Source: Swaminathania salitolerans (GTDB taxonomy: Bacteria; Pseudomonadota; Alphaproteobacteria; Acetobacterales; Acetobacteraceae). Taken from it: a stretch of DNA of 64,000 bases. Below the pieces are notes generated by a model. The model searched no databases. It was not told the origin of the DNA and saw only the letters and a list, made by a program, of their open reading frames with translations. Positions 1 to 64,000 of the stretch are shown here, one piece after another; the stretch's first letter is position 1, and each line of letters starts with the position of its first letter. The position numbers and the translations under genes were made by a program. The stretch is from NCBI RefSeq assembly GCF_007988945.1, contig NZ_BJVC01000001.1:682001-746000 (forward strand), read 5' to 3'.

Positions 1-2
1 GC

Positions 3-1949
3 GACGGTGCCGCGGCGCTTTACGGTTCCGATGCGATCGCAGGTGTTGTCAACGTGATCACCAAGAAGACCAGTCACGGGATCAACACCGTCGCCCAGAC
101 CGGCGCGAATGCCTATAACGGCTCGGGCTGGCAGTATCTCGTCGGTGCCGATGGCGGGGCGAAATGGGGCAAGGACGGCTTCGTCCATCTGAGCGGGCAG
201 GTCTATCACACCGATCATTTCGTCTCGAAGCTGCGCAGCACCAACGATCACCGCTGGACCCCGGGCGCAAGCTGGCCTGCGAATTCCAACAAGATCCTGT
301 CCATGCCGGAGGAAACGCGCGAAAATCTCTCGATCGAATGGGGCAAGGGGATCGTCGAGGGACTCCAGACCTACGGCCTCATCACCTATGCGCATCGCCA
401 TGCGGAGTCGATCCAGAATTATCGCCTGCCCAGCGTGGCGCCGAGCGCCTATCCCTATGGATTCTCACCGCTCGAGACGATCGAGGAAAATGACTTCCAG
501 GCCAATCTCGGGCTCAAGGGCGACGATCTTCTGGGGTTCAGCTGGGATCTGAGCACCCTGTACGGCCAGGACGACAACGATATCGGCAACAAGAACACCT
601 TCAACCCGAATTACTACAAGGCTTATGGCTTCTCGCCCACGACCGTGAGGACGCAGAGCTATTCGCTTGCGCAGTGGACGAGCAATTTCGATGCCCGGCG
701 GCGCTTCCGCATTGCCGATACCGTGCCGATGACGCTCGCTTTCGGCGCCGAGCACCGGCTCGAGATGTACAAGATCATGGCCGGCGAGGAAGCGTCCTAC
801 GCCCTCGGTGGGACGCAGGGTTTCGCAGGTCTTACGCCGCAGAACGCCGGACGCTGGCAGCGCAATATCTGGGCCGGTTATGTGGACAGCGATTTCCATC
901 TCCTGCCGCACTGGGATCTCGATTTTGCAGGGCGGTTCGAGCATTACACCGATGTCGGAAATACCGAGAACGGGAAGGTCACGACGCGATACGACATCAC
1001 CAGCCGCCTTGCCGTGCGTGCGACGATCAGCAACGGCTTCCGCGCGCCGACCATGCCCGAGCAGTATTACAGTGCCCTGAACGTCTCACCGACCGGCGCG
1101 TCGGGTCTGCTCCAGACCGTGGGCGCGGCCGGTCAGACGATCGGCGCCCAGAGGCTGAAGCCGGAGCGTTCCACCAGCGCGGAAGGCGGAATCATCGCCG
1201 AACCGGTCAAGGGATGGCATATCTCCGCCGATGTCTATCAGATCAACATACGCGACCGCATCATCGGGTCGGCGACCGTCAACGGCCAGACGGCTCTGGA
1301 TGCGATCACCCTGACCGGCGTGCAGCTTCCGGGCTCCGGCGGTGGCGGATTCGATCTCGATAATGTGACCGCGAACTATTTCGCAAACGTCGCGAGCACA
1401 CGCACCCAGGGTCTGGATATCCAGTCCGACTATCTTCTGCGTCTCCATCGTTACGGGACGCTCAATCTCAGCATGATGCTCAATCTCAACCGGACGCGCA
1501 TCCATCACGTCAACACCAATGCCTTCGGCGAACCGGCGGCCAATGCACAGACGATCGGCTATCTCACGACCGGCTCGCCCAGAAGCAAGATCATCCTGAA
1601 TGCCTACTGGTCCTATCATCAGTGGGATGTGAACCTGCGCCAGACGCGTTACGGCGAAACCAAATCGCTCCTCAGCTATCAGGATCTGGCGCCTGCCGGC
1701 CTCAAATATTCGAACACGCAATGGGCCGAATTCAAGAATACGCCCGCATGGCTTACCGATATCGAGGTCGGCTACCGGTTCATGGAGCACTGGCACATGG
1801 CTCTGGGCGTGAACAACATCTTCAACCAGCGCCCCCGCCATGTGAACCCGATCAACAACTATCTCGGCCCGAAGATCTATGACACCGATTCGTCCGGAAT
1901 TCCCATCTCCGGCGCCTATTATTACGGCCGCCTCAACGTGACGTTCTGA
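3..1949 (+). CDS. TonB-dependent outer-membrane receptor, 5'-truncated by window
   Basis: About 648 residues are visible and the reading frame is already open at the window edge, so the N-terminus lies upstream; the first in-frame GTG (position 54) is not the real start. The opening residues (GAAALYGSDAIAGVVNVITKK-like, split here as ALYGSDAIAGVVNVI) are the end of a TonB plug domain. The rest has aromatic, alternating beta-strand composition and ends in a terminal Phe (YGRLNVTF), typical of a 22-strand outer-membrane barrel. Such proteins take up iron chelates, vitamins or sugars with energy from TonB-ExbBD. The ligand cannot be told from what is visible. Confidence 0.93.
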   Translation, partial: DGAAALYGSDAIAGVVNVITKKTSHGINTVAQTGANAYNGSGWQYLVGADGGAKWGKDGFVHLSGQVYHTDHFVSKLRSTNDHRWTPGASWPANSNKILSMPEETRENLSIEWGKGIVEGLQTYGLITYAHRHAESIQNYRLPSVAPSAYPYGFSPLETIEENDFQANLGLKGDDLLGFSWDLSTLYGQDDNDIGNKNTFNPNYYKAYGFSPTTVRTQSYSLAQWTSNFDARRRFRIADTVPMTLAFGAEHRLEMYKIMAGEEASYALGGTQGFAGLTPQNAGRWQRNIWAGYVDSDFHLLPHWDLDFAGRFEHYTDVGNTENGKVTTRYDITSRLAVRATISNGFRAPTMPEQYYSALNVSPTGASGLLQTVGAAGQTIGAQRLKPERSTSAEGGIIAEPVKGWHISADVYQINIRDRIIGSATVNGQTALDAITLTGVQLPGSGGGGFDLDNVTANYFANVASTRTQGLDIQSDYLLRLHRYGTLNLSMMLNLNRTRIHHVNTNAFGEPAANAQTIGYLTTGSPRSKIILNAYWSYHQWDVNLRQTRYGETKSLLSYQDLAPAGLKYSNTQWAEFKNTPAWLTDIEVGYRFMEHWHMALGVNNIFNQRPRHVNPINNYLGPKIYDTDSSGIPISGAYYYGRLNVTF

Positions 1950-1973
1950 GGCAGGGACGCGGAGGCGTCGTCT

Positions 1974-1995
1974 CCGTCAGGTTCCGGCCTGACGG
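1974..1995 (+). terminator. Hairpin after TonB receptor gene
   Basis: CCGTCAGG and CCTGACGG form an 8-bp perfect stem with a 6-nt loop, 25 bases after the receptor stop codon. No T-run follows, so it may be a factor-dependent or processing hairpin rather than an intrinsic terminator. Confidence 0.3.
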
Positions 1996-2128
1996 ACACG
2001 GCCCGGAACGGGGTTTCGTCTTCGTGCCGGGCGCCTATCCGTCCTGTCAGCCGCTTTCTCCCGCCTTGTCGGGCTTTTCGGGGCGGGTCGCTTTCCGGTC
2101 GGTTGCCTTCCAGGTGCGGCTTGCGTGA

Positions 2129-3016
2129 CTAGGAGCGGCTTTCGGGGCCCGTCTTCTCGAGGGGCGCGCCGCGCATGTCGCAACAGGCTTCGAAATGATC
2201 GATGAATTGCGCTGCGACCCGCCCGGAGCGGCTTCCGCGTTCCATCGCCCATTCGAGCGCCTTGCGATGCAGGATATCGCGCGCCTGATCGAGCCCGCGC
2301 GCCGCGGCGTAGGTGTCGACGATGGAGAGATAGATGTCCTGCGAGCATCCATGCAGGCCGATCCAGAGACCGAAACGATCGGAGAGGGAAACCTTCTCTT
2401 CGACGGCTTCCTGGGGGTTGATCGCGCTGCCGCTTTCGTTCTCCATCATGTCGCGCGGCATGAGGTGCCGCCGGTTCGACGTGGCATAGAACAGGACATT
2501 TGCGGGACGACCGAGAAGCCCGCCATCGAGAACCGATTTGAGCGATTTGTAATCCGCATCCTGCGTTTCGAAGGAGAGGTCGTCGCAAAAGAGAATGCAG
2601 CGTCGCGGCTGGTCGCGCAGAAGATCCAGAAGACGCGGGAGGCTCGAGAGATCGTCCCGGGCGATCTCGATAAGGGCCACGCCGTGGGGGATCTCCCGGT
2701 TGACGGCTGTGCAGCAGGCCTTGACGAGGGAGGATTTTCCCATGCCGCGCGCGCCCCACAGCATGACGTTGTTCCCCGCGCGCCCCGAAGCGAAATGCCG
2801 CGTATTGTCGAGAACGAGGCGCTTCTGACGCTCGATCCCGCGTAACAGATCGAGATCGACCCCGGAAATGCCGGGAACGGCCCGCAGCGTGCCCGTGCTG
2901 CCCTGCCAGACGAAAGCATCGGCCGTATCGAGCGATGCGGGTGTGGCCGGAGGTGGGGACAATCTGTCCAGAGCGTCTGCGATCCGGTCCAGTCTGGTGA
3001 GTAAATCGGGGTGCAT
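2129..3016 (-). CDS. AAA+ ATPase of the DUF815 family
   Basis: A 295-residue P-loop ATPase. Walker A is GARGMGKSS at about residues 88-96, Walker B CILFCDD at about 130-136, and a sensor-1-like ATSNRRH follows near 158. This arrangement, with the strand order of a small AAA+ module and no fused domain, is typical of DUF815 proteins, whose cellular role is not established. A TTG lies 15 bases upstream in frame, but the ATG chosen has GGAG six bases before it. It diverges from yajC across about 120 bases that should hold promoters for both. Confidence 0.85.
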   Translation of the reverse strand: MHPDLLTRLDRIADALDRLSPPPATPASLDTADAFVWQGSTGTLRAVPGISGVDLDLLRGIERQKRLVLDNTRHFASGRAGNNVMLWGARGMGKSSLVKACCTAVNREIPHGVALIEIARDDLSSLPRLLDLLRDQPRRCILFCDDLSFETQDADYKSLKSVLDGGLLGRPANVLFYATSNRRHLMPRDMMENESGSAINPQEAVEEKVSLSDRFGLWIGLHGCSQDIYLSIVDTYAAARGLDQARDILHRKALEWAMERGSRSGRVAAQFIDHFEACCDMRGAPLEKTGPESRS

Positions 3017-3139
3017 CGTCAACTCCGTCAACCGCAGGACTCCTTGACGTGCTGTCCCGAGGAATTATGGTCCGGACCCTATCCGGCGGGCTTGAGGGCA
3101 CGTCCGGCCCGGCAATGCACTGACATATGGAATAAAACC

Positions 3140-3454
3140 ATGCTCGCCAACAGCGGGATTATCTCTTTCCTACCGATGATCCTCGTGTTCGTCGTCTTCT
3201 ATTTCGTGCTCATCCGTCCGCAGCAGGCGCGCCAGCGTGAGCTCAAGGCTCAGCTCAACGCCCTGCGTCGCGGCGATCGTATCGTGACGAGCGGGGGTAT
3301 CGTGGGCACGGTCCAGCTGGCCCGTGAGGGGAGCAAGGAAATCGAGGTGGAGATCGCGCCGAATACCCGGATCCAGCTCATGCGAGAGAATGTCTCCCAG
3401 GTTCTGACCAGCACGGCGAAGCCCGCGAACGACGCAGCGAAGGCCGCCAAATAA
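3140..3454 (+). CDS. yajC: YajC, preprotein translocase auxiliary subunit
   Basis: A 104-residue protein with one N-terminal membrane segment (PMILVFVVFYFVLI at about 11-24), the family hallmark RPQQAR just after it, and a small cytoplasmic domain with GDRIVTSGGIVGTV. YajC associates with SecDF-YidC in the inner membrane. The frame extends further upstream but the residues before this ATG do not resemble YajC. Unusually, secD and secF do not follow: the gene ends in a tandem repeat and a strong terminator, then convergent sodB. Confidence 0.93.
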   Translation: MLANSGIISFLPMILVFVVFYFVLIRPQQARQRELKAQLNALRRGDRIVTSGGIVGTVQLAREGSKEIEVEIAPNTRIQLMRENVSQVLTSTAKPANDAAKAAK

Positions 3455-3470
3455 CGGGCCTTCCGACACG

Positions 3471-3504
3471 CTGCGCACGAAAAGAAGCTGCGCACGAAAA
3501 GAAA
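3471..3504. repeat. 17-bp tandem duplication before terminator
   Basis: CTGCGCACGAAAAGAAG occurs twice head to tail, the second copy differing only at its last base where it runs into the terminator stem. It lies in the 3' untranslated part of yajC. Confidence 0.75.
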
Positions 3505-3532
3505 AGGCCGCCCGGTTCGGGGCGGCCTTTTT
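3502..3532. terminator. Bidirectional intrinsic terminator between yajC and sodB
   Basis: GGCCGCCC and GGGCGGCC form an 8-bp perfect G+C stem with a 6-nt loop, preceded by AAAA and followed by TTTTT. It can end both yajC (plus strand) and the convergent sodB (minus strand). Confidence 0.85.
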
Positions 3533-3563
3533 CCGTTGCAGCCGGGGGGCGCCGGGCCGGGTC

Positions 3564-4172
3564 TCAGGCGGAGAGGAGTTCCGCTTCGGCAAATTCGTAA
3601 TTCGCCAGCTTGTCCAGATAGTTCGTGATGTAGTCCGGACGACGGTTGCGGAAGTCCAGATAATAGGCGTGTTCCCAGACGTCGAGGCCGAGGAGCGCGC
3701 GCCCCTGACCCTCTGCGAGGGGGTTCGAACCGTTGGCGGTCTTGGTCACGGCCAGTTTGCCGTCCTTGCCCAGAACCAGCCATGCCCAGCCGGAACCGAA
3801 CTGCGTCGTCGCTGCCTGCTTGAAGGCGGTCTTGAAAGCGTCCAGCCCGCCCAGATCCTCGTCGATCTTGGCTGCGAGCTTCGTGGGGATCCGGCCGCCA
3901 TTGGGGGCGAGATTCTTCCAGAAGAGAATGTGGTTCCAGTGCTGACCGGCATTGTTGAAAACCGGCGCCTGGCTTGCATCGCCCTTCACGGCGAGAATGA
4001 TCTCGTCGAGGCTCTTGCCCTGAAGCTCGGGCTTGGCTTCGACAAAACCGTTCAGGGCCGTGACATAGGCCTGATGGTGCTTGCCGTGATGAAGCTCGAG
4101 GGTTTCCTGGCACATGCCCGAAGCGGCGAGCGCTCCGGTCTGATAGGGGAGGGAGGGCAGTTCGAAAGCCAT
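3564..4172 (-). CDS. sodB: Superoxide dismutase, Fe type
   Basis: A 202-residue Fe/Mn superoxide dismutase, full length for the family. Metal ligands are visible as His28 (LELHHGKHH), His81 (QHWNHILFW), Asp164 and His168 (DVWEHAYYLDF). The Gln at 77 (NNAGQHW) matches the outer-sphere Gln of iron enzymes rather than the Gly/His pattern of manganese enzymes. It converts superoxide to peroxide and oxygen, probably in the cytoplasm as no signal peptide is present. The ATG at 4172 has AGGAGA upstream; the longer open frame lacks conserved sequence. Confidence 0.95.
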   Translation of the reverse strand: MAFELPSLPYQTGALAASGMCQETLELHHGKHHQAYVTALNGFVEAKPELQGKSLDEIILAVKGDASQAPVFNNAGQHWNHILFWKNLAPNGGRIPTKLAAKIDEDLGGLDAFKTAFKQAATTQFGSGWAWLVLGKDGKLAVTKTANGSNPLAEGQGRALLGLDVWEHAYYLDFRNRRPDYITNYLDKLANYEFAEAELLSA

Positions 4173-4232
4173 GGTCTCGTCTCCTGGACTGTCATGGTGA
4201 GGACAAAGCGGAGCTGCTTGGTCTTCCAAGCC

Positions 4233-4260
4233 AGCTATGGTGTGGGACGCAATTCGTCAA
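4233..4260 (-). promoter_or_regulatory. Candidate sodB promoter
   Basis: Reading the minus strand, TTGACG (4260-4255) is followed 16 bases later by ATAGCT (4238-4233), a reasonable sigma-70 match placed about 60 bases before the sodB ATG. Confidence 0.45.
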
Positions 4261-4309
4261 CCCGTGCGGTGTTCCTGCTGTTTCTGCAGGTCCCTCCGGG
4301 GTGAGTCTG

Positions 4310-5215
4310 TCACCCCTCGTGGTCCGGCGTGGCGGGCGGCGTATGGACCACACTCTTCTCGACCGCGCCGAGAAGGGATGCGTAGTCGTCATTTGCATGG
4401 CGCTTCACCAGCAGGGAAAGGGCCTGGTCGGCAACCGCGATCGCAGGGCAGAATCCGTGCGTCTGCCGCACTGCCGAAACCAGAAGCCCCATATCCTTCG
4501 ACATGAGACGCGCGGGGAACTGGGGGGAGAAATCGTGCCGGGCCGCCGCGGCGAGCTTTCTCTTGTGGTGGGGCGAAATCACGGCGAGTTCCGAGAGCGC
4601 GTCATAGAGCACGGTCCGGTCGAGCCCGCTTCCGAGCCCGTATCCGACGGCCTCGGCTATGATGGCGAGCGTACCCCCCATGATCCCGTTGACCACGAGC
4701 TTGAGCCGCGTACCGGCCCCCACAGGGCCGGCGTGAATGGTGAGTTTGCCGATCGCATCGAGCACCGGACGGGCCGCCTCCAGATCGGCCACTTCCGCAC
4801 CGACGAGCATGACGAGCTCACCACGTTCGGCTTCCGGCGTGCTGCCCGACATGGGCGCATCGACGAAACGCAGGTCATGTGACCGTGCCGCGCGACAAAG
4901 CCGCTCGGTCGCATCCGGTGAAACCGTGCTGCAATTGACGATCATCGTGCCGGGGGCGCATCCCGCCAGAAATCCGTCTTCGCCTTCGGCAGAGGCGAAA
5001 AGGCTCTTGTCATCGGGAACGCAGACCACAACCAGATCGGCGCTTTCGGCGAGACTTTTCGGTGACGGGCAGGTTTGCACCTCGTCGTCGCCCGTCCTGC
5101 CGGACGGGGTATAGACGGTCAGCGCGAAACCGGCGTTGCGGAGATTCTTGCCCATCAGGCGGCCCATGGCGCCGTAGCCGACGAAGCCGACCGTCCGGAT
5201 TGAGGTGTCTTTCAT
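4310..5215 (-). CDS. NAD(P)-dependent oxidoreductase, 3-hydroxyisobutyrate dehydrogenase family
   Basis: A 301-residue beta-hydroxyacid dehydrogenase. The N-terminal Rossmann motif GFVGYGAMG is at 10-18, the substrate-binding signature DAPMSGSTPEAERG at 119-132, and the catalytic lysine is probably Lys172 in GAGTRLKLVVNGIM. Members reduce or oxidise short 3-hydroxyacids such as 3-hydroxyisobutyrate, tartronate semialdehyde or glyoxylate/succinic semialdehyde. The sequence alone does not fix which. The gene lies upstream of sodB on the same strand with a 137-base spacer that carries a separate promoter candidate. Confidence 0.88.
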   Translation of the reverse strand: MKDTSIRTVGFVGYGAMGRLMGKNLRNAGFALTVYTPSGRTGDDEVQTCPSPKSLAESADLVVVCVPDDKSLFASAEGEDGFLAGCAPGTMIVNCSTVSPDATERLCRAARSHDLRFVDAPMSGSTPEAERGELVMLVGAEVADLEAARPVLDAIGKLTIHAGPVGAGTRLKLVVNGIMGGTLAIIAEAVGYGLGSGLDRTVLYDALSELAVISPHHKRKLAAAARHDFSPQFPARLMSKDMGLLVSAVRQTHGFCPAIAVADQALSLLVKRHANDDYASLLGAVEKSVVHTPPATPDHEG

Positions 5216-5345
5216 GTGATCGTGTCCCTTTTCGAGCGACTCTTCGGTATGTCGCAGGGTTCAATGCCTGATCCCCCGGAGAGGTTCCGGTCCGGTCTGC
5301 CCCGGGTCTTGCCCAGGCCGGCCGGAAGGCGCGGATCGTGTCGGG

Positions 5346-5362
5346 AAAAATCCGGTCCGGAT
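5346..5362 (-). terminator. Weak intrinsic terminator
   Basis: On the minus strand a 5-bp stem (ATCCG/CGGAT, 3-nt loop) is followed by TTTTT, 37 bases past the stop of the unknown gene at 5399-5860. The stem is short, so this is tentative. Confidence 0.35.
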
Positions 5363-5398
5363 CCTCTCAGGCACGATTCCCCTGCCGTCGGGTCGTAT

Positions 5399-5860
5399 TC
5401 ACAGGATTCCCTCACGGCGGAGAACCGGGATCATCCGGGTCAGGGCGGGTTCCATCGTCTCCAGCGGCATGATCCCGAGAGCAGGCAGATTGGCGATGAT
5501 CAGACCGTCGGGCAAGGCGGTGAGAAGCCCTGCCCGGTAAGGAATGCGCGACCAGGGTATGCCGTAGGACTCGATGGTCGTGAGATGGGCGGTGATACCG
5601 AACGTCACGACCAGTCTCAGGCTCGCGAGAGACCGGAGCAGGGCGGTCAGGGGATCGAGTTGCGATGTCGCCATGGAAACCGGCTCATCCGCCTGCGGAG
5701 GGGTTCCGCCCAGATCGTGATAGACGGTGCCGTGCGGCATTTCCCGGTTTCCGGGGCGGAAGAACCGGGTTCCCAGCCGGGACTTGTCATGAGGGGAGAG
5801 GGCGGTGAGGCTGACGACGAGAATGCGGACATTTCCCTCGGTATCGGCATGGCTATGCAT
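5399..5860 (-). CDS. Conserved-looking protein of unknown function
   Basis: A 153-residue cytoplasmic-type protein with no signal peptide or membrane segment. It opens with His-rich MHSHAD, has a hydrophobic core strand (VRILVVSLTALS), a GTRFF.PGNREMPHG stretch, and a C-terminal half with RLVVTFGITAHL and LIIANLPALG. The strand/loop pattern faintly recalls uracil-DNA glycosylase-like folds, but none of their catalytic motifs can be picked out, so no function is assigned. It follows the NYN-domain gene on the same strand after 29 bases and is probably cotranscribed with it. Confidence 0.6.
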   Translation of the reverse strand: MHSHADTEGNVRILVVSLTALSPHDKSRLGTRFFRPGNREMPHGTVYHDLGGTPPQADEPVSMATSQLDPLTALLRSLASLRLVVTFGITAHLTTIESYGIPWSRIPYRAGLLTALPDGLIIANLPALGIMPLETMEPALTRMIPVLRREGIL

Positions 5861-5889
5861 TGCTGAAAGACAGGATAACGCGCGGTTGC

Positions 5890-6492
5890 TCAGTTCTCGA
5901 AATCGTCGTCGACAATATCGGCAGGGTGGCGTATCGGAGCGGCGCGCGGGCGAGGGGGCACGTCGCTCTGACGCCGGGTGAATTCCGCCGCGATGTCCCC
6001 CAGTTCGACGAACTGGTCCACCTGGCGGCGCAGATCGTCGCCGATAAGCGCGGGGGAGGCGCGAAGCGAGGAAATCGCCGTGACCCTGATCCCGCGTCTT
6101 TGCACGGCATCCACCGCGCGGCGCAGATCGCCGTCGCCGCTGAAGATGACCGCGTGATCGATGCGATCCGCGAGTTCGAGCAGATCGACGGCGATTTCGA
6201 CATCCATGTTTCCTTTCACACGACGTCGCCCGTTGTGATCGGTAAATTCCCGGGCCGGCTTCGATACGAGCATGTAACCGTTATAGGCGAGCCAGTCGGT
6301 CAGCGGCTTGAGGGGAGAATAGTCCTCGGTTTCCGGTATGGCTGCATAGTAACATGCGCGCAAAAGTTTTGTATTTGTCTTGAAGTATTTCAGAAGTCGG
6401 CGATAATCTACCTCAAATCCTACCGTTTTTGCGGTATAGTAGAGACTTGACCCGTCTATGAATACGGCGGTTCTTTCGCTTTTCTCGAGCAT
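5890..6492 (-). CDS. NYN-domain (LabA/DUF88) putative RNase
   Basis: A 200-residue PIN-like NYN protein. The acidic residues expected at the metal site are visible: FIDGSSLYY near residue 10-18, a central NMDVEIAVDLLELAD (about 100-114) and FSGDGDL (about 121-127). The domain is that of LabA and related nucleases or RNA-binding proteins. The ATG at 6492 begins the conserved part; an extra 41 codons upstream in frame look unrelated. The tail after about 165 is basic and proline-rich. Its RNA target is unknown. Confidence 0.88.
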   Translation of the reverse strand: MLEKSERTAVFIDGSSLYYTAKTVGFEVDYRRLLKYFKTNTKLLRACYYAAIPETEDYSPLKPLTDWLAYNGYMLVSKPAREFTDHNGRRRVKGNMDVEIAVDLLELADRIDHAVIFSGDGDLRRAVDAVQRRGIRVTAISSLRASPALIGDDLRRQVDQFVELGDIAAEFTRRQSDVPPRPRAAPIRHPADIVDDDFEN

Positions 6493-6750
6493 ATCTTGCC
6501 TAATGTCATTTCTTGATTCAGGGATAAGCGGCCATCGAAGTGATGGCTTCGATTTTTGCATCTTTAACCAGTTTCGAACTCTTAATATAGTGACAACCTC
6601 AGGCAACTTCTTCACGGCTCAGGCTGGGGGCGGTCACTGTCGGGACGCGCCGCCGTCCTCGCGCGCCGAGGAAGTTGTTTGCTCCGGCTTCGGCCTCGTG
6701 CTATTTTGGCCAATTCATATGGATCTGCAGAGACTGGTTGGGATAGAGTA
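6493..6750. promoter_or_regulatory. Divergent promoter region upstream of rpoZ
   Basis: This 258-base spacer separates the minus-strand NYN gene from rpoZ and its left part is clearly richer in A+T than the flanking genes. For rpoZ, an extended -10 TGCTATTTT lies at 6699-6707 with TTTGCT at 6678-6683 as a possible -35 (18-base spacer). No clear minus-strand promoter could be chosen. Confidence 0.4.
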
Positions 6751-7149
6751 ATGGCACGTGTAACCGTCGAAGACTGCATCGAAAAGGTTCCGAACCGCTT
6801 CGAGCTCGTTCTTCTCGCTGCCCAGCGCGCGCGCGGGCTTTCGCGCGGCGAGGAAATGACGATCGATCGCGACAATGACAAGAATCCCGTGGTCGCATTG
6901 CGCGAGATCGCCGATGAAAAGGTCAATCTCGGCGCGCTCAAGGACGGAATCGTGCGGTCTCTGGCGCGGGCCCCCGAGCCAGAGCCGGTCGATGAGGAGG
7001 TCATGGATCTGATCCCGACCGATCAGAATATCTTCGGTCTTCAGGATGTCTCCTCCGAAGAGGAGCAGGCCCATATGGCCGAGACATTGTCTCCTGCCGA
7101 GCTCGAGGCATCGTTCGAGGCCGAATTCGGCGGTCGCGGCCGCCGCTGA
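6751..7149 (+). CDS. rpoZ: RNA polymerase omega subunit
   Basis: A 132-residue protein beginning [19 protein letters not shown], followed by [11 protein letters not shown] and [12 protein letters not shown], the standard omega core at about residues 1-65. It binds and stabilises the beta-prime subunit and in proteobacteria forms one ppGpp site. The acidic C-terminal extension (EPEPVDEEV and EEEQAHMAE) is common in alphaproteobacterial omega. The next gene encodes the ppGpp synthetase/hydrolase, a conserved and functionally sensible neighbour. Confidence 0.95.
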
Positions 7150-7159
7150 GCCGGGTCTG

Positions 7160-7187
7160 GGCTCCCGGGAGAACGGTCCCGGGAGCC
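7160..7187 (+). other. Strong hairpin between rpoZ and rsh
   Basis: GGCTCCCGGGA and TCCCGGGAGCC form an 11-bp perfect stem around a 6-nt loop. No T-run follows, so it is more likely a partial terminator, processing site or stability element separating rpoZ from rsh in one transcript. Confidence 0.55.
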
Positions 7188-7254
7188 GCGTTACGGAAAA
7201 CCGTGAAAGGCCGAACGGCGCATGGGGGTATCAACAGGAGAGGAGAAGCGTATC

Positions 7255-9510
7255 GTGTCCGAGACAATCCTTCCCACTCCTGAGCCGCCGGCTGCGATCC
7301 CCTCGATCAGCGGTCTGTTGCGACGGGTCGCCAGCTACGATCCCGAAGCCGATCTCTCGCGTATCGAGGATGCCTATGCGGTCGCGGAGCGTGCCCATCG
7401 GGAACAGAAGCGCGACAATGGCGAGCCCTATATCATCCATCCGATCGCGGTTGCGAATATCCTCGCCGGATTCCGGATGGACGTGCCGTCCATCGTGGTC
7501 GGATTGCTCCATGACACGGTCGAGGACACAGGCGTCACCCAAGCGTTCCTGAAGGAGCGTTTCGGAGAGACCGTGGCCAATCTCGTGGATGGCGTCACCA
7601 AGCTGACCCGCCTCGAGCTTCAGTCCGATCGCACCAAGCAGGCAGAGAACTTCCGCAAGCTCGTTCTGGCGATGTCGCGCGATATCCGTGTGCTCATCGT
7701 GAAGCTGGCCGACCGCCTGCACAACATGCGGACGCTCCATTACGTCCAGCGACAGGACCGTCGTCTGCGCATCGCGCGCGAGACGATGGACATCTACGCG
7801 CCTCTGGCCGAGCGTATCGGCATGGACCGGGTGAAGACCGAGCTCCAGAATCTTTCCTTCGAGCAGCTCGAGCCAGAAGCCGATACGACCATCAGGGCGC
7901 GGCTCAATTTCCTGCGCGGCCACGGGGCCGATATCATCGAGCAGATCCGGCGCGAGCTCAAAGGGCTGTGTGCCGAGGCCGGTCTCGCCCATGTCGAGGT
8001 CACGGGGCGCGAGAAATCGCCGTTTTCCATCTGGGCCAAGATGCAGAAGCGCAATGTCGCGTTCGAGCAGCTCTCGGATATCATGGCCTTCAGGGTGATC
8101 GTGCCGACGCGGGATGCATGCTACGCGGCTCTGGGCGCCATTCACGGCGCCTATCCGATGATTGCAGGGCGCTTCAAGGACTATATTTCCACCCCCAAGG
8201 CCAACGGGTATCAGAGCCTCCATACCGGTGTGACGCTGCGCCACCCGCGCAACCAGAAGATCGAGATCCAGATCCGCACGCCGGGCATGCATGACTTCGC
8301 TGAAAACGGCGTTGCCGCGCACTGGGCCTACAAGGAGCGGGACGAGGCTGCCGCATCGAACAGCGAGGTAGCGGCGCTCGGTCTGAACAAGCTGCGCTGG
8401 GTGCAGGATCTGCTCGAGATTCTCGAGGATTCCGAAGCGCCCGACGAGTTTCTGGAGAACACCAAGCTCGAGCTCTATCAGGATCAGGTCTTCTGCTTCA
8501 CGCCCAAGGGGCAGCTCATTTCCCTGCCGCGTCGTGCCACGCCGGTCGATTTCGCCTATGCCGTGCACAGCCAGGTCGGCGATGCCTGCGTGGGGGCGAA
8601 GATCAACGGGCGGCTGATGCCCCTGCGCCACGAATTGCAGAATGGCGATCAGGTCGAGATCATGACCGCGCGCGGCGGAACGCCCTCCGCATCGTGGGAA
8701 CGATTCGTGGTCACGGGCAAGGCGCGTGCGCGCATCAGGCGTCATGTCGCCTTGCAGCAGCGTCAGGTCAATCTCGATGGCGGTCGCACGGCGCTCGCCA
8801 AGGCCTTCCGTCAGGAGGGTGTCGATGGCAGCGAAAAGGTGCTCGAGACGCTTTTGCGCGATCTGCGTCAGGCTTCCATCGAGGATCTCTACGTTGCAGT
8901 GGGGACCGGGCAGCTCGGCCCACGCGACGTGGTCAACGCCGCCTATCCGGAATTGCGCCAGACACATCGCGCACCGCGCATGGTCCCCGGTCTCTCGGGG
9001 CGTCTGGGCAGCGGGGCAGGCGCGTCGGCCCGGTACGGCGCGCGGACGGGCTCGGTCATCAACGGAATCGGGACCGGTATCGCCACGCATTTCGCCGGAT
9101 GTTGTCATCCTCTTCCGGGCGATCCGATCGTCGGGATCATCGCGCAGGGTAAGGGGGTGACGATCCATCAGCGCGCCTGCCAGAATCTCAGTGCCTTTTC
9201 GTCCACCCCGGAGCGTTTCCTCGAGATCGACTGGGATTACGAGGCGCTCTCCCAGGGTGAGCGCGGTGCGCCCCATATCGGGCGGGTCAGCGTGATTGCC
9301 GCCAATGAATCGAATGTGCTCGCGACCCTGACCAACACGGCCTCGAAACATCATGGCAGTGTGGTCAATCTGCGCATTCTCAACCGGCAGCTCGATTTCA
9401 TGGAAATCCTGGTCGATCTCGAGGTGCGTGATGTGCGGCATCTCTCTGCGATGATCGCAGCCCTGCGATCATCGCAGGGCGTCATGCAGGTCGAGCGCGC
9501 CAGGAGCTGA
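7255..9510 (+). CDS. rsh: Bifunctional (p)ppGpp synthetase/hydrolase
   Basis: A 751-residue RelA/SpoT homologue with the full domain set. The HD hydrolase has IIHPIAVAN, LLHDTVEDT (about 85-91) and KLADRLHNMRT. The synthetase region has SIWAKMQKR, DIMAFRVIV and QIRTPGMHDFAENGVAAHW. A TGS domain (CFTPKGQLISLPRRATPVDF) and a C-terminal ACT domain follow. Both catalytic centres look intact, as expected for the single long RSH of alphaproteobacteria, so it should make and degrade (p)ppGpp. I prefer the GTG at 7255, which has AGGAGAGGAG before it; an ATG at 7222 is in frame but less well placed. Confidence 0.96.
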   Translation: MSETILPTPEPPAAIPSISGLLRRVASYDPEADLSRIEDAYAVAERAHREQKRDNGEPYIIHPIAVANILAGFRMDVPSIVVGLLHDTVEDTGVTQAFLKERFGETVANLVDGVTKLTRLELQSDRTKQAENFRKLVLAMSRDIRVLIVKLADRLHNMRTLHYVQRQDRRLRIARETMDIYAPLAERIGMDRVKTELQNLSFEQLEPEADTTIRARLNFLRGHGADIIEQIRRELKGLCAEAGLAHVEVTGREKSPFSIWAKMQKRNVAFEQLSDIMAFRVIVPTRDACYAALGAIHGAYPMIAGRFKDYISTPKANGYQSLHTGVTLRHPRNQKIEIQIRTPGMHDFAENGVAAHWAYKERDEAAASNSEVAALGLNKLRWVQDLLEILEDSEAPDEFLENTKLELYQDQVFCFTPKGQLISLPRRATPVDFAYAVHSQVGDACVGAKINGRLMPLRHELQNGDQVEIMTARGGTPSASWERFVVTGKARARIRRHVALQQRQVNLDGGRTALAKAFRQEGVDGSEKVLETLLRDLRQASIEDLYVAVGTGQLGPRDVVNAAYPELRQTHRAPRMVPGLSGRLGSGAGASARYGARTGSVINGIGTGIATHFAGCCHPLPGDPIVGIIAQGKGVTIHQRACQNLSAFSSTPERFLEIDWDYEALSQGERGAPHIGRVSVIAANESNVLATLTNTASKHHGSVVNLRILNRQLDFMEILVDLEVRDVRHLSAMIAALRSSQGVMQVERARS

Positions 9511-9517
9511 GCGCGAC

Positions 9518-9928
9518 ATGATCAGGGGGATCGGCACGGATCTGTGCGACATGCGCCGGATCGCCCGTGCGATAGAACGCTCGGAAGGGCGTTTTCTCGA
9601 GCGGAGCTTCACACCGGCCGAGCGGGCTTATGCCGATACGCGCAAGGGCGAGGGGCGGCTCGGGATCCTCGCCAAACGCTGGGCTGCGAAAGAGGCCTTC
9701 GTCAAGGCGCTCGGGACCGGGTTTCGCGATGGCATACGCCTTACGGATATCGAGGTGCTGCAGGAGCCATCGGGCAGGCCCTTTCTCTCTCTGAGCGGGG
9801 AGGCTGCGACCGTCTTCCAGGCGATGGCAATGCCGGGGCAGCGTGTCGAGGCGCTGTTGAGCCTGAGCGACGAGGCGCCCTATGCCCTCGCCTATGTGGT
9901 CATCCAGTCCGTGCCGTCCTCGTCGTGA
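9518..9928 (+). CDS. acpS: Holo-[acyl-carrier-protein] synthase
   Basis: A 136-residue 4'-phosphopantetheinyl transferase. The start IRGIGTDLCDMRRI carries the Mg-binding Asp, and KRWAAKEAFVKALGTGF is the second signature with Glu and the catalytic-site lysines. It moves the phosphopantetheine arm from CoA to apo-ACP, needed for fatty acid synthesis. It begins 7 bases after rsh. In many alphaproteobacteria pdxJ sits between these two genes; it is absent here. Confidence 0.95.
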   Translation: MIRGIGTDLCDMRRIARAIERSEGRFLERSFTPAERAYADTRKGEGRLGILAKRWAAKEAFVKALGTGFRDGIRLTDIEVLQEPSGRPFLSLSGEAATVFQAMAMPGQRVEALLSLSDEAPYALAYVVIQSVPSSS

Positions 9929-9985
9929 AGGCGCAACGCACTTAGACTGTCGCCAATTCCCTCCCGCCTGCGCTATGAAGCCGGT

Positions 9986-10780
9986 ATGAACGAAAAGATC
10001 CGAGAGGCGCAGACCTCAGACCGCAGACAGGACACGCCGCTCGAGACGGTGCGCTTCGTCCTGTCCTGGCTCCTCGTGCTGGTCGTCATCCGTACTGTCC
10101 TGGTCGAGCCTTTCACCATTCCGAGCGGTTCGATGATTCCGACGCTTCAGGTCGGCGACTATGTTTTCGTGACCAAGTTCGATTATGGCTGGTCCCGATT
10201 CTCCCTGCCTTTCTCTCCCGATCTTTTCAAGGGGCGGATCTGGGGCGCGGCGCCCCATCGCGGCGACGTTGCGGTCTTCAGATACACGCAGAACACCTCG
10301 GAGGATTATATCAAGCGGATCATCGGTCTCCCCGGAGACCATGTGCAGGTGACAGGGGGCGAACTCTACATCAATGGCGAGAAGGTGCCCCGGCGCGCGC
10401 TCGGGGCCTATTCGGTCGACGATGAGAGGGGGGATGCACAGACGGGCATGCGTTATCTCGAGACCTTGCCGCCCAGCAAGGGCGGTGTTTCCGTCACGCA
10501 CCAGATCCTGAAGCAGACCGACGCCGGAGAACCGAACAACACGCGCGAATATATCGTGCCAGAGGGGTATTTCTTCGCGATGGGAGACAATCGCGACAAC
10601 AGCAGCGACAGCCGCTTCCAGGCCGATAACGGGCGGGATCTCGGCTATGTTCCCATGGTCAATCTGGTGGGCAAGGCCCGGTTCGTCTGGTTCTCCTACG
10701 AGGCCCGTCATCCCGTCTGGCAGTTCTGGCAATGGCCCTTCGAAATCCGCTGGAGCCATCTTTTCGCCGTGATGGATTGA
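9986..10780 (+). CDS. lepB: Signal peptidase I
   Basis: A 264-residue type I signal peptidase. One N-terminal membrane segment (about 23-40, FVLSWLLVLVVIRTVLV) is followed by the catalytic Ser49 in PSGSM, the general-base Lys110 in YIKRIIGLPGD, and box E GDNRDNSSDSR near 195-205. It cleaves Sec and Tat signal peptides on the periplasmic face. It is part of the acpS-lepB-rnc-era series, with only 7 bases before rnc. Confidence 0.97.
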   Translation: MNEKIREAQTSDRRQDTPLETVRFVLSWLLVLVVIRTVLVEPFTIPSGSMIPTLQVGDYVFVTKFDYGWSRFSLPFSPDLFKGRIWGAAPHRGDVAVFRYTQNTSEDYIKRIIGLPGDHVQVTGGELYINGEKVPRRALGAYSVDDERGDAQTGMRYLETLPPSKGGVSVTHQILKQTDAGEPNNTREYIVPEGYFFAMGDNRDNSSDSRFQADNGRDLGYVPMVNLVGKARFVWFSYEARHPVWQFWQWPFEIRWSHLFAVMD

Positions 10781-10787
10781 CGGGACC

Positions 10788-11552
10788 ATGACAGGAGACG
10801 ACCGGGTTCTCGATGCGCTTCAGGAAGCGCTCGGCCACCGTTTTTCGGACAGGGCGCTGCTCGAGCAGGCGCTCACCCATCGTTCTGCCGTTTCGGTGCG
10901 CAAGGGGCGGCGCGGTTCCCGTCAGGCCGGGCGGACGGCAGCTGGCGATTCCCCGGGGAAGGGGTCGAACGAACGGCTGGAATTCATCGGCGATCGCGTT
11001 CTCGGCCTGATCATGGCGGAATGGTTGCTCGAGCAGTTCCCGGACGAGCCCGAAGGCGCGCTCGGCCCGCGGCACGCATCTCTCGTCTCGCGCAATGCCC
11101 TGGCGCCCATCGCCGAGGAAATCGGCGTTGCTTCGGCCCTGCGTATTGCCGAGCATGAGGAGCAGGCCGGAATACGCGGACTGGCCAATGTGCAGGCAGA
11201 TGCGATGGAGGCCCTGCTCGGCGCCGTTTATCTCGATGGCGGCCTTGCGCCTGCGCGGCGTTTCGTCCGGGCACGATGGCGGGGGCTTCTCACCGCACAG
11301 ATCACCCCGCCGAAAGACCCGAAAACGGCCTTGCAGGAATTCGTGCTTGCACGCGGCTATCCTCTCCCGGAATACGAAACCCTCTCGATGGAGGGGCCGT
11401 CCCACGCCCCGCGTTTCACGATTTCCGTGACCGGAATGGGGCATACGGGGGAAGGCGTTGCCGGAAGCAAGAGACTGGCCGAGAGCGAGGCGGCGACCGC
11501 CCTGCTCCGGCGATTGAACCGTGGCCGGAAAGGCACGAAGGAAAGAACATGA
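10788..11552 (+). CDS. rnc: Ribonuclease III
   Basis: A 254-residue dsRNA endonuclease. The signature NERLEFIGDRVLG is at 61-73, the second acidic cluster QADAMEALLGAVYLDGG near 136-152, and a dsRNA-binding domain occupies roughly 175-248 (KTALQEFVLARG, then GSKRLAESEAA). A basic, Gly/Ser-rich stretch of about 20 residues (37-59) between the first helices and the signature is longer than in many homologues. It processes rRNA and some mRNAs. Its stop overlaps the era start (ATGA). Confidence 0.96.
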   Translation: MTGDDRVLDALQEALGHRFSDRALLEQALTHRSAVSVRKGRRGSRQAGRTAAGDSPGKGSNERLEFIGDRVLGLIMAEWLLEQFPDEPEGALGPRHASLVSRNALAPIAEEIGVASALRIAEHEEQAGIRGLANVQADAMEALLGAVYLDGGLAPARRFVRARWRGLLTAQITPPKDPKTALQEFVLARGYPLPEYETLSMEGPSHAPRFTISVTGMGHTGEGVAGSKRLAESEAATALLRRLNRGRKGTKERT

Positions 11553-12439
11553 CGACACGCTGTGGTTTCGTCGCCCTTGTGGGCGCGCCGAATGCAGGAA
11601 AATCGACCCTCATCAACAGGATGACGGGCGCGAAGCTCTCCATCGTGAGCCCCAAGGCCCAGACGACGCGCTTCAGGGTTCTGGGCATTCTCATGCGGCA
11701 GACCACCCAGATCCTGCTCGTGGATACGCCGGGCATCTTCAAGCCGCGCCGCAAGCTCGACCGCGCCATGGTCGCTGCGGCCTGGACCGGTTCGCAGGAT
11801 GCCGATATCTCCCTCCTGCTGATCGACGCCAAGGCGGGTATCCGCGAGGAATCGCAGGCCGTTATCGAGACGCTCGCGAAGCAGAAGCGCCGCGTCTGGC
11901 TGGTGCTGAACAAGACCGACCTGGTCAGCGCGCAACAGCTTCTGCCGCTTACGAAGGCCATCACCGACCAGCTTTCCGTCGAGCATGTCTTCATGCTCAG
12001 CGCGCGTTCGGGCGACGGGGTGGACGATCTGCTCGATCATCTCGCTGCGGAACTGCCGGAAGGGCCTTATCTCTACCCTGAGGACGATCTCACCGATCTG
12101 CCGGACCGCCTGCTTGCGGCCGAACTCGTGCGCGAGCAGATCTTCATGCAGACCCATGAAGAGATTCCCTATCAGGCTACGGTCGAGACGGAGAGCTTCA
12201 AGGAACGTCCGGACGGGTCCGTGCGGGTGGATGCGACGATCTATGTCTCGCGCCCCGGGCACAAGGCCATTCTCATCGGCGAGGGCGGTCGCAAGATCCG
12301 GAGCATAGGCGAGCGTGCGCGGATCGATCTGGGACGTCTGCTCGAACGCCCGTGCCATCTCTTCCTGAACGTGCGCGAGCGCGCCGGCTGGGATGAGGAA
12401 AAGGCGCGTTTGCGTGCAATAGGACTGGATGACGCCTGA
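11549..12439 (+). CDS. era: GTPase Era
   Basis: A 296-residue GTPase with G1 GAPNAGKS at 12-19, the switch region KAQTTRFRV, G3 DTPGI, and G4 NKTD. The C-terminal KH domain contains GHKAILIGEGGRKI (GxxG RNA-binding loop). Era binds the 3' end of 16S rRNA and helps assemble the 30S subunit. It starts by an ATGA overlap inside rnc. The usual alphaproteobacterial follower recO is not here; pyrH comes next. Confidence 0.96.
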   Translation: MTTRCGFVALVGAPNAGKSTLINRMTGAKLSIVSPKAQTTRFRVLGILMRQTTQILLVDTPGIFKPRRKLDRAMVAAAWTGSQDADISLLLIDAKAGIREESQAVIETLAKQKRRVWLVLNKTDLVSAQQLLPLTKAITDQLSVEHVFMLSARSGDGVDDLLDHLAAELPEGPYLYPEDDLTDLPDRLLAAELVREQIFMQTHEEIPYQATVETESFKERPDGSVRVDATIYVSRPGHKAILIGEGGRKIRSIGERARIDLGRLLERPCHLFLNVRERAGWDEEKARLRAIGLDDA

Positions 12440-12443
12440 GAAG

Positions 12444-12473
12444 TTCTTGTGAGGACAGGCATCGCCCTATAAG
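12444..12473 (+). promoter_or_regulatory. Candidate pyrH promoter
   Basis: TTCTTG (12444-12449) and TATAAG (12468-12473) are 18 bases apart, directly after era and about 55 bases before the pyrH ATG. Confidence 0.4.
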
Positions 12474-12526
12474 AGGGGCCGGGTTGTGAAACGGCCCTGT
12501 TCAGGTTGCAACGTATAGAGGAAGCG

Positions 12527-13255
12527 ATGACCGAAACTTCTGCACGCTACAAGCGCGTTCTTCTCAAGGTTTCGGGCGAAGCCCTCATGGGCAAGGGATC
12601 CTTCGGGATCGAGCCGCAAATGGTCGAGGCGATCGCCAATGACGTGGCCGATGTCTCGCGGAGCGGCGTCCAGGTCTGTCTCGTGATCGGGGGCGGCAAC
12701 ATCTTCCGCGGCGTCGCTGCCGCCGCCAAGGGAATGGACCGGGCCCAGGGCGATTACGCCGGAATGCTCGCGACCGTGATCAATGCCCTCATGATGCAGA
12801 ATGCCCTCGAACGCGCGGGGATCGACACGCGGGTCATGTCCGCCATCCAGATGTCGTCCATTGCCGAGCCCTATATCCGCCGCCGCGCCGTGCGGCACAT
12901 GGAGAAGGGGCGGGTCGTCATCTTCGCAGCGGGCACGGGCAACCCCTTCTTCACGACCGATACGGCCGCGGCCCTGCGCGCGAACGAAATGGAATGCGAC
13001 GTGTTGCTCAAGGGCACCCAGGTCGACGGCGTTTATTCCGCGGATCCGCGGCGCGTTCCCGATGCCCGGCGCTATGACGAGCTGTCCTATATGGATGTGC
13101 TGTCGCGGGATCTGAACGTCATGGATGCCACGGCCATCTCCCTTGCGCGGGAGAATCGTCTTCCCATCATCGTCTTCAATATCCACGCTGCCGGGGCCTT
13201 TGCCAGTGTCATGCGCGGTGAGGGACGTTTCACCCGTATTATCGAAACCGCCTGA
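12527..13255 (+). CDS. pyrH: UMP kinase
   Basis: A 242-residue amino-acid-kinase-fold UMP kinase. [14 protein letters not shown] near the N-terminus, [10 protein letters not shown] at about 55-64, the UMP-loop region around [17 protein letters not shown], and [12 protein letters not shown] are family features. It phosphorylates UMP to UDP in pyrimidine nucleotide synthesis. The ATG at 12527 has GAGGAAG upstream; seven more in-frame codons before it look spurious. It pairs with frr as in most bacteria, but rpsB-tsf, the usual upstream neighbours, are missing. Confidence 0.96.
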
Positions 13256-13303
13256 TTCCGCGTCGTCCGACGCGGTTCGCACGACCCTTCCAAGGAGAGA
13301 ACG

Positions 13304-13870
13304 ATGCCAGCTGAGCTGAACGACCTGCTCGACGACCTGACGCGCCGTATGGATGGCGCGATCGAGAGCCTTCGTCGCGACCTGTCCGGTCTGCGGTCCG
13401 GTCGCGCGAGTCCCAACCTGCTCGAGCCGGTGCGGGTCGAGGCCTATGGGGGGGAGGTTCCTCTGTCGCAGGTCGGATCGATCGCCGTGCCGGAGGCCCG
13501 GATGCTGACGGTCTCGGTCTGGGATCGCGGTCTCGTCGGGGCGGTCGAGCGTGCCATTCGCGATGCGGGTCTCGGCCTCAATCCCGCATCCGACGGGCAG
13601 ATGGTTCGCGTGCCGATCCCCCAGCTGACCGAAGAGCGCCGGAACGAGCTGGCCCGTGCGGCGGGACGTTATGCCGAAAACGGCAAGATCGCCGTTCGCA
13701 ACGTGCGTCGCGACGGCATGGACCAGATCAAGACCTTCGAGAAGAAGAGCGAGATCAGCCAGGATGACATGAAGACCTGGTCGGACGGCGTGCAGAAGCT
13801 GACGGATCAGTACGTCAAGAAGGTGGACGATATGCTCGCGGACAAGGAACGCGAGATCAAGCAGGTCTGA
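13304..13870 (+). CDS. frr: Ribosome recycling factor
   Basis: A 188-residue [23 protein letters not shown] is the classic N-terminal signature, and [18 protein letters not shown] with the C-terminal helix [17 protein letters not shown] closes the three-helix bundle. It splits post-termination ribosomes together with EF-G. A strong AAGGAGAG lies just before the ATG. It sits between pyrH and uppS, the common bacterial order. Confidence 0.97.
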
Positions 13871-13879
13871 TCTCACGCT

Positions 13880-14647
13880 GTGTCGTCCCTGAGGTCCCGC
13901 CCTTCACCGCTTGCCGGTCAGGCCACCGCCGCCGCGCCCCGTCATGTCGCCGTCATCATGGACGGCAACGGACGCTGGGCCAGGGCGCGCGGCAAGCCGA
14001 TCATGGCCGGGCACCGCGCCGGTGCCGAGGCCGTGCGTCGCTGCGTGAAGGGAGCGATAGAAAACGGCGTGCGCTATCTCACGCTTTACGCTTTCTCCTC
14101 GGAAAACTGGCATCGTGCCGCTGAGGAAGTGTCGGATCTCACATCGCTCCTGCGCTTTTATCTGCGCCACAAGGTGGTCGAGCTTCACGAGCAGAAGGTC
14201 AGGCTCGATTTCATCGGCGACCTCTCCCGGTTCGATCGGGGGCTGCGCGAGGAGATGGAGCGGGCACGCGCCCTGACCGCGCATAACACCCGGCTCACGC
14301 TCATTCTTGCCTTGTCCTATGGCGCGCGCAACGACGTGGCGCGCGCGGCGCGCGACATGGCGCTTGCCGCCGCGAAGGGGGAGATCGACCCTGCTTCGAT
14401 CAATGAGACCGCCTTCAGGGCGTTTCTCCAGACGTCGCCCTTTCCCGATCCGGATCTGATCGTCCGGACCAGTGGCGAGCGCCGATTGTCCAATTTCCTG
14501 CTATGGGAGTCGGCCTATGCGGAGCTGGCATTCCTGGACGTGATGTGGCCTGACTTCACCGAGGCCGATTTTGCCGCGCTGATGGCCGATTTCGCAGGAC
14601 GCGAGCGACGCTACGGCAAGAGGCTCGCGCCGGACGGTGCGCTGTGA
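13880..14647 (+). CDS. uppS: Undecaprenyl diphosphate synthase (cis-prenyltransferase)
   Basis: A 255-residue Z-isoprenyl transferase. The catalytic Asp28 lies in VAVIMDGNGRWA, followed by GHRAGAEAVR, LTLYAFSSENW, and the C-terminal signature VRTSGERRLSNFLLW with ESAYAELAF. It makes the C55 lipid carrier for peptidoglycan and O-antigen precursors. The start is a GTG 9 bases after frr. Its stop overlaps the GTG of cdsA by four bases. Confidence 0.95.
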   Translation: MSSLRSRPSPLAGQATAAAPRHVAVIMDGNGRWARARGKPIMAGHRAGAEAVRRCVKGAIENGVRYLTLYAFSSENWHRAAEEVSDLTSLLRFYLRHKVVELHEQKVRLDFIGDLSRFDRGLREEMERARALTAHNTRLTLILALSYGARNDVARAARDMALAAAKGEIDPASINETAFRAFLQTSPFPDPDLIVRTSGERRLSNFLLWESAYAELAFLDVMWPDFTEADFAALMADFAGRERRYGKRLAPDGAL

Positions 14648-15513
14648 CAGGTGCAGGACAGGATGCGCGCTGGTCCGATCTGAGGCTCCGTCTGCTCTCT
14701 GCGGCGGCGATCGTGCCGGTTGCGCTCATCTGTATCGTGCTCGGTGGCTGGCTCTACCGGACCATGATCTTTCTCGTCAGCATCGGGCTCGTGTACGAGG
14801 CGACGACCATGGCCGGTTTCCGGTGGCGTCGGAACGAGATCAGCTGGCGCGGCGTGCTGCTTCTTCTCTGGCCTGTCATGGCGCTCGTCGTGGCCCTCAA
14901 GGGGGAGTGGCGGGTCGCCCTGATGCTGACCATGACCGCCATCGCCTTCGGGGCGGTGCCATGGGCCTGCGTGGCGGTGGCGGGGTTTGGCGGCCTCTCG
15001 CTGTTGTGGCTGCGGGATCTGCCGGAAACCGGAATCGTCTCCGTTCTCTTCATCATTCTCGTTGTGATCGCGAGCGATAGCGGCGCCTATCTCTGCGGGC
15101 GTGTCTTCGGCGGGCCGAAACTGGCCCCGAGAATATCGCCGGGGAAGACCCGCTCGGGTGCGCTCGGGGGGCTGTGTGCAGCCGGTGCCGCCGGGCTGGC
15201 CGTTGCCTGGGTTTTCGGACAGGGCGGTCTGACCGGTGCGCTCGCCTGGGGGGGCATTCTCGGCTTTTCCGCCCAGTGCGGCGATCTGGTCGAGAGTGCC
15301 GCCAAGCGCCGGGCCGGGGTCAAGGATTCCGGGCGTCTCATTCCCGGCCACGGCGGATTGCTCGATCGCTTCGACGGTCTGCTGGCCGCGGCGCCGCTCG
15401 CCGCGCTCGTCTCTCTTGCCGTTCCCGGCTCTGTATTCTGGAAAGCGGGCCCGGCGGATCTCGTCACTTCTCTCTTTCATCCGCTCGCCGCTTTTTCCTC
15501 TTTTCCGCATTGA
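14644..15513 (+). CDS. cdsA: Phosphatidate cytidylyltransferase
   Basis: A 289-residue integral membrane enzyme with about seven hydrophobic segments. The CDS signature AKRRAGVKDSGRLIPGHGG followed by LLDRFDGL lies at about 219-246. It makes CDP-diacylglycerol, the branch point for all phospholipids. Translation is coupled to uppS through GTGA. The first 15 or so residues are cytoplasmic. Confidence 0.95.
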   Translation: MTGAGQDARWSDLRLRLLSAAAIVPVALICIVLGGWLYRTMIFLVSIGLVYEATTMAGFRWRRNEISWRGVLLLLWPVMALVVALKGEWRVALMLTMTAIAFGAVPWACVAVAGFGGLSLLWLRDLPETGIVSVLFIILVVIASDSGAYLCGRVFGGPKLAPRISPGKTRSGALGGLCAAGAAGLAVAWVFGQGGLTGALAWGGILGFSAQCGDLVESAAKRRAGVKDSGRLIPGHGGLLDRFDGLLAAAPLAALVSLAVPGSVFWKAGPADLVTSLFHPLAAFSSFPH

Positions 15514-15532
15514 TCTGGAGTATCCTGGGATC

Positions 15533-16735
15533 ATGACCTCCTCAGTCCGTAGCGTAAGCGTTCTTGGCAGTACCGGCAGCATTGGTTGCTCGACGATCGA
15601 CCTGCTGCTGGCCGAACCGGACCGGTTTCAGGTGCGGGCACTTGTCGGCGGGCGTAACGTGGCGCTTCTGGCCGAACAGGCGCGCGCCCTGCGCGCCGAA
15701 CTGGCCGTCATCAACGACGAGTCGCTCCTTGACGAGCTGCGCACGCTCCTGAAGGGAAGCGGGGTGCAGGCCGCAGCCGGACGCCGTGCGGTTATCGAGG
15801 CGGCCGCGATGGAGGCGGACTGGACCATGGCTGCCATCACGGGGGCAGCCGGACTCGAGCCTACCCTTGCGGCAACGCGCAACGGCAAGGCGATCGCGCT
15901 GGCCAACAAGGAAGCGCTCGTGAGCGCGGGCGATGTCATGTTGCGCGAGGTTGCAGCCGCAAAGGCGGAATTGCTGCCGGTGGATTCGGAGCATAACGCG
16001 ATCTTCCAGAGCCTCACGGGAAGCGCGATCGGAACGGTCGACAAGATCATCCTGACGGCCTCGGGCGGTCCGTTCCGCTGCGCCTCGCTCGAGACCATGC
16101 GGGCTGCGACGCCCGAACACGCCCTGAAGCACCCGACCTGGAGCATGGGGGCGAAGATCACCATCGATTCCGCATCGATGGCGAACAAGGGTCTCGAGGT
16201 GATCGAAGCGGCACGTCTTTTCGGTCTGGGCGACAGCCAGATCGACGTTCTCGTTCACCCGCAATCGGCGGTTCACGGGCTGGTCCAGTTTCGCGATGGC
16301 AGCCTGATCGCGCAGCTCGGCGCGCCCGACATGCGCGTGCCGATCGCGAACACCCTGGCCTGGCCGGATCGCATGCAGACGAATGCACCGCGCCTCGATC
16401 TGGCCGCCCTGGCCCGTCTCGATTTCGAGGCGCCGGACGAACAGCGTTTTCCCGCCTTGCGTCTCGCTCGCGAGGCACTGCGTGCCGGCGCTGCATCGCC
16501 GACGATCTTCTCCGCGGCCAACGAGATCGCCGTCGAGGCCTTTCTCGCTCGTCGTATCGGATTTCTGGGTATCCCGGAGACGATCGCCCATGCGATGGAG
16601 GTGCTCGGTGCGCCGTCGCTCGATACGCTCGACGATGTCCTCCACTGGGACGCGGAGGCCCGTCGTGTCGCGACACTCTTCGTCTCGCGCGATACGGTCG
16701 CCTCCATGACCGCAGCGGAGCAGCTTCATGCATGA
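15533..16735 (+). CDS. dxr: 1-deoxy-D-xylulose-5-phosphate reductoisomerase
   Basis: A 400-residue DXR of the MEP isoprenoid pathway. The NADPH motif LGSTGSIG is at about 10-17, ALANKEALVSAG and VDSEHNAIFQ form the substrate/metal site, and ASMANKGLEVIEAARLFG is the flexible-loop region. It converts DXP to MEP, feeding uppS upstream. The ATG at 15533 has a GGAG a short distance before it; the open frame continues upstream inside cdsA but does not encode DXR-like sequence. Confidence 0.96.
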   Translation: MTSSVRSVSVLGSTGSIGCSTIDLLLAEPDRFQVRALVGGRNVALLAEQARALRAELAVINDESLLDELRTLLKGSGVQAAAGRRAVIEAAAMEADWTMAAITGAAGLEPTLAATRNGKAIALANKEALVSAGDVMLREVAAAKAELLPVDSEHNAIFQSLTGSAIGTVDKIILTASGGPFRCASLETMRAATPEHALKHPTWSMGAKITIDSASMANKGLEVIEAARLFGLGDSQIDVLVHPQSAVHGLVQFRDGSLIAQLGAPDMRVPIANTLAWPDRMQTNAPRLDLAALARLDFEAPDEQRFPALRLAREALRAGAASPTIFSAANEIAVEAFLARRIGFLGIPETIAHAMEVLGAPSLDTLDDVLHWDAEARRVATLFVSRDTVASMTAAEQLHA

Positions 16736-17813
16736 GTTCGCGGTCACGATTCTCGCCTTCGCCCTGATCCTCGGGATTCTCGTCTTCGTTCATGAAATGG
16801 GTCATTATCTCGCCGCGCGCTGGCGGGGCGTGAAGGTGGATGCGTTCTCGATCGGATTCGGGCCTGCCCTGTATCGCTGGCACGATCGGACGGGCACGGA
16901 ATGGCGCATCGCCGCGATTCCCCTCGGCGGATACGTCAAACCTCACGGTTTCGAGGATCCGGAAGACGCAACGGCGGAGCAGAAGGCAGCCTGGGTTCCG
17001 GGTCAGACCTTCCACGACAAGCCTGTCGGCTCGCGCATGCTCGTGATCGTCATGGGGCCGGTCTTCAATTTCCTGTTCGCGATCCTGCTTTTCACGGTGC
17101 TGTACGCTTCGGTGGGCAAGCCGGAGATGAAGAACGAGATCGCACAGGTCGCGCCCCACAGTGCCGCCGAAAAGGCGGGGCTGCGTCCGGGCGACGTGAT
17201 CACCCGACTCGGATCGCTCGATGTGTTCAATTTCGCCGACATCCAGGCTCATGCCGTGAAAATGCCGGGCGAGACGACCACGCTCGGTATCCGGCGGGAC
17301 GGTCACGATCTGTCGCTGCCCATTACGCTCGATACGGTTCCCGCAACGAAAACCAGCCCGGCGCGCGGGAGCATCGGCATCATGGCCGAGCTCGTCCCGG
17401 GACGGCCGATGAGCACGGGGCGTGCCTTCGTCGCCGGGCTGCACGAAACCTGGACGGTATCGGTCCAGACCCTCCAGGGAGTCTGGCAGATCCTGACCGG
17501 TCACCGTAGCGCGAAGGAGCTTGGAGGGACGATCAGGATCGCCCAGCTCTCCGGGCAGGTCGCCCATTACGGGCTCGCCAGCATCGTCTCCTTCATGGCT
17601 CTGCTCTCGATCAATCTCGGCCTGATCAACCTTTTCCCGATTCCCCTGCTCGATGGCGGCCGTCTGGTTTTCTATGTTGCCGAAGCCGTGAGGGGGAAGC
17701 CGGTCTCCAGACGCATTCAGGAGATCAGCTATCAGGCGGGATTTGCCATTATCGCAGCGCTCTTCCTGTTCTCGACGTTCAACGATCTTTCCAATCTCGG
17801 ATTGTTCCGGTGA
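16728..17813 (+). CDS. rseP: RIP metalloprotease RseP (site-2 protease)
   Basis: A 361-residue membrane protease. HEMGH at 22-26 is the zinc site, NFLFAILLF with preceding GP is the second conserved helix, one PDZ domain covers about 125-200 (AEKAGLRPGDVIT), and LINLFPIPLLDGGRL near 300-314 carries the third metal ligand. E. coli RseP has two PDZ domains, so this shorter form resembles other alphaproteobacteria. It cleaves anti-sigma factors and remnant signal peptides in the membrane. The start overlaps dxr by 8 bases. Confidence 0.95.
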   Translation: MHEFAVTILAFALILGILVFVHEMGHYLAARWRGVKVDAFSIGFGPALYRWHDRTGTEWRIAAIPLGGYVKPHGFEDPEDATAEQKAAWVPGQTFHDKPVGSRMLVIVMGPVFNFLFAILLFTVLYASVGKPEMKNEIAQVAPHSAAEKAGLRPGDVITRLGSLDVFNFADIQAHAVKMPGETTTLGIRRDGHDLSLPITLDTVPATKTSPARGSIGIMAELVPGRPMSTGRAFVAGLHETWTVSVQTLQGVWQILTGHRSAKELGGTIRIAQLSGQVAHYGLASIVSFMALLSINLGLINLFPIPLLDGGRLVFYVAEAVRGKPVSRRIQEISYQAGFAIIAALFLFSTFNDLSNLGLFR

Positions 17814-17934
17814 AGGGCGCGTTCAGGTAAGGCCAGTCGTGACATAGTGTGTTACGAGAGTTCATGTCTCGTGGCGCTTGCGCAGGGGGGGACAAGTCGG
17901 ATACGTCCAGTCAGGTCGCGCCAGCTCCCGTGCC

Positions 17935-17962
17935 TTGCGCCAGATTGCATTGCGCTTAATTG
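17935..17962 (+). promoter_or_regulatory. Possible bamA promoter in a 198-base spacer
   Basis: The rseP-bamA gap (17814-18011) has no gene. TTGCGC (17935-17940) and TAATTG (17957-17962) are 16 bases apart and give a weak sigma-70 match. The region becomes A+T-richer toward bamA. Confidence 0.3.
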
Positions 17963-18011
17963 TCTGAAATAAACCTTCACGTCGGGTTGATGAAGTTAAG
18001 GAACGTCCGTC

Positions 18012-20447
18012 TTGTCAGGTAAACGTCTCGTTCTCCTTGCTTCGGTCTGCATTTTACCTGTGTATTCAGGTCAGGCCGAGGCACAGAAAACCCGTCGCCA
18101 TTCCGCGCATCAGGCCAGCGAACACCGCCAGGCCAACGGTCAGGTGATCGAGGTCATCGATGTGAAGGGCAACAGCCGTATCGAGACCAGTACGGTCCTG
18201 TCCTATATGGTGGTGCAGCCGGGAGACCGTTTCAACCAGGACGATCTCGATCGCTCGCTCAAGACCCTGTATGCGACGGGTCTGTTCAAGGATGTGACCC
18301 TGCGTCGCTCGGGTTCGACCCTGATCGTCGATCTCGTCGAGAACCCGGTCGTCAACCGCATCGCCTTCGAAGGCAATCACGCCGTCAAGGACGAGGATCT
18401 CCGCAAGGAGATCACGATGCGTCCGCGTGCGGTCTTCTCGTCCCAGGCGGCTGCGGCAGATCGCCAGAAACTGCTCGATCTCTATGCGTCGAAAGCGCGT
18501 TTCGGCGCGACGGTAACGCCCCAGATCATCAAGCTTTCGCATAACCGGGTCGATGTGATCTTCAAGATCAACGAGGCCCGTCAGACGCTGATCAACAAGA
18601 TCGTCTTCGTCGGGAACAAGGCGTTCAGCGAGGCGCGTCTCGCTGCCGTTATCTCGTCCAAGGAATCGGAGTGGTACCGTTTCTTCTCCTCTTCCGACGA
18701 GTACAATCCCGAGCGCGTGAAATACGACGCCGAACTTCTGCGTCGCTTCTATCTGCATAACGGTTACGTCGATTTTCACATGATCAACGCGACGGGCGAG
18801 CTGTCGCCGGATCGCAAGAACTTCATCATCACCTTCACGGTGGATGAGGGGCCGCGCTACCGCATCGGCAAGATGGACGTCCGCTCCAGCCTTCGTCACG
18901 TCGAGTCGAAGGACCTGAAGAAGTACATCGATCTGTTCCCGCATCAGTGGTACGACGGTACGGCCATTCGCAACAATGTGACCAGCATGCAGGAACGGCT
19001 GCAGGCGACCGGGCACCCCTTTGCGATGGTGCGCTCCGAAATTGCCCGCAACCCGGAAAAACGGGTGGTCGATCTGCTTTTCGATGTGAATGAGGGGCCG
19101 CATGTCTATGTCGAGCGCCTCGACATCAACGGCAATACGGTGACGAAGGACAAGGTCATCCGGCGATCCCTGCCTATGGCCGAGGGCGACCCGTACACCC
19201 CGTTCGACCGGAAATACTCGAAGGCCGCGCTCGAGGATCTCGGCTTCTTCAAGACCGTATCGATCGATCAGACCCAGGGCTCGGCCCCCGACAAGGTCAA
19301 CGTCTCTGCCAATGTCGTGGAGAAGCCGACAGGCGAGTTCTCGCTCGGTGGCGGTTACTCGACAGACGTCGGTATTTTGGGCAATGGCTCCGTCAAGCAG
19401 CACAATCTGCTGGGTACGGGTATGGATGCCGGTATTTCCGGTACGGTCGCCTATTACCAGAAGCAGGTCGATCTCTCGCTGACCGATCCCTATTTCCTGG
19501 ATCGCAACATCGTCGCGGGTATCGATATCTTCGGCATTGAGAACAACTACCAGACATATCAGTCGTACAAGGAAGGCCGTTACGGTGCGACCCTGCGTAT
19601 GGGGTATTCCTATAACAACTATCTTTCGCAATCCTGGAGCTACTCGCTGATCGATCGCCGCGTCGGCAATCTCTACGATGCGCAATATGTCCAGGAATCG
19701 GGAAGCTACGAATACGTGCCTTCCTATTACGTTCAGGATTCCGCCGGCTGGTCGCTGCTTTCCCAGCTCAGCACATCGCTGACCTACGATCGGCGCGATA
19801 ACCGCATGCGCCCGCGCAAGGGATACATGCTCGAGCTCGGGGGCGATTTCGCCGGTATCGGCGGAGACGTGAAATATCTCCGGGCGAAATTCGACGGGCA
19901 GTATTATCTGCCGCTCGATTCGATTACCGGCTCCCATGACTGGGGTCTGCAGTTCAAGGGCGGCGCCGGCTATATGGGCGACTGGTCCAAGAGCGGCAAT
20001 GTCAACATCATCGACAACTTCTATCTCGGCGGCCAGAACCTGCGCGGCTTCCTTCAGGGCGGTGCTGGCCCCCGATCGGGCCACATCAATGCCAACACCC
20101 CTCTGCCCGGGCAGGAAGATCTCATCGGTGGGCGCTTCATCTATACGGCGTCTGCCCAGCTCAACTTCCCGCTGCCCATGGGAGACGATGTCGGTATATC
20201 GGGGCGCTATTTCGTCGATGCCGGTAGTCTTGCGGGCCTGCGCGTCAAGCACCGCTATACCAATCCTTCCGATGAGAGATACACGCCCGTAACCGGTGAC
20301 ACGCTTACGCCCCGCGTGACCACGGGTGTCGGTATTTCCTGGAAGAGCCCCTTCGGTCTGGTCAATATCGACGCCGCCGTGCCGATCATCAAATCGCGGA
20401 ACGACCGCCTGTATCCGATCCGTTTCGGCTTCGGGCAGCAGTTCTGA
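18012..20447 (+). CDS. bamA: Outer membrane protein assembly factor BamA
   Basis: An 811-residue Omp85 protein. A signal peptide (about 1-24, cleaved near AEA-QK) leads into five POTRA repeats (IEVIDVKGNSRIETSTV is the first) to about residue 420, then a 16-strand barrel with the conserved FSLGGGYSTD start, RGF motif (NLRGFLQGG) and a final Phe (IRFGFGQQF). It inserts beta-barrel proteins into the outer membrane. A TTG start is used, with AAGGA upstream; an ATG at 17990 is out of frame and opens only a 10-codon peptide. rseP upstream and the Skp-like gene downstream are the usual neighbours. Confidence 0.96.
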   Translation: MSGKRLVLLASVCILPVYSGQAEAQKTRRHSAHQASEHRQANGQVIEVIDVKGNSRIETSTVLSYMVVQPGDRFNQDDLDRSLKTLYATGLFKDVTLRRSGSTLIVDLVENPVVNRIAFEGNHAVKDEDLRKEITMRPRAVFSSQAAAADRQKLLDLYASKARFGATVTPQIIKLSHNRVDVIFKINEARQTLINKIVFVGNKAFSEARLAAVISSKESEWYRFFSSSDEYNPERVKYDAELLRRFYLHNGYVDFHMINATGELSPDRKNFIITFTVDEGPRYRIGKMDVRSSLRHVESKDLKKYIDLFPHQWYDGTAIRNNVTSMQERLQATGHPFAMVRSEIARNPEKRVVDLLFDVNEGPHVYVERLDINGNTVTKDKVIRRSLPMAEGDPYTPFDRKYSKAALEDLGFFKTVSIDQTQGSAPDKVNVSANVVEKPTGEFSLGGGYSTDVGILGNGSVKQHNLLGTGMDAGISGTVAYYQKQVDLSLTDPYFLDRNIVAGIDIFGIENNYQTYQSYKEGRYGATLRMGYSYNNYLSQSWSYSLIDRRVGNLYDAQYVQESGSYEYVPSYYVQDSAGWSLLSQLSTSLTYDRRDNRMRPRKGYMLELGGDFAGIGGDVKYLRAKFDGQYYLPLDSITGSHDWGLQFKGGAGYMGDWSKSGNVNIIDNFYLGGQNLRGFLQGGAGPRSGHINANTPLPGQEDLIGGRFIYTASAQLNFPLPMGDDVGISGRYFVDAGSLAGLRVKHRYTNPSDERYTPVTGDTLTPRVTTGVGISWKSPFGLVNIDAAVPIIKSRNDRLYPIRFGFGQQF

Positions 20448-20466
20448 TCGCAGTCCTTTCCCATCC

Positions 20467-20496
20467 CGATCGCGCCATGCTTCCGCGGCGCGATCG
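20467..20496 (+). other. Hairpin between bamA and the skp-like gene
   Basis: CGATCGCGCC and GGCGCGATCG form a 10-bp perfect stem with a 10-nt loop just after the bamA stop. Without a T-run it is more likely an attenuating or mRNA-stabilising hairpin within the operon. Confidence 0.45.
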
Positions 20497-20520
20497 TCAT
20501 GGTCTTGAGTAGAGGTCTCC

Positions 20521-21420
20521 ATGTCCATTTTCTCGGCAGCCCGCTTCATGGCTGCTTCGGCATTACTCGCCTCCGTCAGCCTTCCCGCATTCGCTCAGGC
20601 GCAGTCCTCCTCCGGCAATTCCGGTGGCAATGCAGGTTGGTTCGTGCCGAAAACCGCCCAGCCTGCGCCGCCGCCCCGTGCGGCCCGCCGCGTTCCGGTC
20701 GCGCAGCCTGTTGCGCCCCAGGCCGAGGAAGCCATGCAGCAGCCCGAGACGCCGCCCGTGCTGCCGGCCCCCCCGATTCCGGATTCTCCCGATCTTCCCA
20801 AGGCGGCACCCCCTCCGGCGGCCCTGATCGGTGTCATCAGCATCCCGACCGTGATGCGGATGTCGACGGCCGCGGCAGAAGCCCAGAAAGTGTTGGGTGA
20901 GCGCCGCGACAAGCTGGCCGCTGCGGCGCAGAAGGAGCAGGCGGGCTGGCGCGCCGAACAGCAGAAGCTGCAGGAAAGCGCACGCACCCTGACCTCGGAA
21001 CAGATCCAGATCCGTGAGCGTCATCTGCAGGAGCGCCGGAACAAGGCGCAGCGCGATTTCGCCAATCGCGCCCGGATCATCCAGGAAGCCGCCAATGTCT
21101 CGCTCAACCAGATCGAGCGCGAGCTGGTGCGTATCGTGCGCCAGGTGGCGAATTCTCACAGCATGAATCTCGTTCTGCATAGCGAGCAGGTCGCCCTGCA
21201 TGTGGACGGGCAGGATATCACGGAGGAGACGGCGAAGGTTCTGAACAAGATCCTGCCTCATGTCTTCATCCCGGCCGAGGATGTCGATCCCGAGGTTCTC
21301 GCAAAATCGGGCAAGATGCCCACGACGGCGGATGAGGATACGACATCGCAGGTCGGTCCGGGTCCGGCTGCCGGTCAGCAGGCGACCGAGGCGCCACGCT
21401 CGATTCTGAGGAAGCACTGA
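20521..21420 (+). CDS. OmpH/Skp-family periplasmic chaperone
   Basis: A 299-residue secreted protein, longer than typical Skp (about 160). A signal peptide (1-24, ending PAFAQAQ) is followed by a Pro/Ala-rich linker to about residue 100. A Skp-like core then begins with LIGVISIPTVMRMS, continues through a long charged coiled coil (about 125-205, KLAAAAQKEQ onward) and closes with NLVLHSEQVALHVDGQDITE. A polar tail rich in Thr/Gly/Pro ends the protein. Skp holds unfolded outer-membrane proteins in the periplasm. Position between bamA and lpxD supports the assignment. Confidence 0.85.
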   Translation: MSIFSAARFMAASALLASVSLPAFAQAQSSSGNSGGNAGWFVPKTAQPAPPPRAARRVPVAQPVAPQAEEAMQQPETPPVLPAPPIPDSPDLPKAAPPPAALIGVISIPTVMRMSTAAAEAQKVLGERRDKLAAAAQKEQAGWRAEQQKLQESARTLTSEQIQIRERHLQERRNKAQRDFANRARIIQEAANVSLNQIERELVRIVRQVANSHSMNLVLHSEQVALHVDGQDITEETAKVLNKILPHVFIPAEDVDPEVLAKSGKMPTTADEDTTSQVGPGPAAGQQATEAPRSILRKH

Positions 21421-21426
21421 TCGCTC

Positions 21427-22545
21427 ATGACGGATACCGACGCCCCGATTTCCAGTGACGTCCTCCCCAGCGACGTCCTTCCCGGCGATCCCCGGTTCTT
21501 CGACCGGGCGGGGCCGTTCTCCGTGCGCGATCTGGCCGAATGTGCCGGGGCCGAGATTGTCGGCCTCGACGATGACACCGACCGGACGATGCTCCAGGGC
21601 GTCGCTCCGCTGACGATGCTCCAGGGGGTCGCTCCGCTCCAGGCCGCGACCGCTGGCGAGATCAGTTTCCTCGACAACAGGCGCTATCTGCCGCTCCTCG
21701 CCGGGACGCGGGCGGGCGCGGTCATTCTCGCTCCGGCGTTCAGGGACAAGCTGCCCCCGGGCGTGATCGGTCTCGTCAGCAAGACCCCCTATCTCGCCTG
21801 GGCGCGGATCGCCTCGCGGTTCCATCCGCTTCCCCCGGCGAAGCCGGGCATTCACGCCACGGCCTGTGTGGATCCGACCGCCCGGATCGCGGAAGGGGTG
21901 GAGATCGGCCCGTTTGCCGTGATCGGCGCGGGTGTGGAAATCGGCGCGCATAGTGTCGTCGGCGCCCAGGCGGTGATCGGCAGCGGTGTGTCGATCGGGG
22001 AGCGATGCAGGATCGGTGCGCATGTTTCCGTGTCGCATGCGATTCTGGCGGATCGGGTCACGCTCTATCCCGGGGCACGGATCGGACAGGACGGCTTCGG
22101 CTTCGCCGTGGGGCCGTCGGGATTCGAAACGGTCCCGCAACTCGGTCGCGTGGTCATCGGGCACGATGTCGAGATCGGTGCGAACTCGACCATCGATCGC
22201 GGATCCATGCGCGACACCGCGATCGGCGCAGGAACCCGTATCGATAATCTCGTGCAGATCGGACACAACGCCCAGCTCGGTCGCTGCTGCATCGTCGTCT
22301 CGCAGGCCGGTATTTCCGGCTCGACGGAGCTTGGCGATTTCGTGACCATCGCCGCCCAGGCGGGGCTGATCGGTCACATCAGGATCGGGGAAAAGGCGCG
22401 TGTCGGCGCCCAGTGCGGTGTCATGTCCGATGTGGAGGCCGGCGCCGATGTGATCGGCAGCCCTGCCATGCCGTTCCGGGAGTTCTTCCGCAATGTCGCC
22501 TTTCTGCGCCGTCTCGCAAAGAAGGACGGCAAGGGAGAAGGCTGA
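21427..22545 (+). CDS. lpxD: UDP-3-O-acylglucosamine N-acyltransferase
   Basis: A 372-residue left-handed beta-helix acyltransferase with many hexapeptide repeats from about 135 to 345 (for example [16 protein letters not shown]). IGHNAQLG holds the expected catalytic His. The N-terminal uridine-binding domain contains [14 protein letters not shown]. It adds the second 3-hydroxyacyl chain in lipid A synthesis. A nine-residue segment, TMLQGVAPL, is duplicated in tandem near residue 54-71. The gene starts 6 bases after the skp-like stop. Confidence 0.95.
21586..21639 (+). repeat. 27-bp in-frame tandem duplication in lpxD
   Basis: Two 27-bp copies beginning ACGATGCTCCAGGG sit head to tail and differ at two positions. 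They duplicate nine residues (TMLQGVAPL) in the N-terminal domain without breaking the frame. Confidence 0.9.
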
Positions 22546-22708
22546 GAACCGTCGAACCGCTGTATGTCTGCATGGCGGTTCGGGAGGATCGACCCCGAGA
22601 GTGGCCAGAATGGCAGAGTTTTGCTAAGGCTGGGCAACATCGTGAAACGACCATCATCGAGGTGATGGAGAGGCGGGGCCGGAATCCTGGTGCCGCGACA
22701 AGCAAGAA

Positions 22709-23218
22709 GTGAGCGGAAAATTGGACGCGCCAGCGGAAGACAAGAAAAAGGTGGCGGCAGCCGGCGACGCTGCGGCCGAGATCGGTTCCATCGATATCAT
22801 GCGGATCATGTCGGCCATTCCGCATCGCTACCCGTTCCTGATGATCGACAAGATGGTCGATATCAGGCTGGGTGAATCGGCGACGGGTATCAAGAACGTC
22901 ACCATCAACGAGCCGTTCTTCACGGGGCATTTCCCGGCCCAGCCGGTCATGCCCGGCGTGTTGATCGTCGAAGCCATGGCCCAGACAGCCGCGACTCTCG
23001 TCGTGCTCACCCTCGGCGAGGCGTTCGAAGGCAAGCTCGTCTATTTCATGACGATCGAGGGCGCCAAGTTCCGCCGCCCCGTCGGTCCGGGCGATCAGCT
23101 GCATATCACGGTGGAGAAGGAGCGCGCCCGCGCCAATGTCTGGCGTTTCAAGGGCGTGGCGCGTGTCGATGGCGTTTCGGTTGCCGAGGCGACCTTCAGT
23201 GCCATGATCATGGGTTAA
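22709..23218 (+). CDS. fabZ: 3-hydroxyacyl-ACP dehydratase FabZ
   Basis: A 169-residue hot-dog-fold dehydratase. IPHRYPFLMIDKM, the catalytic His in FFTGHFPAQPVMPGV, and the Glu in LIVEAMAQTAA are all present. It dehydrates 3-hydroxyacyl-ACP in fatty acid elongation and competes with LpxA/LpxD for the same hydroxyacyl-ACP pool, hence its usual place between them. The GTG start gives an N-terminal extension of about 25 residues rich in Ala and Lys; no strong ribosome site is seen, so a later start cannot be excluded. Confidence 0.94.
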   Translation: MSGKLDAPAEDKKKVAAAGDAAAEIGSIDIMRIMSAIPHRYPFLMIDKMVDIRLGESATGIKNVTINEPFFTGHFPAQPVMPGVLIVEAMAQTAATLVVLTLGEAFEGKLVYFMTIEGAKFRRPVGPGDQLHITVEKERARANVWRFKGVARVDGVSVAEATFSAMIMG

Positions 23219-23227
23219 ACAGAGGTC

Positions 23228-24091
23228 TTGGATCATTCCGTGGTAAACTGGCCGAGCTCCGTCCGCATTCATCCCAGCGCTCTCGTCGATCCCGAGGCAA
23301 AACTCGGAGAGGGCGTGACCATCGGTCCGTGGTGCTCCGTCGGTCCCGATGTCGTGCTCGGTGAGGGCGTCAGACTCCATGCGAATGTGATCGTCGACGG
23401 CCTGACCGAGATCGGCGCCCAGGCCGAGATCTTTCCTTTCGTGACGGTGGGGCTCGCCCCGCAGGATCTCAAATATCGTGGCGAGCCGACGCGTTGCCAG
23501 ATCGGCGCCCACACCGTCATTCGGGAGAACGTGACGATCCACAGGGGCACGGCCCAGGGTGCGGGGCTGACCCGGGTCGGGTCGCATTGTCTCATCATGG
23601 CCAATGCGCATGTTGCCCATGACTGTCTGATCGGCGATGGCGTAATCATCGTCAACAATACGGTGATGGGCGGTCATGTCGAGATTGGCGATGGCGCGCG
23701 GATCATGGGCTCCGCAGCCCTGCACCAGTTCGTTCGTATCGGTCGTGGGGCTCTGGTTGGCGGCGTGTGCGGGGTCGAGGCGGATGTCATCCCCTATGGC
23801 AGCGTTCTGGGCAATCGAGCGCGTCTGGTCGGCCTGCACTGGATCTGGCTCAGGCGTCAGGGTGTCAGTGCGGGAGAAATCCAGCAGATGCGCCGTGCCT
23901 TCCGTATCCTGTATCCCCGTACCGGACGGAACGAGGCCGTTCTCGGGGCGCGCCTGTCCGAAGTAAAGCGCGATTTTCCGGATCACGCGCGTATTCAGGA
24001 AATCATCACCTTCATGGAAGCCGAGAGCCGACGCGGGCTCGTGCGGGCTGCGAGCCCGTCCCAGATCACAGCCGAGACAGAGGGCGTGTGA
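23228..24091 (+). CDS. lpxA: UDP-N-acetylglucosamine O-acyltransferase
   Basis: A 287-residue hexapeptide-repeat acyltransferase. RIHPSALVDPEAKLGEGV starts the beta-helix, HRGTAQGAG and LIMANAHVAHDCLIGD carry the active-site His residues, and a helical C-terminus (EIQQMRRAFRILY) completes it. It adds the first hydroxyacyl chain to UDP-GlcNAc, the first step of lipid A synthesis. The TTG start is adopted because AGAGG precedes it; an in-frame GTG 12 bases later is an alternative. The stop overlaps lpxI (GTGA). Confidence 0.95.
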   Translation: MDHSVVNWPSSVRIHPSALVDPEAKLGEGVTIGPWCSVGPDVVLGEGVRLHANVIVDGLTEIGAQAEIFPFVTVGLAPQDLKYRGEPTRCQIGAHTVIRENVTIHRGTAQGAGLTRVGSHCLIMANAHVAHDCLIGDGVIIVNNTVMGGHVEIGDGARIMGSAALHQFVRIGRGALVGGVCGVEADVIPYGSVLGNRARLVGLHWIWLRRQGVSAGEIQQMRRAFRILYPRTGRNEAVLGARLSEVKRDFPDHARIQEIITFMEAESRRGLVRAASPSQITAETEGV

Positions 24092-24954
24092 CTCCGCTGC
24101 CTCATGGTGCGGTTGCTCCTGCGCCCGTCGGTATTCTGGCCGGAGGCGGGCCTCTGCCCTTCCAGGTTGCCGAGGCAGTGCGGGATGCGGGTGGTTCGGT
24201 CTTCATCGTCGGTTTTCAGGATTTCGTCGATACCGCGCGTCTCGATGCATGGCCGCATCGCATCGTTCGTCTGGCCGCGGCGGGAGAGATCCTTTCCGCA
24301 CTGCGTGAGGCCGGTTGTCGCGAAATCGTCCTGATCGGGCCGGTCCGTCGCCCGGCGCTCAGGGATCTTCGGCCCGATGCCGAGGGCGCGCGGCTCATGG
24401 CGCGGGTAGGACGGGCGCTGTTTTCGGGCGATGACGGGCTGCTCGGCGCCTTGGTGCGGATCTTCGGCGAGGAAGGATTCGTCGTCAGGGGCGCGCATGA
24501 GTTTCTGAACCGCTCGCTCGGCCATCCCGGAATCCAGGGCTGTGTCCGTCCTGACGCACAGGCGATGCAGGATATCCGGCGCGGCGTTGCCGTCGTGCGC
24601 GGGCTCGGCGCGCTCGATATAGGGCAGGGATGCGTCGTTCAGGATAATCTCGTTCTCGCGGTCGAGGCGCTCGAGGGCACGGACGCGATGCTCGCCCGTG
24701 CGGCGGAGCTCCGGCAGCCCGGGGCCGGGGGTGTTCTGGTCAAGATGCTCAAGCCCGGTCAGGAAAAGCGGGCCGACATGCCGACACTGGGGCCGCGAAC
24801 GGTTGAGAACGCCCATCGGGCAGGATTGCGCGGGATCGCCTTCGAGGCCGGGGGGACGCTTCTGACGGATCCCGAGGGGTGCAAGGCAACCGCGGACCGC
24901 CTCGGGATGTTCCTTTACGGAGTGAGCGACGTCGAACACGACGGCGTTGCCTGA
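24088..24954 (+). CDS. lpxI: UDP-2,3-diacylglucosamine pyrophosphatase LpxI
   Basis: A 288-residue LpxI (DUF1009) protein. GILAGGGPLPFQVAEAV opens it, and GDDGLLGALVRIFGEEGF, VVQDNLVLAVEALEGTDAML and KRADMPTLGPRTVENA are characteristic, the last with the Asp needed for catalysis. It hydrolyses UDP-2,3-diacyl-GlcN to lipid X, replacing LpxH in alphaproteobacteria. It starts with GTG overlapping lpxA. lpxB, which often follows, is replaced by gloA here. Confidence 0.94.
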   Translation: MTPLPHGAVAPAPVGILAGGGPLPFQVAEAVRDAGGSVFIVGFQDFVDTARLDAWPHRIVRLAAAGEILSALREAGCREIVLIGPVRRPALRDLRPDAEGARLMARVGRALFSGDDGLLGALVRIFGEEGFVVRGAHEFLNRSLGHPGIQGCVRPDAQAMQDIRRGVAVVRGLGALDIGQGCVVQDNLVLAVEALEGTDAMLARAAELRQPGAGGVLVKMLKPGQEKRADMPTLGPRTVENAHRAGLRGIAFEAGGTLLTDPEGCKATADRLGMFLYGVSDVEHDGVA

Positions 24955-24975
24955 AACGCGTCAGGAGACAGAAAA

Positions 24976-25371
24976 ATGGCCACCTATCTGCATACGATGA
25001 TTCGCGTCCGCGATCTCGACAAGAGCGTCGGGTTCTACAGGATGCTGGGTATGCGCGAGATCCGGCGTCGGGAAGTGCCCGACGGTCGCTATACGCTCGT
25101 GTATATGGGGTTCAACGACAACGCCCATGGCGAGGCGGAAATCGAACTCACCTATAACTGGGATCAGGAAGAGCCCTACACGCTCGGCAACGGATTCGGT
25201 CATTTCGCGATCGGCGTTTCCGACGCCGCGGCTTTAGTCGAGACGGTGCGCGGCAATGGCGGGAAGGTCACGCGCGAGGCGGGGCCGGTCAAGTTCGGGA
25301 CGACGGTCATTGCCTTCGTCGAGGATCCCGATGGCTACAAGATCGAGATCATCCAGAAGGATACGTTCTGA
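24976..25371 (+). CDS. gloA: Lactoylglutathione lyase (glyoxalase I)
   Basis: A 131-residue VOC-fold glyoxalase I. The metal ligands expected are His7 (YLHTMIRV), the Glu in AEIELTYNW (about 56), His in FGHFAIGV (about 76) and Glu in GYKIEIIQK near the C-terminus. It isomerises the methylglyoxal-glutathione hemithioacetal to lactoylglutathione. A CAGGAGA site lies just before the ATG. It is transcribed in the same direction as lpxI, 21 bases on. Confidence 0.95.
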   Translation: MATYLHTMIRVRDLDKSVGFYRMLGMREIRRREVPDGRYTLVYMGFNDNAHGEAEIELTYNWDQEEPYTLGNGFGHFAIGVSDAAALVETVRGNGGKVTREAGPVKFGTTVIAFVEDPDGYKIEIIQKDTF

Positions 25372-25469
25372 CGTTTCCTGCCCGGTGCTGCCGTCCTGCC
25401 CGGCGTGCTTTCTGCCCGGCGCTGCTTTCTGTTCGGCGCGTGACGGGCAGGCCGGGGGCATGAATTGCC

Positions 25470-25706
25470 TCAGCTCCGGGATCTGCTTTGCCTGAGACGG
25501 TCGGTGGCCTTCTCGAGGGCGGCGATGATCGTCGCGGCATGGCGTTTCACGCGCTCGTCCGGATCGTTGGAAAGCAGATCGGCCGCGAGCAGGGCCGTGG
25601 CCAGATCGTTGCGAAGATCGTGACGCAGCGCCGACAGGCGTCGCTCGGCGTCCGGGTTCTGGCCGGTCGGCGTCCCTGAGGCGGCCGGGGGCGGGGGAGG
25701 TGTCAT
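25470..25706 (-). CDS. Small DHp-like protein (histidine-kinase H-box without ATPase)
   Basis: A 78-residue protein. After a Pro-rich start, residues 22-72 resemble the two-helix dimerisation/phosphoacceptor domain of sensor kinases: ALRHDLRNDLATALLAADL looks like an H-box with the phosphoacceptor His at about position 29, and the second helix is VKRHAATIIAALEKATDRL. There is no room for a catalytic domain or sensor. It could be a phosphotransfer protein or only share the helical pattern. It is divergent from rpmH and no partner gene is adjacent. Assignment rests on motif resemblance only. Confidence 0.6.
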   Translation of the reverse strand: MTPPPPPAASGTPTGQNPDAERRLSALRHDLRNDLATALLAADLLSNDPDERVKRHAATIIAALEKATDRLRQSRSRS

Positions 25707-25726
25707 GCTGAAGCTCCTCGATTCGA

Positions 25727-25755
25727 TTGACAGCGTTGACGGGGCCTCGTAAAAG
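25727..25755 (+). promoter_or_regulatory. Promoter for rpmH-rnpA-yidD-yidC-engB-argB
   Basis: TTGACA (25727-25732) and TAAAAG (25750-25755) are separated by exactly 17 bases, the best sigma-70 match in the window. It lies about 100 bases before rpmH, so the leader is roughly 90 nt. Confidence 0.6.
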
Positions 25756-25855
25756 CCCGCCCACAGAGGAAGATGGCGTCAACCTTGTGTCGTCTTCTTG
25801 TCAGGGTGGGCCGTGACAGGTTTCACCGTCAACCATTGCCTTGAGGAATGACGCC

Positions 25856-25990
25856 ATGAAGCGTACCTATCAACCGTCCAAGCTCGTTCGCAAGCGTCGT
25901 CACGGCTTCCGTGCTCGCATGGAAACCGTCGGTGGACGCCGCGTGATCAACAACCGCCGCGCCAAGGGCCGCAAGAAGCTCTCGGCCTGA
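25856..25990 (+). CDS. rpmH: 50S ribosomal protein L34
   Basis: A 44-codon gene encoding [18 protein letters not shown] followed by [20 protein letters not shown] and a Lys-rich end, the canonical L34 sequence. It precedes rnpA by 7 bases, the near-universal arrangement. A TTGAGGA site lies before the ATG. Confidence 0.97.
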
Positions 25991-25997
25991 GATCGTC

Positions 25998-26339
25998 TTG
26001 GCAGGGCAACCGGAGACGCTCAAGAAGCGCCCAGAGTTTCTCCGCTGTGCGGGGCGTGGGCGCAAGGTCGCGACTCCGGGTCTTGTCCTGCAGGTTCTCA
26101 AGCGGGAAGAGGCCGAACCGGCCCGTGTCGGATACACCGTCACGAAAAAAGTCGGCAACGCCGTCGTGCGTAACCGGACCCGCCGCCGCCTCAGGGCGGC
26201 CCTGCGTCAGGTGGCGCAGACCCACTCCCTCGAGGCTGTCGATCTGGTCCTGATCGGACGCGATTCGACGCGCTCCCGTCCCTTTTCCCGTCTTGTCGAT
26301 GATCTGGAGCACGCCCTCAGAAAGGGACAGGCTCTTTGA
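25998..26339 (+). CDS. rnpA: Ribonuclease P protein component
   Basis: A 113-residue basic protein. [15 protein letters not shown] and [23 protein letters not shown], with the RNR motif that contacts the RNA subunit, identify RnpA. It helps RNase P RNA mature tRNA 5' ends. The start is TTG. Its stop overlaps the yidD start by four bases (TTGA). Confidence 0.94.
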
Positions 26340-26569
26340 GAGCGCGTCCGAGGGGCGTCTTTCTCGGCTTTCTGCTGACGCTGCTTCGCTTCTACAAGCG
26401 CTATATCAGCCCGCAACTCGGTCAGAACTGCCGCTTCCATCCGGGATGCAGCACCTATGCCGAAGAGGCCCTGCGCAAGCATGGAATCGCGCGCGGCTCG
26501 TGGCTTGCCCTGCGTCGTATCCTGCGCTGTCATCCCTTTCATCGCGGTGGCTTCGATCCGGTGCCCTGA
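26336..26569 (+). CDS. yidD: Membrane protein insertion efficiency factor YidD
   Basis: A 77-residue protein with [20 protein letters not shown] then STYAEEAL and [13 protein letters not shown], the highly conserved YidD sequence with its Cys residues. It is an amphipathic membrane-associated factor thought to aid YidC-dependent insertion. TTG start, translationally coupled to rnpA. Confidence 0.93.
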
Positions 26570-26733
26570 TCCCGGTTCTCCGGCTGCATGCGAGACCGAA
26601 CAAATCGCCGAAATCGTGTCCGGGCTATTGTTTTGCGCTCGGAATTCGGTCACTTGAACCGCTGTGATTGCGGCATCGCGCCCGGAATCATGGTTACCTG
26701 TTTCATTCACCTGGAAAGACCGGCATTCGGCTG

Positions 26734-28533
26734 ATGGATATCAAGCGCATCATCGTGGCAACCTGTCTCTCGGCCGCGATCCTGATCGGCTTCGATTATT
26801 TCGTGCCGCAGCACGCGAAAGACGACGTCGAGACCCCGTCCTCATCCCAGACCCAACCGGCAAAACCGGCTCCTTCGGGCAAGATATCGGCGCTTCCCGC
26901 GCCGGTACCCGGAGGGCCTCCGGCAAATGCAACCGACATGCCCCGCAAGGATGCAGGCAAGATCGCGATCGAGGGGCCGGACGCCACGGGCGCCATCAGC
27001 CTTCGCGGCGCGCGCTTCGACAGTCTGGTTCTGACCCATTACCGGGAGACGCTCGACAAGGACAGCCCGCTGGTGCGCCTGCTCGAGCCCCAGGGCGGTC
27101 CTCAGCCGAGTTTCGTCGAGATCGGGTGGCAGGCGCCCGCCGGATCCACGATCCGCCTGCCGGATGCCGATACGGACTGGACGAGCAGCGACACGGTGCT
27201 CTCCCCCGATCATCCGGTGACCATGCAGTGGAACAACGGTCAGGGTCTCGTCTTCAGGATCGCGATCCGTCTGGATCGGCGGTATCTCTTTGCCGTGACC
27301 CAGACCGTGCAGAACGATTCCGGTCAACCGGTTGCCCTGACGCCTTTCCAGCGTGTCGAGCGCGACTACAAGCCCGTCGAGACCGGAGGCATGATCGTGC
27401 ATGAGGGGCCGCTCTCGGTGATGAACGACCGGCTCGACGAGGAAACCTACAAGACGATGCGCAAAGGGGCCACCAAGCCCGATAACGCAGCCTGGTCGGC
27501 GCAAGGTGTCGGCGGATGGGCCGGACTGACCGATCGTTACTGGCTCACGGCCGTCATTCCCGATCAGAAAGCCGCGGTGACGGCGCAGTACCGCTACATC
27601 CCCGGAAGGACGGATGGCGCCTATATCGTCGATACGCGTTCGAGCCAGCCGATCCAGATCGCGACGGGTTCCGCCGTGCAGACGGCGAGCATGGTCTTCG
27701 TCGGTGCGAAAGAGGTAAATCTGCTCGACCAGTACACCAACGATCTGCACATTCCCTATTTCTACAAGGCCGTCGATTTCGGGTGGTTCGCCTTCCTCAC
27801 GCGCCCGATGTTCCATATCCTTCACTGGCTCTACAGCCATGTCGGCAATTTCGGCATCGCCCTGCTCATCCTGACGCTCATCATCAAGCTGATCCTGTAT
27901 CCGCTCGCGACGAAGTCCTTCGCGTCCATGGCGCGCATGCGCACGCTTGCCCCGCGGATCCAGGCGATTCGCGAGCATAACAAGGGCGATCAGATGGCGC
28001 AGAACCAGCAGATCATGGCGCTCTACAAGGAGGAGGGGGTCAACCCGGCCGGAGGCTGTCTGCCGCTTCTCGTCCAGGCGCCGGTCGCGTTCTGCCTCTA
28101 CAAGGTCCTGAACATCACCATCGAGATGCGCCAGGCACCGTTCTATGGCTGGATACGCGATCTCTCCGCGCCCGATCCCACCACCATCTTCAATCTCTTC
28201 GGTCTGCTGCCGTTCAATCCTAGTTTCCTGCCCGAGATGCTTCATGTCGGTGTCTGGCCGATCCTGTTCGGCATCACGATCTGGCTGATGCAGCGTCAGA
28301 GCATGGTCAGCATGGACCCGGCCCAGCAGAAGATCATGCAGTTCATGCCGGTCATCTACACGATCTTCCTCGGGCGGCTCTCCGCAGGCATCGTCATCTA
28401 CTACACCTGGAACAACGTCCTGAGTTATGGACAGCAGAAGCTCATCCAGATGCAGATCGATCGCGGCCAGAAGGGCGGAAGCGCCGGGAAAAACGATGGC
28501 GGGAAGGGCGGCAAGGCCGTGGGCAAGTCGTGA
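26734..28533 (+). CDS. yidC: Membrane protein insertase YidC
   Basis: A 599-residue insertase. One N-terminal membrane segment (about 5-21) precedes a Pro/Gly-rich linker and a large periplasmic domain to about residue 340. The conserved core with five membrane segments then includes FGIALLILTLIIKLILYPL, MQFMPVIYTIFL and IVIYYTWNNVLS. The tail is Lys/Gly-rich, as expected for ribosome contact. The ATG at 26734 is chosen because it directly precedes the membrane anchor. Its stop overlaps engB (GTGA). Confidence 0.96.
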   Translation: MDIKRIIVATCLSAAILIGFDYFVPQHAKDDVETPSSSQTQPAKPAPSGKISALPAPVPGGPPANATDMPRKDAGKIAIEGPDATGAISLRGARFDSLVLTHYRETLDKDSPLVRLLEPQGGPQPSFVEIGWQAPAGSTIRLPDADTDWTSSDTVLSPDHPVTMQWNNGQGLVFRIAIRLDRRYLFAVTQTVQNDSGQPVALTPFQRVERDYKPVETGGMIVHEGPLSVMNDRLDEETYKTMRKGATKPDNAAWSAQGVGGWAGLTDRYWLTAVIPDQKAAVTAQYRYIPGRTDGAYIVDTRSSQPIQIATGSAVQTASMVFVGAKEVNLLDQYTNDLHIPYFYKAVDFGWFAFLTRPMFHILHWLYSHVGNFGIALLILTLIIKLILYPLATKSFASMARMRTLAPRIQAIREHNKGDQMAQNQQIMALYKEEGVNPAGGCLPLLVQAPVAFCLYKVLNITIEMRQAPFYGWIRDLSAPDPTTIFNLFGLLPFNPSFLPEMLHVGVWPILFGITIWLMQRQSMVSMDPAQQKIMQFMPVIYTIFLGRLSAGIVIYYTWNNVLSYGQQKLIQMQIDRGQKGGSAGKNDGGKGGKAVGKS

Positions 28534-29207
28534 CCTGGCAGGACGATCCCACGGTCTTTACCGAAGCGCAGATCGAGGACGGCCGTCTTCTTTTCGCCTC
28601 GGAATGCGGTTTCTTCTTCGGGGCGCAGAAGCTGGACCAGCTTCCCCCTCTCGCAGGGCCGGAAATTGCGTTTGCGGGGCGCTCGAATGTCGGGAAATCG
28701 AGCCTCATCAATGCGCTTACAGGACGCAAGAGCCTCGCACGCGCTTCTTCGGAGCCCGGGCGCACCAAGCAGCTGAACTTCTTCGATCTCGGCGGGCGGC
28801 TCGCTCTCGTCGATATGCCGGGCTACGGTTTTGCCAAGGCCGCCAAGGCGATCAAGGAAGAATGGCAGACGATGATGTTCGCCTATCTCCGCGGGCGTCC
28901 GACCCTGGCACGGGTGTTTCTGCTGCTCGATGCGCGTATCGAGCTGAAACAGGCCGATCGTGACGTCATGGACATGCTGGATCGCGCCGCCGTCCTGTTC
29001 CAGATCGTCCTGACGAAGGCAGATGCGGTCGGCCCGACGAAGCTTGCAGCCAAATCCGCCGAGGTGAGCGCGGCGATCGCAAAGCATGCCGCCGCCTATC
29101 CTCACCTAGCGGTGACGAGCAGCGAGACAGGCGCGGGAATCGAGTCATTGCGTGCCGAGATCGCCCGACTGATCCCGGCGCTGGGGACGGAAGGGAAGCC
29201 GGGATGA
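28530..29207 (+). CDS. engB: Ribosome biogenesis GTP-binding protein EngB/YsxC
   Basis: A 225-residue GTPase with G1 AGRSNVGKSSLINAL, switch I ASSEPGRTKQLNFF, G3 DMPGYGFAKA and G4 TKAD, the diagnostic EngB set. It takes part in 50S subunit assembly and perhaps division. It begins with a GTG overlapping yidC and ends with an ATGA overlap with argB. Confidence 0.95.
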   Translation: MTWQDDPTVFTEAQIEDGRLLFASECGFFFGAQKLDQLPPLAGPEIAFAGRSNVGKSSLINALTGRKSLARASSEPGRTKQLNFFDLGGRLALVDMPGYGFAKAAKAIKEEWQTMMFAYLRGRPTLARVFLLLDARIELKQADRDVMDMLDRAAVLFQIVLTKADAVGPTKLAAKSAEVSAAIAKHAAAYPHLAVTSSETGAGIESLRAEIARLIPALGTEGKPG

Positions 29208-30118
29208 TCAAGAACGTGGCCGATATCATGAATCCTGACATGAACGACGAAGGGCAGCAGCAGGCGGCCCTGCTCGCGAGCGCGCTCCCGTTCCTGCGTC
29301 GATATGCGGGCGATACGATCGTCGTCAAATATGGCGGTCACGCCATGGGCAAGGATCACCTGTCGAGCGCGTTTGGTCGCGATATTGCCCTACTCAAGCT
29401 GGTGGGCATCAATCCGATCGTCGTGCATGGCGGAGGACCGCAGATCAGCGCAATGCTCGGGCGTCTCGAGATTGCCTCCCGCTTCGTGGACGGGCTCCGC
29501 GTGACGGATCAGGCGGCCATCGACGTGATCGAAATGGTCCTCTCCGGCAGCGTCAACAAGCAGGTTGCCGATCTCATCAATCGTGCAGGGGCTCTGGCTG
29601 TCGGTATTTCGGGCAAGGATGGCGGTCTGCTCCAGGCGAAGAGACTCCTGCATCGGAGCCGCGATGCGAGTCAGGAGCCGGTGGATCTCGGTTTCGTCGG
29701 CGAGCCGGTCAAGATCGATCCGCGCGTTCTCTACTCCCTGCTCGGCTCGGGCCTGATTCCCGTCATCGCACCGATCGGCGTGGGTGAAAAAGGCGAGACC
29801 TACAACATCAATGCCGATACGGCAGCAGGAGCCATTGCGGGCAGCGTCAATGCCTCGCGTCTGCTCATGCTGACCGACGTGGCCGGTGTTCTCGATGAGA
29901 CAGGCAAGCTGATACCCGAACTGACCGCGGAAGAGGCGCAGCGCCGTATCGCCGACGGATCGATTTCAGGCGGCATGATTCCCAAGGTGGAAACCTGTCT
30001 TGCAGCGGTCAAGGCGGGCGCGAGCGCGGCGGTCATTCTCGACGGTCGCGTGCCCCATGCCTGCCTGCTCGAGCTGTTCACCCATAAGGGCTCCGGAACC
30101 CTGATCCGGGCCAGCTGA
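29204..30118 (+). CDS. argB: Acetylglutamate kinase
   Basis: A 304-residue amino-acid kinase. VVKYGGHAM (about 44-52), VVHGGGPQISAML, the substrate loop VDGLRVTD, and the nucleotide end NADTAAGAIAGSV with MLTDVAGVLD are typical. It phosphorylates N-acetylglutamate, the controlled step of arginine synthesis. Downstream lies a hairpin (about 30128-30152, without T-run) and the 15-bp tandem array. Confidence 0.96.
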   Translation: MIKNVADIMNPDMNDEGQQQAALLASALPFLRRYAGDTIVVKYGGHAMGKDHLSSAFGRDIALLKLVGINPIVVHGGGPQISAMLGRLEIASRFVDGLRVTDQAAIDVIEMVLSGSVNKQVADLINRAGALAVGISGKDGGLLQAKRLLHRSRDASQEPVDLGFVGEPVKIDPRVLYSLLGSGLIPVIAPIGVGEKGETYNINADTAAGAIAGSVNASRLLMLTDVAGVLDETGKLIPELTAEEAQRRIADGSISGGMIPKVETCLAAVKAGASAAVILDGRVPHACLLELFTHKGSGTLIRAS

Positions 30119-30211
30119 TCGGGATCACCCGATAAGATTCAGCTTATCCGGGCCGCGCGATCCGGATCGGGCGTGTCTGTATCGGGCGTCCGGCTGGAGC
30201 GCCCCCGCTTC

Positions 30212-30271
30212 TCCGGATCGGGCGTCTCCGGATCGGGCGTTTCCGGAGCGGGTGCTTCCGGGTCAGGCGTT
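30212..30271. repeat. 15-bp tandem array (4 copies) after argB
   Basis: Four head-to-tail 15-bp units, starting TCCGGATCGGGCGTC, become more diverged to the right; a fifth isolated copy is at 30161-30175. The last unit runs into the 3' end, including the stop codon, of the convergent GGDEF-like gene. There are no spacers, so it is a minisatellite, not CRISPR. Confidence 0.85.
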
Positions 30272-31291
30272 CTCGTGGGCGAAATGCCAGTCCGCATTGC
30301 GCTCCCGGGCGATCGAGAGGGCGAGGCGCGCACGCTCGAAAAACGAGTCGAGCGTATCGCTCGAGCCGGGCTCGCGCGTCACGAGGCCGATCTTGACCGA
30401 GACTCGCGGATTCGCCCCTGCCGAACAGAGATAACGCCGCCGACAGATCTGTTCCGCTCGTTCGACCGATGCAAAGCGGTCCCCGCCATCCAGCCAGAGC
30501 GTGTAGCTCTCCCGGTCGACCTGTCCGATGATATCGGTGGGGCGGATCGCACGTTGCAGGAAGGCGATGGCATCGCGGACATGGGTGATCTGGGTGATGG
30601 CATCGTCCGCTTCCACCTCGGCATCGTCACGCACATCGAGAAGCCCTGAAAAGCAGACGAGCATCAGTGTCGCCGGTAGCGTCTCACGGTCGAGCCGCGC
30701 GAGCCTCCGTTCCACCCGTTCCTTGAAAAGGGACCAGATCGGCAGATGGGTGAGGGGGTCATAGGGGAGGGAACGCAGCAAGACGCGGTAGCGGTGATCC
30801 ACCTCGATCATGGCGGCGGCCGTCTGCACGAGCGTGACCAGAACGCGACGGGCGGATTCGGCGTCTCTCGCCGGATAGCGGCGCGGAAAATAGACGATGA
30901 TGCCGATATCGCCCTGATGCCGCACCGGTGTGATGGCGCGTATGCTGAGATTGGTGCTGATCAGGTTGAAGCCGTGCGGATCGGGGTCGCTCCCTTCCGG
31001 CAAGGGGGGCCAGGCCTTGAGAAGATGCAGCTGCGAGCGCGGCGCTTCCGGAACGATCAGCGGGCCGGAACTCATGAGCACGCCCCGATCGGGCCGTGCC
31101 GTTGCACAGAAAAGCGTGAATGCGTCCTTCAGCCCGTCGGAAACCGAGACGGCCGCCCGGAGGGCCTCGAGCAGGGCAGTCTGCAACCTGATTTCCCGGG
31201 AGCGATGCCCGTTCCTGGCGTTTTGACCGATCGGAGCCGATGAGGAGAGGCTGGGAGGAGAACGCATGATCTTCGAGAAAAATGCGTTCAT
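30263..31291 (-). CDS. GAF-like protein with degenerate GGDEF domain
   Basis: A 342-residue cytoplasmic protein. Residues about 35-175 look like a GAF-type sensor (LQTALLEALRAAVSVSDG, then VLVTLVQTAAAMIEVDHRY). From about 180 a diguanylate-cyclase-like domain starts with YDPLTHLPIWSLFKERVERRL. At the position of the GGDEF loop (after IRPTDIIGQ) the sequence reads VDRESYTLWL, so the catalytic Gly-Gly-Asp/Glu-Glu-Phe is lost. The following SVKIGLVTREPG matches the next conserved block. It is therefore probably not a cyclase; a GTP- or c-di-GMP-binding or scaffold role is inference. Confidence 0.72.
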   Translation of the reverse strand: MNAFFSKIMRSPPSLSSSAPIGQNARNGHRSREIRLQTALLEALRAAVSVSDGLKDAFTLFCATARPDRGVLMSSGPLIVPEAPRSQLHLLKAWPPLPEGSDPDPHGFNLISTNLSIRAITPVRHQGDIGIIVYFPRRYPARDAESARRVLVTLVQTAAAMIEVDHRYRVLLRSLPYDPLTHLPIWSLFKERVERRLARLDRETLPATLMLVCFSGLLDVRDDAEVEADDAITQITHVRDAIAFLQRAIRPTDIIGQVDRESYTLWLDGGDRFASVERAEQICRRRYLCSAGANPRVSVKIGLVTREPGSSDTLDSFFERARLALSIARERNADWHFAHENA

Positions 31292-31572
31292 TCTGGTGGT
31301 TCCTGAAAGGATATACTGGAGTTTTTCTGCTCTCTGACCGGTCTGGCTGATGTCCGGGACCGGAACGGCGAACAGGATTCACTATAGGACCGCCAATTTA
31401 ATTACTCCTTAACGGGATGCTTTTCGGATGCTGCCCGGATCCGGGCTGGGGGGCTCCCAGAAGACCTCCCCCGGGATCTCCCCCAAGTTTCGCCTTAAGA
31501 TTCGTTGACTTCCGGGGAGGTCCTGAGCATGGTCCGCATCACTTGCGTAACCCTCTCCAAGGAAGCCTGACC
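31292..31572. promoter_or_regulatory. Divergent spacer between GGDEF-like gene and dapD
   Basis: This 281-base gap holds no gene. TTGACT (31505-31510) with CATGGT 17 bases on is a weak plus-strand promoter for dapD. A 14-bp perfect palindrome GCCCGGATCCGGGC lies near 31434-31447, and a short A+T-rich stretch near 31395-31415 may serve the minus-strand gene. Confidence 0.35.
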
Positions 31573-32403
31573 ATGCCTGGTACCGATCTGCGCCCCGTGA
31601 TCGAATCCCTCTGGGAGCGTCGCGACACGCTGAATGCCCATACCGAGGGCGAGGCGCGGGATGCGATCGAACATGTTCTCTCCGCGCTCGACGAGGGCCG
31701 TCTGCGTGTGGCCGAGCCGGGGAAGGAGGGCTGGGTGGTCCATGAATGGCTCAAGAAAGCCGTTCTTCTCTCCTTCCGTATTACCGACAGCCGCGTGGCG
31801 GAGCGTGGCTGCGGCGGTGTTCCGGGCTTCGACAAGGTGCCGCTGAAATTCGATGGCTGGGACCAGTTCCGTTTTGCAGAAGCCGGATTTCGGGCAGTGC
31901 CCGGTGCGATCGTGCGCCGCTCCGCCTATATCGCGCCCGGCGTCGTGCTGATGCCGAGCTTCGTCAATGTCGGTGCGCGCGTCGATCGCGGCACGATGGT
32001 GGATACCTGGGCCACTGTCGGCTCGTGTGCGCAGATCGGGAAGAATGTGCATATCAGCGGCGGCGCCGGGATCGGCGGCGTGCTCGAGCCACTCCAGGCC
32101 GCCCCGGTGATCATCGAGGACGATTGTTTCATCGGTGCCCGCTCCGAGGTTGCCGAGGGTGTCATCGTCGAGCGGGGATCTGTGCTCTCGATGGGGGTCT
32201 TCATCGGCGCTTCGACCAAGGTCGTCGATCGTGCCACGGGCGAGATCTTCATGGGACGCGTCCCGGCCTATTCCGTGGTCGTGCCGGGCACGCTCCCCGG
32301 CCGCACGCCCGATGCGCCGCATCTCGCCTGCGCGGTGATCGTCAAGCGCGTCGATGAGCGCACGCGCTCCAAGACGTCGATCAACGAACTCCTCCGCGAC
32401 TGA
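31573..32403 (+). CDS. dapD: 2,3,4,5-tetrahydropyridine-2,6-dicarboxylate N-succinyltransferase
   Basis: A 276-residue hexapeptide-repeat enzyme. Conserved blocks are [46 protein letters not shown] and [17 protein letters not shown]. It succinylates tetrahydrodipicolinate in the succinylase branch of lysine/diaminopimelate synthesis. The ATG at 31573 follows GGAAG; 52 in-frame codons before it are not conserved-looking. dapE follows 14 bases later. Confidence 0.96.
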
Positions 32404-32417
32404 ATCGCGACTGAACC

Positions 32418-33551
32418 GTGTCCATTGACGTCGTCGAACTCGCCCGTTCCCTGATCGCCTGCCGCTCGGTCACGCCCGCAGATGACGGCGCGCTTGCCGT
32501 TCTGGACCGGGCGCTGACGGGGCTGGGTTTCGCCACGGAACATCTTTCCTTCGGCCCCGCGGGAGAAGAGACGCCAAATCTCTTCGCCCGTCTCGGCTCG
32601 AGCGGCCCTCATCTGTGCTTTGCCGGTCATACCGACGTGGTGCCCCCCGGAGACGGCTGGTCCGCCGATCCTTTCGGAGGCACCATCCGGGACGGTCTCC
32701 TCTTCGGTCGCGGCATCGCCGATATGAAGGGGGGAATAGCTGCTTTCGTCTCGGCCGTGTCGTCTCTTCTCGCGCAGAGGCCTCTGAACGGCTCGGTGAG
32801 CCTCCTGATCACGGGCGATGAGGAAGGACCCGCGCGGCACGGCACGAAAGACGTCCTGCCGTGGATGGTGGAGCACGGGCATCGCCCGGATTTCTGCCTC
32901 GTGGGCGAACCCACGAACCCCATGCATCTCGGCGAGACGATCAAGATCGGCCGACGCGGCAGCCTCAATGCCTGCATCACCATCGAGGGGACGCAAGGCC
33001 ACGTTGCCTATCCTCATCTTGCCGATAATCCCGTGCACCGGCTCATCGCCATTCTCGGGGAGCTGACGGGCAGGGAGCTGGACCGGGGCAACGCCCATTT
33101 CTCGGCTTCGTCTCTCCAGGTCGTGAGCATCGATGTCGGCAATCCCGCCACCAATGTGATCCCGCAGAAGGCGAGCGCAGTCCTCAACATACGCTTCAAT
33201 ACCGAGCATCGGGGCGAGACCCTGCTTCGCTGGATCGAGGCCTGCGTCGAGCGTCATGCGCCGGGCAGGGGGCGTATCGAGTCCCAGATCAGCGGAGAAG
33301 CGTTTCTTACCGAACCGGCCGCTCCGGTGCGGGCGCTTCAGGACGTGATCGCGAGGCATACGGGCAATGCGGCCCTTCTCGACACCGGAGGGGGCACGTC
33401 GGATGCCCGCTTCATTACCTCCGTCTGCCCCGTTGCCGAATTCGGCCTTGTCGGCGCAACCATGCACAAGGCCGATGAATGCGTCCCCGTTGCCGATCTC
33501 GAAACGCTCGTTGGCATCTATCGTGATTTTCTGGAGGCTTTCGGCCTGTGA
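32418..33551 (+). CDS. dapE: Succinyl-diaminopimelate desuccinylase
   Basis: A 377-residue M20 metallopeptidase-fold enzyme. FAGHTDVVPPGDGW supplies the first zinc ligand and catalytic Asp, GRGIADMKGG the bridging Asp, TGDEEGPA the catalytic Glu pair, and the C-terminal MHKADECV the last His. It hydrolyses N-succinyl-LL-DAP to LL-DAP. GTG start. Its stop overlaps the next gene by four bases (GTGA). Confidence 0.95.
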   Translation: MSIDVVELARSLIACRSVTPADDGALAVLDRALTGLGFATEHLSFGPAGEETPNLFARLGSSGPHLCFAGHTDVVPPGDGWSADPFGGTIRDGLLFGRGIADMKGGIAAFVSAVSSLLAQRPLNGSVSLLITGDEEGPARHGTKDVLPWMVEHGHRPDFCLVGEPTNPMHLGETIKIGRRGSLNACITIEGTQGHVAYPHLADNPVHRLIAILGELTGRELDRGNAHFSASSLQVVSIDVGNPATNVIPQKASAVLNIRFNTEHRGETLLRWIEACVERHAPGRGRIESQISGEAFLTEPAAPVRALQDVIARHTGNAALLDTGGGTSDARFITSVCPVAEFGLVGATMHKADECVPVADLETLVGIYRDFLEAFGL

Positions 33552-34180
33552 CATCCCGTACTCCCACGCCTGACGAGACGCCCGCCGGTGCCGCAGCCCG
33601 TATCCTTCGTGGCGTCCTGCTTCTCGGGCGGGGCGACCCGCGTGGCATCGCCTCCTTCGGCTCCGGGCCGGAAGCGCTGTTATCCGCTCTCGCCCCGAGT
33701 GTGGCGCTGTGTCTCGTTACGATCCTGTCCCAGGCATTGAGGGGCTATGATGCCATCGGGGTCGTCAAGATCTTCCTGCTGATCGTGACCCTGCTGAGCC
33801 GCCTCGTCGTCTCGCAGTTCATGGCGGTGATCTGGAAGCGTGACGATCGCTGGATCCGCTACGCCACGGCGTCGCTCTGGTGCAACTGGCTTCCGATCGT
33901 GATCATGCTGTTTGCCGTCAGCCTCGTGCAGCTTCTCTCACCGGGGGCGGCATCCGGAGGCTCTGCCGTCGGCGGTGTCGTGCTCGGTGTCGAGCTTTAT
34001 GAGCTGTGGCTGAGCTGGTTCGTCGCCCGGGCCGGTCTCGAAATCGGTGGCGGCAAGGCGGCGCTGCTCATCGTTGCCGTGAATGTCTCCCTGATGCTGC
34101 TGTACGGTTTGGCGGCCCTGCTGCCGCCGCATTACAACGTGATCAGCGAGTTGCTGGCCCCCATGGGAAAACCCCACTGA
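33548..34180 (+). CDS. Unknown inner-membrane protein coupled to dapE
   Basis: A 210-residue hydrophobic protein with about five predicted membrane segments (around 45-65, 72-95, 107-130, 138-160 and 175-195). No family motif is recognised; the layout of small hydrophobic helices with short loops is compatible with a Yip1-like fold, which is a guess. It starts with GTG overlapping the dapE stop, so its translation should be coupled to lysine/DAP synthesis. No substrate or partner can be inferred beyond that context. Confidence 0.75.
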   Translation: MTSRTPTPDETPAGAAARILRGVLLLGRGDPRGIASFGSGPEALLSALAPSVALCLVTILSQALRGYDAIGVVKIFLLIVTLLSRLVVSQFMAVIWKRDDRWIRYATASLWCNWLPIVIMLFAVSLVQLLSPGAASGGSAVGGVVLGVELYELWLSWFVARAGLEIGGGKAALLIVAVNVSLMLLYGLAALLPPHYNVISELLAPMGKPH

Positions 34181-34208
34181 GGCCACGCCCCCGGCAGGGC
34201 TTCGAAGC

Positions 34209-34291
34209 GGACCCGGAATTGGCCCCGGAATTGGCTTCGACCCGTAGCCCGAACCCGTAGCCCGAACCCGCAGCCCGGACCCGTAGCCCGG
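34209..34291. repeat. 12-bp x2 and 13-bp x4 tandem repeats
   Basis: Two 12-bp units (GGACCCGGAATT, GGCCCCGGAATT at 34209-34232) are followed by four 13-bp units (ACCCGTAGCCCGA and variants at 34240-34291). They lie in the 3' spacer between the membrane-protein gene and convergent truA. No terminator is recognised in this spacer apart from possible folding of the repeats. Confidence 0.85.
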
Positions 34292-34409
34292 TTCGCGGTC
34301 CGGGAGAGAACGCGGACGCGCCAAGCCCCTCCCGGCCTTTCCGGCACATGCCTGCGCGGCGCGCCCGATGAGAGGGAGCGGGAGGCCGGATCTCTGGAAG
34401 AACGCGTCT

Positions 34410-35201
34410 TCAGGAGAACGGGTCTTCGGGATAGCCGACCCCGACGAGACACAGCCCCTCGGGCGGTGCGGTCGGGCCTGCCTTGCGACGGTCCCGTGCC
34501 TCGAGTACCGATTTCATGCGCTCGACGGGCCAGCGACCGCAACCGACCATCTGTAGCGATCCCGCGAGGTTCCGCACCTGATGATGCAGGAAGGAACGCG
34601 CCGTGGCATCGATATGGATATAGACCCCGCTTCTCGACACATCGAGCCGGTCGAGCGTGCGTACAGGGCCGCTGGCCTGACAGGATGAAGCGCGGAAGGA
34701 TGAGAAGTCGTGACGACCGATCAGGAAGCGGGCTGCGGCATGCATGGCTTCGGCATCCAGCTCGTGCCTGACATGCCAGACGTGATCGAGATCGAGGACG
34801 GGGCGCGTCGGGCGGTTGAGGATCGTATAGCGATAGCTGCGCGACACCGCAGAGAAACGGGCATGCCAGCCCGGTCGGGCCGCGGCCGCGTCCAGCACGG
34901 CGATCCGGTGCGGCTTGAGGTGGAAACTCAGACCGTCGCGGATCTGACGCGCATCGCGGGCGGCCGTTTCGGGAAGATCGAGCTGAACGACCATGGCCGC
35001 GGCATGGACACCGGCATCGGTCCGTCCTGCCGTGGCGGTCATGACCGGCGCATCCGCCACGAGACGCGAAGCCGCATCCTCGAGCCTCTCCTGCACGGAG
35101 ACGCCGTTGTTCTGGCGCTGCCATCCCACCGTGCCCGTCCCGTCATATTCGATACGCAGAGCCCAGCGTGTGTAGCCCGGGGCAGGGCCGTCATTCGCCA
35201 A
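34410..35201 (-). CDS. truA: tRNA pseudouridine(38-40) synthase TruA
   Basis: A TruA of about 263 residues. RIEYDGTGTVGWQRQ, the catalytic Asp in ATAGRTDAGVHA, and YRYTILNRPTRPVL are conserved. It makes pseudouridine at positions 38-40 in the anticodon arm of many tRNAs. No ATG is in frame; a TTG at 35201 with AAAGGG seven bases before it is preferred, and another TTG at 35219 is possible. Both lie inside the end of fmt, so the two are coupled. The ATG in the fmt stop (ATGA) is out of frame with truA. Confidence 0.93.
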   Translation of the reverse strand: MANDGPAPGYTRWALRIEYDGTGTVGWQRQNNGVSVQERLEDAASRLVADAPVMTATAGRTDAGVHAAAMVVQLDLPETAARDARQIRDGLSFHLKPHRIAVLDAAAARPGWHARFSAVSRSYRYTILNRPTRPVLDLDHVWHVRHELDAEAMHAAARFLIGRHDFSSFRASSCQASGPVRTLDRLDVSRSGVYIHIDATARSFLHHQVRNLAGSLQMVGCGRWPVERMKSVLEARDRRKAGPTAPPEGLCLVGVGYPEDPFS

Positions 35202-36141
35202 GGCGCGTCCCTTTCGCAAGCGGCGTGCCGCGCAGAAAGGCCTCGGCAGGCATCATCGCCTTGCCCGGGCGCTGGAGCCGGGTGATGCGCAGGGCGTTGC
35301 TCTCGCCCTCGGTGTTTCTGCCGCAGAGAATTGTGAGTTTGGAATCCAGCGTCGTGCCGGGCGTCATGGCCGCATCATCTGCCAGAGCGTGATCGATCGC
35401 GACCGGTTCGGCCGCCCCGATTTTCAGCACGACCCCGTCGAGCGTGGTGAACGCGCCGGGCCAGGGGGTAAGCCCCCTGATCTGTCGATCGATCGCGGCA
35501 GCGGTGTCGCGCCAGTCGATCCGGCCGCTCTCGCGTGTCAGACGCTCTGCATAGGTCACGCCGTGTTCGGGCTGAGGCGTCGGTGCGAAGGGACGCTGGA
35601 GCGTCTCGAGCAGCAACTCGGCACCCAGCAGCGAAAGCCTGTCATGCAGGCCGGATGCGGTCTCCCGGGGCGAGAGGTCGATGGCGGCTTCGGCCAGGAC
35701 GTCTCCCGTATCGAGGCCGGCATCCATCTGCATGATGGAAACGCCGCTTCTCCCGTCACCTGCGAGAATGGCGGACTGGATCGGAGATGCGCCGCGCCAG
35801 CGTGGAAGAAGGCTCGCATGGACGTTGAGGCAGCCCAGACGCGGTGCGTCGAGCATCGTCTGCGGCAGGATGAGACCATAGGCGACCACGATCGCGAGAT
35901 CCGCATCGAGGGCCCGGAAGAACGCGTGCTCTGCGACGTCGTGGCGCAGGCGGGTCGGACAGCGTACCGGAATGCCCGCGGCCTCGGCGGCGCGATGCAC
36001 GGGAGAGGGACGCAATGCCTTGCCCCGTCCCGCCGGGCGGGGCGGCTGGGTATAGACCTGAACGATTTCGTGCTGCTGCGCACGCAGGGCTTCGAGGACG
36101 GGCACCGCGAAATCGGGCGTTCCCATGAAGACGAGGCGCAT
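35191..36141 (-). CDS. fmt: Methionyl-tRNA formyltransferase
   Basis: A 316-residue formyltransferase. RLVFMGTPDFAVPVLEAL opens it, the formyl-transfer site shows CLNVHASLLPRWRGASPIQ and MDAGLDTGDVL, and the C-terminal OB-like domain (RGLTPWPGAFTTL) binds tRNA. It formylates initiator Met-tRNA. It follows def by 4 bases and overlaps truA, forming a def-fmt-truA translation/modification unit on the minus strand. Confidence 0.96.
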   Translation of the reverse strand: MRLVFMGTPDFAVPVLEALRAQQHEIVQVYTQPPRPAGRGKALRPSPVHRAAEAAGIPVRCPTRLRHDVAEHAFFRALDADLAIVVAYGLILPQTMLDAPRLGCLNVHASLLPRWRGASPIQSAILAGDGRSGVSIMQMDAGLDTGDVLAEAAIDLSPRETASGLHDRLSLLGAELLLETLQRPFAPTPQPEHGVTYAERLTRESGRIDWRDTAAAIDRQIRGLTPWPGAFTTLDGVVLKIGAAEPVAIDHALADDAAMTPGTTLDSKLTILCGRNTEGESNALRITRLQRPGKAMMPAEAFLRGTPLAKGTRLGE

Positions 36142-36145
36142 CGGC

Positions 36146-36691
36146 TCAGCGTCCTTTCTGTTCCTTGGCCAGCCGGCGCATGATCATGTTGCGCTTGAGC
36201 TTCGAGAGATGGTCCACGAACAGGATCCCGTCGAGATGATCGATCTCATGCTGCAGGCAGGTCGCGAGCAGATCGTCGGCATCCATCTCCTCGATGACGC
36301 CATCCAGGGTCCGGTAGCGCATACGCACGCCGACGGGTCGCACCACTTCGGCATACTGGTTGGGCAGGGACAGGCAACCTTCCTCCCGTGCGGCAAGCTG
36401 CTCCGTCTCCTCGATGATTTCGGGGTTGATCAGCACCAGCGGGTTCCGCTCGCCCTCATCGGCGACATCGACGAGGGCGAAGCGCAGGCCGAGGCCGATC
36501 TGGGGGGCGGCGAGACCGATCCCGGGCGCCTTGTACATGGCCGAGAACATTCCGGGCAGGGTCGCACGGACGAGCGCCATGTCCTCCGGGGTCACTTCGC
36601 GCGCAACGGCACGCAGCACGGGCTGGGGCGCGACGAGAATGGGGGTCGGGGCGACGGACTCGATGTCCGCGAGAAAAGGGAGCGCAGTCAT
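36146..36691 (-). CDS. def: Peptide deformylase
   Basis: A 181-residue metallopeptidase with all three motifs: GIGLAAPQIG (about 57-66), EGCLSLPNQ (about 104-112, Cys metal ligand) and QHEIDHLDG (about 147-155, two His ligands and catalytic Glu). It removes formyl groups from nascent proteins. The ATG at 36691 is supported by homology; 39 upstream codons are not. Confidence 0.96.
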   Translation of the reverse strand: MTALPFLADIESVAPTPILVAPQPVLRAVAREVTPEDMALVRATLPGMFSAMYKAPGIGLAAPQIGLGLRFALVDVADEGERNPLVLINPEIIEETEQLAAREEGCLSLPNQYAEVVRPVGVRMRYRTLDGVIEEMDADDLLATCLQHEIDHLDGILFVDHLSKLKRNMIMRRLAKEQKGR

Positions 36692-36781
36692 GATGCCGGG
36701 ATGTAGTCGGTCATGCGCCGGAAAACCAGTTCGTATTGACGGTTTTCGATGCAACGACCGGGATTCCCGAAGGGCGCTTCG

Positions 36782-36810
36782 CTTGCGTTCATGCCCAAAC
36801 ATGCTCATAT
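36782..36810 (+). promoter_or_regulatory. Candidate sigma-32 (RpoH) promoter of hsp20
   Basis: CTTGCGT (36782-36788) and GCTCATAT (36803-36810) are separated by 14 bases. This resembles the heat-shock consensus CTTGAAA / CCCCATNT in both spacing and most positions. Start of transcription would be near 36817. Confidence 0.45.
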
Positions 36811-36880
36811 CGGGCGCGGGTACCCGATGCCTCTTCGAGGGTCGATCCTATCCTATCGTCTCGCTCCTGGAGGAGGCTGC
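36811..36880 (+). promoter_or_regulatory. ROSE-like RNA thermometer candidate in hsp20 leader
   Basis: The last 20 nt before the ATG read TCGCTCCTGGAGGAGGCTGC. A UCGCU element (36861-36865) fits the conserved UYGCU of ROSE thermometers. CUCC (36864-36867) can pair with GGAG (36872-36875) around a UGGA tetraloop, hiding the ribosome site, with a G-G opposition (36863/36876) as in ROSE. Only the terminal hairpin was folded by eye. Confidence 0.45.
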
Positions 36881-37378
36881 ATGTCAGGCCGACTGTTCAC
36901 GTCACCCATGTTTCTCGGTTTCGATCACCTCGAGCAGATGCTCGAGCGCGCGTCGAAAACCGCTTCGGACGGCTATCCTCCCTATAATATCGAGCAGCTC
37001 AACCAGACGACACTGCGGATCACGCTCGCTGTCGCCGGTTTCGTCATGGACGATCTCCAGATCACGCAGGAGGACAACCAGCTCGTCATTCGCGGCCGTC
37101 AGACGGATGACAGCCAGGGGCGTGTCTTCCTCCATCGCGGGATTGCCGCGCGACAGTTCCAGAAAGCCTTCGTTCTGGCAGAAAATATCGAGATCGGCGA
37201 AGCGTGGCTTGACAACGGGCTGTTGCATATCGATCTCTTCCGTCCCCAGCCGGAAGTCCGCGTCAAGCGCATCGAGATAAGCGCAGGACGCCGGGACCGA
37301 TCCATGGCCCGCACCACCCATATCGAGGTTCCAAAGCCGCGCCGCACGCGCGCCATCCGCGATCTCGACGACGAATGA
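36881..37378 (+). CDS. Small heat shock protein, Hsp20 family
   Basis: A 165-residue alpha-crystallin-type chaperone. PMFLGFDHLEQMLERA is the typical N-terminal start in alphaproteobacterial IbpA/HspD-like proteins; YPPYNIEQLN, LAVAGFVMDDLQI, the AFVLAENIEIGEAWLDNGLL stretch (split A-F to L) and IDLFRP cover the crystallin domain at about 30-130. It binds unfolding proteins during heat stress. Its promoter and leader look heat-responsive, and DUF1150 follows, a frequent pairing. Confidence 0.93.
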   Translation: MSGRLFTSPMFLGFDHLEQMLERASKTASDGYPPYNIEQLNQTTLRITLAVAGFVMDDLQITQEDNQLVIRGRQTDDSQGRVFLHRGIAARQFQKAFVLAENIEIGEAWLDNGLLHIDLFRPQPEVRVKRIEISAGRRDRSMARTTHIEVPKPRRTRAIRDLDDE

Positions 37379-37454
37379 ACCCGGAACGACCCGCGCCCCG
37401 ATATGGGGGCGAAAAGGGGCGATCCGGCACCGACCTCACAGGATAGATCCAGAT

Positions 37455-37709
37455 ATGACCAAATCAGTTCGTGACGAGGAGACCGGATCGGCGCCCGCGC
37501 CGGTTTCGGATCTGCGCCGTATGACACATCAGGACCTCAAGGATTTCGGCATGAGCAAGCTGGCTTATGTCAAACCCGTGACCTATGAGGGCGAGGCCGC
37601 GTTTGCCATCCACGCAGCGGATGGAACGCCCATGGCGCTCGCCGAAGACCAGTCCAGCGCTTTCGAGGCCATCATCGATCACGAGATGGTCCCGGCCTGG
37701 GTCCACTGA
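37455..37709 (+). CDS. DUF1150 family protein
   Basis: An 84-residue cytoplasmic protein ending AEDQSSAFEAIIDHEMVPAWVH, with GMSKLAYVKPV and FAIHAADGTPMALA in the middle. These match DUF1150, a small family that in alphaproteobacteria usually follows an hsp20 gene. The function is unknown; coexpression with the chaperone is inferred from the 76-base gap and shared strand. Confidence 0.85.
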   Translation: MTKSVRDEETGSAPAPVSDLRRMTHQDLKDFGMSKLAYVKPVTYEGEAAFAIHAADGTPMALAEDQSSAFEAIIDHEMVPAWVH

Positions 37710-37779
37710 GCCGATCCGGCTCCTCCGGGATGCGTATGCCTGAATGCTCAGGCCCGGATGATCGACAAGGGAGACTGAC

Positions 37780-38142
37780 GTGACGTCTAAGAATGCCGAT
37801 ATCGTGCGCTATGGTGAGGAACATCGTCTGAGCGGCGCTGTGCGACATGGCAATACGCTCTATCTCGCGGGGCAGGTTGCAGACGATGCGTCTCTCGATA
37901 CCGAGGGCCAGACGGCGGATATCCTCCGTCAGATCGATGCGATCCTGGCCGAGGCCGGTACCGACAAGACCCGTCTGCTCTCCGTTCAGGTATTCCTGAC
38001 CGATATCACCGAGGTCGATTCGATGAACCGGGCCTGGGATGCCTGGCTCGATCACGATCACAAACCGGCGCGCGCGACCGTCGAGGCACGTCTCGTTGAT
38101 CCCGACTGGGCTGTGGAAATCACGGCAATCGCAGCGCTCTGA
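37780..38142 (+). CDS. RidA/YjgF family enamine/imine deaminase-like protein
   Basis: A 120-residue Rid-family protein. VRHGNTLYLAGQVADD, TADILRQIDAILAEAG, VQVFLTDITEV and the C-terminal RATVEARLVDPDWAVEI match the trimeric fold, with the Arg that binds substrate carboxylate in PARATVEA. Rid proteins hydrolyse reactive enamines from PLP enzymes. This copy resembles non-RidA subfamilies, so activity is uncertain. GTG start with AAGGGAGA upstream. A short G+C hairpin (38159-38174) separates it from convergent rpoN. Confidence 0.85.
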   Translation: MTSKNADIVRYGEEHRLSGAVRHGNTLYLAGQVADDASLDTEGQTADILRQIDAILAEAGTDKTRLLSVQVFLTDITEVDSMNRAWDAWLDHDHKPARATVEARLVDPDWAVEITAIAAL

Positions 38143-38218
38143 CGGGCGGGAACCGGAAGGCGCGCGATCGCGCCCCCGTATCCCCCGGGGCGCCGTGTCC
38201 GTCACAGGACCGGGGGTC

Positions 38219-39745
38219 TCAACCGGCAAGGCCTTTCCTGTCCCTGCGTCTGCGTGCCGATCCCGGAATGCCGAGCGCCTCGCGATATTTCGCCACGGTG
38301 CGTCTCTGTATGGCGATGCCCGATGCCTGGAGGGTTCGGGTAACGTCCTCGTCGGAGAGGATATTTTCCGGTGTCTCGTTCAGGATGAGCCGTCTTATGC
38401 GCGCCTGAATGGCCGCGGCGCCCAGTCGGGTCTCGTTCGTCCCGTCTTCTGCGGATCTGCGGGACTCACCGGGCGATGCGCCCGGATCGTGCGCATCATT
38501 TGAATCCCGGTCAGGAACAGCGACTGCCGGGGCATGACCTTGGCCAGGCGCAGAGGAAAAGAACCGGCGGAGCGGCAGGACGCCACGCGGTGTTCCGATG
38601 AAACGCGTCGCGGTCAGGCGGCTTACCGTACTCTCGTGCAATCCCGTCCGTTCGGCGACATCCCTCAGCGTCAGGCGGCGCAGTTCCGACTCGCCATCTT
38701 GCAGGAAGCGGGCCTGATGTCTGACGATCGCGCCGCCGACCAGAAGAATGCTGCGCGCCCGCTGTTCGACGGCATGCAGTGTCGCTTCGGCTTCTTCCTT
38801 CTTCTCCCGTGCATAGCCCCGATCCACGTCGTTGCCCTGCAGGAGACGGGCGTAGAGGGCCCCGTCGATCTCGAGGCGTGGCCAGCTTCGCGGGTCGAGC
38901 CTGACGACCAGACGCCCGTCACGGGGAAAGACATGCAGGTCCGGCAAAATCGTCTGGGGTTCCGGGGTGAAGGCCGCTCCGGGCCGGGGGGTGCATCTGC
39001 GCAGCTCCGCGAGAAGATCGGCATAGTCTCCGGCGTCGAGCTGACAGGCCTTGCGAAGGCGAAGATGCTCTCCCTTCGCGAGCCAGTCGAGATGGGCAAG
39101 CAGACAGGAAACGGCGGGATCGTAGCGGTTCTTCTCGCGAAACTGCGCGGCGAGGCATTCCTCGAGCGTCAGCGCGAAACACCCGACCGGGTCGAACTGC
39201 ATCATGATCCGGCGGATGGCGTCCAGTCGCTCCCCGCTTGCGCCGCATTCGGCAGCAAGCGCGGCCGGGGGCGAGGAGAGACGCCCGCTTTCATCGAGCG
39301 CAGAAAGCAAGGCAAGGGCGATGCGCCTGTCGTCGCTGTCGGAAAAGGCGAGGGCGATCTGCCCGGCCATGACCGCCTCGAGCGAAGGGGCAGACGGAGC
39401 GACCCCGGATGCGCGTCCCTCGGCGTCCGGGACCGTGTCCGCGCGTCCGTGAGAGCGCGCATCGGGGCCGGGCAACGCGCCGTCTTCGTATTCCCCGGTC
39501 TCCTCGCGGCTTTGTGCGTCGCGCCTTTCGGGCGGGGCAGGGAATGGGGAAGGGAACGGGGCAGGATATGACGAGGGATCGAGCGAAGGTGGCGTGACAA
39601 TCAGGAGCGGATTCGTCTCCGCCAGGGCGGTGAGCGTCCCGAGAAGTTCCTGATTGGACTGGGCAAGAAGCGAGACGGCCTGCCGGAGGCGGGCCGACAT
39701 GACAGGACCGGCCCGCTGGCGTGCCTGTAAGCCGAGCCGCGTCAA
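38219..39745 (-). CDS. rpoN: RNA polymerase sigma-54 factor
   Basis: A 508-residue sigma-54. Region I (LRQAVSLLAQSNQELLGTL) is at the N-terminus, a Pro/Glu-rich region II follows (about 50-125), the core-binding part spans to about 330, the helix-turn-helix contains HESTVSRLTATRF, and the RpoN box RRTVAKYREALGI is near the C-terminus. It directs activator-dependent transcription at -24/-12 promoters. The start is TTG, required to keep region I complete. It follows lptB by 6 bases, the usual alphaproteobacterial link. Confidence 0.95.
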   Translation of the reverse strand: MTRLGLQARQRAGPVMSARLRQAVSLLAQSNQELLGTLTALAETNPLLIVTPPSLDPSSYPAPFPSPFPAPPERRDAQSREETGEYEDGALPGPDARSHGRADTVPDAEGRASGVAPSAPSLEAVMAGQIALAFSDSDDRRIALALLSALDESGRLSSPPAALAAECGASGERLDAIRRIMMQFDPVGCFALTLEECLAAQFREKNRYDPAVSCLLAHLDWLAKGEHLRLRKACQLDAGDYADLLAELRRCTPRPGAAFTPEPQTILPDLHVFPRDGRLVVRLDPRSWPRLEIDGALYARLLQGNDVDRGYAREKKEEAEATLHAVEQRARSILLVGGAIVRHQARFLQDGESELRRLTLRDVAERTGLHESTVSRLTATRFIGTPRGVLPLRRFFSSAPGQGHAPAVAVPDRDSNDAHDPGASPGESRRSAEDGTNETRLGAAAIQARIRRLILNETPENILSDEDVTRTLQASGIAIQRRTVAKYREALGIPGSARRRRDRKGLAG

Positions 39746-39751
39746 GAGAGA

Positions 39752-40528
39752 TCAGAGGGAGAAGTTTTCTCCCAGATAGACGCGCCGCACGTCTTCATTG
39801 GCCACGATTTCCTCCGGCACGCCCTCCATCAGGACCTGTCCGCTATGCATGATATAGGCGCGGTCGATCACTTCAAGCGTTTCACGAACGTTATGATCCG
39901 TGATGAGCACGCCGATTCCGCGATCCTTGAGATGGGAGACGAGATCGCGGATTTCGCTCACGGCTATCGGATCGATGCCCGCGAGAGGTTCGTCCAGCAG
40001 GACGTAATTGGGCTGGCTCGCCAGAGCCCGTGCGATTTCGAGCCGGCGCCGCTCGCCGCCCGAAAGGGCGAGGGAGGGAGAGTGGCGCAGATGGGATATT
40101 CCGAACTCGGCAAGAAGCCCGTCGAGCATCGTCTGACGCCGCTCGTAATCGGGCTCGACGACTTCGAGCGCGGCGAGAATATTCTGCTCGACATTCAGCC
40201 CGCGGAAGATGCTGGCCTCCTGGGGGAGATAACCGATCCCGAGGCGGGCGCGTCTGTACATCGGCAGCTGGGTGATATCGGCCCCATCCAGTGTGATGGT
40301 GCCGGTATCGGGCTGCACCAGCCCCACGATCATGTAGAAGCTCGTGGTCTTTCCGGCGCCATTGGGGCCGAGCAGGCCGACCGCCTCACCACGCTGCACC
40401 CGCAGGGAGACATCGCGCACAACCTGTCGCTTCTTGTAGCTCTTGCCGATTCCATGCGCGATCAGGCCCGTCGTGACGGCAGGGTCGTCATGGATCTCGT
40501 GCAGAACCAGGGTTTCCGCGTCGTTCAT
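39752..40528 (-). CDS. lptB: LPS export ABC transporter ATPase LptB
   Basis: A 258-residue ABC ATPase. Walker A GPNGAGKTT (about 54-62), Q-loop region YLPQEASIFRGL typical of LptB, signature LALSGGERRRLEIARAL, and Walker B YVLLDEPLAGIDPI are present. It powers extraction of LPS from the inner membrane with LptFG. The start overlaps the lptA stop (ATGA). Confidence 0.96.
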   Translation of the reverse strand: MNDAETLVLHEIHDDPAVTTGLIAHGIGKSYKKRQVVRDVSLRVQRGEAVGLLGPNGAGKTTSFYMIVGLVQPDTGTITLDGADITQLPMYRRARLGIGYLPQEASIFRGLNVEQNILAALEVVEPDYERRQTMLDGLLAEFGISHLRHSPSLALSGGERRRLEIARALASQPNYVLLDEPLAGIDPIAVSEIRDLVSHLKDRGIGVLITDHNVRETLEVIDRAYIMHSGQVLMEGVPEEIVANEDVRRVYLGENFSL

Positions 40529-41499
40529 CGCTTTACCGCTCCAGGTTTGCTGCTGCCGGCTTCGTTGGGAATCACGAGACCCTCGATCCTCTGGCCCGGC
40601 GCCGGATTCATGATCGCGATGCCTGTCTTCATGTTGACGATGGCCGAGGCGCCGTTGTTCTGGTTCTGCCCGCTCGTGACGTGAACATGGCCGATCAGTC
40701 GCGCCATCTGCGTATCGAAAACATAGACACCCCGATCGCCCGTCGCGGTCTCGTTCGGCGTGCGGAGCAGGACGTGACCCCAGGCATAGGCGCGATCGAG
40801 CTTGGAAGACCGGGCATTTCCGTCATTCGTGTCCGTCTTGCCGGCTCCCGCGGGTGCGGAATCGGGCTTGCTGATGGCGACGAGAACGTCCGCCTTGATG
40901 CGCTTGCCGTCATTGGTCGTGACGGTGGCATCGCCCCGGCCGACCGACATATGGGTCTGGGCGTGATATTCCATGACGTCACGCGCGGTCATGACGTCCT
41001 GAGGGGTGGTCAGGCGCAGATGTTTGCCCGTCATGACCAGGGTCGACTGGTCGATGTCGTAAAGCGCCTTGTCCCCCCAGGCCTGATCGGTGTCGGTATA
41101 GATATGGACATGGCCGATCGCCTCCATGCGGTAGAGCTCCATCGAGCCCCCCATGGAGGAATCCCCGTTCGCCGCGCCGGTCGTATCCGTATCTGTCTTT
41201 CCGGACCCGGTCTCGCCCGTGCCGGTCTCGCCCGTGCTGGCGCCGGGAGCGGGGGCCTTCTTGCGCAGAAAGCCGATGAGCTGGTCCGCATCGATCGTCA
41301 CATTGCCACGAACCGCCCGTGCGCGATCGGCAAAGGTGATGGTCCGTGCGTTCTGGTCGTAGGTCTGGGGACCGGCCGAACTGATATGAACCTGTTCCCC
41401 ATGCGACATGTCGAGCCCCTGGCCTCTGGCGACGGAGGGGCTGAGACAGAGGGCGGTCGTGCAGAAGGCCAGGGCCGGAACGAAGGAGAGGCGACGCAT
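40525..41499 (-). CDS. lptA: LptA/OstA-family periplasmic LPS transport protein
   Basis: A 324-residue protein with a signal peptide (1-26, ending VARGQG) and an OstA fold: ITFADRARAVRGNVTIDADQL, HLRLTTPQDVMTARDVMEY and later strands. It bridges inner- and outer-membrane LPS machinery. It is longer than E. coli LptA (185) because of a low-complexity Thr/Gly/Glu insert near residues 85-115, which includes a tandemly duplicated five-residue unit, and a C-terminal extension. Start and stop overlap lptC and lptB. Confidence 0.88.
   Translation of the reverse strand: MRRLSFVPALAFCTTALCLSPSVARGQGLDMSHGEQVHISSAGPQTYDQNARTITFADRARAVRGNVTIDADQLIGFLRKKAPAPGASTGETGTGETGSGKTDTDTTGAANGDSSMGGSMELYRMEAIGHVHIYTDTDQAWGDKALYDIDQSTLVMTGKHLRLTTPQDVMTARDVMEYHAQTHMSVGRGDATVTTNDGKRIKADVLVAISKPDSAPAGAGKTDTNDGNARSSKLDRAYAWGHVLLRTPNETATGDRGVYVFDTQMARLIGHVHVTSGQNQNNGASAIVNMKTGIAIMNPAPGQRIEGLVIPNEAGSSKPGAVKR
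41207..41236 (-). repeat. 15-bp in-frame tandem duplication in lptA
   Basis: CCGGTCTCGCCCGTG occurs twice, identical and head to tail, encoding a repeated TGETG unit in the low-complexity loop of LptA. Confidence 0.9.
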
Positions 41500-42326
41500 C
41501 AGGGAGCCTTGTGTGCGGGTGAGGGCAGGGCATCCTGCCGGTCGTCATTGCGCACGACGCGCTGCGGCCCTGTGAATTGCAGCAGATTGGCGTGCTGGTC
41601 GATAAAATAGCCTTGTGCGTCCAGGATGCCAAACGGTCCCTCGGCATGAACCCAGTCATTCGATGCGATGACGCCGCGATGCAGATCGATATCGGCGGTC
41701 AGACCGTTCAGCAGGGTGCCGTCATCGCGATAGAGAACGACGTGCCCCGTCAGGCCGAGGGTCTGCTCATGCTGCATGTACACCCCCTTATCCGCCCGGA
41801 TCTCGGCCCAGCCGCCACCGGCCATATGGGTATCGGCCACAGGATCGACGAGATCGATCCGGTCGGGGCCATTCTGATGGGCGACGCGTGCCGTGATCAT
41901 GTAGGGCCGGTTATGGGCGTCGAGACCGCGATAGACCGCCCCTTCGAGATTGCCGCTCTCGACATGCATCCGCGCCATTTCCTGCATGACGGCGCGGTTG
42001 GCGCTCAGCCAGCGGGCGATTTCGGGCCATACGGCGATCGACCCGAGAAGCAGGGCCGCCAGAGCTGGAAGCGCCCATTTGGCGGTGTCCAGCATCTTGC
42101 GTCGCGAGGCGAGATCGGCGGAACTCGGGATATCGCGCTGACGCGATTCTCCCTGTTCGCGCATGGCTTCGCGCAGGGCTGCGAGTTTTTCCGCATCCCG
42201 GGCGAAATCCTCGCGTCTGGGACGCTGCGGTTTTCCGTCATGTGCCGTATCGGGACGCGCCGCATCGGCGGGCGTGGAGTCCGGCCGCGCGGATTCGGGG
42301 GGCGACTCTCCGGAAGCGGTACTCAT
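41499..42326 (-). CDS. lptC: LPS export ABC transporter periplasmic protein LptC
   Basis: A 275-residue bitopic protein. A charged, Pro-rich cytoplasmic N-terminus of about 85 residues precedes one membrane segment (WALPALAALLLGSIAVWP, about 82-100) and a periplasmic OstA-like beta-jellyroll (MEMARMH-type strand, PYMITARVA, DKGVYMQHEQTLGLTG). LptC passes LPS from LptB2FG to LptA. The N-terminal extension is longer than in E. coli. It overlaps kdsD by ATGA and shares bases with lptA. Confidence 0.9.
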   Translation of the reverse strand: MSTASGESPPESARPDSTPADAARPDTAHDGKPQRPRREDFARDAEKLAALREAMREQGESRQRDIPSSADLASRRKMLDTAKWALPALAALLLGSIAVWPEIARWLSANRAVMQEMARMHVESGNLEGAVYRGLDAHNRPYMITARVAHQNGPDRIDLVDPVADTHMAGGGWAEIRADKGVYMQHEQTLGLTGHVVLYRDDGTLLNGLTADIDLHRGVIASNDWVHAEGPFGILDAQGYFIDQHANLLQFTGPQRVVRNDDRQDALPSPAHKAP

Positions 42327-43357
42327 GCGATTCCCGTGCGGAGAAGGTCGTGAAGATGGATGATTCCTGCGGGACGACCTTCGTCATCGAGCACGAACAG
42401 GCTGTTGATGGCCTTGCGCCGCGCCGTCATGAGGTGGATGACCTCCTGCGCGAGCATGTCGCCGCGCGTGGTGATCGGCGCATGATTCATGATCTCGCGG
42501 GCACATGTGGTGGTGAGGTCGCGATCGAGTGCGGGGCGAAGATCGCCATCGCTGATCAGCCCGATCAGAATGCCTCCCTCGTCGAGAATGCCAATACAGC
42601 CGAAAGCCTTCCGCGTCATTTCGATGATCACGCTGGAAAGCGTCATGTCCGGCGTGCCGAGCGGCAGCGAGTCGCCGGTATGCATCAGCTTTGCGACCGG
42701 ACGGAGCAACGCGCCGAGTTTACCCCCGGGATGGAAGGCACCGAAATCATTGGCGGTGAAGCCGCGTCGCTCGAGAAGGGCGATGGCGAGGGCATCGCCA
42801 AGGGCGAGCTGCATGATCGTGCTGGTGGTCGGCGCGAGGCCCATCGGACAGGCTTCGGGTGCGCGCGGCAGCGGAAGCACGATCGTGCTGGCTTTTGCGA
42901 GGGTGGAGCCGGTCGAGGCTGTCATCCCGATGACGGGGAGCGCATGACGGGCCGCATGTTCGAGCAGGGCCGCGAGTTCGCTCGTCTCGCCCGATTGCGA
43001 GATCAGGAGAATCACGTCGTTCGTGTCGATCATCCCGAGATCGCCATGGGCGGCCTCTGCGGGATGGACGAAAAAGGCGGGAGTCCCGGTTGAGGCCAGT
43101 GTCGCCTGGATCTTCCTGCCGATATGCCCCGATTTGCCTATGCCGCTCACGACGACATGGCCGCGCCCGCATGCGATACATGCGACGGCTTCGGCGAATG
43201 CGGCGCCGAGTGCCTCGGAAGGGGCCAGTGCGCCCTGCAGGGCGCTCAGTCCCGCAATTTCGGCCGCAAGTGTCGATTGGGCGCTCGTGAGCGTCGGGAG
43301 CGAGGCCAGATCTGCAGGACTGCCTGGTTCGAAACCGGAGAGGGGAAACTCGGTCAT
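42323..43357 (-). CDS. kdsD: D-arabinose 5-phosphate isomerase, KdsD/KpsF type
   Basis: A 344-residue enzyme. The SIS domain shows GRGHVVVSGIGKSGHIGRKI, FFVHPAEAAHGDLGMI and LISQSGETSELA; two CBS domains follow from about 215 (MHTGDSLPLGTPD and ARE.MNHAPI). It converts ribulose 5-phosphate to arabinose 5-phosphate for Kdo synthesis, fitting the LPS-export neighbours. It is first of the kdsD-lptC-lptA-lptB-rpoN unit, 76 bases after rnd. Confidence 0.94.
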   Translation of the reverse strand: MTEFPLSGFEPGSPADLASLPTLTSAQSTLAAEIAGLSALQGALAPSEALGAAFAEAVACIACGRGHVVVSGIGKSGHIGRKIQATLASTGTPAFFVHPAEAAHGDLGMIDTNDVILLISQSGETSELAALLEHAARHALPVIGMTASTGSTLAKASTIVLPLPRAPEACPMGLAPTTSTIMQLALGDALAIALLERRGFTANDFGAFHPGGKLGALLRPVAKLMHTGDSLPLGTPDMTLSSVIIEMTRKAFGCIGILDEGGILIGLISDGDLRPALDRDLTTTCAREIMNHAPITTRGDMLAQEVIHLMTARRKAINSLFVLDDEGRPAGIIHLHDLLRTGIA

Positions 43358-43433
43358 GTGTTTTCTTCCCCCTTTGCCGGCCTCAGGTCAATTGCACAGG
43401 CGCAGCACCGGGGTGTTTCTCTGTGTGCGCGTG

Positions 43434-44081
43434 TCAGGCGCGATGCGAGAAGATGTCGGGATCCTCGTAACCGAGGATGTCGAGACGCCCGCGCGCCGGG
43501 AGAAAATCGAAACAGGCCTGCGCCAGATCCCGACGGTTTTCCCGGACGAGAAGGGCTTCGAGCTTCTCCCACAGGGCATGGAGATGCAGCACGTCGGAAG
43601 CCGCATAGGCGAGCTGCTCGGGGGTCAGGGTCTCTGCGCCCCAGTCGGAGGTCTGCTGCTGCTTGGCAAGATCGACGCCCAGAAGCTCGCGGCAGAGATG
43701 GGCAAGGCCATGGCGGTCCGTGAACGTCCGGACGAGGCGGGCAGCGATCTTGGTGCAGATGACCGGCGCCACGGTGATATCGAGGGCATGCTGGAGCAAT
43801 GCCACGTCGAACCGGGCGAAATGCATCAGCTTCGTGACAGAGTCGTCCTGAAGAAGCGCCTTGAGATTGGGGCAGTCGTCATAACGTCCGCCCAGCGATC
43901 TGGGGCGGATCTGGACGAGATGCGCCTCTCCGTCTCCGGCCGAGAGCTGGACCAGACACAGACGATCGCGATGGGGGTTGAGGCCCATGGCTTCGGTATC
44001 GACCGCGACGACCGGGCCGATATCGAAACCGTCGGGAAGATCGCCATCATGGAGATGGATTGCGGCGCTCGGAGAAGCCAT
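43434..44081 (-). CDS. rnd: Ribonuclease D-like 3'-5' exonuclease
   Basis: A 215-residue DEDD exonuclease domain without HRDC domains, so about half the length of E. coli RNase D. AVDTEAMGLNPHRDRLCLVQ carries the first Asp/Glu pair, LMHFARFDVALL the next Asp, and LAYAASDVLHLHAL the final Tyr and Asp. It likely trims tRNA or other small RNA 3' ends. Fittingly it lies just downstream of a tRNA gene, though separated by a terminator. Confidence 0.92.
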   Translation of the reverse strand: MASPSAAIHLHDGDLPDGFDIGPVVAVDTEAMGLNPHRDRLCLVQLSAGDGEAHLVQIRPRSLGGRYDDCPNLKALLQDDSVTKLMHFARFDVALLQHALDITVAPVICTKIAARLVRTFTDRHGLAHLCRELLGVDLAKQQQTSDWGAETLTPEQLAYAASDVLHLHALWEKLEALLVRENRRDLAQACFDFLPARGRLDILGYEDPDIFSHRA

Positions 44082-44103
44082 GTCTGGGAAACCCTGGGGC
44101 TAG

Positions 44104-44146
44104 AAAAAACGGAAGCCGACGATTTCTCGCCGGCTTTTCCGTTTTT
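44104..44146 (-). terminator. Terminator of tRNA-Leu
   Basis: On the minus strand ACGGAA-AA-GCCG pairs with CGGC-TTCCGT and is followed by a run of six T. It starts about five bases after the tRNA CCA end. Confidence 0.8.
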
Positions 44147-44150
44147 CGTA

Positions 44151-44237
44151 TGGTGCCCAGAAGAAGACTCGAACTTCCACGTCCTTGCGGACACAGGTAC
44201 CTGAAACCTGCGCGTCTACCAATTCCGCCATCTGGGC
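44151..44237 (-). tRNA. tRNA-Leu (anticodon CAG)
   Basis: An 87-nt class II tRNA including an encoded CCA. The acceptor stem GCCCAGA pairs with TCTGGGC. The D-arm has GGCGGAATTGGTAGACGC, the anticodon stem CAGGT/ACCTG encloses the loop TTCAGGT (anticodon CAG), a variable arm TGTCCGCAAGGACGT-like stem follows, and the T-loop is GTTCGAGTC. All match bacterial tRNA-Leu. Confidence 0.95.
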
Positions 44238-44351
44238 TCAGAGGCTGTCCGGGAAACCTTTTTTCGAGGCATCCCGTTCGGTGAGGTGGCGTTTACCCAT
44301 GTGGCGGGGTGTCGTCAACACCCGGAGGGGGTCGAAGAAGGAATTTTTTTC

Positions 44352-45323
44352 ATGAGCGCAGAGCGGGTCACGGTTTTCGGCGGAAGCGGGTTCATCGGGC
44401 GGCATATCGTAAGCAGGCTCGCCGCCCTGGGCTATGAGGTCCGTGTCGCAACGCGGTCTCCGGGCCCGATGCCGGATCTCGAACCGGGAGACGCGAAACG
44501 ACCGGCCGGGACAGAAAAGACCGGGAAAGGAGGCTCCGTCCTGCCGGTCTATGCCTCCGTTACCGATCCCGCATCGGTTCGGGCTGCGCTCCGCGACTGC
44601 GATATGGCGGTCAATCTGGTGTCGATCCTGACCGAGCCTGAAGAAGGGGCTTTCGAAGCGGTCAATGCCAGAGCCCCCGGCGATGTCGCCCGGATCGCAC
44701 GGGAGAGCGGTGTCCGGAAACTGGTGCATGTGTCCGCGATCGGCGCCTCTGCGGACGCGCCATCCGGTTACGGACGCAGCAAGGCGCAAGGCGAGCAGAA
44801 CGTGCGCGCGCATTTCCCCGATGCCCGTATCCTGCGCCCGAGCGTTGTGTTCGGCCCCGGCGACAGTTTCCTGACCATGTTCGGGCTGATGGCGAAGGTC
44901 CTGCCGGTTCTGCCTGTCTACTCCGCCGATACGCGTCTTCAGCCGGTCTATGTCGAGGATGTCGCCGGGGCCGCGATCGCCTGTCTCCTGCAGGAGGATC
45001 TCCCGGAAGAGACGGTTTTCGAGCTTGGGGGTCCGGATCGTCTTACCATGGAAGAGATCATGGCGTTCACGGCCCGTGGCGTCGGGCGCACGCCGCGTCT
45101 CATCCGTGTTCCGGACCGGCTCGCCCAGCTCCAGGCAGGGCTGTTCGAGCGCCTCCCGGGCAAATTGCTGACGCGCGACCAGCTCGCCATGCTCTCTCGG
45201 GACAACGTGGTCTCACCGGATGCGGCAGGGCTCGATACGCTCGGAATCCGGGCGCAGAGTCTGCAGGATCGTGCACCGGATTATCTGTCCAAACTCAGCC
45301 TGTTGAGAGCGTTTCGCAAATGA
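44352..45323 (+). CDS. NDUFA9-like NAD(P)-binding SDR protein (complex I-associated family)
   Basis: A 323-residue atypical short-chain dehydrogenase. VTVFGGSGFIGRHIVSRLA is the nucleotide-binding start, followed by VNLVSIL, VHVSAIGAS, GYGRSKAQGEQ (Tyr-x3-x4-Lys remnant), RPSVVFGPGDSFLTMF and LQPVYVEDVAGA. These are features of bacterial homologues of mitochondrial NDUFA9. The family lacks a clear catalytic role and may bind NADPH structurally. AAGGA lies eleven bases before the ATG. A stretch of about 25 extra residues (RPAGTEKTGKGG) is inserted after the second strand. Confidence 0.88.
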   Translation: MSAERVTVFGGSGFIGRHIVSRLAALGYEVRVATRSPGPMPDLEPGDAKRPAGTEKTGKGGSVLPVYASVTDPASVRAALRDCDMAVNLVSILTEPEEGAFEAVNARAPGDVARIARESGVRKLVHVSAIGASADAPSGYGRSKAQGEQNVRAHFPDARILRPSVVFGPGDSFLTMFGLMAKVLPVLPVYSADTRLQPVYVEDVAGAAIACLLQEDLPEETVFELGGPDRLTMEEIMAFTARGVGRTPRLIRVPDRLAQLQAGLFERLPGKLLTRDQLAMLSRDNVVSPDAAGLDTLGIRAQSLQDRAPDYLSKLSLLRAFRK

Positions 45324-45325
45324 AT

Positions 45326-45344
45326 GGTCCGATGCGGACCTTTT
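45326..45344 (+). terminator. Intrinsic terminator after NDUFA9-like gene
   Basis: GGTCCG and CGGACC form a 6-bp stem with a 3-nt loop followed by TTTT, three bases after the stop codon. Confidence 0.7.
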
Positions 45345-45502
45345 GTCTGGCGGATATCGGAACTTTCCCGTGAAAAAGAGATCTGCGAGCCCGTAAAGGT
45401 CAGTGATACTGACTTATACAGTTTGCGGCCTTGCCTTACCTGATCGTCATCATTTCCGGGCAGCGTCTGAAGCGCGTGCTCGCCCATGGGGAGTAATGTG
45501 AC

Positions 45503-46963
45503 GTGGCCGAACGGATGCTGCAATTTGTCTCCTTGCCGCAGGAGATGCCCGAGAAACGTCCTGCGGCCGAACGCCGGGAGGATTTCGGCGAGATCTACCG
45601 TGCCTTTGCCGTAGATCATGCCGAGCGTCAGGCAAGCCGCTGCTCTCAATGCGGCGTCCCTTTCTGCTCCATACATTGCCCGCTCGGAAACAATATTCCC
45701 GACTGGTTGAAGCTCACGGCGGAAGACCGTCTCGAAGAGGCCTACAGGCTCTCGGCGGCGACCAACACCTTTCCGGAGATATGCGGCAGGATCTGTCCGC
45801 AGGACCGTCTCTGCGAGGGCAATTGCGTGATCGAGAAGGGCTTCGAAAGCGTCACCATCGGTGCGGTGGAGAAGTTCATCACGGAGACGGCTTTCGAGAA
45901 GGACTGGGTCAAGCCCCGCATGCCGTCGCGTGAGCGCGCGCAGAGTGTCGGGATCGTGGGAGCCGGCCCGGCGGGTCTGGCTGCGGCCGAATGGCTGCGT
46001 GCGCTCGGCTATCAGGTGCATGTCTACGATCGGCACGACCGGATCGGGGGGCTGATGGTCTATGGCATTCCGAGCTTCAAGCTCGAAAAGGATGTTCTGG
46101 CCCGCCGTCATGCGCTGCTTGCCGCGCAGGGTATCGTTTTCCATCTTTCCACTCCGATCGGTTCGGCTGCGGGAGAAACCTCCTTCGAGAGCCTGCGCGA
46201 GACGCATGATGCGGTTTTCGTCGGAACGGGCGTGTATCGCTCGCGTGAGGTCTCCGTCCCCGGCAGCGGTCTGGGGGGCGTCGTTCAGGCCCTCGCATTC
46301 CTGACGGCGTCCAATCGTCGCGGGTATCACGAGACGCCGGGCGAGGACGCCATTCTGCATGCGGGCGACAAGCATGTCGTGGTCATCGGCGGCGGCGATA
46401 CGGCGATGGATTGCGTGAGAACGTCCATCCGTCAGGGCGCGAGGAAGGTGACCTGTCTCTACCGGCGCGACCGGGCCAACATGCCCGGTTCGATCCAGGA
46501 GGTGAAGAACGCCGAGGAAGAAGGCGTGGAATTCGCCTGGCTCGCCGCCCCTGAGGCGTTTCTGGGCGACGGGACGGTCAATGCCGTTCGGGCGCACCGG
46601 ATGCGCCTGAGCCTCCCCGATGCGTCGGGGCGCCAGTCTGTCGAGGCCGTGCCGGACAGCAGCTTCACCATCGAGGCCGATCTCGTGATCAAGGCGCTCG
46701 GATTCGATCCCGAGGATCTTCCCGGGACATGGGATGCGCCGGAGCTTGCCGTTACGCGCTGGGGTACGCTGAAGGTCAGTCCGGGCCGTTTCGAGACCAG
46801 CATTCCCGGTGTTTTTGCCGGGGGCGACATCGTGCGCGGCGCGTCCCTCGTCGTCTGGGCCATTCGCGATGGACGCGAGGCCGCGGCCGAGATGCATCAG
46901 TTCCTCTCCGCGAAGGAGAGCAAGTCAGCAGAACCGGCCACCCAGATGGCTGTGGCGGAGTAA
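45503..46963 (+). CDS. gltD: Glutamate synthase [NADPH], small chain
   Basis: A 486-residue GltD. The N-terminal Fe-S region has CSQCGVPFCSIHCPLGNNIP and CGRICPQDRLCEGNC. The FAD site GIVGAGPAGLAAAEW is near 148-162, and the NADPH site VVVIGGGDTAMDCVRT near 292-307. It passes electrons from NADPH to GltB. GTG start. The 158-base leader contains TTATAC (near 45413) preceded by an inverted repeat TCAGT-GAT-ACTGA that could be an operator. gltB follows 5 bases after the stop. Confidence 0.96.
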   Translation: MAERMLQFVSLPQEMPEKRPAAERREDFGEIYRAFAVDHAERQASRCSQCGVPFCSIHCPLGNNIPDWLKLTAEDRLEEAYRLSAATNTFPEICGRICPQDRLCEGNCVIEKGFESVTIGAVEKFITETAFEKDWVKPRMPSRERAQSVGIVGAGPAGLAAAEWLRALGYQVHVYDRHDRIGGLMVYGIPSFKLEKDVLARRHALLAAQGIVFHLSTPIGSAAGETSFESLRETHDAVFVGTGVYRSREVSVPGSGLGGVVQALAFLTASNRRGYHETPGEDAILHAGDKHVVVIGGGDTAMDCVRTSIRQGARKVTCLYRRDRANMPGSIQEVKNAEEEGVEFAWLAAPEAFLGDGTVNAVRAHRMRLSLPDASGRQSVEAVPDSSFTIEADLVIKALGFDPEDLPGTWDAPELAVTRWGTLKVSPGRFETSIPGVFAGGDIVRGASLVVWAIRDGREAAAEMHQFLSAKESKSAEPATQMAVAE

Positions 46964-46968
46964 GGGTC

Positions 46969-49900
46969 ATGACCGAGAACAGCTTCATCGCGTCCTATCA
47001 GGACAATGTCCGCGCCCTCGAAGGCCTGTACGACCCCGCCATGGAGCGCGATGCCTGCGGTGTCGGTCTCGTCGCCGCGCTGGACGGAAAGCGGCGCCGT
47101 GACGTGGTGCTCGCCGGAATCGCCGCGCTCAAGGCGTTGTGGCATCGCGGTGCCGTCGATGCGGATGGCAAGACGGGCGATGGCGCGGGCATCCACGTGG
47201 AAATACCCCAGGATTTCTTCGCCGAGGCGATTCACAGCGCCGGAGACGATCATATCGAGGGGCGTATCGCGGTGGGGATGATCTTCCTGCCGAAAACCGA
47301 TCTGGCCGCGCAGGAAGCCGGACGGGCGATCATCGAGAGCGAGATTCTCGATTTCGGTTACGGGATCTATGGATGGCGGCAGGTGCCGATCGATACAGCC
47401 TGTATCGGCGAGAAGGCCAATGCCACCCGTCCCGAGATCGAACAGATCATGGTACGCAACCGCCTCAACCGTTCCGAGGAGGCATTCGAACGCGATCTCT
47501 ATGTCATTCGCCGTCGCATCGAAAAGGCTGCGGCGGCAGCGCAGGTCGATCTGTATGTCTGCTCCCTGTCCTGCCGTTCGCTCATCTACAAGGGGATGTT
47601 CCTCGCCGAGAATCTGACGGATTTCTATCCCGATCTTCTGGATGAGCGCTTCGTTTCGCGCTTTGCCATCTATCATCAGCGCTATTCCACGAACACCTTC
47701 CCCACCTGGAAGCTGGCGCAGCCATTCCGTCGCCTGGCCCATAACGGAGAGATCAACACGCTCTCGGGCAATGTGAACTGGATGCGCAGCCACGAGACGC
47801 GGCTCGCCGACGCCAATCTCGATCCCTATATGGACGACCTCAAACCGGTGGTTCAGGCTGCGGGGTCGGATACGGCGATGTTCGACAACGTGTTCGAGCT
47901 TCTCACCCATGCAGGACGCGATGCCCCCATGGCCAAGACCCTGATGGTTCCGGCCAGTGCAGGCGGCAATACCGCCATGACCGAGTCGCAGCGCGCCCTG
48001 TTCTCCTACTGCAATGCGGTGATGGAGCCCTGGGACGGCCCGGCCGCCATCTGTGCGACGGATGGACGCTGGGTCGTGGCCGGTCTCGACCGCGCCGGTC
48101 TGCGTCCCCTGCGCTACACGATCACGCAGGACGACCTTCTGATCGTCGGATCCGAAGCCGGAATGGTCAGGGTGCAGGACGCCAATACCCGGATGAAGGG
48201 GCGTCTCGGGCCGGGCGAAACCCTGGGGCTCGATCTGCAGGAAGCGAAGCTCTATGCGCCGCAGGAGCTTCTCGACCTTCTCGCCGGGCGTCAGGATTTC
48301 GTTTCCTGGACCAGGCGCATCCGGAACATCAGCGCGATCGTCCGCGATGACGTTGCCGAGCCGATCCTGTTCGAGACCGAGCAGCTCCGTCGGCGCCAGC
48401 TCGCCATGAGTCTCACCCATGAGGAGATGGAGACCATTCTCCATCCCATGGTCGAGACCGCGGCCGAGGCGATCGGCTCGATGGGCGACGATACGCCGCT
48501 CCAGGTTCTTTCGAGCACCTATCGCGGTCTGGCCCATTATTTCCGGCAGGGTTTCAGCCAGGTCACGAATCCGCCGATCGACTCCCTGCGCGAGATGAAC
48601 GTGATGAGTCTCGTCACGCGCCTCGGCAATCTGGGCAATGTGCTCGATCAGACGCCGGATCAGTGCGATCTGCTGCAACTGCCGAGCCCGGTTCTGACCA
48701 CGGGCGAGTTCGACGCCCTGCGGCGGTTCTGCGGCAAGGACGGGGCGACGGTGGATTGTACGTTCCGCGCTGCCGATGGCGAGGCGGGGCTGCGCGATGC
48801 GATCGCGCGTATCCGGCGCGAGGCGGAGGATCACGTACGGGGTGGCTGCACCCATCTCTTCCTCTCCGACGAGGCGCAAAACGACGCGCATGTCGCCATC
48901 CCGATGATTCTCGCGACCGCTGCGGTCCACATCCATCTCGTCCGCCAGTCGCTGCGGACCTTCACTTCGCTCAACGTGCGTTCGGCCGATGTCATGGACG
49001 TGCACGGCATGGCGGTGACGGTCGGGGTGGGCGCAACGACGGTCAACCCCTATCTGGCCCAGGAATGCATTGCCGATCGTCTTCGTCGCGGTCTGTTCGG
49101 CGATCTCTCCCTGCGTGAGGCGGTACAGCGTTATCGAAAGGCCCTCGACAAGGGGCTGCTCAAGATCATGTCGAAATCGGGGATCTCGATCGTTTCCGCC
49201 TATCGCGGTGGTTACAATTTCGAGGCGATCGGGCTGTCGCGCGCGCTGGTTGCCGAGTTCTTCCCGGGCATGCCCTCGCGGATCTCGGGGATCGGCCTTC
49301 CGGGTCTGGCCCGCAACGTGCTCAAGGCGCATGAAGTCGCCTATGCAGGTGGCGTCGATGCGCTTCCGATCGGCGGGCTCTACAAGCTGCGCCGCAAGGG
49401 AGAGGTCCATGCCTTCAGCGGGCAACTGATCCACATGCTCCAGACGGCCGTCTCGACCGACAGTTTCTCGCTGTTCAAGCGTTATGCGGATGCGGTGCGC
49501 CGCCAGCCGCCCACCGCTCTGCGCGATCTGCTCGATTTCCGGCGGGTGAGGGAGTCCATCCCCGTCGAGGATGTCGAGAGCATCACCGCAATCCGCCGTC
49601 GTCTCGTGGCGCCGGGGATTTCCCTCGGCGCCCTCAGCCCCGAGGCGCACGAGACCCTTGCGATCGCCATGAACCGGATCGGCGCGAAATCCGATTCCGG
49701 CGAGGGCGGAGAGGATTCAGCGCGGTTCACCCCGCGCGAGAACGGCGATAATGCGAGCTCGAAGATCAAGCAGGTGGCGTCGGGGCGTTTCGGCGTCACG
49801 GCCGAATATCTGAACAATTGCAGCGAGATCGAGATCAAGGTCGCCCAGGGGGCGAAGCCCGGCGAGGGCGGCCAGCTTCCCGGATTCAAGGTCACGGAGC

Positions 49901-51489
49901 TGATCGGCAAGCTGCGCCATGCCACACCGGGCGTGACGCTGATCTCGCCGCCGCCGCATCACGATATCTATTCGATCGAGGATCTGGCGCAGCTCATCTA
50001 CGATCTGAAGCAGATCAATCCGGATGCGACCGTGACCGTAAAGCTGGTGGCACGGACGGGAATCGGAACCATCGCCGCCGGTGTCGCCAAGGCGAAGGCC
50101 GATGCGATCATGATCTCCGGTCATAGCGGCGGAACGGGAGCGAGCCCGCAATCCTCCATCAAATATGCCGGGCTTCCGTGGGAGATGGGTCTGACCGAAG
50201 CCAATCAGGTCCTGACCCTCAACCGGCTGCGTCATCGCGTGACCCTGCGAACCGATGGCGGCCTCAAGACCGGTCGCGACGTGGTCATGGCGGCCATGCT
50301 GGGGGCCGAGGAATTCGGGATCGGCACGGCCGCGCTCGTGGCCATGGGGTGCATCATGGTGCGGCAGTGCCACTCCAATACCTGCCCGGTCGGTGTCTGC
50401 GTGCAGGACGAGGCCCTGCGTGCCAAGTTCGAGGGATCGCCCGAGAAGGTGATCAACCTGTTCTCCTTCATCGCGGAGGATGTGCGCAACATTCTCGCCG
50501 ATCTCGGTTTCCGCTCGATGGAAGAGATCATCGGCCGTACCGATCTGCTCCGTCAGGTCTCGCGCGGCGCGGATTATCTCGACGATCTCGATCTCAACTC
50601 CCTTCTCGTCCAGGCCGATCCCGGGCCGGATGCGCGGTTCTGCACGCGCGACGGCAGAAACGAGGTGCCCGAGACGCTCGACGCCCAGGTCATCGCCGAT
50701 GCGAGCCCGCTTTTCGATCATCGCGAGAAGCTCCATCTGCATTACACGGTGCAGAACACCCATCGCGCGATCGGGACACGCGTCTCCTCGCTGATCACCC
50801 GCCGCTTCGGGATGAAGACCCTTCCCGAGGGGCATCTCACTCTGCGTCTGCGCGGGTCGGCGGGGCAGTCGCTCGGCGCTTTCGCCGTGCAGGGGCTCAA
50901 GCTCGATGTGGTTGGCGATGCCAATGATTATGTCGGCAAGGGATTGTCGGGCGGCACGATCGTCGTCCGTCCGTCGCCGACGGCGCCATGGCGCTCCGAA
51001 GAAAACGCGATCATCGGAAACACCGTGCTTTACGGCGCGACGGCGGGGGCGCTCTTCGCTGCGGGTCAGGCGGGTGAACGCTTCGCCGTCCGGAACTCCG
51101 GCGCGACCGCTGTCGTCGAGGGCTGCGGGTCCAACGGGTGCGAGTACATGACCGGCGGTACCGTCGTCATCCTCGGCCAGATCGGCGATAATTTCGGTGC
51201 CGGTTTCACGGGCGGGATGGCCTTCGTGCTTGACAAGGATGAGCGTTTCGAAAGCCGGGTTAATCCGGACACCGTTCTCTGGAGCCGGATCGAGGCCGGA
51301 AGCCGGTGGGAGACGGAACTGCGCGATCTGGTGCAGCGTCACGCGGACGAGACCGGGAGCGCCTATGCAAGCGGGCTTCTCCATCGCTGGGATCGCGTTC
51401 TCCCGCGTTTCTGGCAGGTCGTCCCGCGGGACTATGCGCGGATCATCGGGTTTGCCGTACCCCGGACGGCCGAGGCGCTTTCGGCCTGA
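46969..51489 (+). CDS. gltB: Glutamate synthase [NADPH], large chain
   Basis: A 1506-residue GltB, full length. The catalytic Cys30 (ERDACGVGL) becomes the N-terminus after propeptide removal and starts the class II amidotransferase domain. The central and FMN domains follow (SGHSGGTGASPQSS, LRTDGGLKTGRDV), then the 3Fe-4S motif CIMVRQCHSNTCPVGVC, and the GXGXG beta-helix at the end (NDYVGKGLSGGTIVVRP). It makes two glutamates from glutamine and 2-oxoglutarate. The gene order gltD-gltB is reversed relative to enteric gltBD. Confidence 0.97.
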   Translation: MTENSFIASYQDNVRALEGLYDPAMERDACGVGLVAALDGKRRRDVVLAGIAALKALWHRGAVDADGKTGDGAGIHVEIPQDFFAEAIHSAGDDHIEGRIAVGMIFLPKTDLAAQEAGRAIIESEILDFGYGIYGWRQVPIDTACIGEKANATRPEIEQIMVRNRLNRSEEAFERDLYVIRRRIEKAAAAAQVDLYVCSLSCRSLIYKGMFLAENLTDFYPDLLDERFVSRFAIYHQRYSTNTFPTWKLAQPFRRLAHNGEINTLSGNVNWMRSHETRLADANLDPYMDDLKPVVQAAGSDTAMFDNVFELLTHAGRDAPMAKTLMVPASAGGNTAMTESQRALFSYCNAVMEPWDGPAAICATDGRWVVAGLDRAGLRPLRYTITQDDLLIVGSEAGMVRVQDANTRMKGRLGPGETLGLDLQEAKLYAPQELLDLLAGRQDFVSWTRRIRNISAIVRDDVAEPILFETEQLRRRQLAMSLTHEEMETILHPMVETAAEAIGSMGDDTPLQVLSSTYRGLAHYFRQGFSQVTNPPIDSLREMNVMSLVTRLGNLGNVLDQTPDQCDLLQLPSPVLTTGEFDALRRFCGKDGATVDCTFRAADGEAGLRDAIARIRREAEDHVRGGCTHLFLSDEAQNDAHVAIPMILATAAVHIHLVRQSLRTFTSLNVRSADVMDVHGMAVTVGVGATTVNPYLAQECIADRLRRGLFGDLSLREAVQRYRKALDKGLLKIMSKSGISIVSAYRGGYNFEAIGLSRALVAEFFPGMPSRISGIGLPGLARNVLKAHEVAYAGGVDALPIGGLYKLRRKGEVHAFSGQLIHMLQTAVSTDSFSLFKRYADAVRRQPPTALRDLLDFRRVRESIPVEDVESITAIRRRLVAPGISLGALSPEAHETLAIAMNRIGAKSDSGEGGEDSARFTPRENGDNASSKIKQVASGRFGVTAEYLNNCSEIEIKVAQGAKPGEGGQLPGFKVTELIGKLRHATPGVTLISPPPHHDIYSIEDLAQLIYDLKQINPDATVTVKLVARTGIGTIAAGVAKAKADAIMISGHSGGTGASPQSSIKYAGLPWEMGLTEANQVLTLNRLRHRVTLRTDGGLKTGRDVVMAAMLGAEEFGIGTAALVAMGCIMVRQCHSNTCPVGVCVQDEALRAKFEGSPEKVINLFSFIAEDVRNILADLGFRSMEEIIGRTDLLRQVSRGADYLDDLDLNSLLVQADPGPDARFCTRDGRNEVPETLDAQVIADASPLFDHREKLHLHYTVQNTHRAIGTRVSSLITRRFGMKTLPEGHLTLRLRGSAGQSLGAFAVQGLKLDVVGDANDYVGKGLSGGTIVVRPSPTAPWRSEENAIIGNTVLYGATAGALFAAGQAGERFAVRNSGATAVVEGCGSNGCEYMTGGTVVILGQIGDNFGAGFTGGMAFVLDKDERFESRVNPDTVLWSRIEAGSRWETELRDLVQRHADETGSAYASGLLHRWDRVLPRFWQVVPRDYARIIGFAVPRTAEALSA

Positions 51490-51506
51490 TCTCACGCCGC
51501 TCCGCT

Positions 51507-51533
51507 CCCCCTTCCCGGATGCCGGGAAGGGGG
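51507..51533 (+). terminator. Hairpin after gltB
   Basis: CCCCCTTCCCGG and CCGGGAAGGGGG form a 12-bp perfect stem with a 3-nt loop, 18 bases after the gltB stop. No immediate T-run, but a T-rich stretch begins about 20 bases later. Confidence 0.5.
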
Positions 51534-51640
51534 GGCGAACGGTTATATGAGGTTTTCTTTTCGGTATTATTCATCCGGCGCTTTTGCCCCTAGGCTCTTC
51601 CGGGGGAGGCAGGATCTCCCTCCTTCCTGAGAGAGTATCC

Positions 51641-52558
51641 ATGATTCGTATTGCCATGATCGGCATCGGCCAGATCGCCAGACAGCAGCATCTGCCGACC
51701 ATAGCGGCCCACAAGGCGTTCACGCTCGTGGCCGGGGTGTCCCCGGTCCCGGTGGTGCTCGAGGTTCCGGTCTTCCCGACCGTTGCGGCCTTGCGCGAGA
51801 GCGGTATCGGGGTCGATGCCGTCGCGATCTGCACACCGCCGGACATACGTTACGCTCTCGCCTGCGAAGCGCTGGATGCGGGCTGGCATGTCCTGCTCGA
51901 AAAGCCCCCCGCCACGACGCGGAGCCAGGGGGTGGCCCTTCTCGAGCGAGCGGAGGCGCATGATATCACCCTGTTTTCGGCCTGGCATTCCGTTCATGCG
52001 CCAGCAGTCGCATGGCTGAAGGACCACCTGCCCGGATTATCGGTGCGCGATATCGCCATCGTCTGGAAGGAAAACGCGGAAAAATGGCATCCGGGCGCGG
52101 AGTGGCTCTGGGCGCCGGGTGCGCCCGGCGTGTTCGATGCCGGGATCAATGCGCTGTCGATCCTGTGCGCCCTGACCCCCGAGGGCGTCGTTTTCCGCAA
52201 GGCGGAGCTGGGTTTCTGCCCCGGACGGGGAGCCCCCGCCCGGGCGCGTCTCGCACTCGAGACGAGCGATCGCGCGCTCGGGATCATCGGAGAGTTCGAC
52301 TGGCTCCACCCTGCCGAAAGCGAAATCTGGGAGATCGTCTGGTCGCTTCACGACGGAACGACGCTGGCGCTTTCGGAGGGCGGAGGGCATCTGTTGCGCA
52401 ACGGCAAACCCGTACCCATCGGGGATCGACCCGAATATGCCGGAGTGTACGATCGTTTTGCGGCGCTCGTCGCACAGCGCCTCTCCGATCTCGATCTTCG
52501 CGCGCTCGATCTCGTTACCGAGGCCCTGGCCTATGGGCGGCGCTACGCAATCGATTGA
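51641..52558 (+). CDS. Gfo/Idh/MocA oxidoreductase, probable L-arabinose/D-galactose 1-dehydrogenase
   Basis: A 305-residue enzyme. The Rossmann motif IAMIGIGQIARQQHLP is at 2-17, HVLLEKPPATT carries the EKP lysine, and FSAWHSVHAPAV, VWKENAEKWHPGAEWLW and GVFDAGINALSI closely recall the L-arabinose 1-dehydrogenase of Azospirillum, which also oxidises D-galactose. It would oxidise the aldose to its lactone with NAD(P). The ATG follows GAGAG. No other sugar-oxidation gene is adjacent, so the pathway is not visible here. Confidence 0.82.
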   Translation: MIRIAMIGIGQIARQQHLPTIAAHKAFTLVAGVSPVPVVLEVPVFPTVAALRESGIGVDAVAICTPPDIRYALACEALDAGWHVLLEKPPATTRSQGVALLERAEAHDITLFSAWHSVHAPAVAWLKDHLPGLSVRDIAIVWKENAEKWHPGAEWLWAPGAPGVFDAGINALSILCALTPEGVVFRKAELGFCPGRGAPARARLALETSDRALGIIGEFDWLHPAESEIWEIVWSLHDGTTLALSEGGGHLLRNGKPVPIGDRPEYAGVYDRFAALVAQRLSDLDLRALDLVTEALAYGRRYAID

Positions 52559-52634
52559 AAGCCGGGCGGATATCGGCGTTGCGCCCGATCCCGTTTTCGA
52601 GATGCGTTGCCGGAAAACAAGGACAGTCGCCGGA

Positions 52635-53036
52635 TCAGGGGCCGTAACGCTGTGGCGTCGCTCCGGCCTCGATATGCGGCAAGGCGCCGTGACGTGCGAT
52701 GAATGCCTGCTGCTCGAGACGCTCGCAATAATCGAGATAGCGGATCATCGCCCGCTCGGCGCGCGGCGTCGCTCCATGCACCCGCTTGTAGTGACGCCAC
52801 AGGATCAGGGCGTTGACCGACCAGGCATCGTAGACATGCTCGGCGAGTCTGCGTCTGATCGATGCTGGCAGCGCGTCGAAAGCCGCCCAGGGATCGCCTG
52901 CATAGCGCCTCCAGATCGCATTGCGGCACGTTCCATCATTGACGGAACGATCGCCGGAGATGAGGGCGCGGCTTGCCCCGGCTGGGGATCGCCCCTGCGC
53001 GGTGGCTTCGGTCGGGCATGCGGAAAGCGGAGACAT
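52635..53036 (-). CDS. DUF6525-like small protein
   Basis: A 133-residue basic/aromatic protein with RNAIWRRYAGDPWAAFDALP, LAEHVYDAWSVNALILWRHY and ERAMIRYLDYCERLE, a pattern I associate with DUF6525 of Acetobacteraceae; this name is from memory. It looks all-helical and cytoplasmic, of unknown function. The ATG at 53036 has no ribosome site and abuts a palindrome 5 bases upstream, so it may be leaderless, or the true start may be further in. The first 35 residues are not obviously conserved. Confidence 0.65.
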   Translation of the reverse strand: MSPLSACPTEATAQGRSPAGASRALISGDRSVNDGTCRNAIWRRYAGDPWAAFDALPASIRRRLAEHVYDAWSVNALILWRHYKRVHGATPRAERAMIRYLDYCERLEQQAFIARHGALPHIEAGATPQRYGP

Positions 53037-53041
53037 TATTG

Positions 53042-53055
53042 TATGTTATAACATA
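53042..53055. promoter_or_regulatory. 14-bp perfect palindrome, possible Zur-type operator
   Basis: TATGTTATAACATA is a perfect inverted repeat in the 102-base divergent spacer between the DUF6525-like gene and amn. It matches the core of zinc-repressor boxes reported for alphaproteobacteria (ATGTAATAACAT) at 11 of 12 positions. It is also A+T-rich enough to be a -10 region, so the operator reading is tentative. Confidence 0.4.
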
Positions 53056-53138
53056 ACTTACGCTGCGTCCATCGCTCGTCTATCGCATGTCCGCACAAAG
53101 CGTTAACCTCGCCGAAGCGGTGAGAAGAGAGGTGCGCG

Positions 53139-54605
53139 ATGAGCGAGAGGGAACAGACAGCGTCATTCGATCGGGTCGGGAGCGGGTTCGAACCTTTCGA
53201 TACCGCGGATGCAGCGCTCGATCGTATCGAGGCCCTGTACGAGTCGGGGGCAAGACATCTCCGCGAGGCTTTTGCCGAACGGCGACCCGCCGAGGCTTTC
53301 TATCCCTATCTGGCGTTTTCGCTCAGGCCGGGCGATATCCCCGATGACGTCAAGCCGCGTTTCGGGGTCGTTCTCGAGCCGGGGTTCTACGGCACGACCC
53401 TGACGCGCCCGGAGCTTTTTCGCAGCTACTGGCAGGCCCAGATCGAAAACCTTCTGCAATGCTACCGTCAGCCCGTTCATGTGGGGCTGTCCCGTCGTCC
53501 CATGCCCCTGCCATACGTGATGGAGGAGGCCGTCACCGGACTGACGGAGAGCGATCTCAAGCTGCTTCGCAACAATTATGCGCTTCCGGACCTGCATGCG
53601 ACCGACGACACGATCGCGAATTGCGAGATCATTCCCGATCAGGGGGCTCCACGCGCGCTTGCCCTGTTTACGGCAGAACGAACCGATTATTCGCTCGCCC
53701 GCCTGCATCATTATACCGGAACGGCGCCGCGCCATTTCCAGCGCTTCATCCTGCTGACGAATTATCAGCGTTATGTCGACGGCTTCCGCGACTTTGCCCG
53801 AAGCTGCATCGACGGGGAGGCATCCGATCCCGAGCATCGTGCATACGATGCCTTCATCGAGCCGGGAGACGCCGTGTACACCCGCGACGGCCAGCACGGT
53901 CAGCCGCTCGAGACCCTGCCCCAGATGCCGGCCTATCACCTGCGTCGTCCCGATGGCGATGGCATCACGCTGATCAATATCGGCGTCGGCCCGTCCAATG
54001 CGAAGACCATCACCGATCATCTGGCGGTGCTGCGTCCGCATTGCTGGCTGATGGTGGGTCACTGCGCCGGGCTGCGGCGCACGCAGCTTCTGGGCGATTA
54101 CGTGCTGGCGCACGGCTATGTGCGCGACGATCACGTGCTCGATGACGATCTGCCGACCTGGGTTCCCGTCCCGCCGATCGCCGAGGTTCAGGTCGCGCTC
54201 CAGGAAGCCATGCAGGCGGTGACCGGTCTCGAGGAGCGGGACATAAAGACCCGGTTGCGCACCGGCACCGTTCTTACGACGGATAACCGGAACTGGGAGC
54301 TGCGCCTGCGTTCCCTTTTCACCCAGATCAACATGAGCCGCTCGATCGCGGTGGACATGGAATCGGCCACCATCGCAGCCAATGGGTTCCGTTTCCGCGT
54401 GCCGTACGGAACCTTGCTCTGCGTATCCGACAAGCCGCTCCATGGCGAACTGAAGCTCAGAGGCATGGCAAACGCCTTCTACAGGGAGCGTGTCAGCCAG
54501 CATCTCATGGTAGGGATCGAGACGATGAGGCTGCTCAGACTGCGCGGGGTGGACAGTCTGCATTCGCGCAAGCTGCGCGGCTTCGACGAGCCGGCTTTTC
54601 GATAG
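53139..54605 (+). CDS. amn: AMP nucleosidase
   Basis: A 488-residue AMP nucleosidase, similar in length to the E. coli enzyme. The N-terminal regulatory domain includes YPYLAFSLRPGDIP and RPELFRSYW. The C-terminal phosphorylase-like domain has INIGVGPSNAKTITDHLAVL, WLMVGHCAGLR, and AVDMESATIAANGFRFRVPY. It splits AMP to adenine and ribose 5-phosphate, controlling adenylate pools. AGAGG lies before the ATG. It diverges from the DUF6525-like gene across a palindrome. Confidence 0.95.
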   Translation: MSEREQTASFDRVGSGFEPFDTADAALDRIEALYESGARHLREAFAERRPAEAFYPYLAFSLRPGDIPDDVKPRFGVVLEPGFYGTTLTRPELFRSYWQAQIENLLQCYRQPVHVGLSRRPMPLPYVMEEAVTGLTESDLKLLRNNYALPDLHATDDTIANCEIIPDQGAPRALALFTAERTDYSLARLHHYTGTAPRHFQRFILLTNYQRYVDGFRDFARSCIDGEASDPEHRAYDAFIEPGDAVYTRDGQHGQPLETLPQMPAYHLRRPDGDGITLINIGVGPSNAKTITDHLAVLRPHCWLMVGHCAGLRRTQLLGDYVLAHGYVRDDHVLDDDLPTWVPVPPIAEVQVALQEAMQAVTGLEERDIKTRLRTGTVLTTDNRNWELRLRSLFTQINMSRSIAVDMESATIAANGFRFRVPYGTLLCVSDKPLHGELKLRGMANAFYRERVSQHLMVGIETMRLLRLRGVDSLHSRKLRGFDEPAFR

Positions 54606-54728
54606 GCGCATGAAAAGCCATCCCGGGGGGCGAGGAAGCCGGATGATACCCAAGAGACCTCCGGTCGAGCCCTTTCGGGACGCAGCCGCGCTTCCAGGAA
54701 CCGCTCCCCCGACCCATACCGGAAACCC

Positions 54729-56546
54729 ATGACAGGAAGGACGCCCGCATTCATGGCACAGAACGATTTGGCCGCATTGCCGCGCTGGGATCTCTCCGAT
54801 CTCTATGACGGGCTCGAGGATCCGGCGATCGAACGCGATCTCGCGCAATGCGAGGAAGAGGCCCGCGCCTTTTCAGGACGATGGAAGGGCCGTCTGACTG
54901 CCGCCTCCGCGCAGGATCTGGACGCTTCCATCGCCGGTTACGAGCGCATCGACCAGCGCATGGGGCGACTTGCGGCATTCGCGCAGCTCAGCTTTGCCGC
55001 CCGGACGAGCGACGCCGCAACCGGGCGCTTTTCCCAGGGTATGACCGAACGTCTGACGGAGATCTCCTCCCATCTCCTCTTTTTCACGCTCGAGCTGAAC
55101 CGTATCGGCGACGAGGATCTCGCTGCCCGCGTGCAGGATCCGGCCTTGTCCCGCTGGGCACCCTTCCTGCGCGATTTGCGGGTCTGGCGCCCCTATCAGC
55201 TCTCCGACGAGGTCGAGCAGGTTCTGGTCGAGAAATCCGTGACGGGGCGCGCCTCGTGGAATCGCCTTTTCGACGAGACGATGGCCTCCCTCACCGTGAC
55301 GCTCGAAGGGGAGGAGCGCCCTCTGGGCGATGCGCTCGACCAGCTCTCCAGCCCGGATCGGGAGAAGCGTCGTCTCGCGGCGGGTGAGGTCAGCCGTGTT
55401 CTCGGGGCCAATCAGCGCCTGCTCGTTCTGATCACCAATACCCTCGCCAAGGACAAGGCCATCGAGGACGGAATGCGGGGTTTCTCCCGCCCCTGTTCGA
55501 GCCGCAACCGGGCGAATATGGTGGAAGATGAGGTCGTCGATGCGCTGGTTGCTGCCGTCGATGCCGATTACGCGCGTCTCGCGCATCGCTATTACACGCT
55601 CAAGGCCGGATGGCTCGGGCTGGAGACGCTCGAGCACTGGGATCGCAATGCCCCCCTGCCGGGAGACGATGACAGATCGATCCCGTGGGACGAGGCGAAA
55701 TCCGTGGTTCGCGATGCCTATACGCGCTTCGACCCGCGTCTCGGCGCTCTGGTCGGTGCGTTCATGGATCGCGACTGGATCGATGTCCCTCCCGTGCCGG
55801 GCAAGTCTTCCGGGGCCTTCGCCCATCCTGTGACGCCCGACGTTCATCCCTATATTCTGCTGAACTATCACGGTCGCACGCGCGACGTGATGACGCTCGC
55901 CCATGAGCTCGGTCACGGTGCGCATCAGATACTGGCTGCAAAGCAGGGCTATCTTCAGTCCTCGACACCACTCACCCTTGCCGAGACCGCATCGGTCTTC
56001 GGAGAGATGCTGACCTTTCGCGCGCTTCTGGACTCAGAGACCGATCCCGCCCGCCGTCGCACCATGCTCGCCGGCAAGGTCGAGGATATGCTGAATACCG
56101 TGGTGCGCCAGGTGGCCTTCTATCAGTTCGAGACGAAGGTTCATGACGAAAGGCGCCACGGAGAACTCTCTCCGGAGCGACTGGGAGAAATCTGGCGGGA
56201 CGTGCAGACACGCAGCCTCGGACCAGCATTTTCCTTCACGCCCGATTACGATATCTACTGGTCGTATGTGCCGCATTTCATCCATGCGCCTTTCTACGTT
56301 TACGCCTACGCATTCGGGGATTGTCTGGTGAACGCGCTCTATGGCGTCTATGAAAGCGGAACAGCGGGCTTCCAGGATCGTTATATCGCCATGCTCGAAG
56401 CCGGAGGAACGAAGCGCCATGCGGAGCTTCTCGAACCCTTCGGGCTGGATGCCACCGATCCGGGGTTCTGGCGCAAGGGGCTGGATGTCATTTCGGGTTT
56501 CATTGACGAGCTCGAAGCTCAGGATAAACAGGACAAGACGGCTTAA
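54729..56546 (+). CDS. M3 family oligoendopeptidase (PepF type)
   Basis: A 605-residue zinc peptidase. The metal site HELGHGAHQ lies near residue 394-402, followed by the downstream Glu in LAETASVFGEM. RWDLSDLY at the N-terminus and IYWSYVPHFIHAPFYVYAY near the C-terminus are typical of bacterial PepF/M3B enzymes. It degrades oligopeptides in the cytoplasm. Either ATG at 54729 or ATG at 54753 may be used; AGGAAGG sits between them, slightly favouring the second. The ABC1 kinase starts 3 bases after the stop. Confidence 0.93.
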   Translation: MTGRTPAFMAQNDLAALPRWDLSDLYDGLEDPAIERDLAQCEEEARAFSGRWKGRLTAASAQDLDASIAGYERIDQRMGRLAAFAQLSFAARTSDAATGRFSQGMTERLTEISSHLLFFTLELNRIGDEDLAARVQDPALSRWAPFLRDLRVWRPYQLSDEVEQVLVEKSVTGRASWNRLFDETMASLTVTLEGEERPLGDALDQLSSPDREKRRLAAGEVSRVLGANQRLLVLITNTLAKDKAIEDGMRGFSRPCSSRNRANMVEDEVVDALVAAVDADYARLAHRYYTLKAGWLGLETLEHWDRNAPLPGDDDRSIPWDEAKSVVRDAYTRFDPRLGALVGAFMDRDWIDVPPVPGKSSGAFAHPVTPDVHPYILLNYHGRTRDVMTLAHELGHGAHQILAAKQGYLQSSTPLTLAETASVFGEMLTFRALLDSETDPARRRTMLAGKVEDMLNTVVRQVAFYQFETKVHDERRHGELSPERLGEIWRDVQTRSLGPAFSFTPDYDIYWSYVPHFIHAPFYVYAYAFGDCLVNALYGVYESGTAGFQDRYIAMLEAGGTKRHAELLEPFGLDATDPGFWRKGLDVISGFIDELEAQDKQDKTA

Positions 56547-56549
56547 GCG

Positions 56550-57917
56550 ATGACGACCCCGAAAGATCTCGATCAGACCGGCCTTTTCGGCGAATTCAAA
56601 CGGATGGCCCGCGCTTCCGGAACGGTGGGCGGCATCGCCACGCGGGTGATCGGCAATCGTCTGGGTTTCAAGTCCAATCAGGCCATTCATGCCAACGATC
56701 TGCGTGCCGCTCTGGGCGGGCTGAAAGGGCCCCTCATGAAGGGGGCGCAGATTCTCTCGACCATTCCGGGCGCGCTTCCGGAGGAATATGCGACCCAGCT
56801 TGCGGAGCTTCAGGCCAACGCCCCGCCCATGGCATGGAGTTTCGTGCGGCGTCGTATGACGGCCGAGCTCGGCCCGAACTGGGAGCGGCGTTTCCGGTCT
56901 TTCTCGCATCAGGCTGTGGCCGCTGCCAGTCTCGGCCAGGTGCACCGCGCGACCACCGCGACGGGCGAGGATGTGGCGTGCAAACTGCAATATCCCGACA
57001 TGAACGCGGCGGTGGAATCCGATCTCCGCCAGTTCCGTGTCGTGGTCGGGCTGGTCCAGCAATTCCTCCCTGCGATCAAGCAGGACGAGGTGGTGCGCGA
57101 GCTCGAGGAGCGCCTGAGAGAGGAGCTCGATTACGAGCGCGAGGCGTCGCATATGCGGCTTTATCGCGCGATGCTCGGCCATATTCCCGAAGTCACGATT
57201 CCTCTGCCGGTCGAGGCGCTTTCGACCCGCCGGCTCCTGACCATGGAATGGGTGACAGGAAGGGGGATCCAGAAGATCCTGGACGCCAATCCCTCGCAGG
57301 AAGAGCGCAATGCCATTGCGACCGCGCTCTTCAAGGCGTGGTACACGCCGGTCTATCGTTACGGGATCATCCATGGCGATCCGCATATGGGCAATTTCAC
57401 GATCCGGCCCGACTGGGGGCTGAACCTGCTCGATTTCGGGGCCATCCGCATTTTCCCCGCCCATTTCATCAAGGGCATTATCGATCTCTTCAACGCCCTG
57501 CGCGACAATGACGAGGACATGGCCTTCGCGGCCTATGAGGCATGGGGGTTCAAGGGACTCTCGCGCGATACCGCGGCCGTTCTCAACGAATGGGCGCGCT
57601 TCATCTACGGCCCTCTCATGGACGACCGGGAGCGTTTCATACAGGAAAGCGACGACCCCAATTTCGGCCGCGACATTGCCGAGCGGGTCTATGAGGGACT
57701 CAAGCGCACGGGTGGCGTCAGACCGTCGCGGGAATTCGTTCTCGTCGATCGGTCCGCGATCGGGCTCGGCAGCGTGTTCCTGCGTCTCAGGGCGAAGCTC
57801 AACTGGCACCGCCTCTTTCAGGATCTCATCAGGGATTTCGACGAGACCGCTCTGGCAGAACGCCAGAAAGCCGCGCTCGCCGAGGCGCGCGTTCCGCCAC
57901 CGCTCCAGGGACTTTAG
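56550..57917 (+). CDS. ABC1/ADCK/UbiB-family atypical kinase
   Basis: A 455-residue UbiB-like protein. The family N-terminal motif KxGQ appears as KGAQ in PLMKGAQILST (about 62-72). AAASLGQVHRA is the Ala-rich nucleotide loop, LQYPDM holds the ATP lysine region, EELDYEREASHM the family Glu, HGDPHMGNF the catalytic loop and LDFGAIR the metal Asp. There is no C-terminal membrane pair, so it differs from UbiB proper. Such proteins support ubiquinone or lipid metabolism as ATPases. Coupled to the M3 peptidase gene by a 3-base gap. Confidence 0.9.
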   Translation: MTTPKDLDQTGLFGEFKRMARASGTVGGIATRVIGNRLGFKSNQAIHANDLRAALGGLKGPLMKGAQILSTIPGALPEEYATQLAELQANAPPMAWSFVRRRMTAELGPNWERRFRSFSHQAVAAASLGQVHRATTATGEDVACKLQYPDMNAAVESDLRQFRVVVGLVQQFLPAIKQDEVVRELEERLREELDYEREASHMRLYRAMLGHIPEVTIPLPVEALSTRRLLTMEWVTGRGIQKILDANPSQEERNAIATALFKAWYTPVYRYGIIHGDPHMGNFTIRPDWGLNLLDFGAIRIFPAHFIKGIIDLFNALRDNDEDMAFAAYEAWGFKGLSRDTAAVLNEWARFIYGPLMDDRERFIQESDDPNFGRDIAERVYEGLKRTGGVRPSREFVLVDRSAIGLGSVFLRLRAKLNWHRLFQDLIRDFDETALAERQKAALAEARVPPPLQGL

Positions 57918-58112
57918 GCGCCAGCGCCCGGGTTCTTTTCCATCGATGTTATGGATGAAGAGCCCGGTTCCATCGTGTCGAGAGGGCTGGTCCGCCCGAA
58001 CGGACCCCACGGTGCAGCCGGAGCGAAACGAAGCAGGAATACTCAGCTGAGGGAACCCTCCGGCATCCAGCCGCAGGGCTTCGTCAAGGGCGCTAGTCTA
58101 CCGGATTTGTAA

Positions 58113-58439
58113 CGATATCCGGCAGATCTTTCTGACCAGAGATTCGTTCATGATGACCTGCTCCGAGTATATCTCGGTTCAGACAATGAAATTACCTCTC
58201 TTCAACCACATCCTGTCACATCGTACTGTGTCGAGAGCAGCTCCGCTGCCTACAGATTCGGTCTGAACGGTTCGATGCTATCGGCATGTGCAGTTCGGAA
58301 TACTGGATCTCCGGACAATCCCCCATATGCGACGACTGATAAGCCTCATCTCGCAGGAGGATATCATATTGTCACCTTCCGATATGACGACAATCACCTA
58401 TTGTCCATCTATCAGGGGGAAAATGGCTGGGGTCTATAG
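58113..58439 (+). pseudogene. Start-less open frame, probable gene remnant
   Basis: An open frame of 108 codons runs from the TAA at 58110 to a TAG at 58437 with no ATG, GTG or good TTG near its 5' end; the first ATG (58275) lacks a ribosome site and would give 54 residues. The translation looks protein-like, e.g. DDLLRVYLGSDNEI, AAYRFGLNGSM and GGYHIVTFRYDDNHLLSIYQ, the last resembling a strand of concanavalin-type lectin domains. I read it as the C-terminal remnant of a lost surface or carbohydrate-binding protein. Confidence 0.45.
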
Positions 58440-58482
58440 TAGAAATAATTTAGAATTATTATCAATAAAATATTTGAATATC

Positions 58483-58552
58483 TCTATTTTCCTGACCGTT
58501 GCGGCAGAAATAAGGAATAACTGTATTTTTACTTCTATTCTAGGAAAATAGA
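58483..58552. repeat. 11-bp inverted repeat in AT-rich tract
   Basis: TCTATTTTCCT (58483-58493) and AGGAAAATAGA (58542-58552) are perfect inverted copies, 48 bases apart, ending about 50 bases before the start of the repeat-protein gene. They could be operator half-sites or flank a mobile unit. Confidence 0.6.
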
Positions 58553-58602
58553 CATTCTCCTGATGTGTGTCTTTGCCAATTTCTTCTTCTGGTAGGATTC
58601 GC

Positions 58603-61134
58603 ATGTCAGATTTTTTTTCGGTTTTGCCCTCCGCCAATCGTTCGGTCGAGGAAGTGCTTGCCATTGGCGAGAAGGGAGGCGGTTTCGCGACCGAGCCGGT
58701 TTCCGGATCAGCGATCGTGCAGGAAACTGGGGCGTCGCACGAGATCGTCGCACCGGGGAGTGCGGCCGATCAGCTTGTGGCCCTCCAGATCAGAGATCTC
58801 GCAAATGAAGCGGTCACGCCAAGCCCCGGCGTCTCTCGTCATGACCCTTTGGCGTCTTCAACTCCGGAAACGATAGGCCAGTCATTCGATCGGGCAGGCA
58901 ACGCTGCGGCGAGCGTTCTCGCGGTAGAGGCCAAGGGGATCGGAGCAACACAGGATGCAGGAACCGGACTTCCTCAATTGCAATTCCTTAGCGATGAAAC
59001 AGTGCTCAGGACTGCGCCAGCACCGTTCATACTGGATTTGAGAGGGCGTCTGGGCGAGATGATTTCTTCGGTTCAGGGACGCGCCGTCAGCATATCCGAT
59101 GATGCATGGATCGGGACTCAGCAGGGCTCCATCGAGCGAGGTGAGAAAACTGAGTTGCAGGTGCGGCAGGAGCTTGCACGATGGTCTGCACAGCGCGGGA
59201 TTTACGATCAGACTTTCCGGGATGTGTACGGATTCGATCCGGTGGGCGGAGATCGCGATTATGCGGCTGTCAGGATTGGAGATGGCTGGTCGATACGGGA
59301 TTATCGCTGGAACGAAGCGCACTCCGAACGGGGGCTGTCGAATCTGCAGACCCTTGTGCCGCGGATCATGGGACGATCCTTCCAGTCTGGAGATAACCCA
59401 TGGCGCGACAGAACAGCAGATGCGATCGGGTCCGCCAACCTCACTTTCTCACGTGCGCGCCACGATCTGGCTTTCTATCCCCAAACCTACGATCGAGTGA
59501 AAAACGCCCTCTACCCGTCCGTTCTCAATCGTATTGGTGATGAGGGCGGAGTGAAGACGGCCCAGAACGATCTTGCAAACGGTATCGATTGGGAAACGCT
59601 CCGGCGCAGGCTGGCGTCCTCTACCGAGGCCTATAATCGGATCAAAAACGACCTTTATCCTTCCGTTCTCAATCGTGCAGGCGACGAAGGCGGAGTGAAG
59701 TCAGCTCAAGGCGATCTTGCGCGTGGTGAGAGCTGGGAGGGAGTCCGCCGACGGATGGCATTTTCTACCGAGGCCTATAACCGGATCAGGAACGAACTCT
59801 ATCCCGCCATTCTCGATCGAACGGGCGATGAAGGTGGCGTGAAAACAGCGCAGAACGATCTTGCGAGAGGTGTTGATTGGGGAAAACTCCGGCGCCGCAT
59901 CGCCTTTTCCGATGAGGCCTATAACCGGATCAGGAACGGACTCTATCCTGCGACACTCGATCGCCTGGGAGATGAAGGAGGTGTCCGCAACGCACAGAAT
60001 GCCCTGGCTAACGGAAAGAGCTTTTCAGAGATCCGGCGAGACAAGGCCTTCTCCGAAGAAGCGCGCAACACTATCTTGCGGCTTGGCGGAGCAGCGCTCG
60101 GGCGACCATTGTCCCAGGCTGAGCTTTTGACTTATCAGAATGAACTTGCGGACGGCAGAACGCTCGAGGATTTGCACAAGTGTGGCTTCAGGCCCATCGT
60201 CTCGATTGTTTTCTCGAATCCCAGCGTAGATGGCCCAAATCTCAAGATGAATACTCAGGGGATTTTGAATGGGCAACCGGAGTTTTATGATCGGTACACC
60301 ACCTTGGATGGTGGCGTTTCGTCCGACTGGGGCGTGGTGCAGTGGAGTGGACAAACCCCTCTGACGCCTGATGCTGGTAAGGCATCGCAGGTCTGGGATA
60401 AGAATTATGGTACGTCGATAGGACATTGGAGCCAGGGATCGGCGACATCCGAGCTAGGCAGAACAGAATTCAACGTCTTTCGAGACCCGGCTGACGGTCA
60501 CTATGTCTATCAGATGGCTGCCCAGGGCGGCGAATTGCTGGACGTTCAGATAGCGACCCTCGGAACGCAAGACCTCAATCTTTCCTTCGATCATCAGGTA
60601 ACGGCGTCTCTTGTTCAGGGTGTGTCCGGTTATCGCGGAAACACAGGAACGTATCAGGCAGGAGTTAATTTCACGATAAACTATAAGACAAAAAATTTGA
60701 GTTTCGGTTTGTTTCTACAATTCGAGTCAATAGATTATACCGGCGATCCAGATGGCTATTTCTATCTTCCTCAAACTCTGGGTGGAAGTATATTCAACGT
60801 GTTTGGGCCAACGGCCGATTACATCAATCCGCTCAGGAGCGAGAATGACGGTGTCATGTACAAGACGACCATAGATGTTAATACGGGCCTCATGCGAGCC
60901 ATAAACGCGCTGAGAGGAATGTATCGAGACCTCCCAGCGGAGATAACCGATCTCCGGAACTGGTATCTCGATGGATGCTATATCGGAGTGGAAACAATAG
61001 GGTCAGGACAAATTTCTGATGTGACCGGATATTACAATGTGAAGGATCCGGTCGTTTCCTACGATCGTCATACGAATGTCTCGTTCTCTGAGTCATGTTA
61101 CGAAAAGAAAGTCGTGACCATGACGAAAGCCTGA
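58603..61134 (+). CDS. Large protein with 48-residue DUF4214-like repeats, unknown C-terminal domain
   Basis: An 843-residue protein of unknown function. Residues 1-175 are low-complexity/helical. About 190-290 holds one or two diverged units (IYDQTFRDVYGFDPVGG). About 295-486 has four exact 48-residue repeats with consensus AYNRIRNxLYP, RxGDEGGVKxAQNDLARG and W..LRRR, and 487-528 a fifth with LGRPLSQAELLTYQNELADG. This resembles DUF4214. The last 315 residues are beta-rich (FNVFRDPADGHYVYQMAAQGG, GYFYLPQTLGGSIF) and unrecognised. No signal peptide, so type I secretion is possible by family analogy. ATG at 58603 has TAGGA; a GTG 36 bases earlier is less likely. Base composition is A+T-richer than the neighbours, suggesting transfer. 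Confidence 0.85.
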   Translation: MSDFFSVLPSANRSVEEVLAIGEKGGGFATEPVSGSAIVQETGASHEIVAPGSAADQLVALQIRDLANEAVTPSPGVSRHDPLASSTPETIGQSFDRAGNAAASVLAVEAKGIGATQDAGTGLPQLQFLSDETVLRTAPAPFILDLRGRLGEMISSVQGRAVSISDDAWIGTQQGSIERGEKTELQVRQELARWSAQRGIYDQTFRDVYGFDPVGGDRDYAAVRIGDGWSIRDYRWNEAHSERGLSNLQTLVPRIMGRSFQSGDNPWRDRTADAIGSANLTFSRARHDLAFYPQTYDRVKNALYPSVLNRIGDEGGVKTAQNDLANGIDWETLRRRLASSTEAYNRIKNDLYPSVLNRAGDEGGVKSAQGDLARGESWEGVRRRMAFSTEAYNRIRNELYPAILDRTGDEGGVKTAQNDLARGVDWGKLRRRIAFSDEAYNRIRNGLYPATLDRLGDEGGVRNAQNALANGKSFSEIRRDKAFSEEARNTILRLGGAALGRPLSQAELLTYQNELADGRTLEDLHKCGFRPIVSIVFSNPSVDGPNLKMNTQGILNGQPEFYDRYTTLDGGVSSDWGVVQWSGQTPLTPDAGKASQVWDKNYGTSIGHWSQGSATSELGRTEFNVFRDPADGHYVYQMAAQGGELLDVQIATLGTQDLNLSFDHQVTASLVQGVSGYRGNTGTYQAGVNFTINYKTKNLSFGLFLQFESIDYTGDPDGYFYLPQTLGGSIFNVFGPTADYINPLRSENDGVMYKTTIDVNTGLMRAINALRGMYRDLPAEITDLRNWYLDGCYIGVETIGSGQISDVTGYYNVKDPVVSYDRHTNVSFSESCYEKKVVTMTKA
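59485..60060 (+). repeat. 144-bp tandem repeats (4 copies) within the gene
   Basis: Four consecutive 144-bp units encode 48-residue repeats without any insertion or deletion. Copies share blocks such as GATGAAGGCGGAGTGAAG-like and GCCTATAACCGGATCA. A diverged fifth unit follows. Confidence 0.9.
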
Positions 61135-61305
61135 GAGGCGGCATGCCCGTAGCGACGAGGGATGACGGGATATCGCCCGTCATCGCGAGAGAACGAGGCA
61201 GTGATTTTCCTCCCCGCAGACGGAAGGATGAAAGACAGACTGTCGAGGGATGCTCCGGGCCCGCAGCCCTGGTTCGCGGCGAAGCGATAGGACTACGGCG
61301 CCGGA

Positions 61306-61521
61306 GTGCCGATTGCGTGGGAAGGGTGGTTGTTGCTGATCGGCCTTCTCGTATTTGCGATGCTGCCGGTCATCGTCTCGGTCCTGTTCCACCCCGCGCG
61401 TCCCGACCTCGTCTTCGCAGGGTGTTTCGCTTGCGGGATCGGTGGCATCCTCTGCATGGTCCCGCTGGTCAGGAATCGGACCAGGGAAGGATGGCGCTGG
61501 CGCTGGGGAAATCCGCTCTGA
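61306..61521 (+). CDS. Small two-segment membrane protein, unknown
   Basis: A 71-residue protein from a GTG. Two hydrophobic segments are visible: WEGWLLLIGLLVFAMLPVIV (about 5-24) and LVFAGCFACGIGGILCMVP (about 35-53), with a basic aromatic tail REGWRWRWGN. A weak AGGA lies about 13 bases upstream. Length, composition and the conserved-looking WxGWLLL start suggest a real small inner-membrane protein. A 171-base spacer without features separates it from the repeat protein. Confidence 0.5.
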   Translation: MPIAWEGWLLLIGLLVFAMLPVIVSVLFHPARPDLVFAGCFACGIGGILCMVPLVRNRTREGWRWRWGNPL

Positions 61522-61578
61522 GAGATGTGTCGCCCCGGCGGGATTTGCGATCCTGCAGCGCGGGCGATACCGGCAGGA

Positions 61579-63201
61579 TCATACGTGCAGGCCGGGCGCT
61601 TCCTGCCCGGTTGCTGCGACATAGTCGTGATAGCCGCCCTCGTAGCGATGCAGCCCCTCCGGAGTGACTTCCAGAACGCGATTGGACAAGGCGCCGAGAA
61701 AATGCCGGTCATGGGAGACGAACAGCATGGTGCCCTCGTAATTCGACAGGGCGCGGATGAGCATTTCCTTCGTATCGATGTCCAGATGGTTGGTCGGCTC
61801 GTCGAGCACCAGGAAATTGGGCGGATCGAAGAGCATGAGCGCCATCACCAGACGCGCTTTCTCGCCGCCTGACAGGACGCTGACCTGTTTTTCGACATCG
61901 TCGCCGGAGAAGCCGAACCCCCCGGCAAGCGCCCGGAGCGATCCCTGCGCCGCCAGAGGAAACGCGCTTTCAAGCGTTTCGAACACTGTCTTGCCGCCTT
62001 CGAGCAGATCCATGGCGTGCTGGGCGAAGTATCCCGTCTTGACGCTCGCTCCGATGGTGACGCTACCCGAATCCGGCTCGCTCGCCCCGGCGACGAGTTT
62101 GAGCAGGGTCGATTTTCCGGCGCCGTTCACGCCCAGGATGCAGCAGCGTTCCTGTCGTCTGATGAGCAGATCGAGATTGTCGTAGATGACGCGCGTGCCA
62201 TAGGCCTTCCTCACCTGTCTGAGCACGGCGACCGAATCTCCCGAACGCGGCGCGGGGGCGAAATCGAAGGAAAGCGTCTGTCGGCGGCGCGGCGGCTCGA
62301 CGCGATCGATCTTGTCGAGTTTCTTGACCCGGCTCTGCACCTGCGCCGCATGCGAGGCGCGCGCCTTGAACCGCTCGATGAAGGCGATTTCCTTTGCCAG
62401 CATCGCCTGCTGGCGGTCGAACTGTGCCTGTTGCTGCTTTTCGTTGAGCGCTCTCTGCTGTTCGTAGAACTCGTAATCCCCGCTATATCCCGTCAGCGTC
62501 CCACCATCGATTTCGAGAATCCTGTTCACGACGCGATTCATGAAGGCGCGGTCATGCGACGTCATGAGAAGCGCTCCCTCATAGGATTTCAGAAACTGCT
62601 CGAGCCAGATCAGACTCTCGAGGTCGAGATGGTTGCTCGGCTCGTCGAGCAGCATGACATCGGGTTGCATGAGCAGGATGCGGGCGAGGGCGACGCGCAT
62701 CTTCCACCCGCCCGACAGCAACCCGACATCGCCCGCCATCATCTCCTGCGAAAAGCCCAGACCGTGAAGAACCTCCCGGGCGCGGCTGTCCAGAGCATAG
62801 CCGCCCAGCTCCTCGAAGCGGGCCTGGATATCGCCGAACCGCTCGAGAATCTCCTCCATCTGATCCAGCTTGTCCGGATCGCAGAGCGCTGCCTCCAGGG
62901 TCGCCAGCTCGTTCGCGATCCGTGCGACCTCGCCCGCGCCGTCCATGACCTCCGCCACGACCGAGCGCCCGGCCATTTCGCCCACATCCTGGCTGAAGAA
63001 CCCGATGGTGATGCCCCGATCGTGGAAAACCTGGCCCTCATCCGGCTCTTCCTGCTTCGTGACGAGGCGGAACAGGGTCGTCTTGCCGGCGCCGTTGGGG
63101 CCGACGAGACCGGTTTTCTCGCCTTTCTGGAGCGCGGCGCTGGCCTCTATGAAGATGACGCGCTGACCGTTCTGCTTGCTGATCGAATCGAGACGGATCA
63201 T
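61579..63201 (-). CDS. ABC-F family ATP-binding protein
   Basis: A 540-residue protein with two ABC domains and no membrane segments. Walker A GPNGAGKTT (about 35-43) and GVNGAGKST, signatures LSGGWKMR and LSGGEKAR, and Walker B LLDEPSNHLD and VLDEPTNHLD are all present. The inter-domain linker is rich in Lys/Arg/Gln (EKQQQAQFDRQQAML), as in ABC-F proteins that bind the ribosomal E site. It is closest in layout to the YheS/Uup type rather than EttA. ATG at 63201 is preceded by AGAGG. Confidence 0.93.
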   Translation of the reverse strand: MIRLDSISKQNGQRVIFIEASAALQKGEKTGLVGPNGAGKTTLFRLVTKQEEPDEGQVFHDRGITIGFFSQDVGEMAGRSVVAEVMDGAGEVARIANELATLEAALCDPDKLDQMEEILERFGDIQARFEELGGYALDSRAREVLHGLGFSQEMMAGDVGLLSGGWKMRVALARILLMQPDVMLLDEPSNHLDLESLIWLEQFLKSYEGALLMTSHDRAFMNRVVNRILEIDGGTLTGYSGDYEFYEQQRALNEKQQQAQFDRQQAMLAKEIAFIERFKARASHAAQVQSRVKKLDKIDRVEPPRRRQTLSFDFAPAPRSGDSVAVLRQVRKAYGTRVIYDNLDLLIRRQERCCILGVNGAGKSTLLKLVAGASEPDSGSVTIGASVKTGYFAQHAMDLLEGGKTVFETLESAFPLAAQGSLRALAGGFGFSGDDVEKQVSVLSGGEKARLVMALMLFDPPNFLVLDEPTNHLDIDTKEMLIRALSNYEGTMLFVSHDRHFLGALSNRVLEVTPEGLHRYEGGYHDYVAATGQEAPGLHV

Positions 63202-63395
63202 GGAACCTCTGTAAGACGGGGAAGGGGCGGTGATACGGTTTCGTGTCCCTTCGTGCAATTCCGCCCCCGTCGGAGCGGCTACCCATGGAGTGCGCCTGAC
63301 CCCGGAGGAAGGGCACCGGGGGGAGAAAGCCGTGTCGAGGCAGGGGCCTCCGGATATGGGCCGAGGAGACGTTTCATGTCATGATCGAAATGCCG

Positions 63396-63440
63396 CCCGG
63401 GAAAGCGTCACCCGGGAAAACGCCACTCGGGAAAACGAAG
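63396..63440. repeat. 15-bp tandem array (3 copies)
   Basis: CCCGGGAAAGCGTCA, CCCGGGAAAACGCCA and CTCGGGAAAACGAAG follow one another in the 268-base spacer between the ABC-F gene and the next plus-strand gene. Confidence 0.8.
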
Positions 63441-63469
63441 AACCGAGGGCGAAGCGCGGGAGATGGAGC

Positions 63470-64000
63470 ATGAGAAGAGGTAGCAGACTGCCCGAGCGGC
63501 TCTACGGCATCGCCATGTGGGCCGTATCGGCCGTTCTGGCGGTGTTTCTGATCGGTCTGGGCGGCCTCGTCATCGACGATCTCCCCCGGGGAACGCCTTC
63601 CATACCGCTGCACCCGGATTATCCGCCCGCTCTGGAGCTCCAAAGAGCGAGTCTTAAAAAGGACCGCGACAGGCGTGTCATGGAGCGCGAAGCCCAGGCC
63701 TTGCGTCTCGAAGCCGCGCGCAAGGCGATGGCGAGCGCGAAAGAGGGGTTTTCGACCTGGATCGAGACCCGCAAGGCCACCACCGATCCGACGCAGGATC
63801 GCGATGTGCTGGAACGGACCCGTCGTCTCGAGCAGCTTCAGGGCGTCGTGCGCGTCGAGGATCGTCGTCTGGACGAGATCGATGCCGCGATCGAGGCGAT
63901 CGCGCGGTCGCAACGCGCCGCGCTCGCCCAGCGCAAAGCGCTGGATGACGCCTATCGTCCCATCCGTGCCAGACTGGTCTTCCGGGCCGAGACGCAGGTG
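63470..64000 (+). CDS. Membrane-anchored coiled-coil protein, 3'-truncated by window
   Basis: The frame is open from this ATG to the window edge (177 codons). One N-terminal membrane segment (AVSAVLAVFLIGLGGLVI, about 18-35) is followed by a periplasmic-type stretch rich in charged residues and heptads (REAQALRLEAARKAMASAKE, then LEQLQGVVRVEDRRLDEIDA), which looks like a coiled coil. No catalytic motif is reached. GGAGATGGAG precedes the ATG. It could be a sensor or an envelope protein; the rest lies outside. Confidence 0.7.
   Translation, partial: MRRGSRLPERLYGIAMWAVSAVLAVFLIGLGGLVIDDLPRGTPSIPLHPDYPPALELQRASLKKDRDRRVMEREAQALRLEAARKAMASAKEGFSTWIETRKATTDPTQDRDVLERTRRLEQLQGVVRVEDRRLDEIDAAIEAIARSQRAALAQRKALDDAYRPIRARLVFRAETQV

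Follow-up and report, generated by a model that had tools for sequence, protein, structure and literature searches.

The region upstream of the hsp20 gene of Swaminathania salitolerans (Acetobacteraceae) raises the question of whether heat controls this gene at two levels, through a sigma-32-type promoter and through a leader that acts as an RNA thermometer of the ROSE kind. We addressed this question for the window, the stretch of 64,000 nucleotides in which the gene lies, and for related loci in the family and in the class Alphaproteobacteria. Considered together, our analyses make it very probable that an RpoH-dependent hsp20 promoter is followed by a leader forming a compact, two-hairpin ROSE-type RNA thermometer.

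The encoded protein (start codon ATG at 36881) is 96% identical to the Hsp20 of Asaia lannensis and scored 118.9 bits against the NCBIfam IbpA model, below the model cut-off of 212. A DUF1150 gene (37455-37709, +) lies 76 nt downstream of hsp20 and a Rid-family gene (37780-38142) is next; the three genes possibly form one unit.

Table 1. Features around the hsp20 start, in window positions. R1 is a covariance model built in this work from rows that include the window.
Feature	Position	Strand	Basis
def (peptide deformylase), divergent from hsp20	36146..36691	-	start codon assumed
-35 element CTTGCGT, RpoH (sigma-32) type	36782..36788	+	letters; CTTG-CATAT pattern in relatives
-10 element GCTCATAT, 14 nt after CTTGCGT	36803..36810	+	letters; CTTG-CATAT pattern in relatives
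Putative 5' leader, 64 nt	36817..36880	+	R1 match 36817-36879, 54.1 bits
Hairpin I: CGAU-[G36829]-CC ... GG-GUCG	36825..36844	+	covariation in relatives; window alignment
Hairpin II: GUCUC-[G36863]-CUC, loop CUG, GAGGAGGC	36858..36877	+	alignment, conservation, motif scan
hsp20, IbpA-like small heat-shock protein, 165 aa	36881..37378	+	PF00011 4.9e-15

Promoter and leader of hsp20

RpoH promoters combine a CTTG -35 element with a CCCAT-like -10 element, and the window promoter has both at the right spacing. The sigma-32-like promoter proposed in an earlier note on this DNA was borne out by the letters, CTTGCGT-N14-GCTCATAT, and by the relatives. CTTG lies 19 or 20 nt 5' of CATAT in 76 of 78 distinct hsp20 upstream regions, the window included (these are the window and 80 named loci, minus three near-duplicates; L087 and L105 are the exceptions), and in 0.13% of mononucleotide-shuffled copies of these regions. 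The commonest letters across the upstream regions are CTTGCA and CCATATC; the window -10 reads TCATAT, whereas most relatives have CCATAT. From the window alone, CTTG-N18-21-CATAT was not significant, with one match against 0.54 expected. The genome also contains rpoH (370.3 bits against the NCBI cut-off of 323.1). Judged from these sequence patterns, the hsp20 promoter is probably used by RpoH, with transcription probably starting near 36817. A scan of the organism's own genome for an RpoH regulon with CTTG-N17-20-CCATAT was set aside: it gave two matches against seven for the reversed control, singled out no regulon, and missed the hsp20 promoter itself because of the TCATAT there.

The earlier note had also described a leader of about 64 nt carrying UCGCU and masking the ribosome site, in agreement with the letters at 36861-36865 and with hairpin II at 36858-36877. 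In hairpin I, a G bulges out beneath an apex of two C-G pairs (CC/GG), and two outer consensus pairs are broken in the window. Hairpin II is predicted to mask the Shine-Dalgarno (SD) sequence AGGAGG (36871-36876), with a wobble between U36859 and G36876. UCGCU is followed by CCU running into GGAGGAGG (36869-36876), and the leader ends as GUCUCGCUC-CUG-GAGGAGGC-UGC-AUG. The combination TCTCGCTC-N2-10-GAGGAGG occurred once in the window and in none of 100 shuffles. As for the "G-G opposition" claimed previously, an unpaired G does stand opposite the SD, and energy folding draws it as the bulged G36863. The stability of the window leader was unexceptional (z -1.48; 19 of 200 shuffles folded equally well), so the evidence for structure is comparative. 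Folding z-scores were rejected as evidence, being too weak for use in six leaders (-0.89 to -2.68).

Comparative evidence for the two hairpins

We examined covariation in three alignments, A1, A2, and A3. A1 comprises 73 distinct leaders drawn from 85 upstream regions, 84 of which passed the motif filter used to choose its rows; the region that failed, L091, has GGGGAGGC as its 3' arm. UCGCU was present in 73 of 73 A1 rows, an invariance that stems partly from selection by this filter. A1 folds as two hairpins. Of the hairpin I cells, 96.7% pair, and both sides have changed in five of eight pairs. Over the whole structure, the doubly changed cells of A1 numbered 114, compared with 33.3 after shuffling; its covariation score dropped from 0.339 to at most 0.081 on sliding the partners. 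Counted by pairs instead of cells, double changes showed no excess in A1 (5 against 5.0 in shuffles). Hairpin II pairs in 100% of A1 cells and is nearly invariant, so that A1 yields no covariation for it. Because the R1 structure guided the fitting of A2 and A3, their pair counts are biased toward it: A2 gave 6 doubly changed pairs against 4.6 in shuffles (a number reached by 100 of 500 shuffles), and A3, with 81 leaders of which 14 come from families other than Acetobacteraceae, gave ten against 5.6. Hairpin II holds three of these ten, as exemplified by GUAUC/GAUAC in L154 and L158. The alignments indicate that hairpin I covaries and that hairpin II does so once other families join. In four Acetobacteraceae leaders (L182, L186, L192, and L210), the alignment shows additional GC-rich sequence of hairpin-like character separating hairpins I and II, reminiscent of the middle hairpin in classical ROSE.

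In the window itself, the lowest-energy fold contains neither hairpin and thus differs from the two-hairpin fold (-25.5 against -19.8 kcal/mol at 37°C). The window leader could accordingly be locked by a lineage-specific trap that pairs GCCUCUUC of hairpin I (36829-36836) with GAGGAGGC (36870-36877), and it would then perhaps be heat-insensitive; at 37°C, prediction favors the trap by 5.7 kcal/mol. We regard such a lock as quite improbable, as hairpin II is part of the best fold at 30°C in 70 of 73 A1 rows, the eight Asaia rows among them (all but the window, L074, and L105), the window has an unremarkable R1 score of 54.1 bits, and hairpins I and II, being local, would presumably form first during transcription. 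Whichever of the two folds forms, the two-hairpin or the alternative one, it would cover the SD.

An unpaired G was found in both hairpins of 112 of 112 leaders scored, and in none of the 112 was the lower stem of hairpin II fully Watson-Crick (73 leaders from A1 and 39 from A2, the count omitting three A2 rows: L002, which is not a leader, and L197 and L207, which were misfitted by the model). Every one of the 73 A1 rows has its weak point, a wobble, at the second pair (GUCUC, GUUUC); most A2 rows have the wobble at the third pair (GCUUC), and three leaders have a C.A mismatch instead (GCCCC). In other families, some lower stems (L154 and L158) are fully Watson-Crick yet A-U rich, for which reason the rule would be "weak" and not "wobble." Removing the unpaired G and the wobble in silico shifted hairpin II from -7.1 to -13.6 kcal/mol at 37°C. 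According to PMC3669281, heat induction of the Pseudomonas putida thermometer was reduced to 1.7-fold by U38C, the thermometer was shut by U38C combined with deletion of G39, and 6.8-fold induction remained after deletion of G39 alone. The opposing unpaired G by itself therefore need not be essential.

Distribution of the leader and relation to known ROSE elements

Under strict filters, with 21 candidates scored per genome, R1 matched 99 of the 249 Acetobacteraceae genomes, usually at a single site in each. The best 30 R1 loci all lie directly before hsp20, and these are largely sites used in building R1. Among the 150 R1-negative genomes, 40 were hand-picked from those with an hsp20 position in the matches listed, and an unfiltered scan found a match at the hsp20 start in 40 of 40 (E 2.2e-8 to 0.18; 38 at E<=0.01, the other two at 0.038 and 0.18), implying that the strict filters lose many. 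Three low-scoring R1 matches (G008:C12, G093:C49, and G229:C13; E 0.0017 to 0.0051) are on a contig other than that of hsp20. A search of the 249 genomes for hsp20 gave no match in 5.

Across the class, R1 matched 27 of 289 genomes at E<=0.1, and 14 of 28 out-of-family sites directly precede hsp20, including 11 of the 13 best (E<=0.006). R2, a covariance model of 58 positions built from A3, matched 32 of 289 genomes at E<=0.05 and was more specific for hsp20 class-wide than R1. Of its 34 sites, 30 were examined and 29 of these lie directly before hsp20, counting the window, two more members of the family, and another 13 sites from the set on which R2 was built. Among out-of-family sites absent from R2 building, 14 of 15 directly precede hsp20, and all 14 have UCGCU or UUGCU together with the GCC of hairpin I. 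One R2 site outside the 30 examined, G479:C1 (L155), is not before hsp20. This specificity bears on the idea that the hairpin is a static, low-efficiency initiation site that senses nothing. The predicted energy of hairpin II changes gradually on warming, from -8.4 kcal/mol at 30°C to -6.1 kcal/mol at 42°C, as such a site would allow, but the idea appears very unlikely given that R2 sites are specific for hsp20, that the weak pair is retained while its place moves, and that the layout agrees with proven thermometers.

The earlier note had looked to a covariance match with the Rfam ROSE families and had taken the lack of one as counting against its reading, and literally this is what we found: RF00435, RF01832, and RF02523 gave no match at E<=10 in 36600-37100. 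Nothing in the whole window exceeded a ROSE gathering cut-off, and the organism's own genome had no RF00435 match at E<=1 under strict filters. With no ROSE-family match in the window, we ruled out that its element is an Rfam ROSE proper. The Rfam models are blank here, yet a model built from relatives finds hsp20 leaders class-wide, which shows the Rfam models to be too narrow for this group. We class the window element as a compact, uncatalogued relative of the ROSE thermometers and not as belonging to an Rfam family. ROSE_3 (RF02523) had sub-threshold matches at a few relatives' leaders and none in the window: L100 was the sole such locus among 15 named loci, and three of 14 out-of-family leaders (L159, L153, and L162; 20 other loci tested) also showed one. 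Counted regardless of the downstream gene, RF02523 exceeded its cut-off in 0 of 289 genomes of the class (19 at E<=0.1) and RF00435 in 1 of 289 (44 at E<=0.1).

In some Acetobacteraceae, a different hsp20 copy is preceded by canonical ROSE (RF00435), which exceeded its cut-off in 9 of 100 genomes of the family. At seven of the eight RF00435 loci listed, the Hsp20 gene product is 37-45% identical to the window Hsp20; no Hsp20 gene was found at the eighth, L116. In four relatives (G008, G036, G041, and G084), it is a more distant Hsp20 copy that has a canonical Rfam ROSE. A Gluconobacter oxydans ROSE element predicted by Rfam before GOX_RS07835, for which no transcription start was detected (PMC5756330), probably belongs to the other hsp20 copy as well. 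The S. salitolerans genome encodes a second Hsp20, 41% identical to the first (L002 1501-1923; G000:C2:124863-125285, -), whose leader matched neither R1, R2, nor Rfam ROSE; weak R1 and R2 matches at that locus fall away from the leader. A CTTG-N-CCATAT site (L220; G000:C2:124669-124698, -) lies about 165 nt past the aligned part of this second hsp20.

The RF00435 consensus shares with the window a hairpin I of 6 pairs with an unpaired G and CC/GG, and its last hairpin, UUGCUC against GGAGGA, resembles hairpin II. In contrast to canonical ROSE, the window has no middle hairpin and no long lower stem reaching the start codon. R2 matched the ROSE place in all eight ROSE loci, weakly: L116 at 24.2 bits (E 0.0014), L112-L115 at 15.8 to 17.1 bits (E 0.04 to 0.07), and L117-L119 at 10.6 to 13.5 bits (E 0.2 to 0.9). 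The R2 alignment of L116 places the ROSE middle part as an insertion, and matches of 78-81 nt to the 58-position model suggest the same for L112-L115. R2 and RF00435 also coincide in G451, G374, and G490, where RF00435 is below its cut-off.

Likenesses extend beyond the Alphaproteobacteria. In ROSE_2 of Escherichia coli ibpA (RF01832), hairpin I has a bulged G, GACCU[G]UCC/GGAAGGUC, and hairpin II, CUC[G]CUG/CAGGAG, is of the bulged-G type, both as in the window, although there was no cross-match of models. In 1.5 kb around E. coli ibpAB, a small search, the best R2 match was the ibpB leader (L221 8903-8980, -; 14.9 bits, E 0.0041); R2 scored 9.3 bits on ibpA hairpin II, and R1 gave no match to this stretch at E<=1. 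The Pseudomonas ibpA thermometers, as described in PMC3669281, are like the window leader in being short (5' UTRs of 61-62 nt), in having two hairpins before an ibpA-type gene, in setting U(U/C)GCU against the SD with a G opposite it, and in having a start codon outside the hairpin and a conserved first hairpin. The window differs in its anti-SD arm, GUCUC[G]CUC, in which a single unpaired G interrupts 8 pairs, and in belonging to another bacterial class; the likeness is one of layout and not of a letter-by-letter comparison. The comparisons with canonical ROSE and with E. coli ibpAB argue that compact and extended ROSE are one kind, and they suggest a deep relation.

Proposed heat sensing, possible Hsp20 binding, and significance

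The window leader has several of the features by which ROSE-like elements are broadly recognized: U(U/C)GCU imperfectly paired with the SD (UCGCU), an unpaired or noncanonical G opposite the SD (G36863), a 5' hairpin before the SD hairpin, albeit weaker in the window itself, and a position before a small heat-shock gene. These features, together with the RpoH-type promoter, the presence of rpoH, and the covariation, support the two-level control, by promoter and ROSE-like leader, that the earlier note had read. In this scheme, heat shock would raise the hsp20 transcript through the RpoH-dependent promoter. Hairpin I would serve as a 5' scaffold, and the anti-SD arm of hairpin II would pair with the SD, held at marginal stability by the unpaired G and the wobble or mismatch. 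Ribosomes would thereby be kept off the SD at growth temperature and be admitted when hairpin II melts on heating. From this modeled structure, we infer that melting of hairpin II would place hsp20 under translational control. Nearest-neighbor folding of the window leader from 30 to 42°C predicted negligible opening; because it predicted no opening of the E. coli ibpA leader either, which served as the control, we dropped in silico melting as evidence.

Another way to account for the leader is that it is mainly a binding site for Hsp20, which aggregates would titrate off, so that temperature would act only indirectly. In E. coli, free IbpA is reported to bind its own 5' UTR and repress translation until aggregates titrate it off, and the IbpA proteins of E. 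coli, Cedecea, and Vibrio are described as repressing translation via 5' UTRs. The window Hsp20 retains equivalents of R93 and Y34 (AARQF, GYPPYN), which E. coli IbpA reportedly needs to repress, whereas at the cationic cluster R93, R97, K98 it has R, K, A. Autorepression would also give a role to hairpin I, whose Pseudomonas counterpart does not melt according to PMC3669281. On the other side, the parts of the IbpA literature available to us contained no tested alphaproteobacterial case, and autorepression alone does not predict the weak lower-stem pair in 112 of 112 leaders. We therefore consider it possible but somewhat unlikely as the main function. It does not conflict with a thermometer, beside which it could operate, and by analogy Hsp20 autorepression is plausible as a complementary second layer beside the thermometer.

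A more speculative and rather doubtful extension is that ROSE elements from alpha- to gammaproteobacteria share one core of two parts, an SD hairpin with a bulged G and a hairpin I in which a fixed G bulges out beneath an apex of the CC/GG type. In that case, hairpin I would be a conserved docking site of Hsp20/IbpA, the leader would be a dual sensor of heat and aggregation, and the classical middle hairpins would be lineage-specific insertions. R2 and such a shared core may bridge compact and classical ROSE. We found no report of a compact ROSE before hsp20 in Acetobacteraceae in the open-licence literature. Waldminghaus 2005 is said to list more than 40 ROSE-type candidates (PMC4166951), and these may already include some of the leaders described here.

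In PMC3669281, the role of the first hairpin in ROSE-like thermometers is called not fully understood. With the present leaders, the role of a conserved first hairpin becomes a testable question. Our findings indicate that small heat-shock genes are commonly under ROSE-type control in Acetobacteraceae and that such control extends to other Alphaproteobacteria, in a compact form that escapes the Rfam models at their cut-offs. Acetic acid bacteria are industrial organisms, and heat tolerance matters in that setting.
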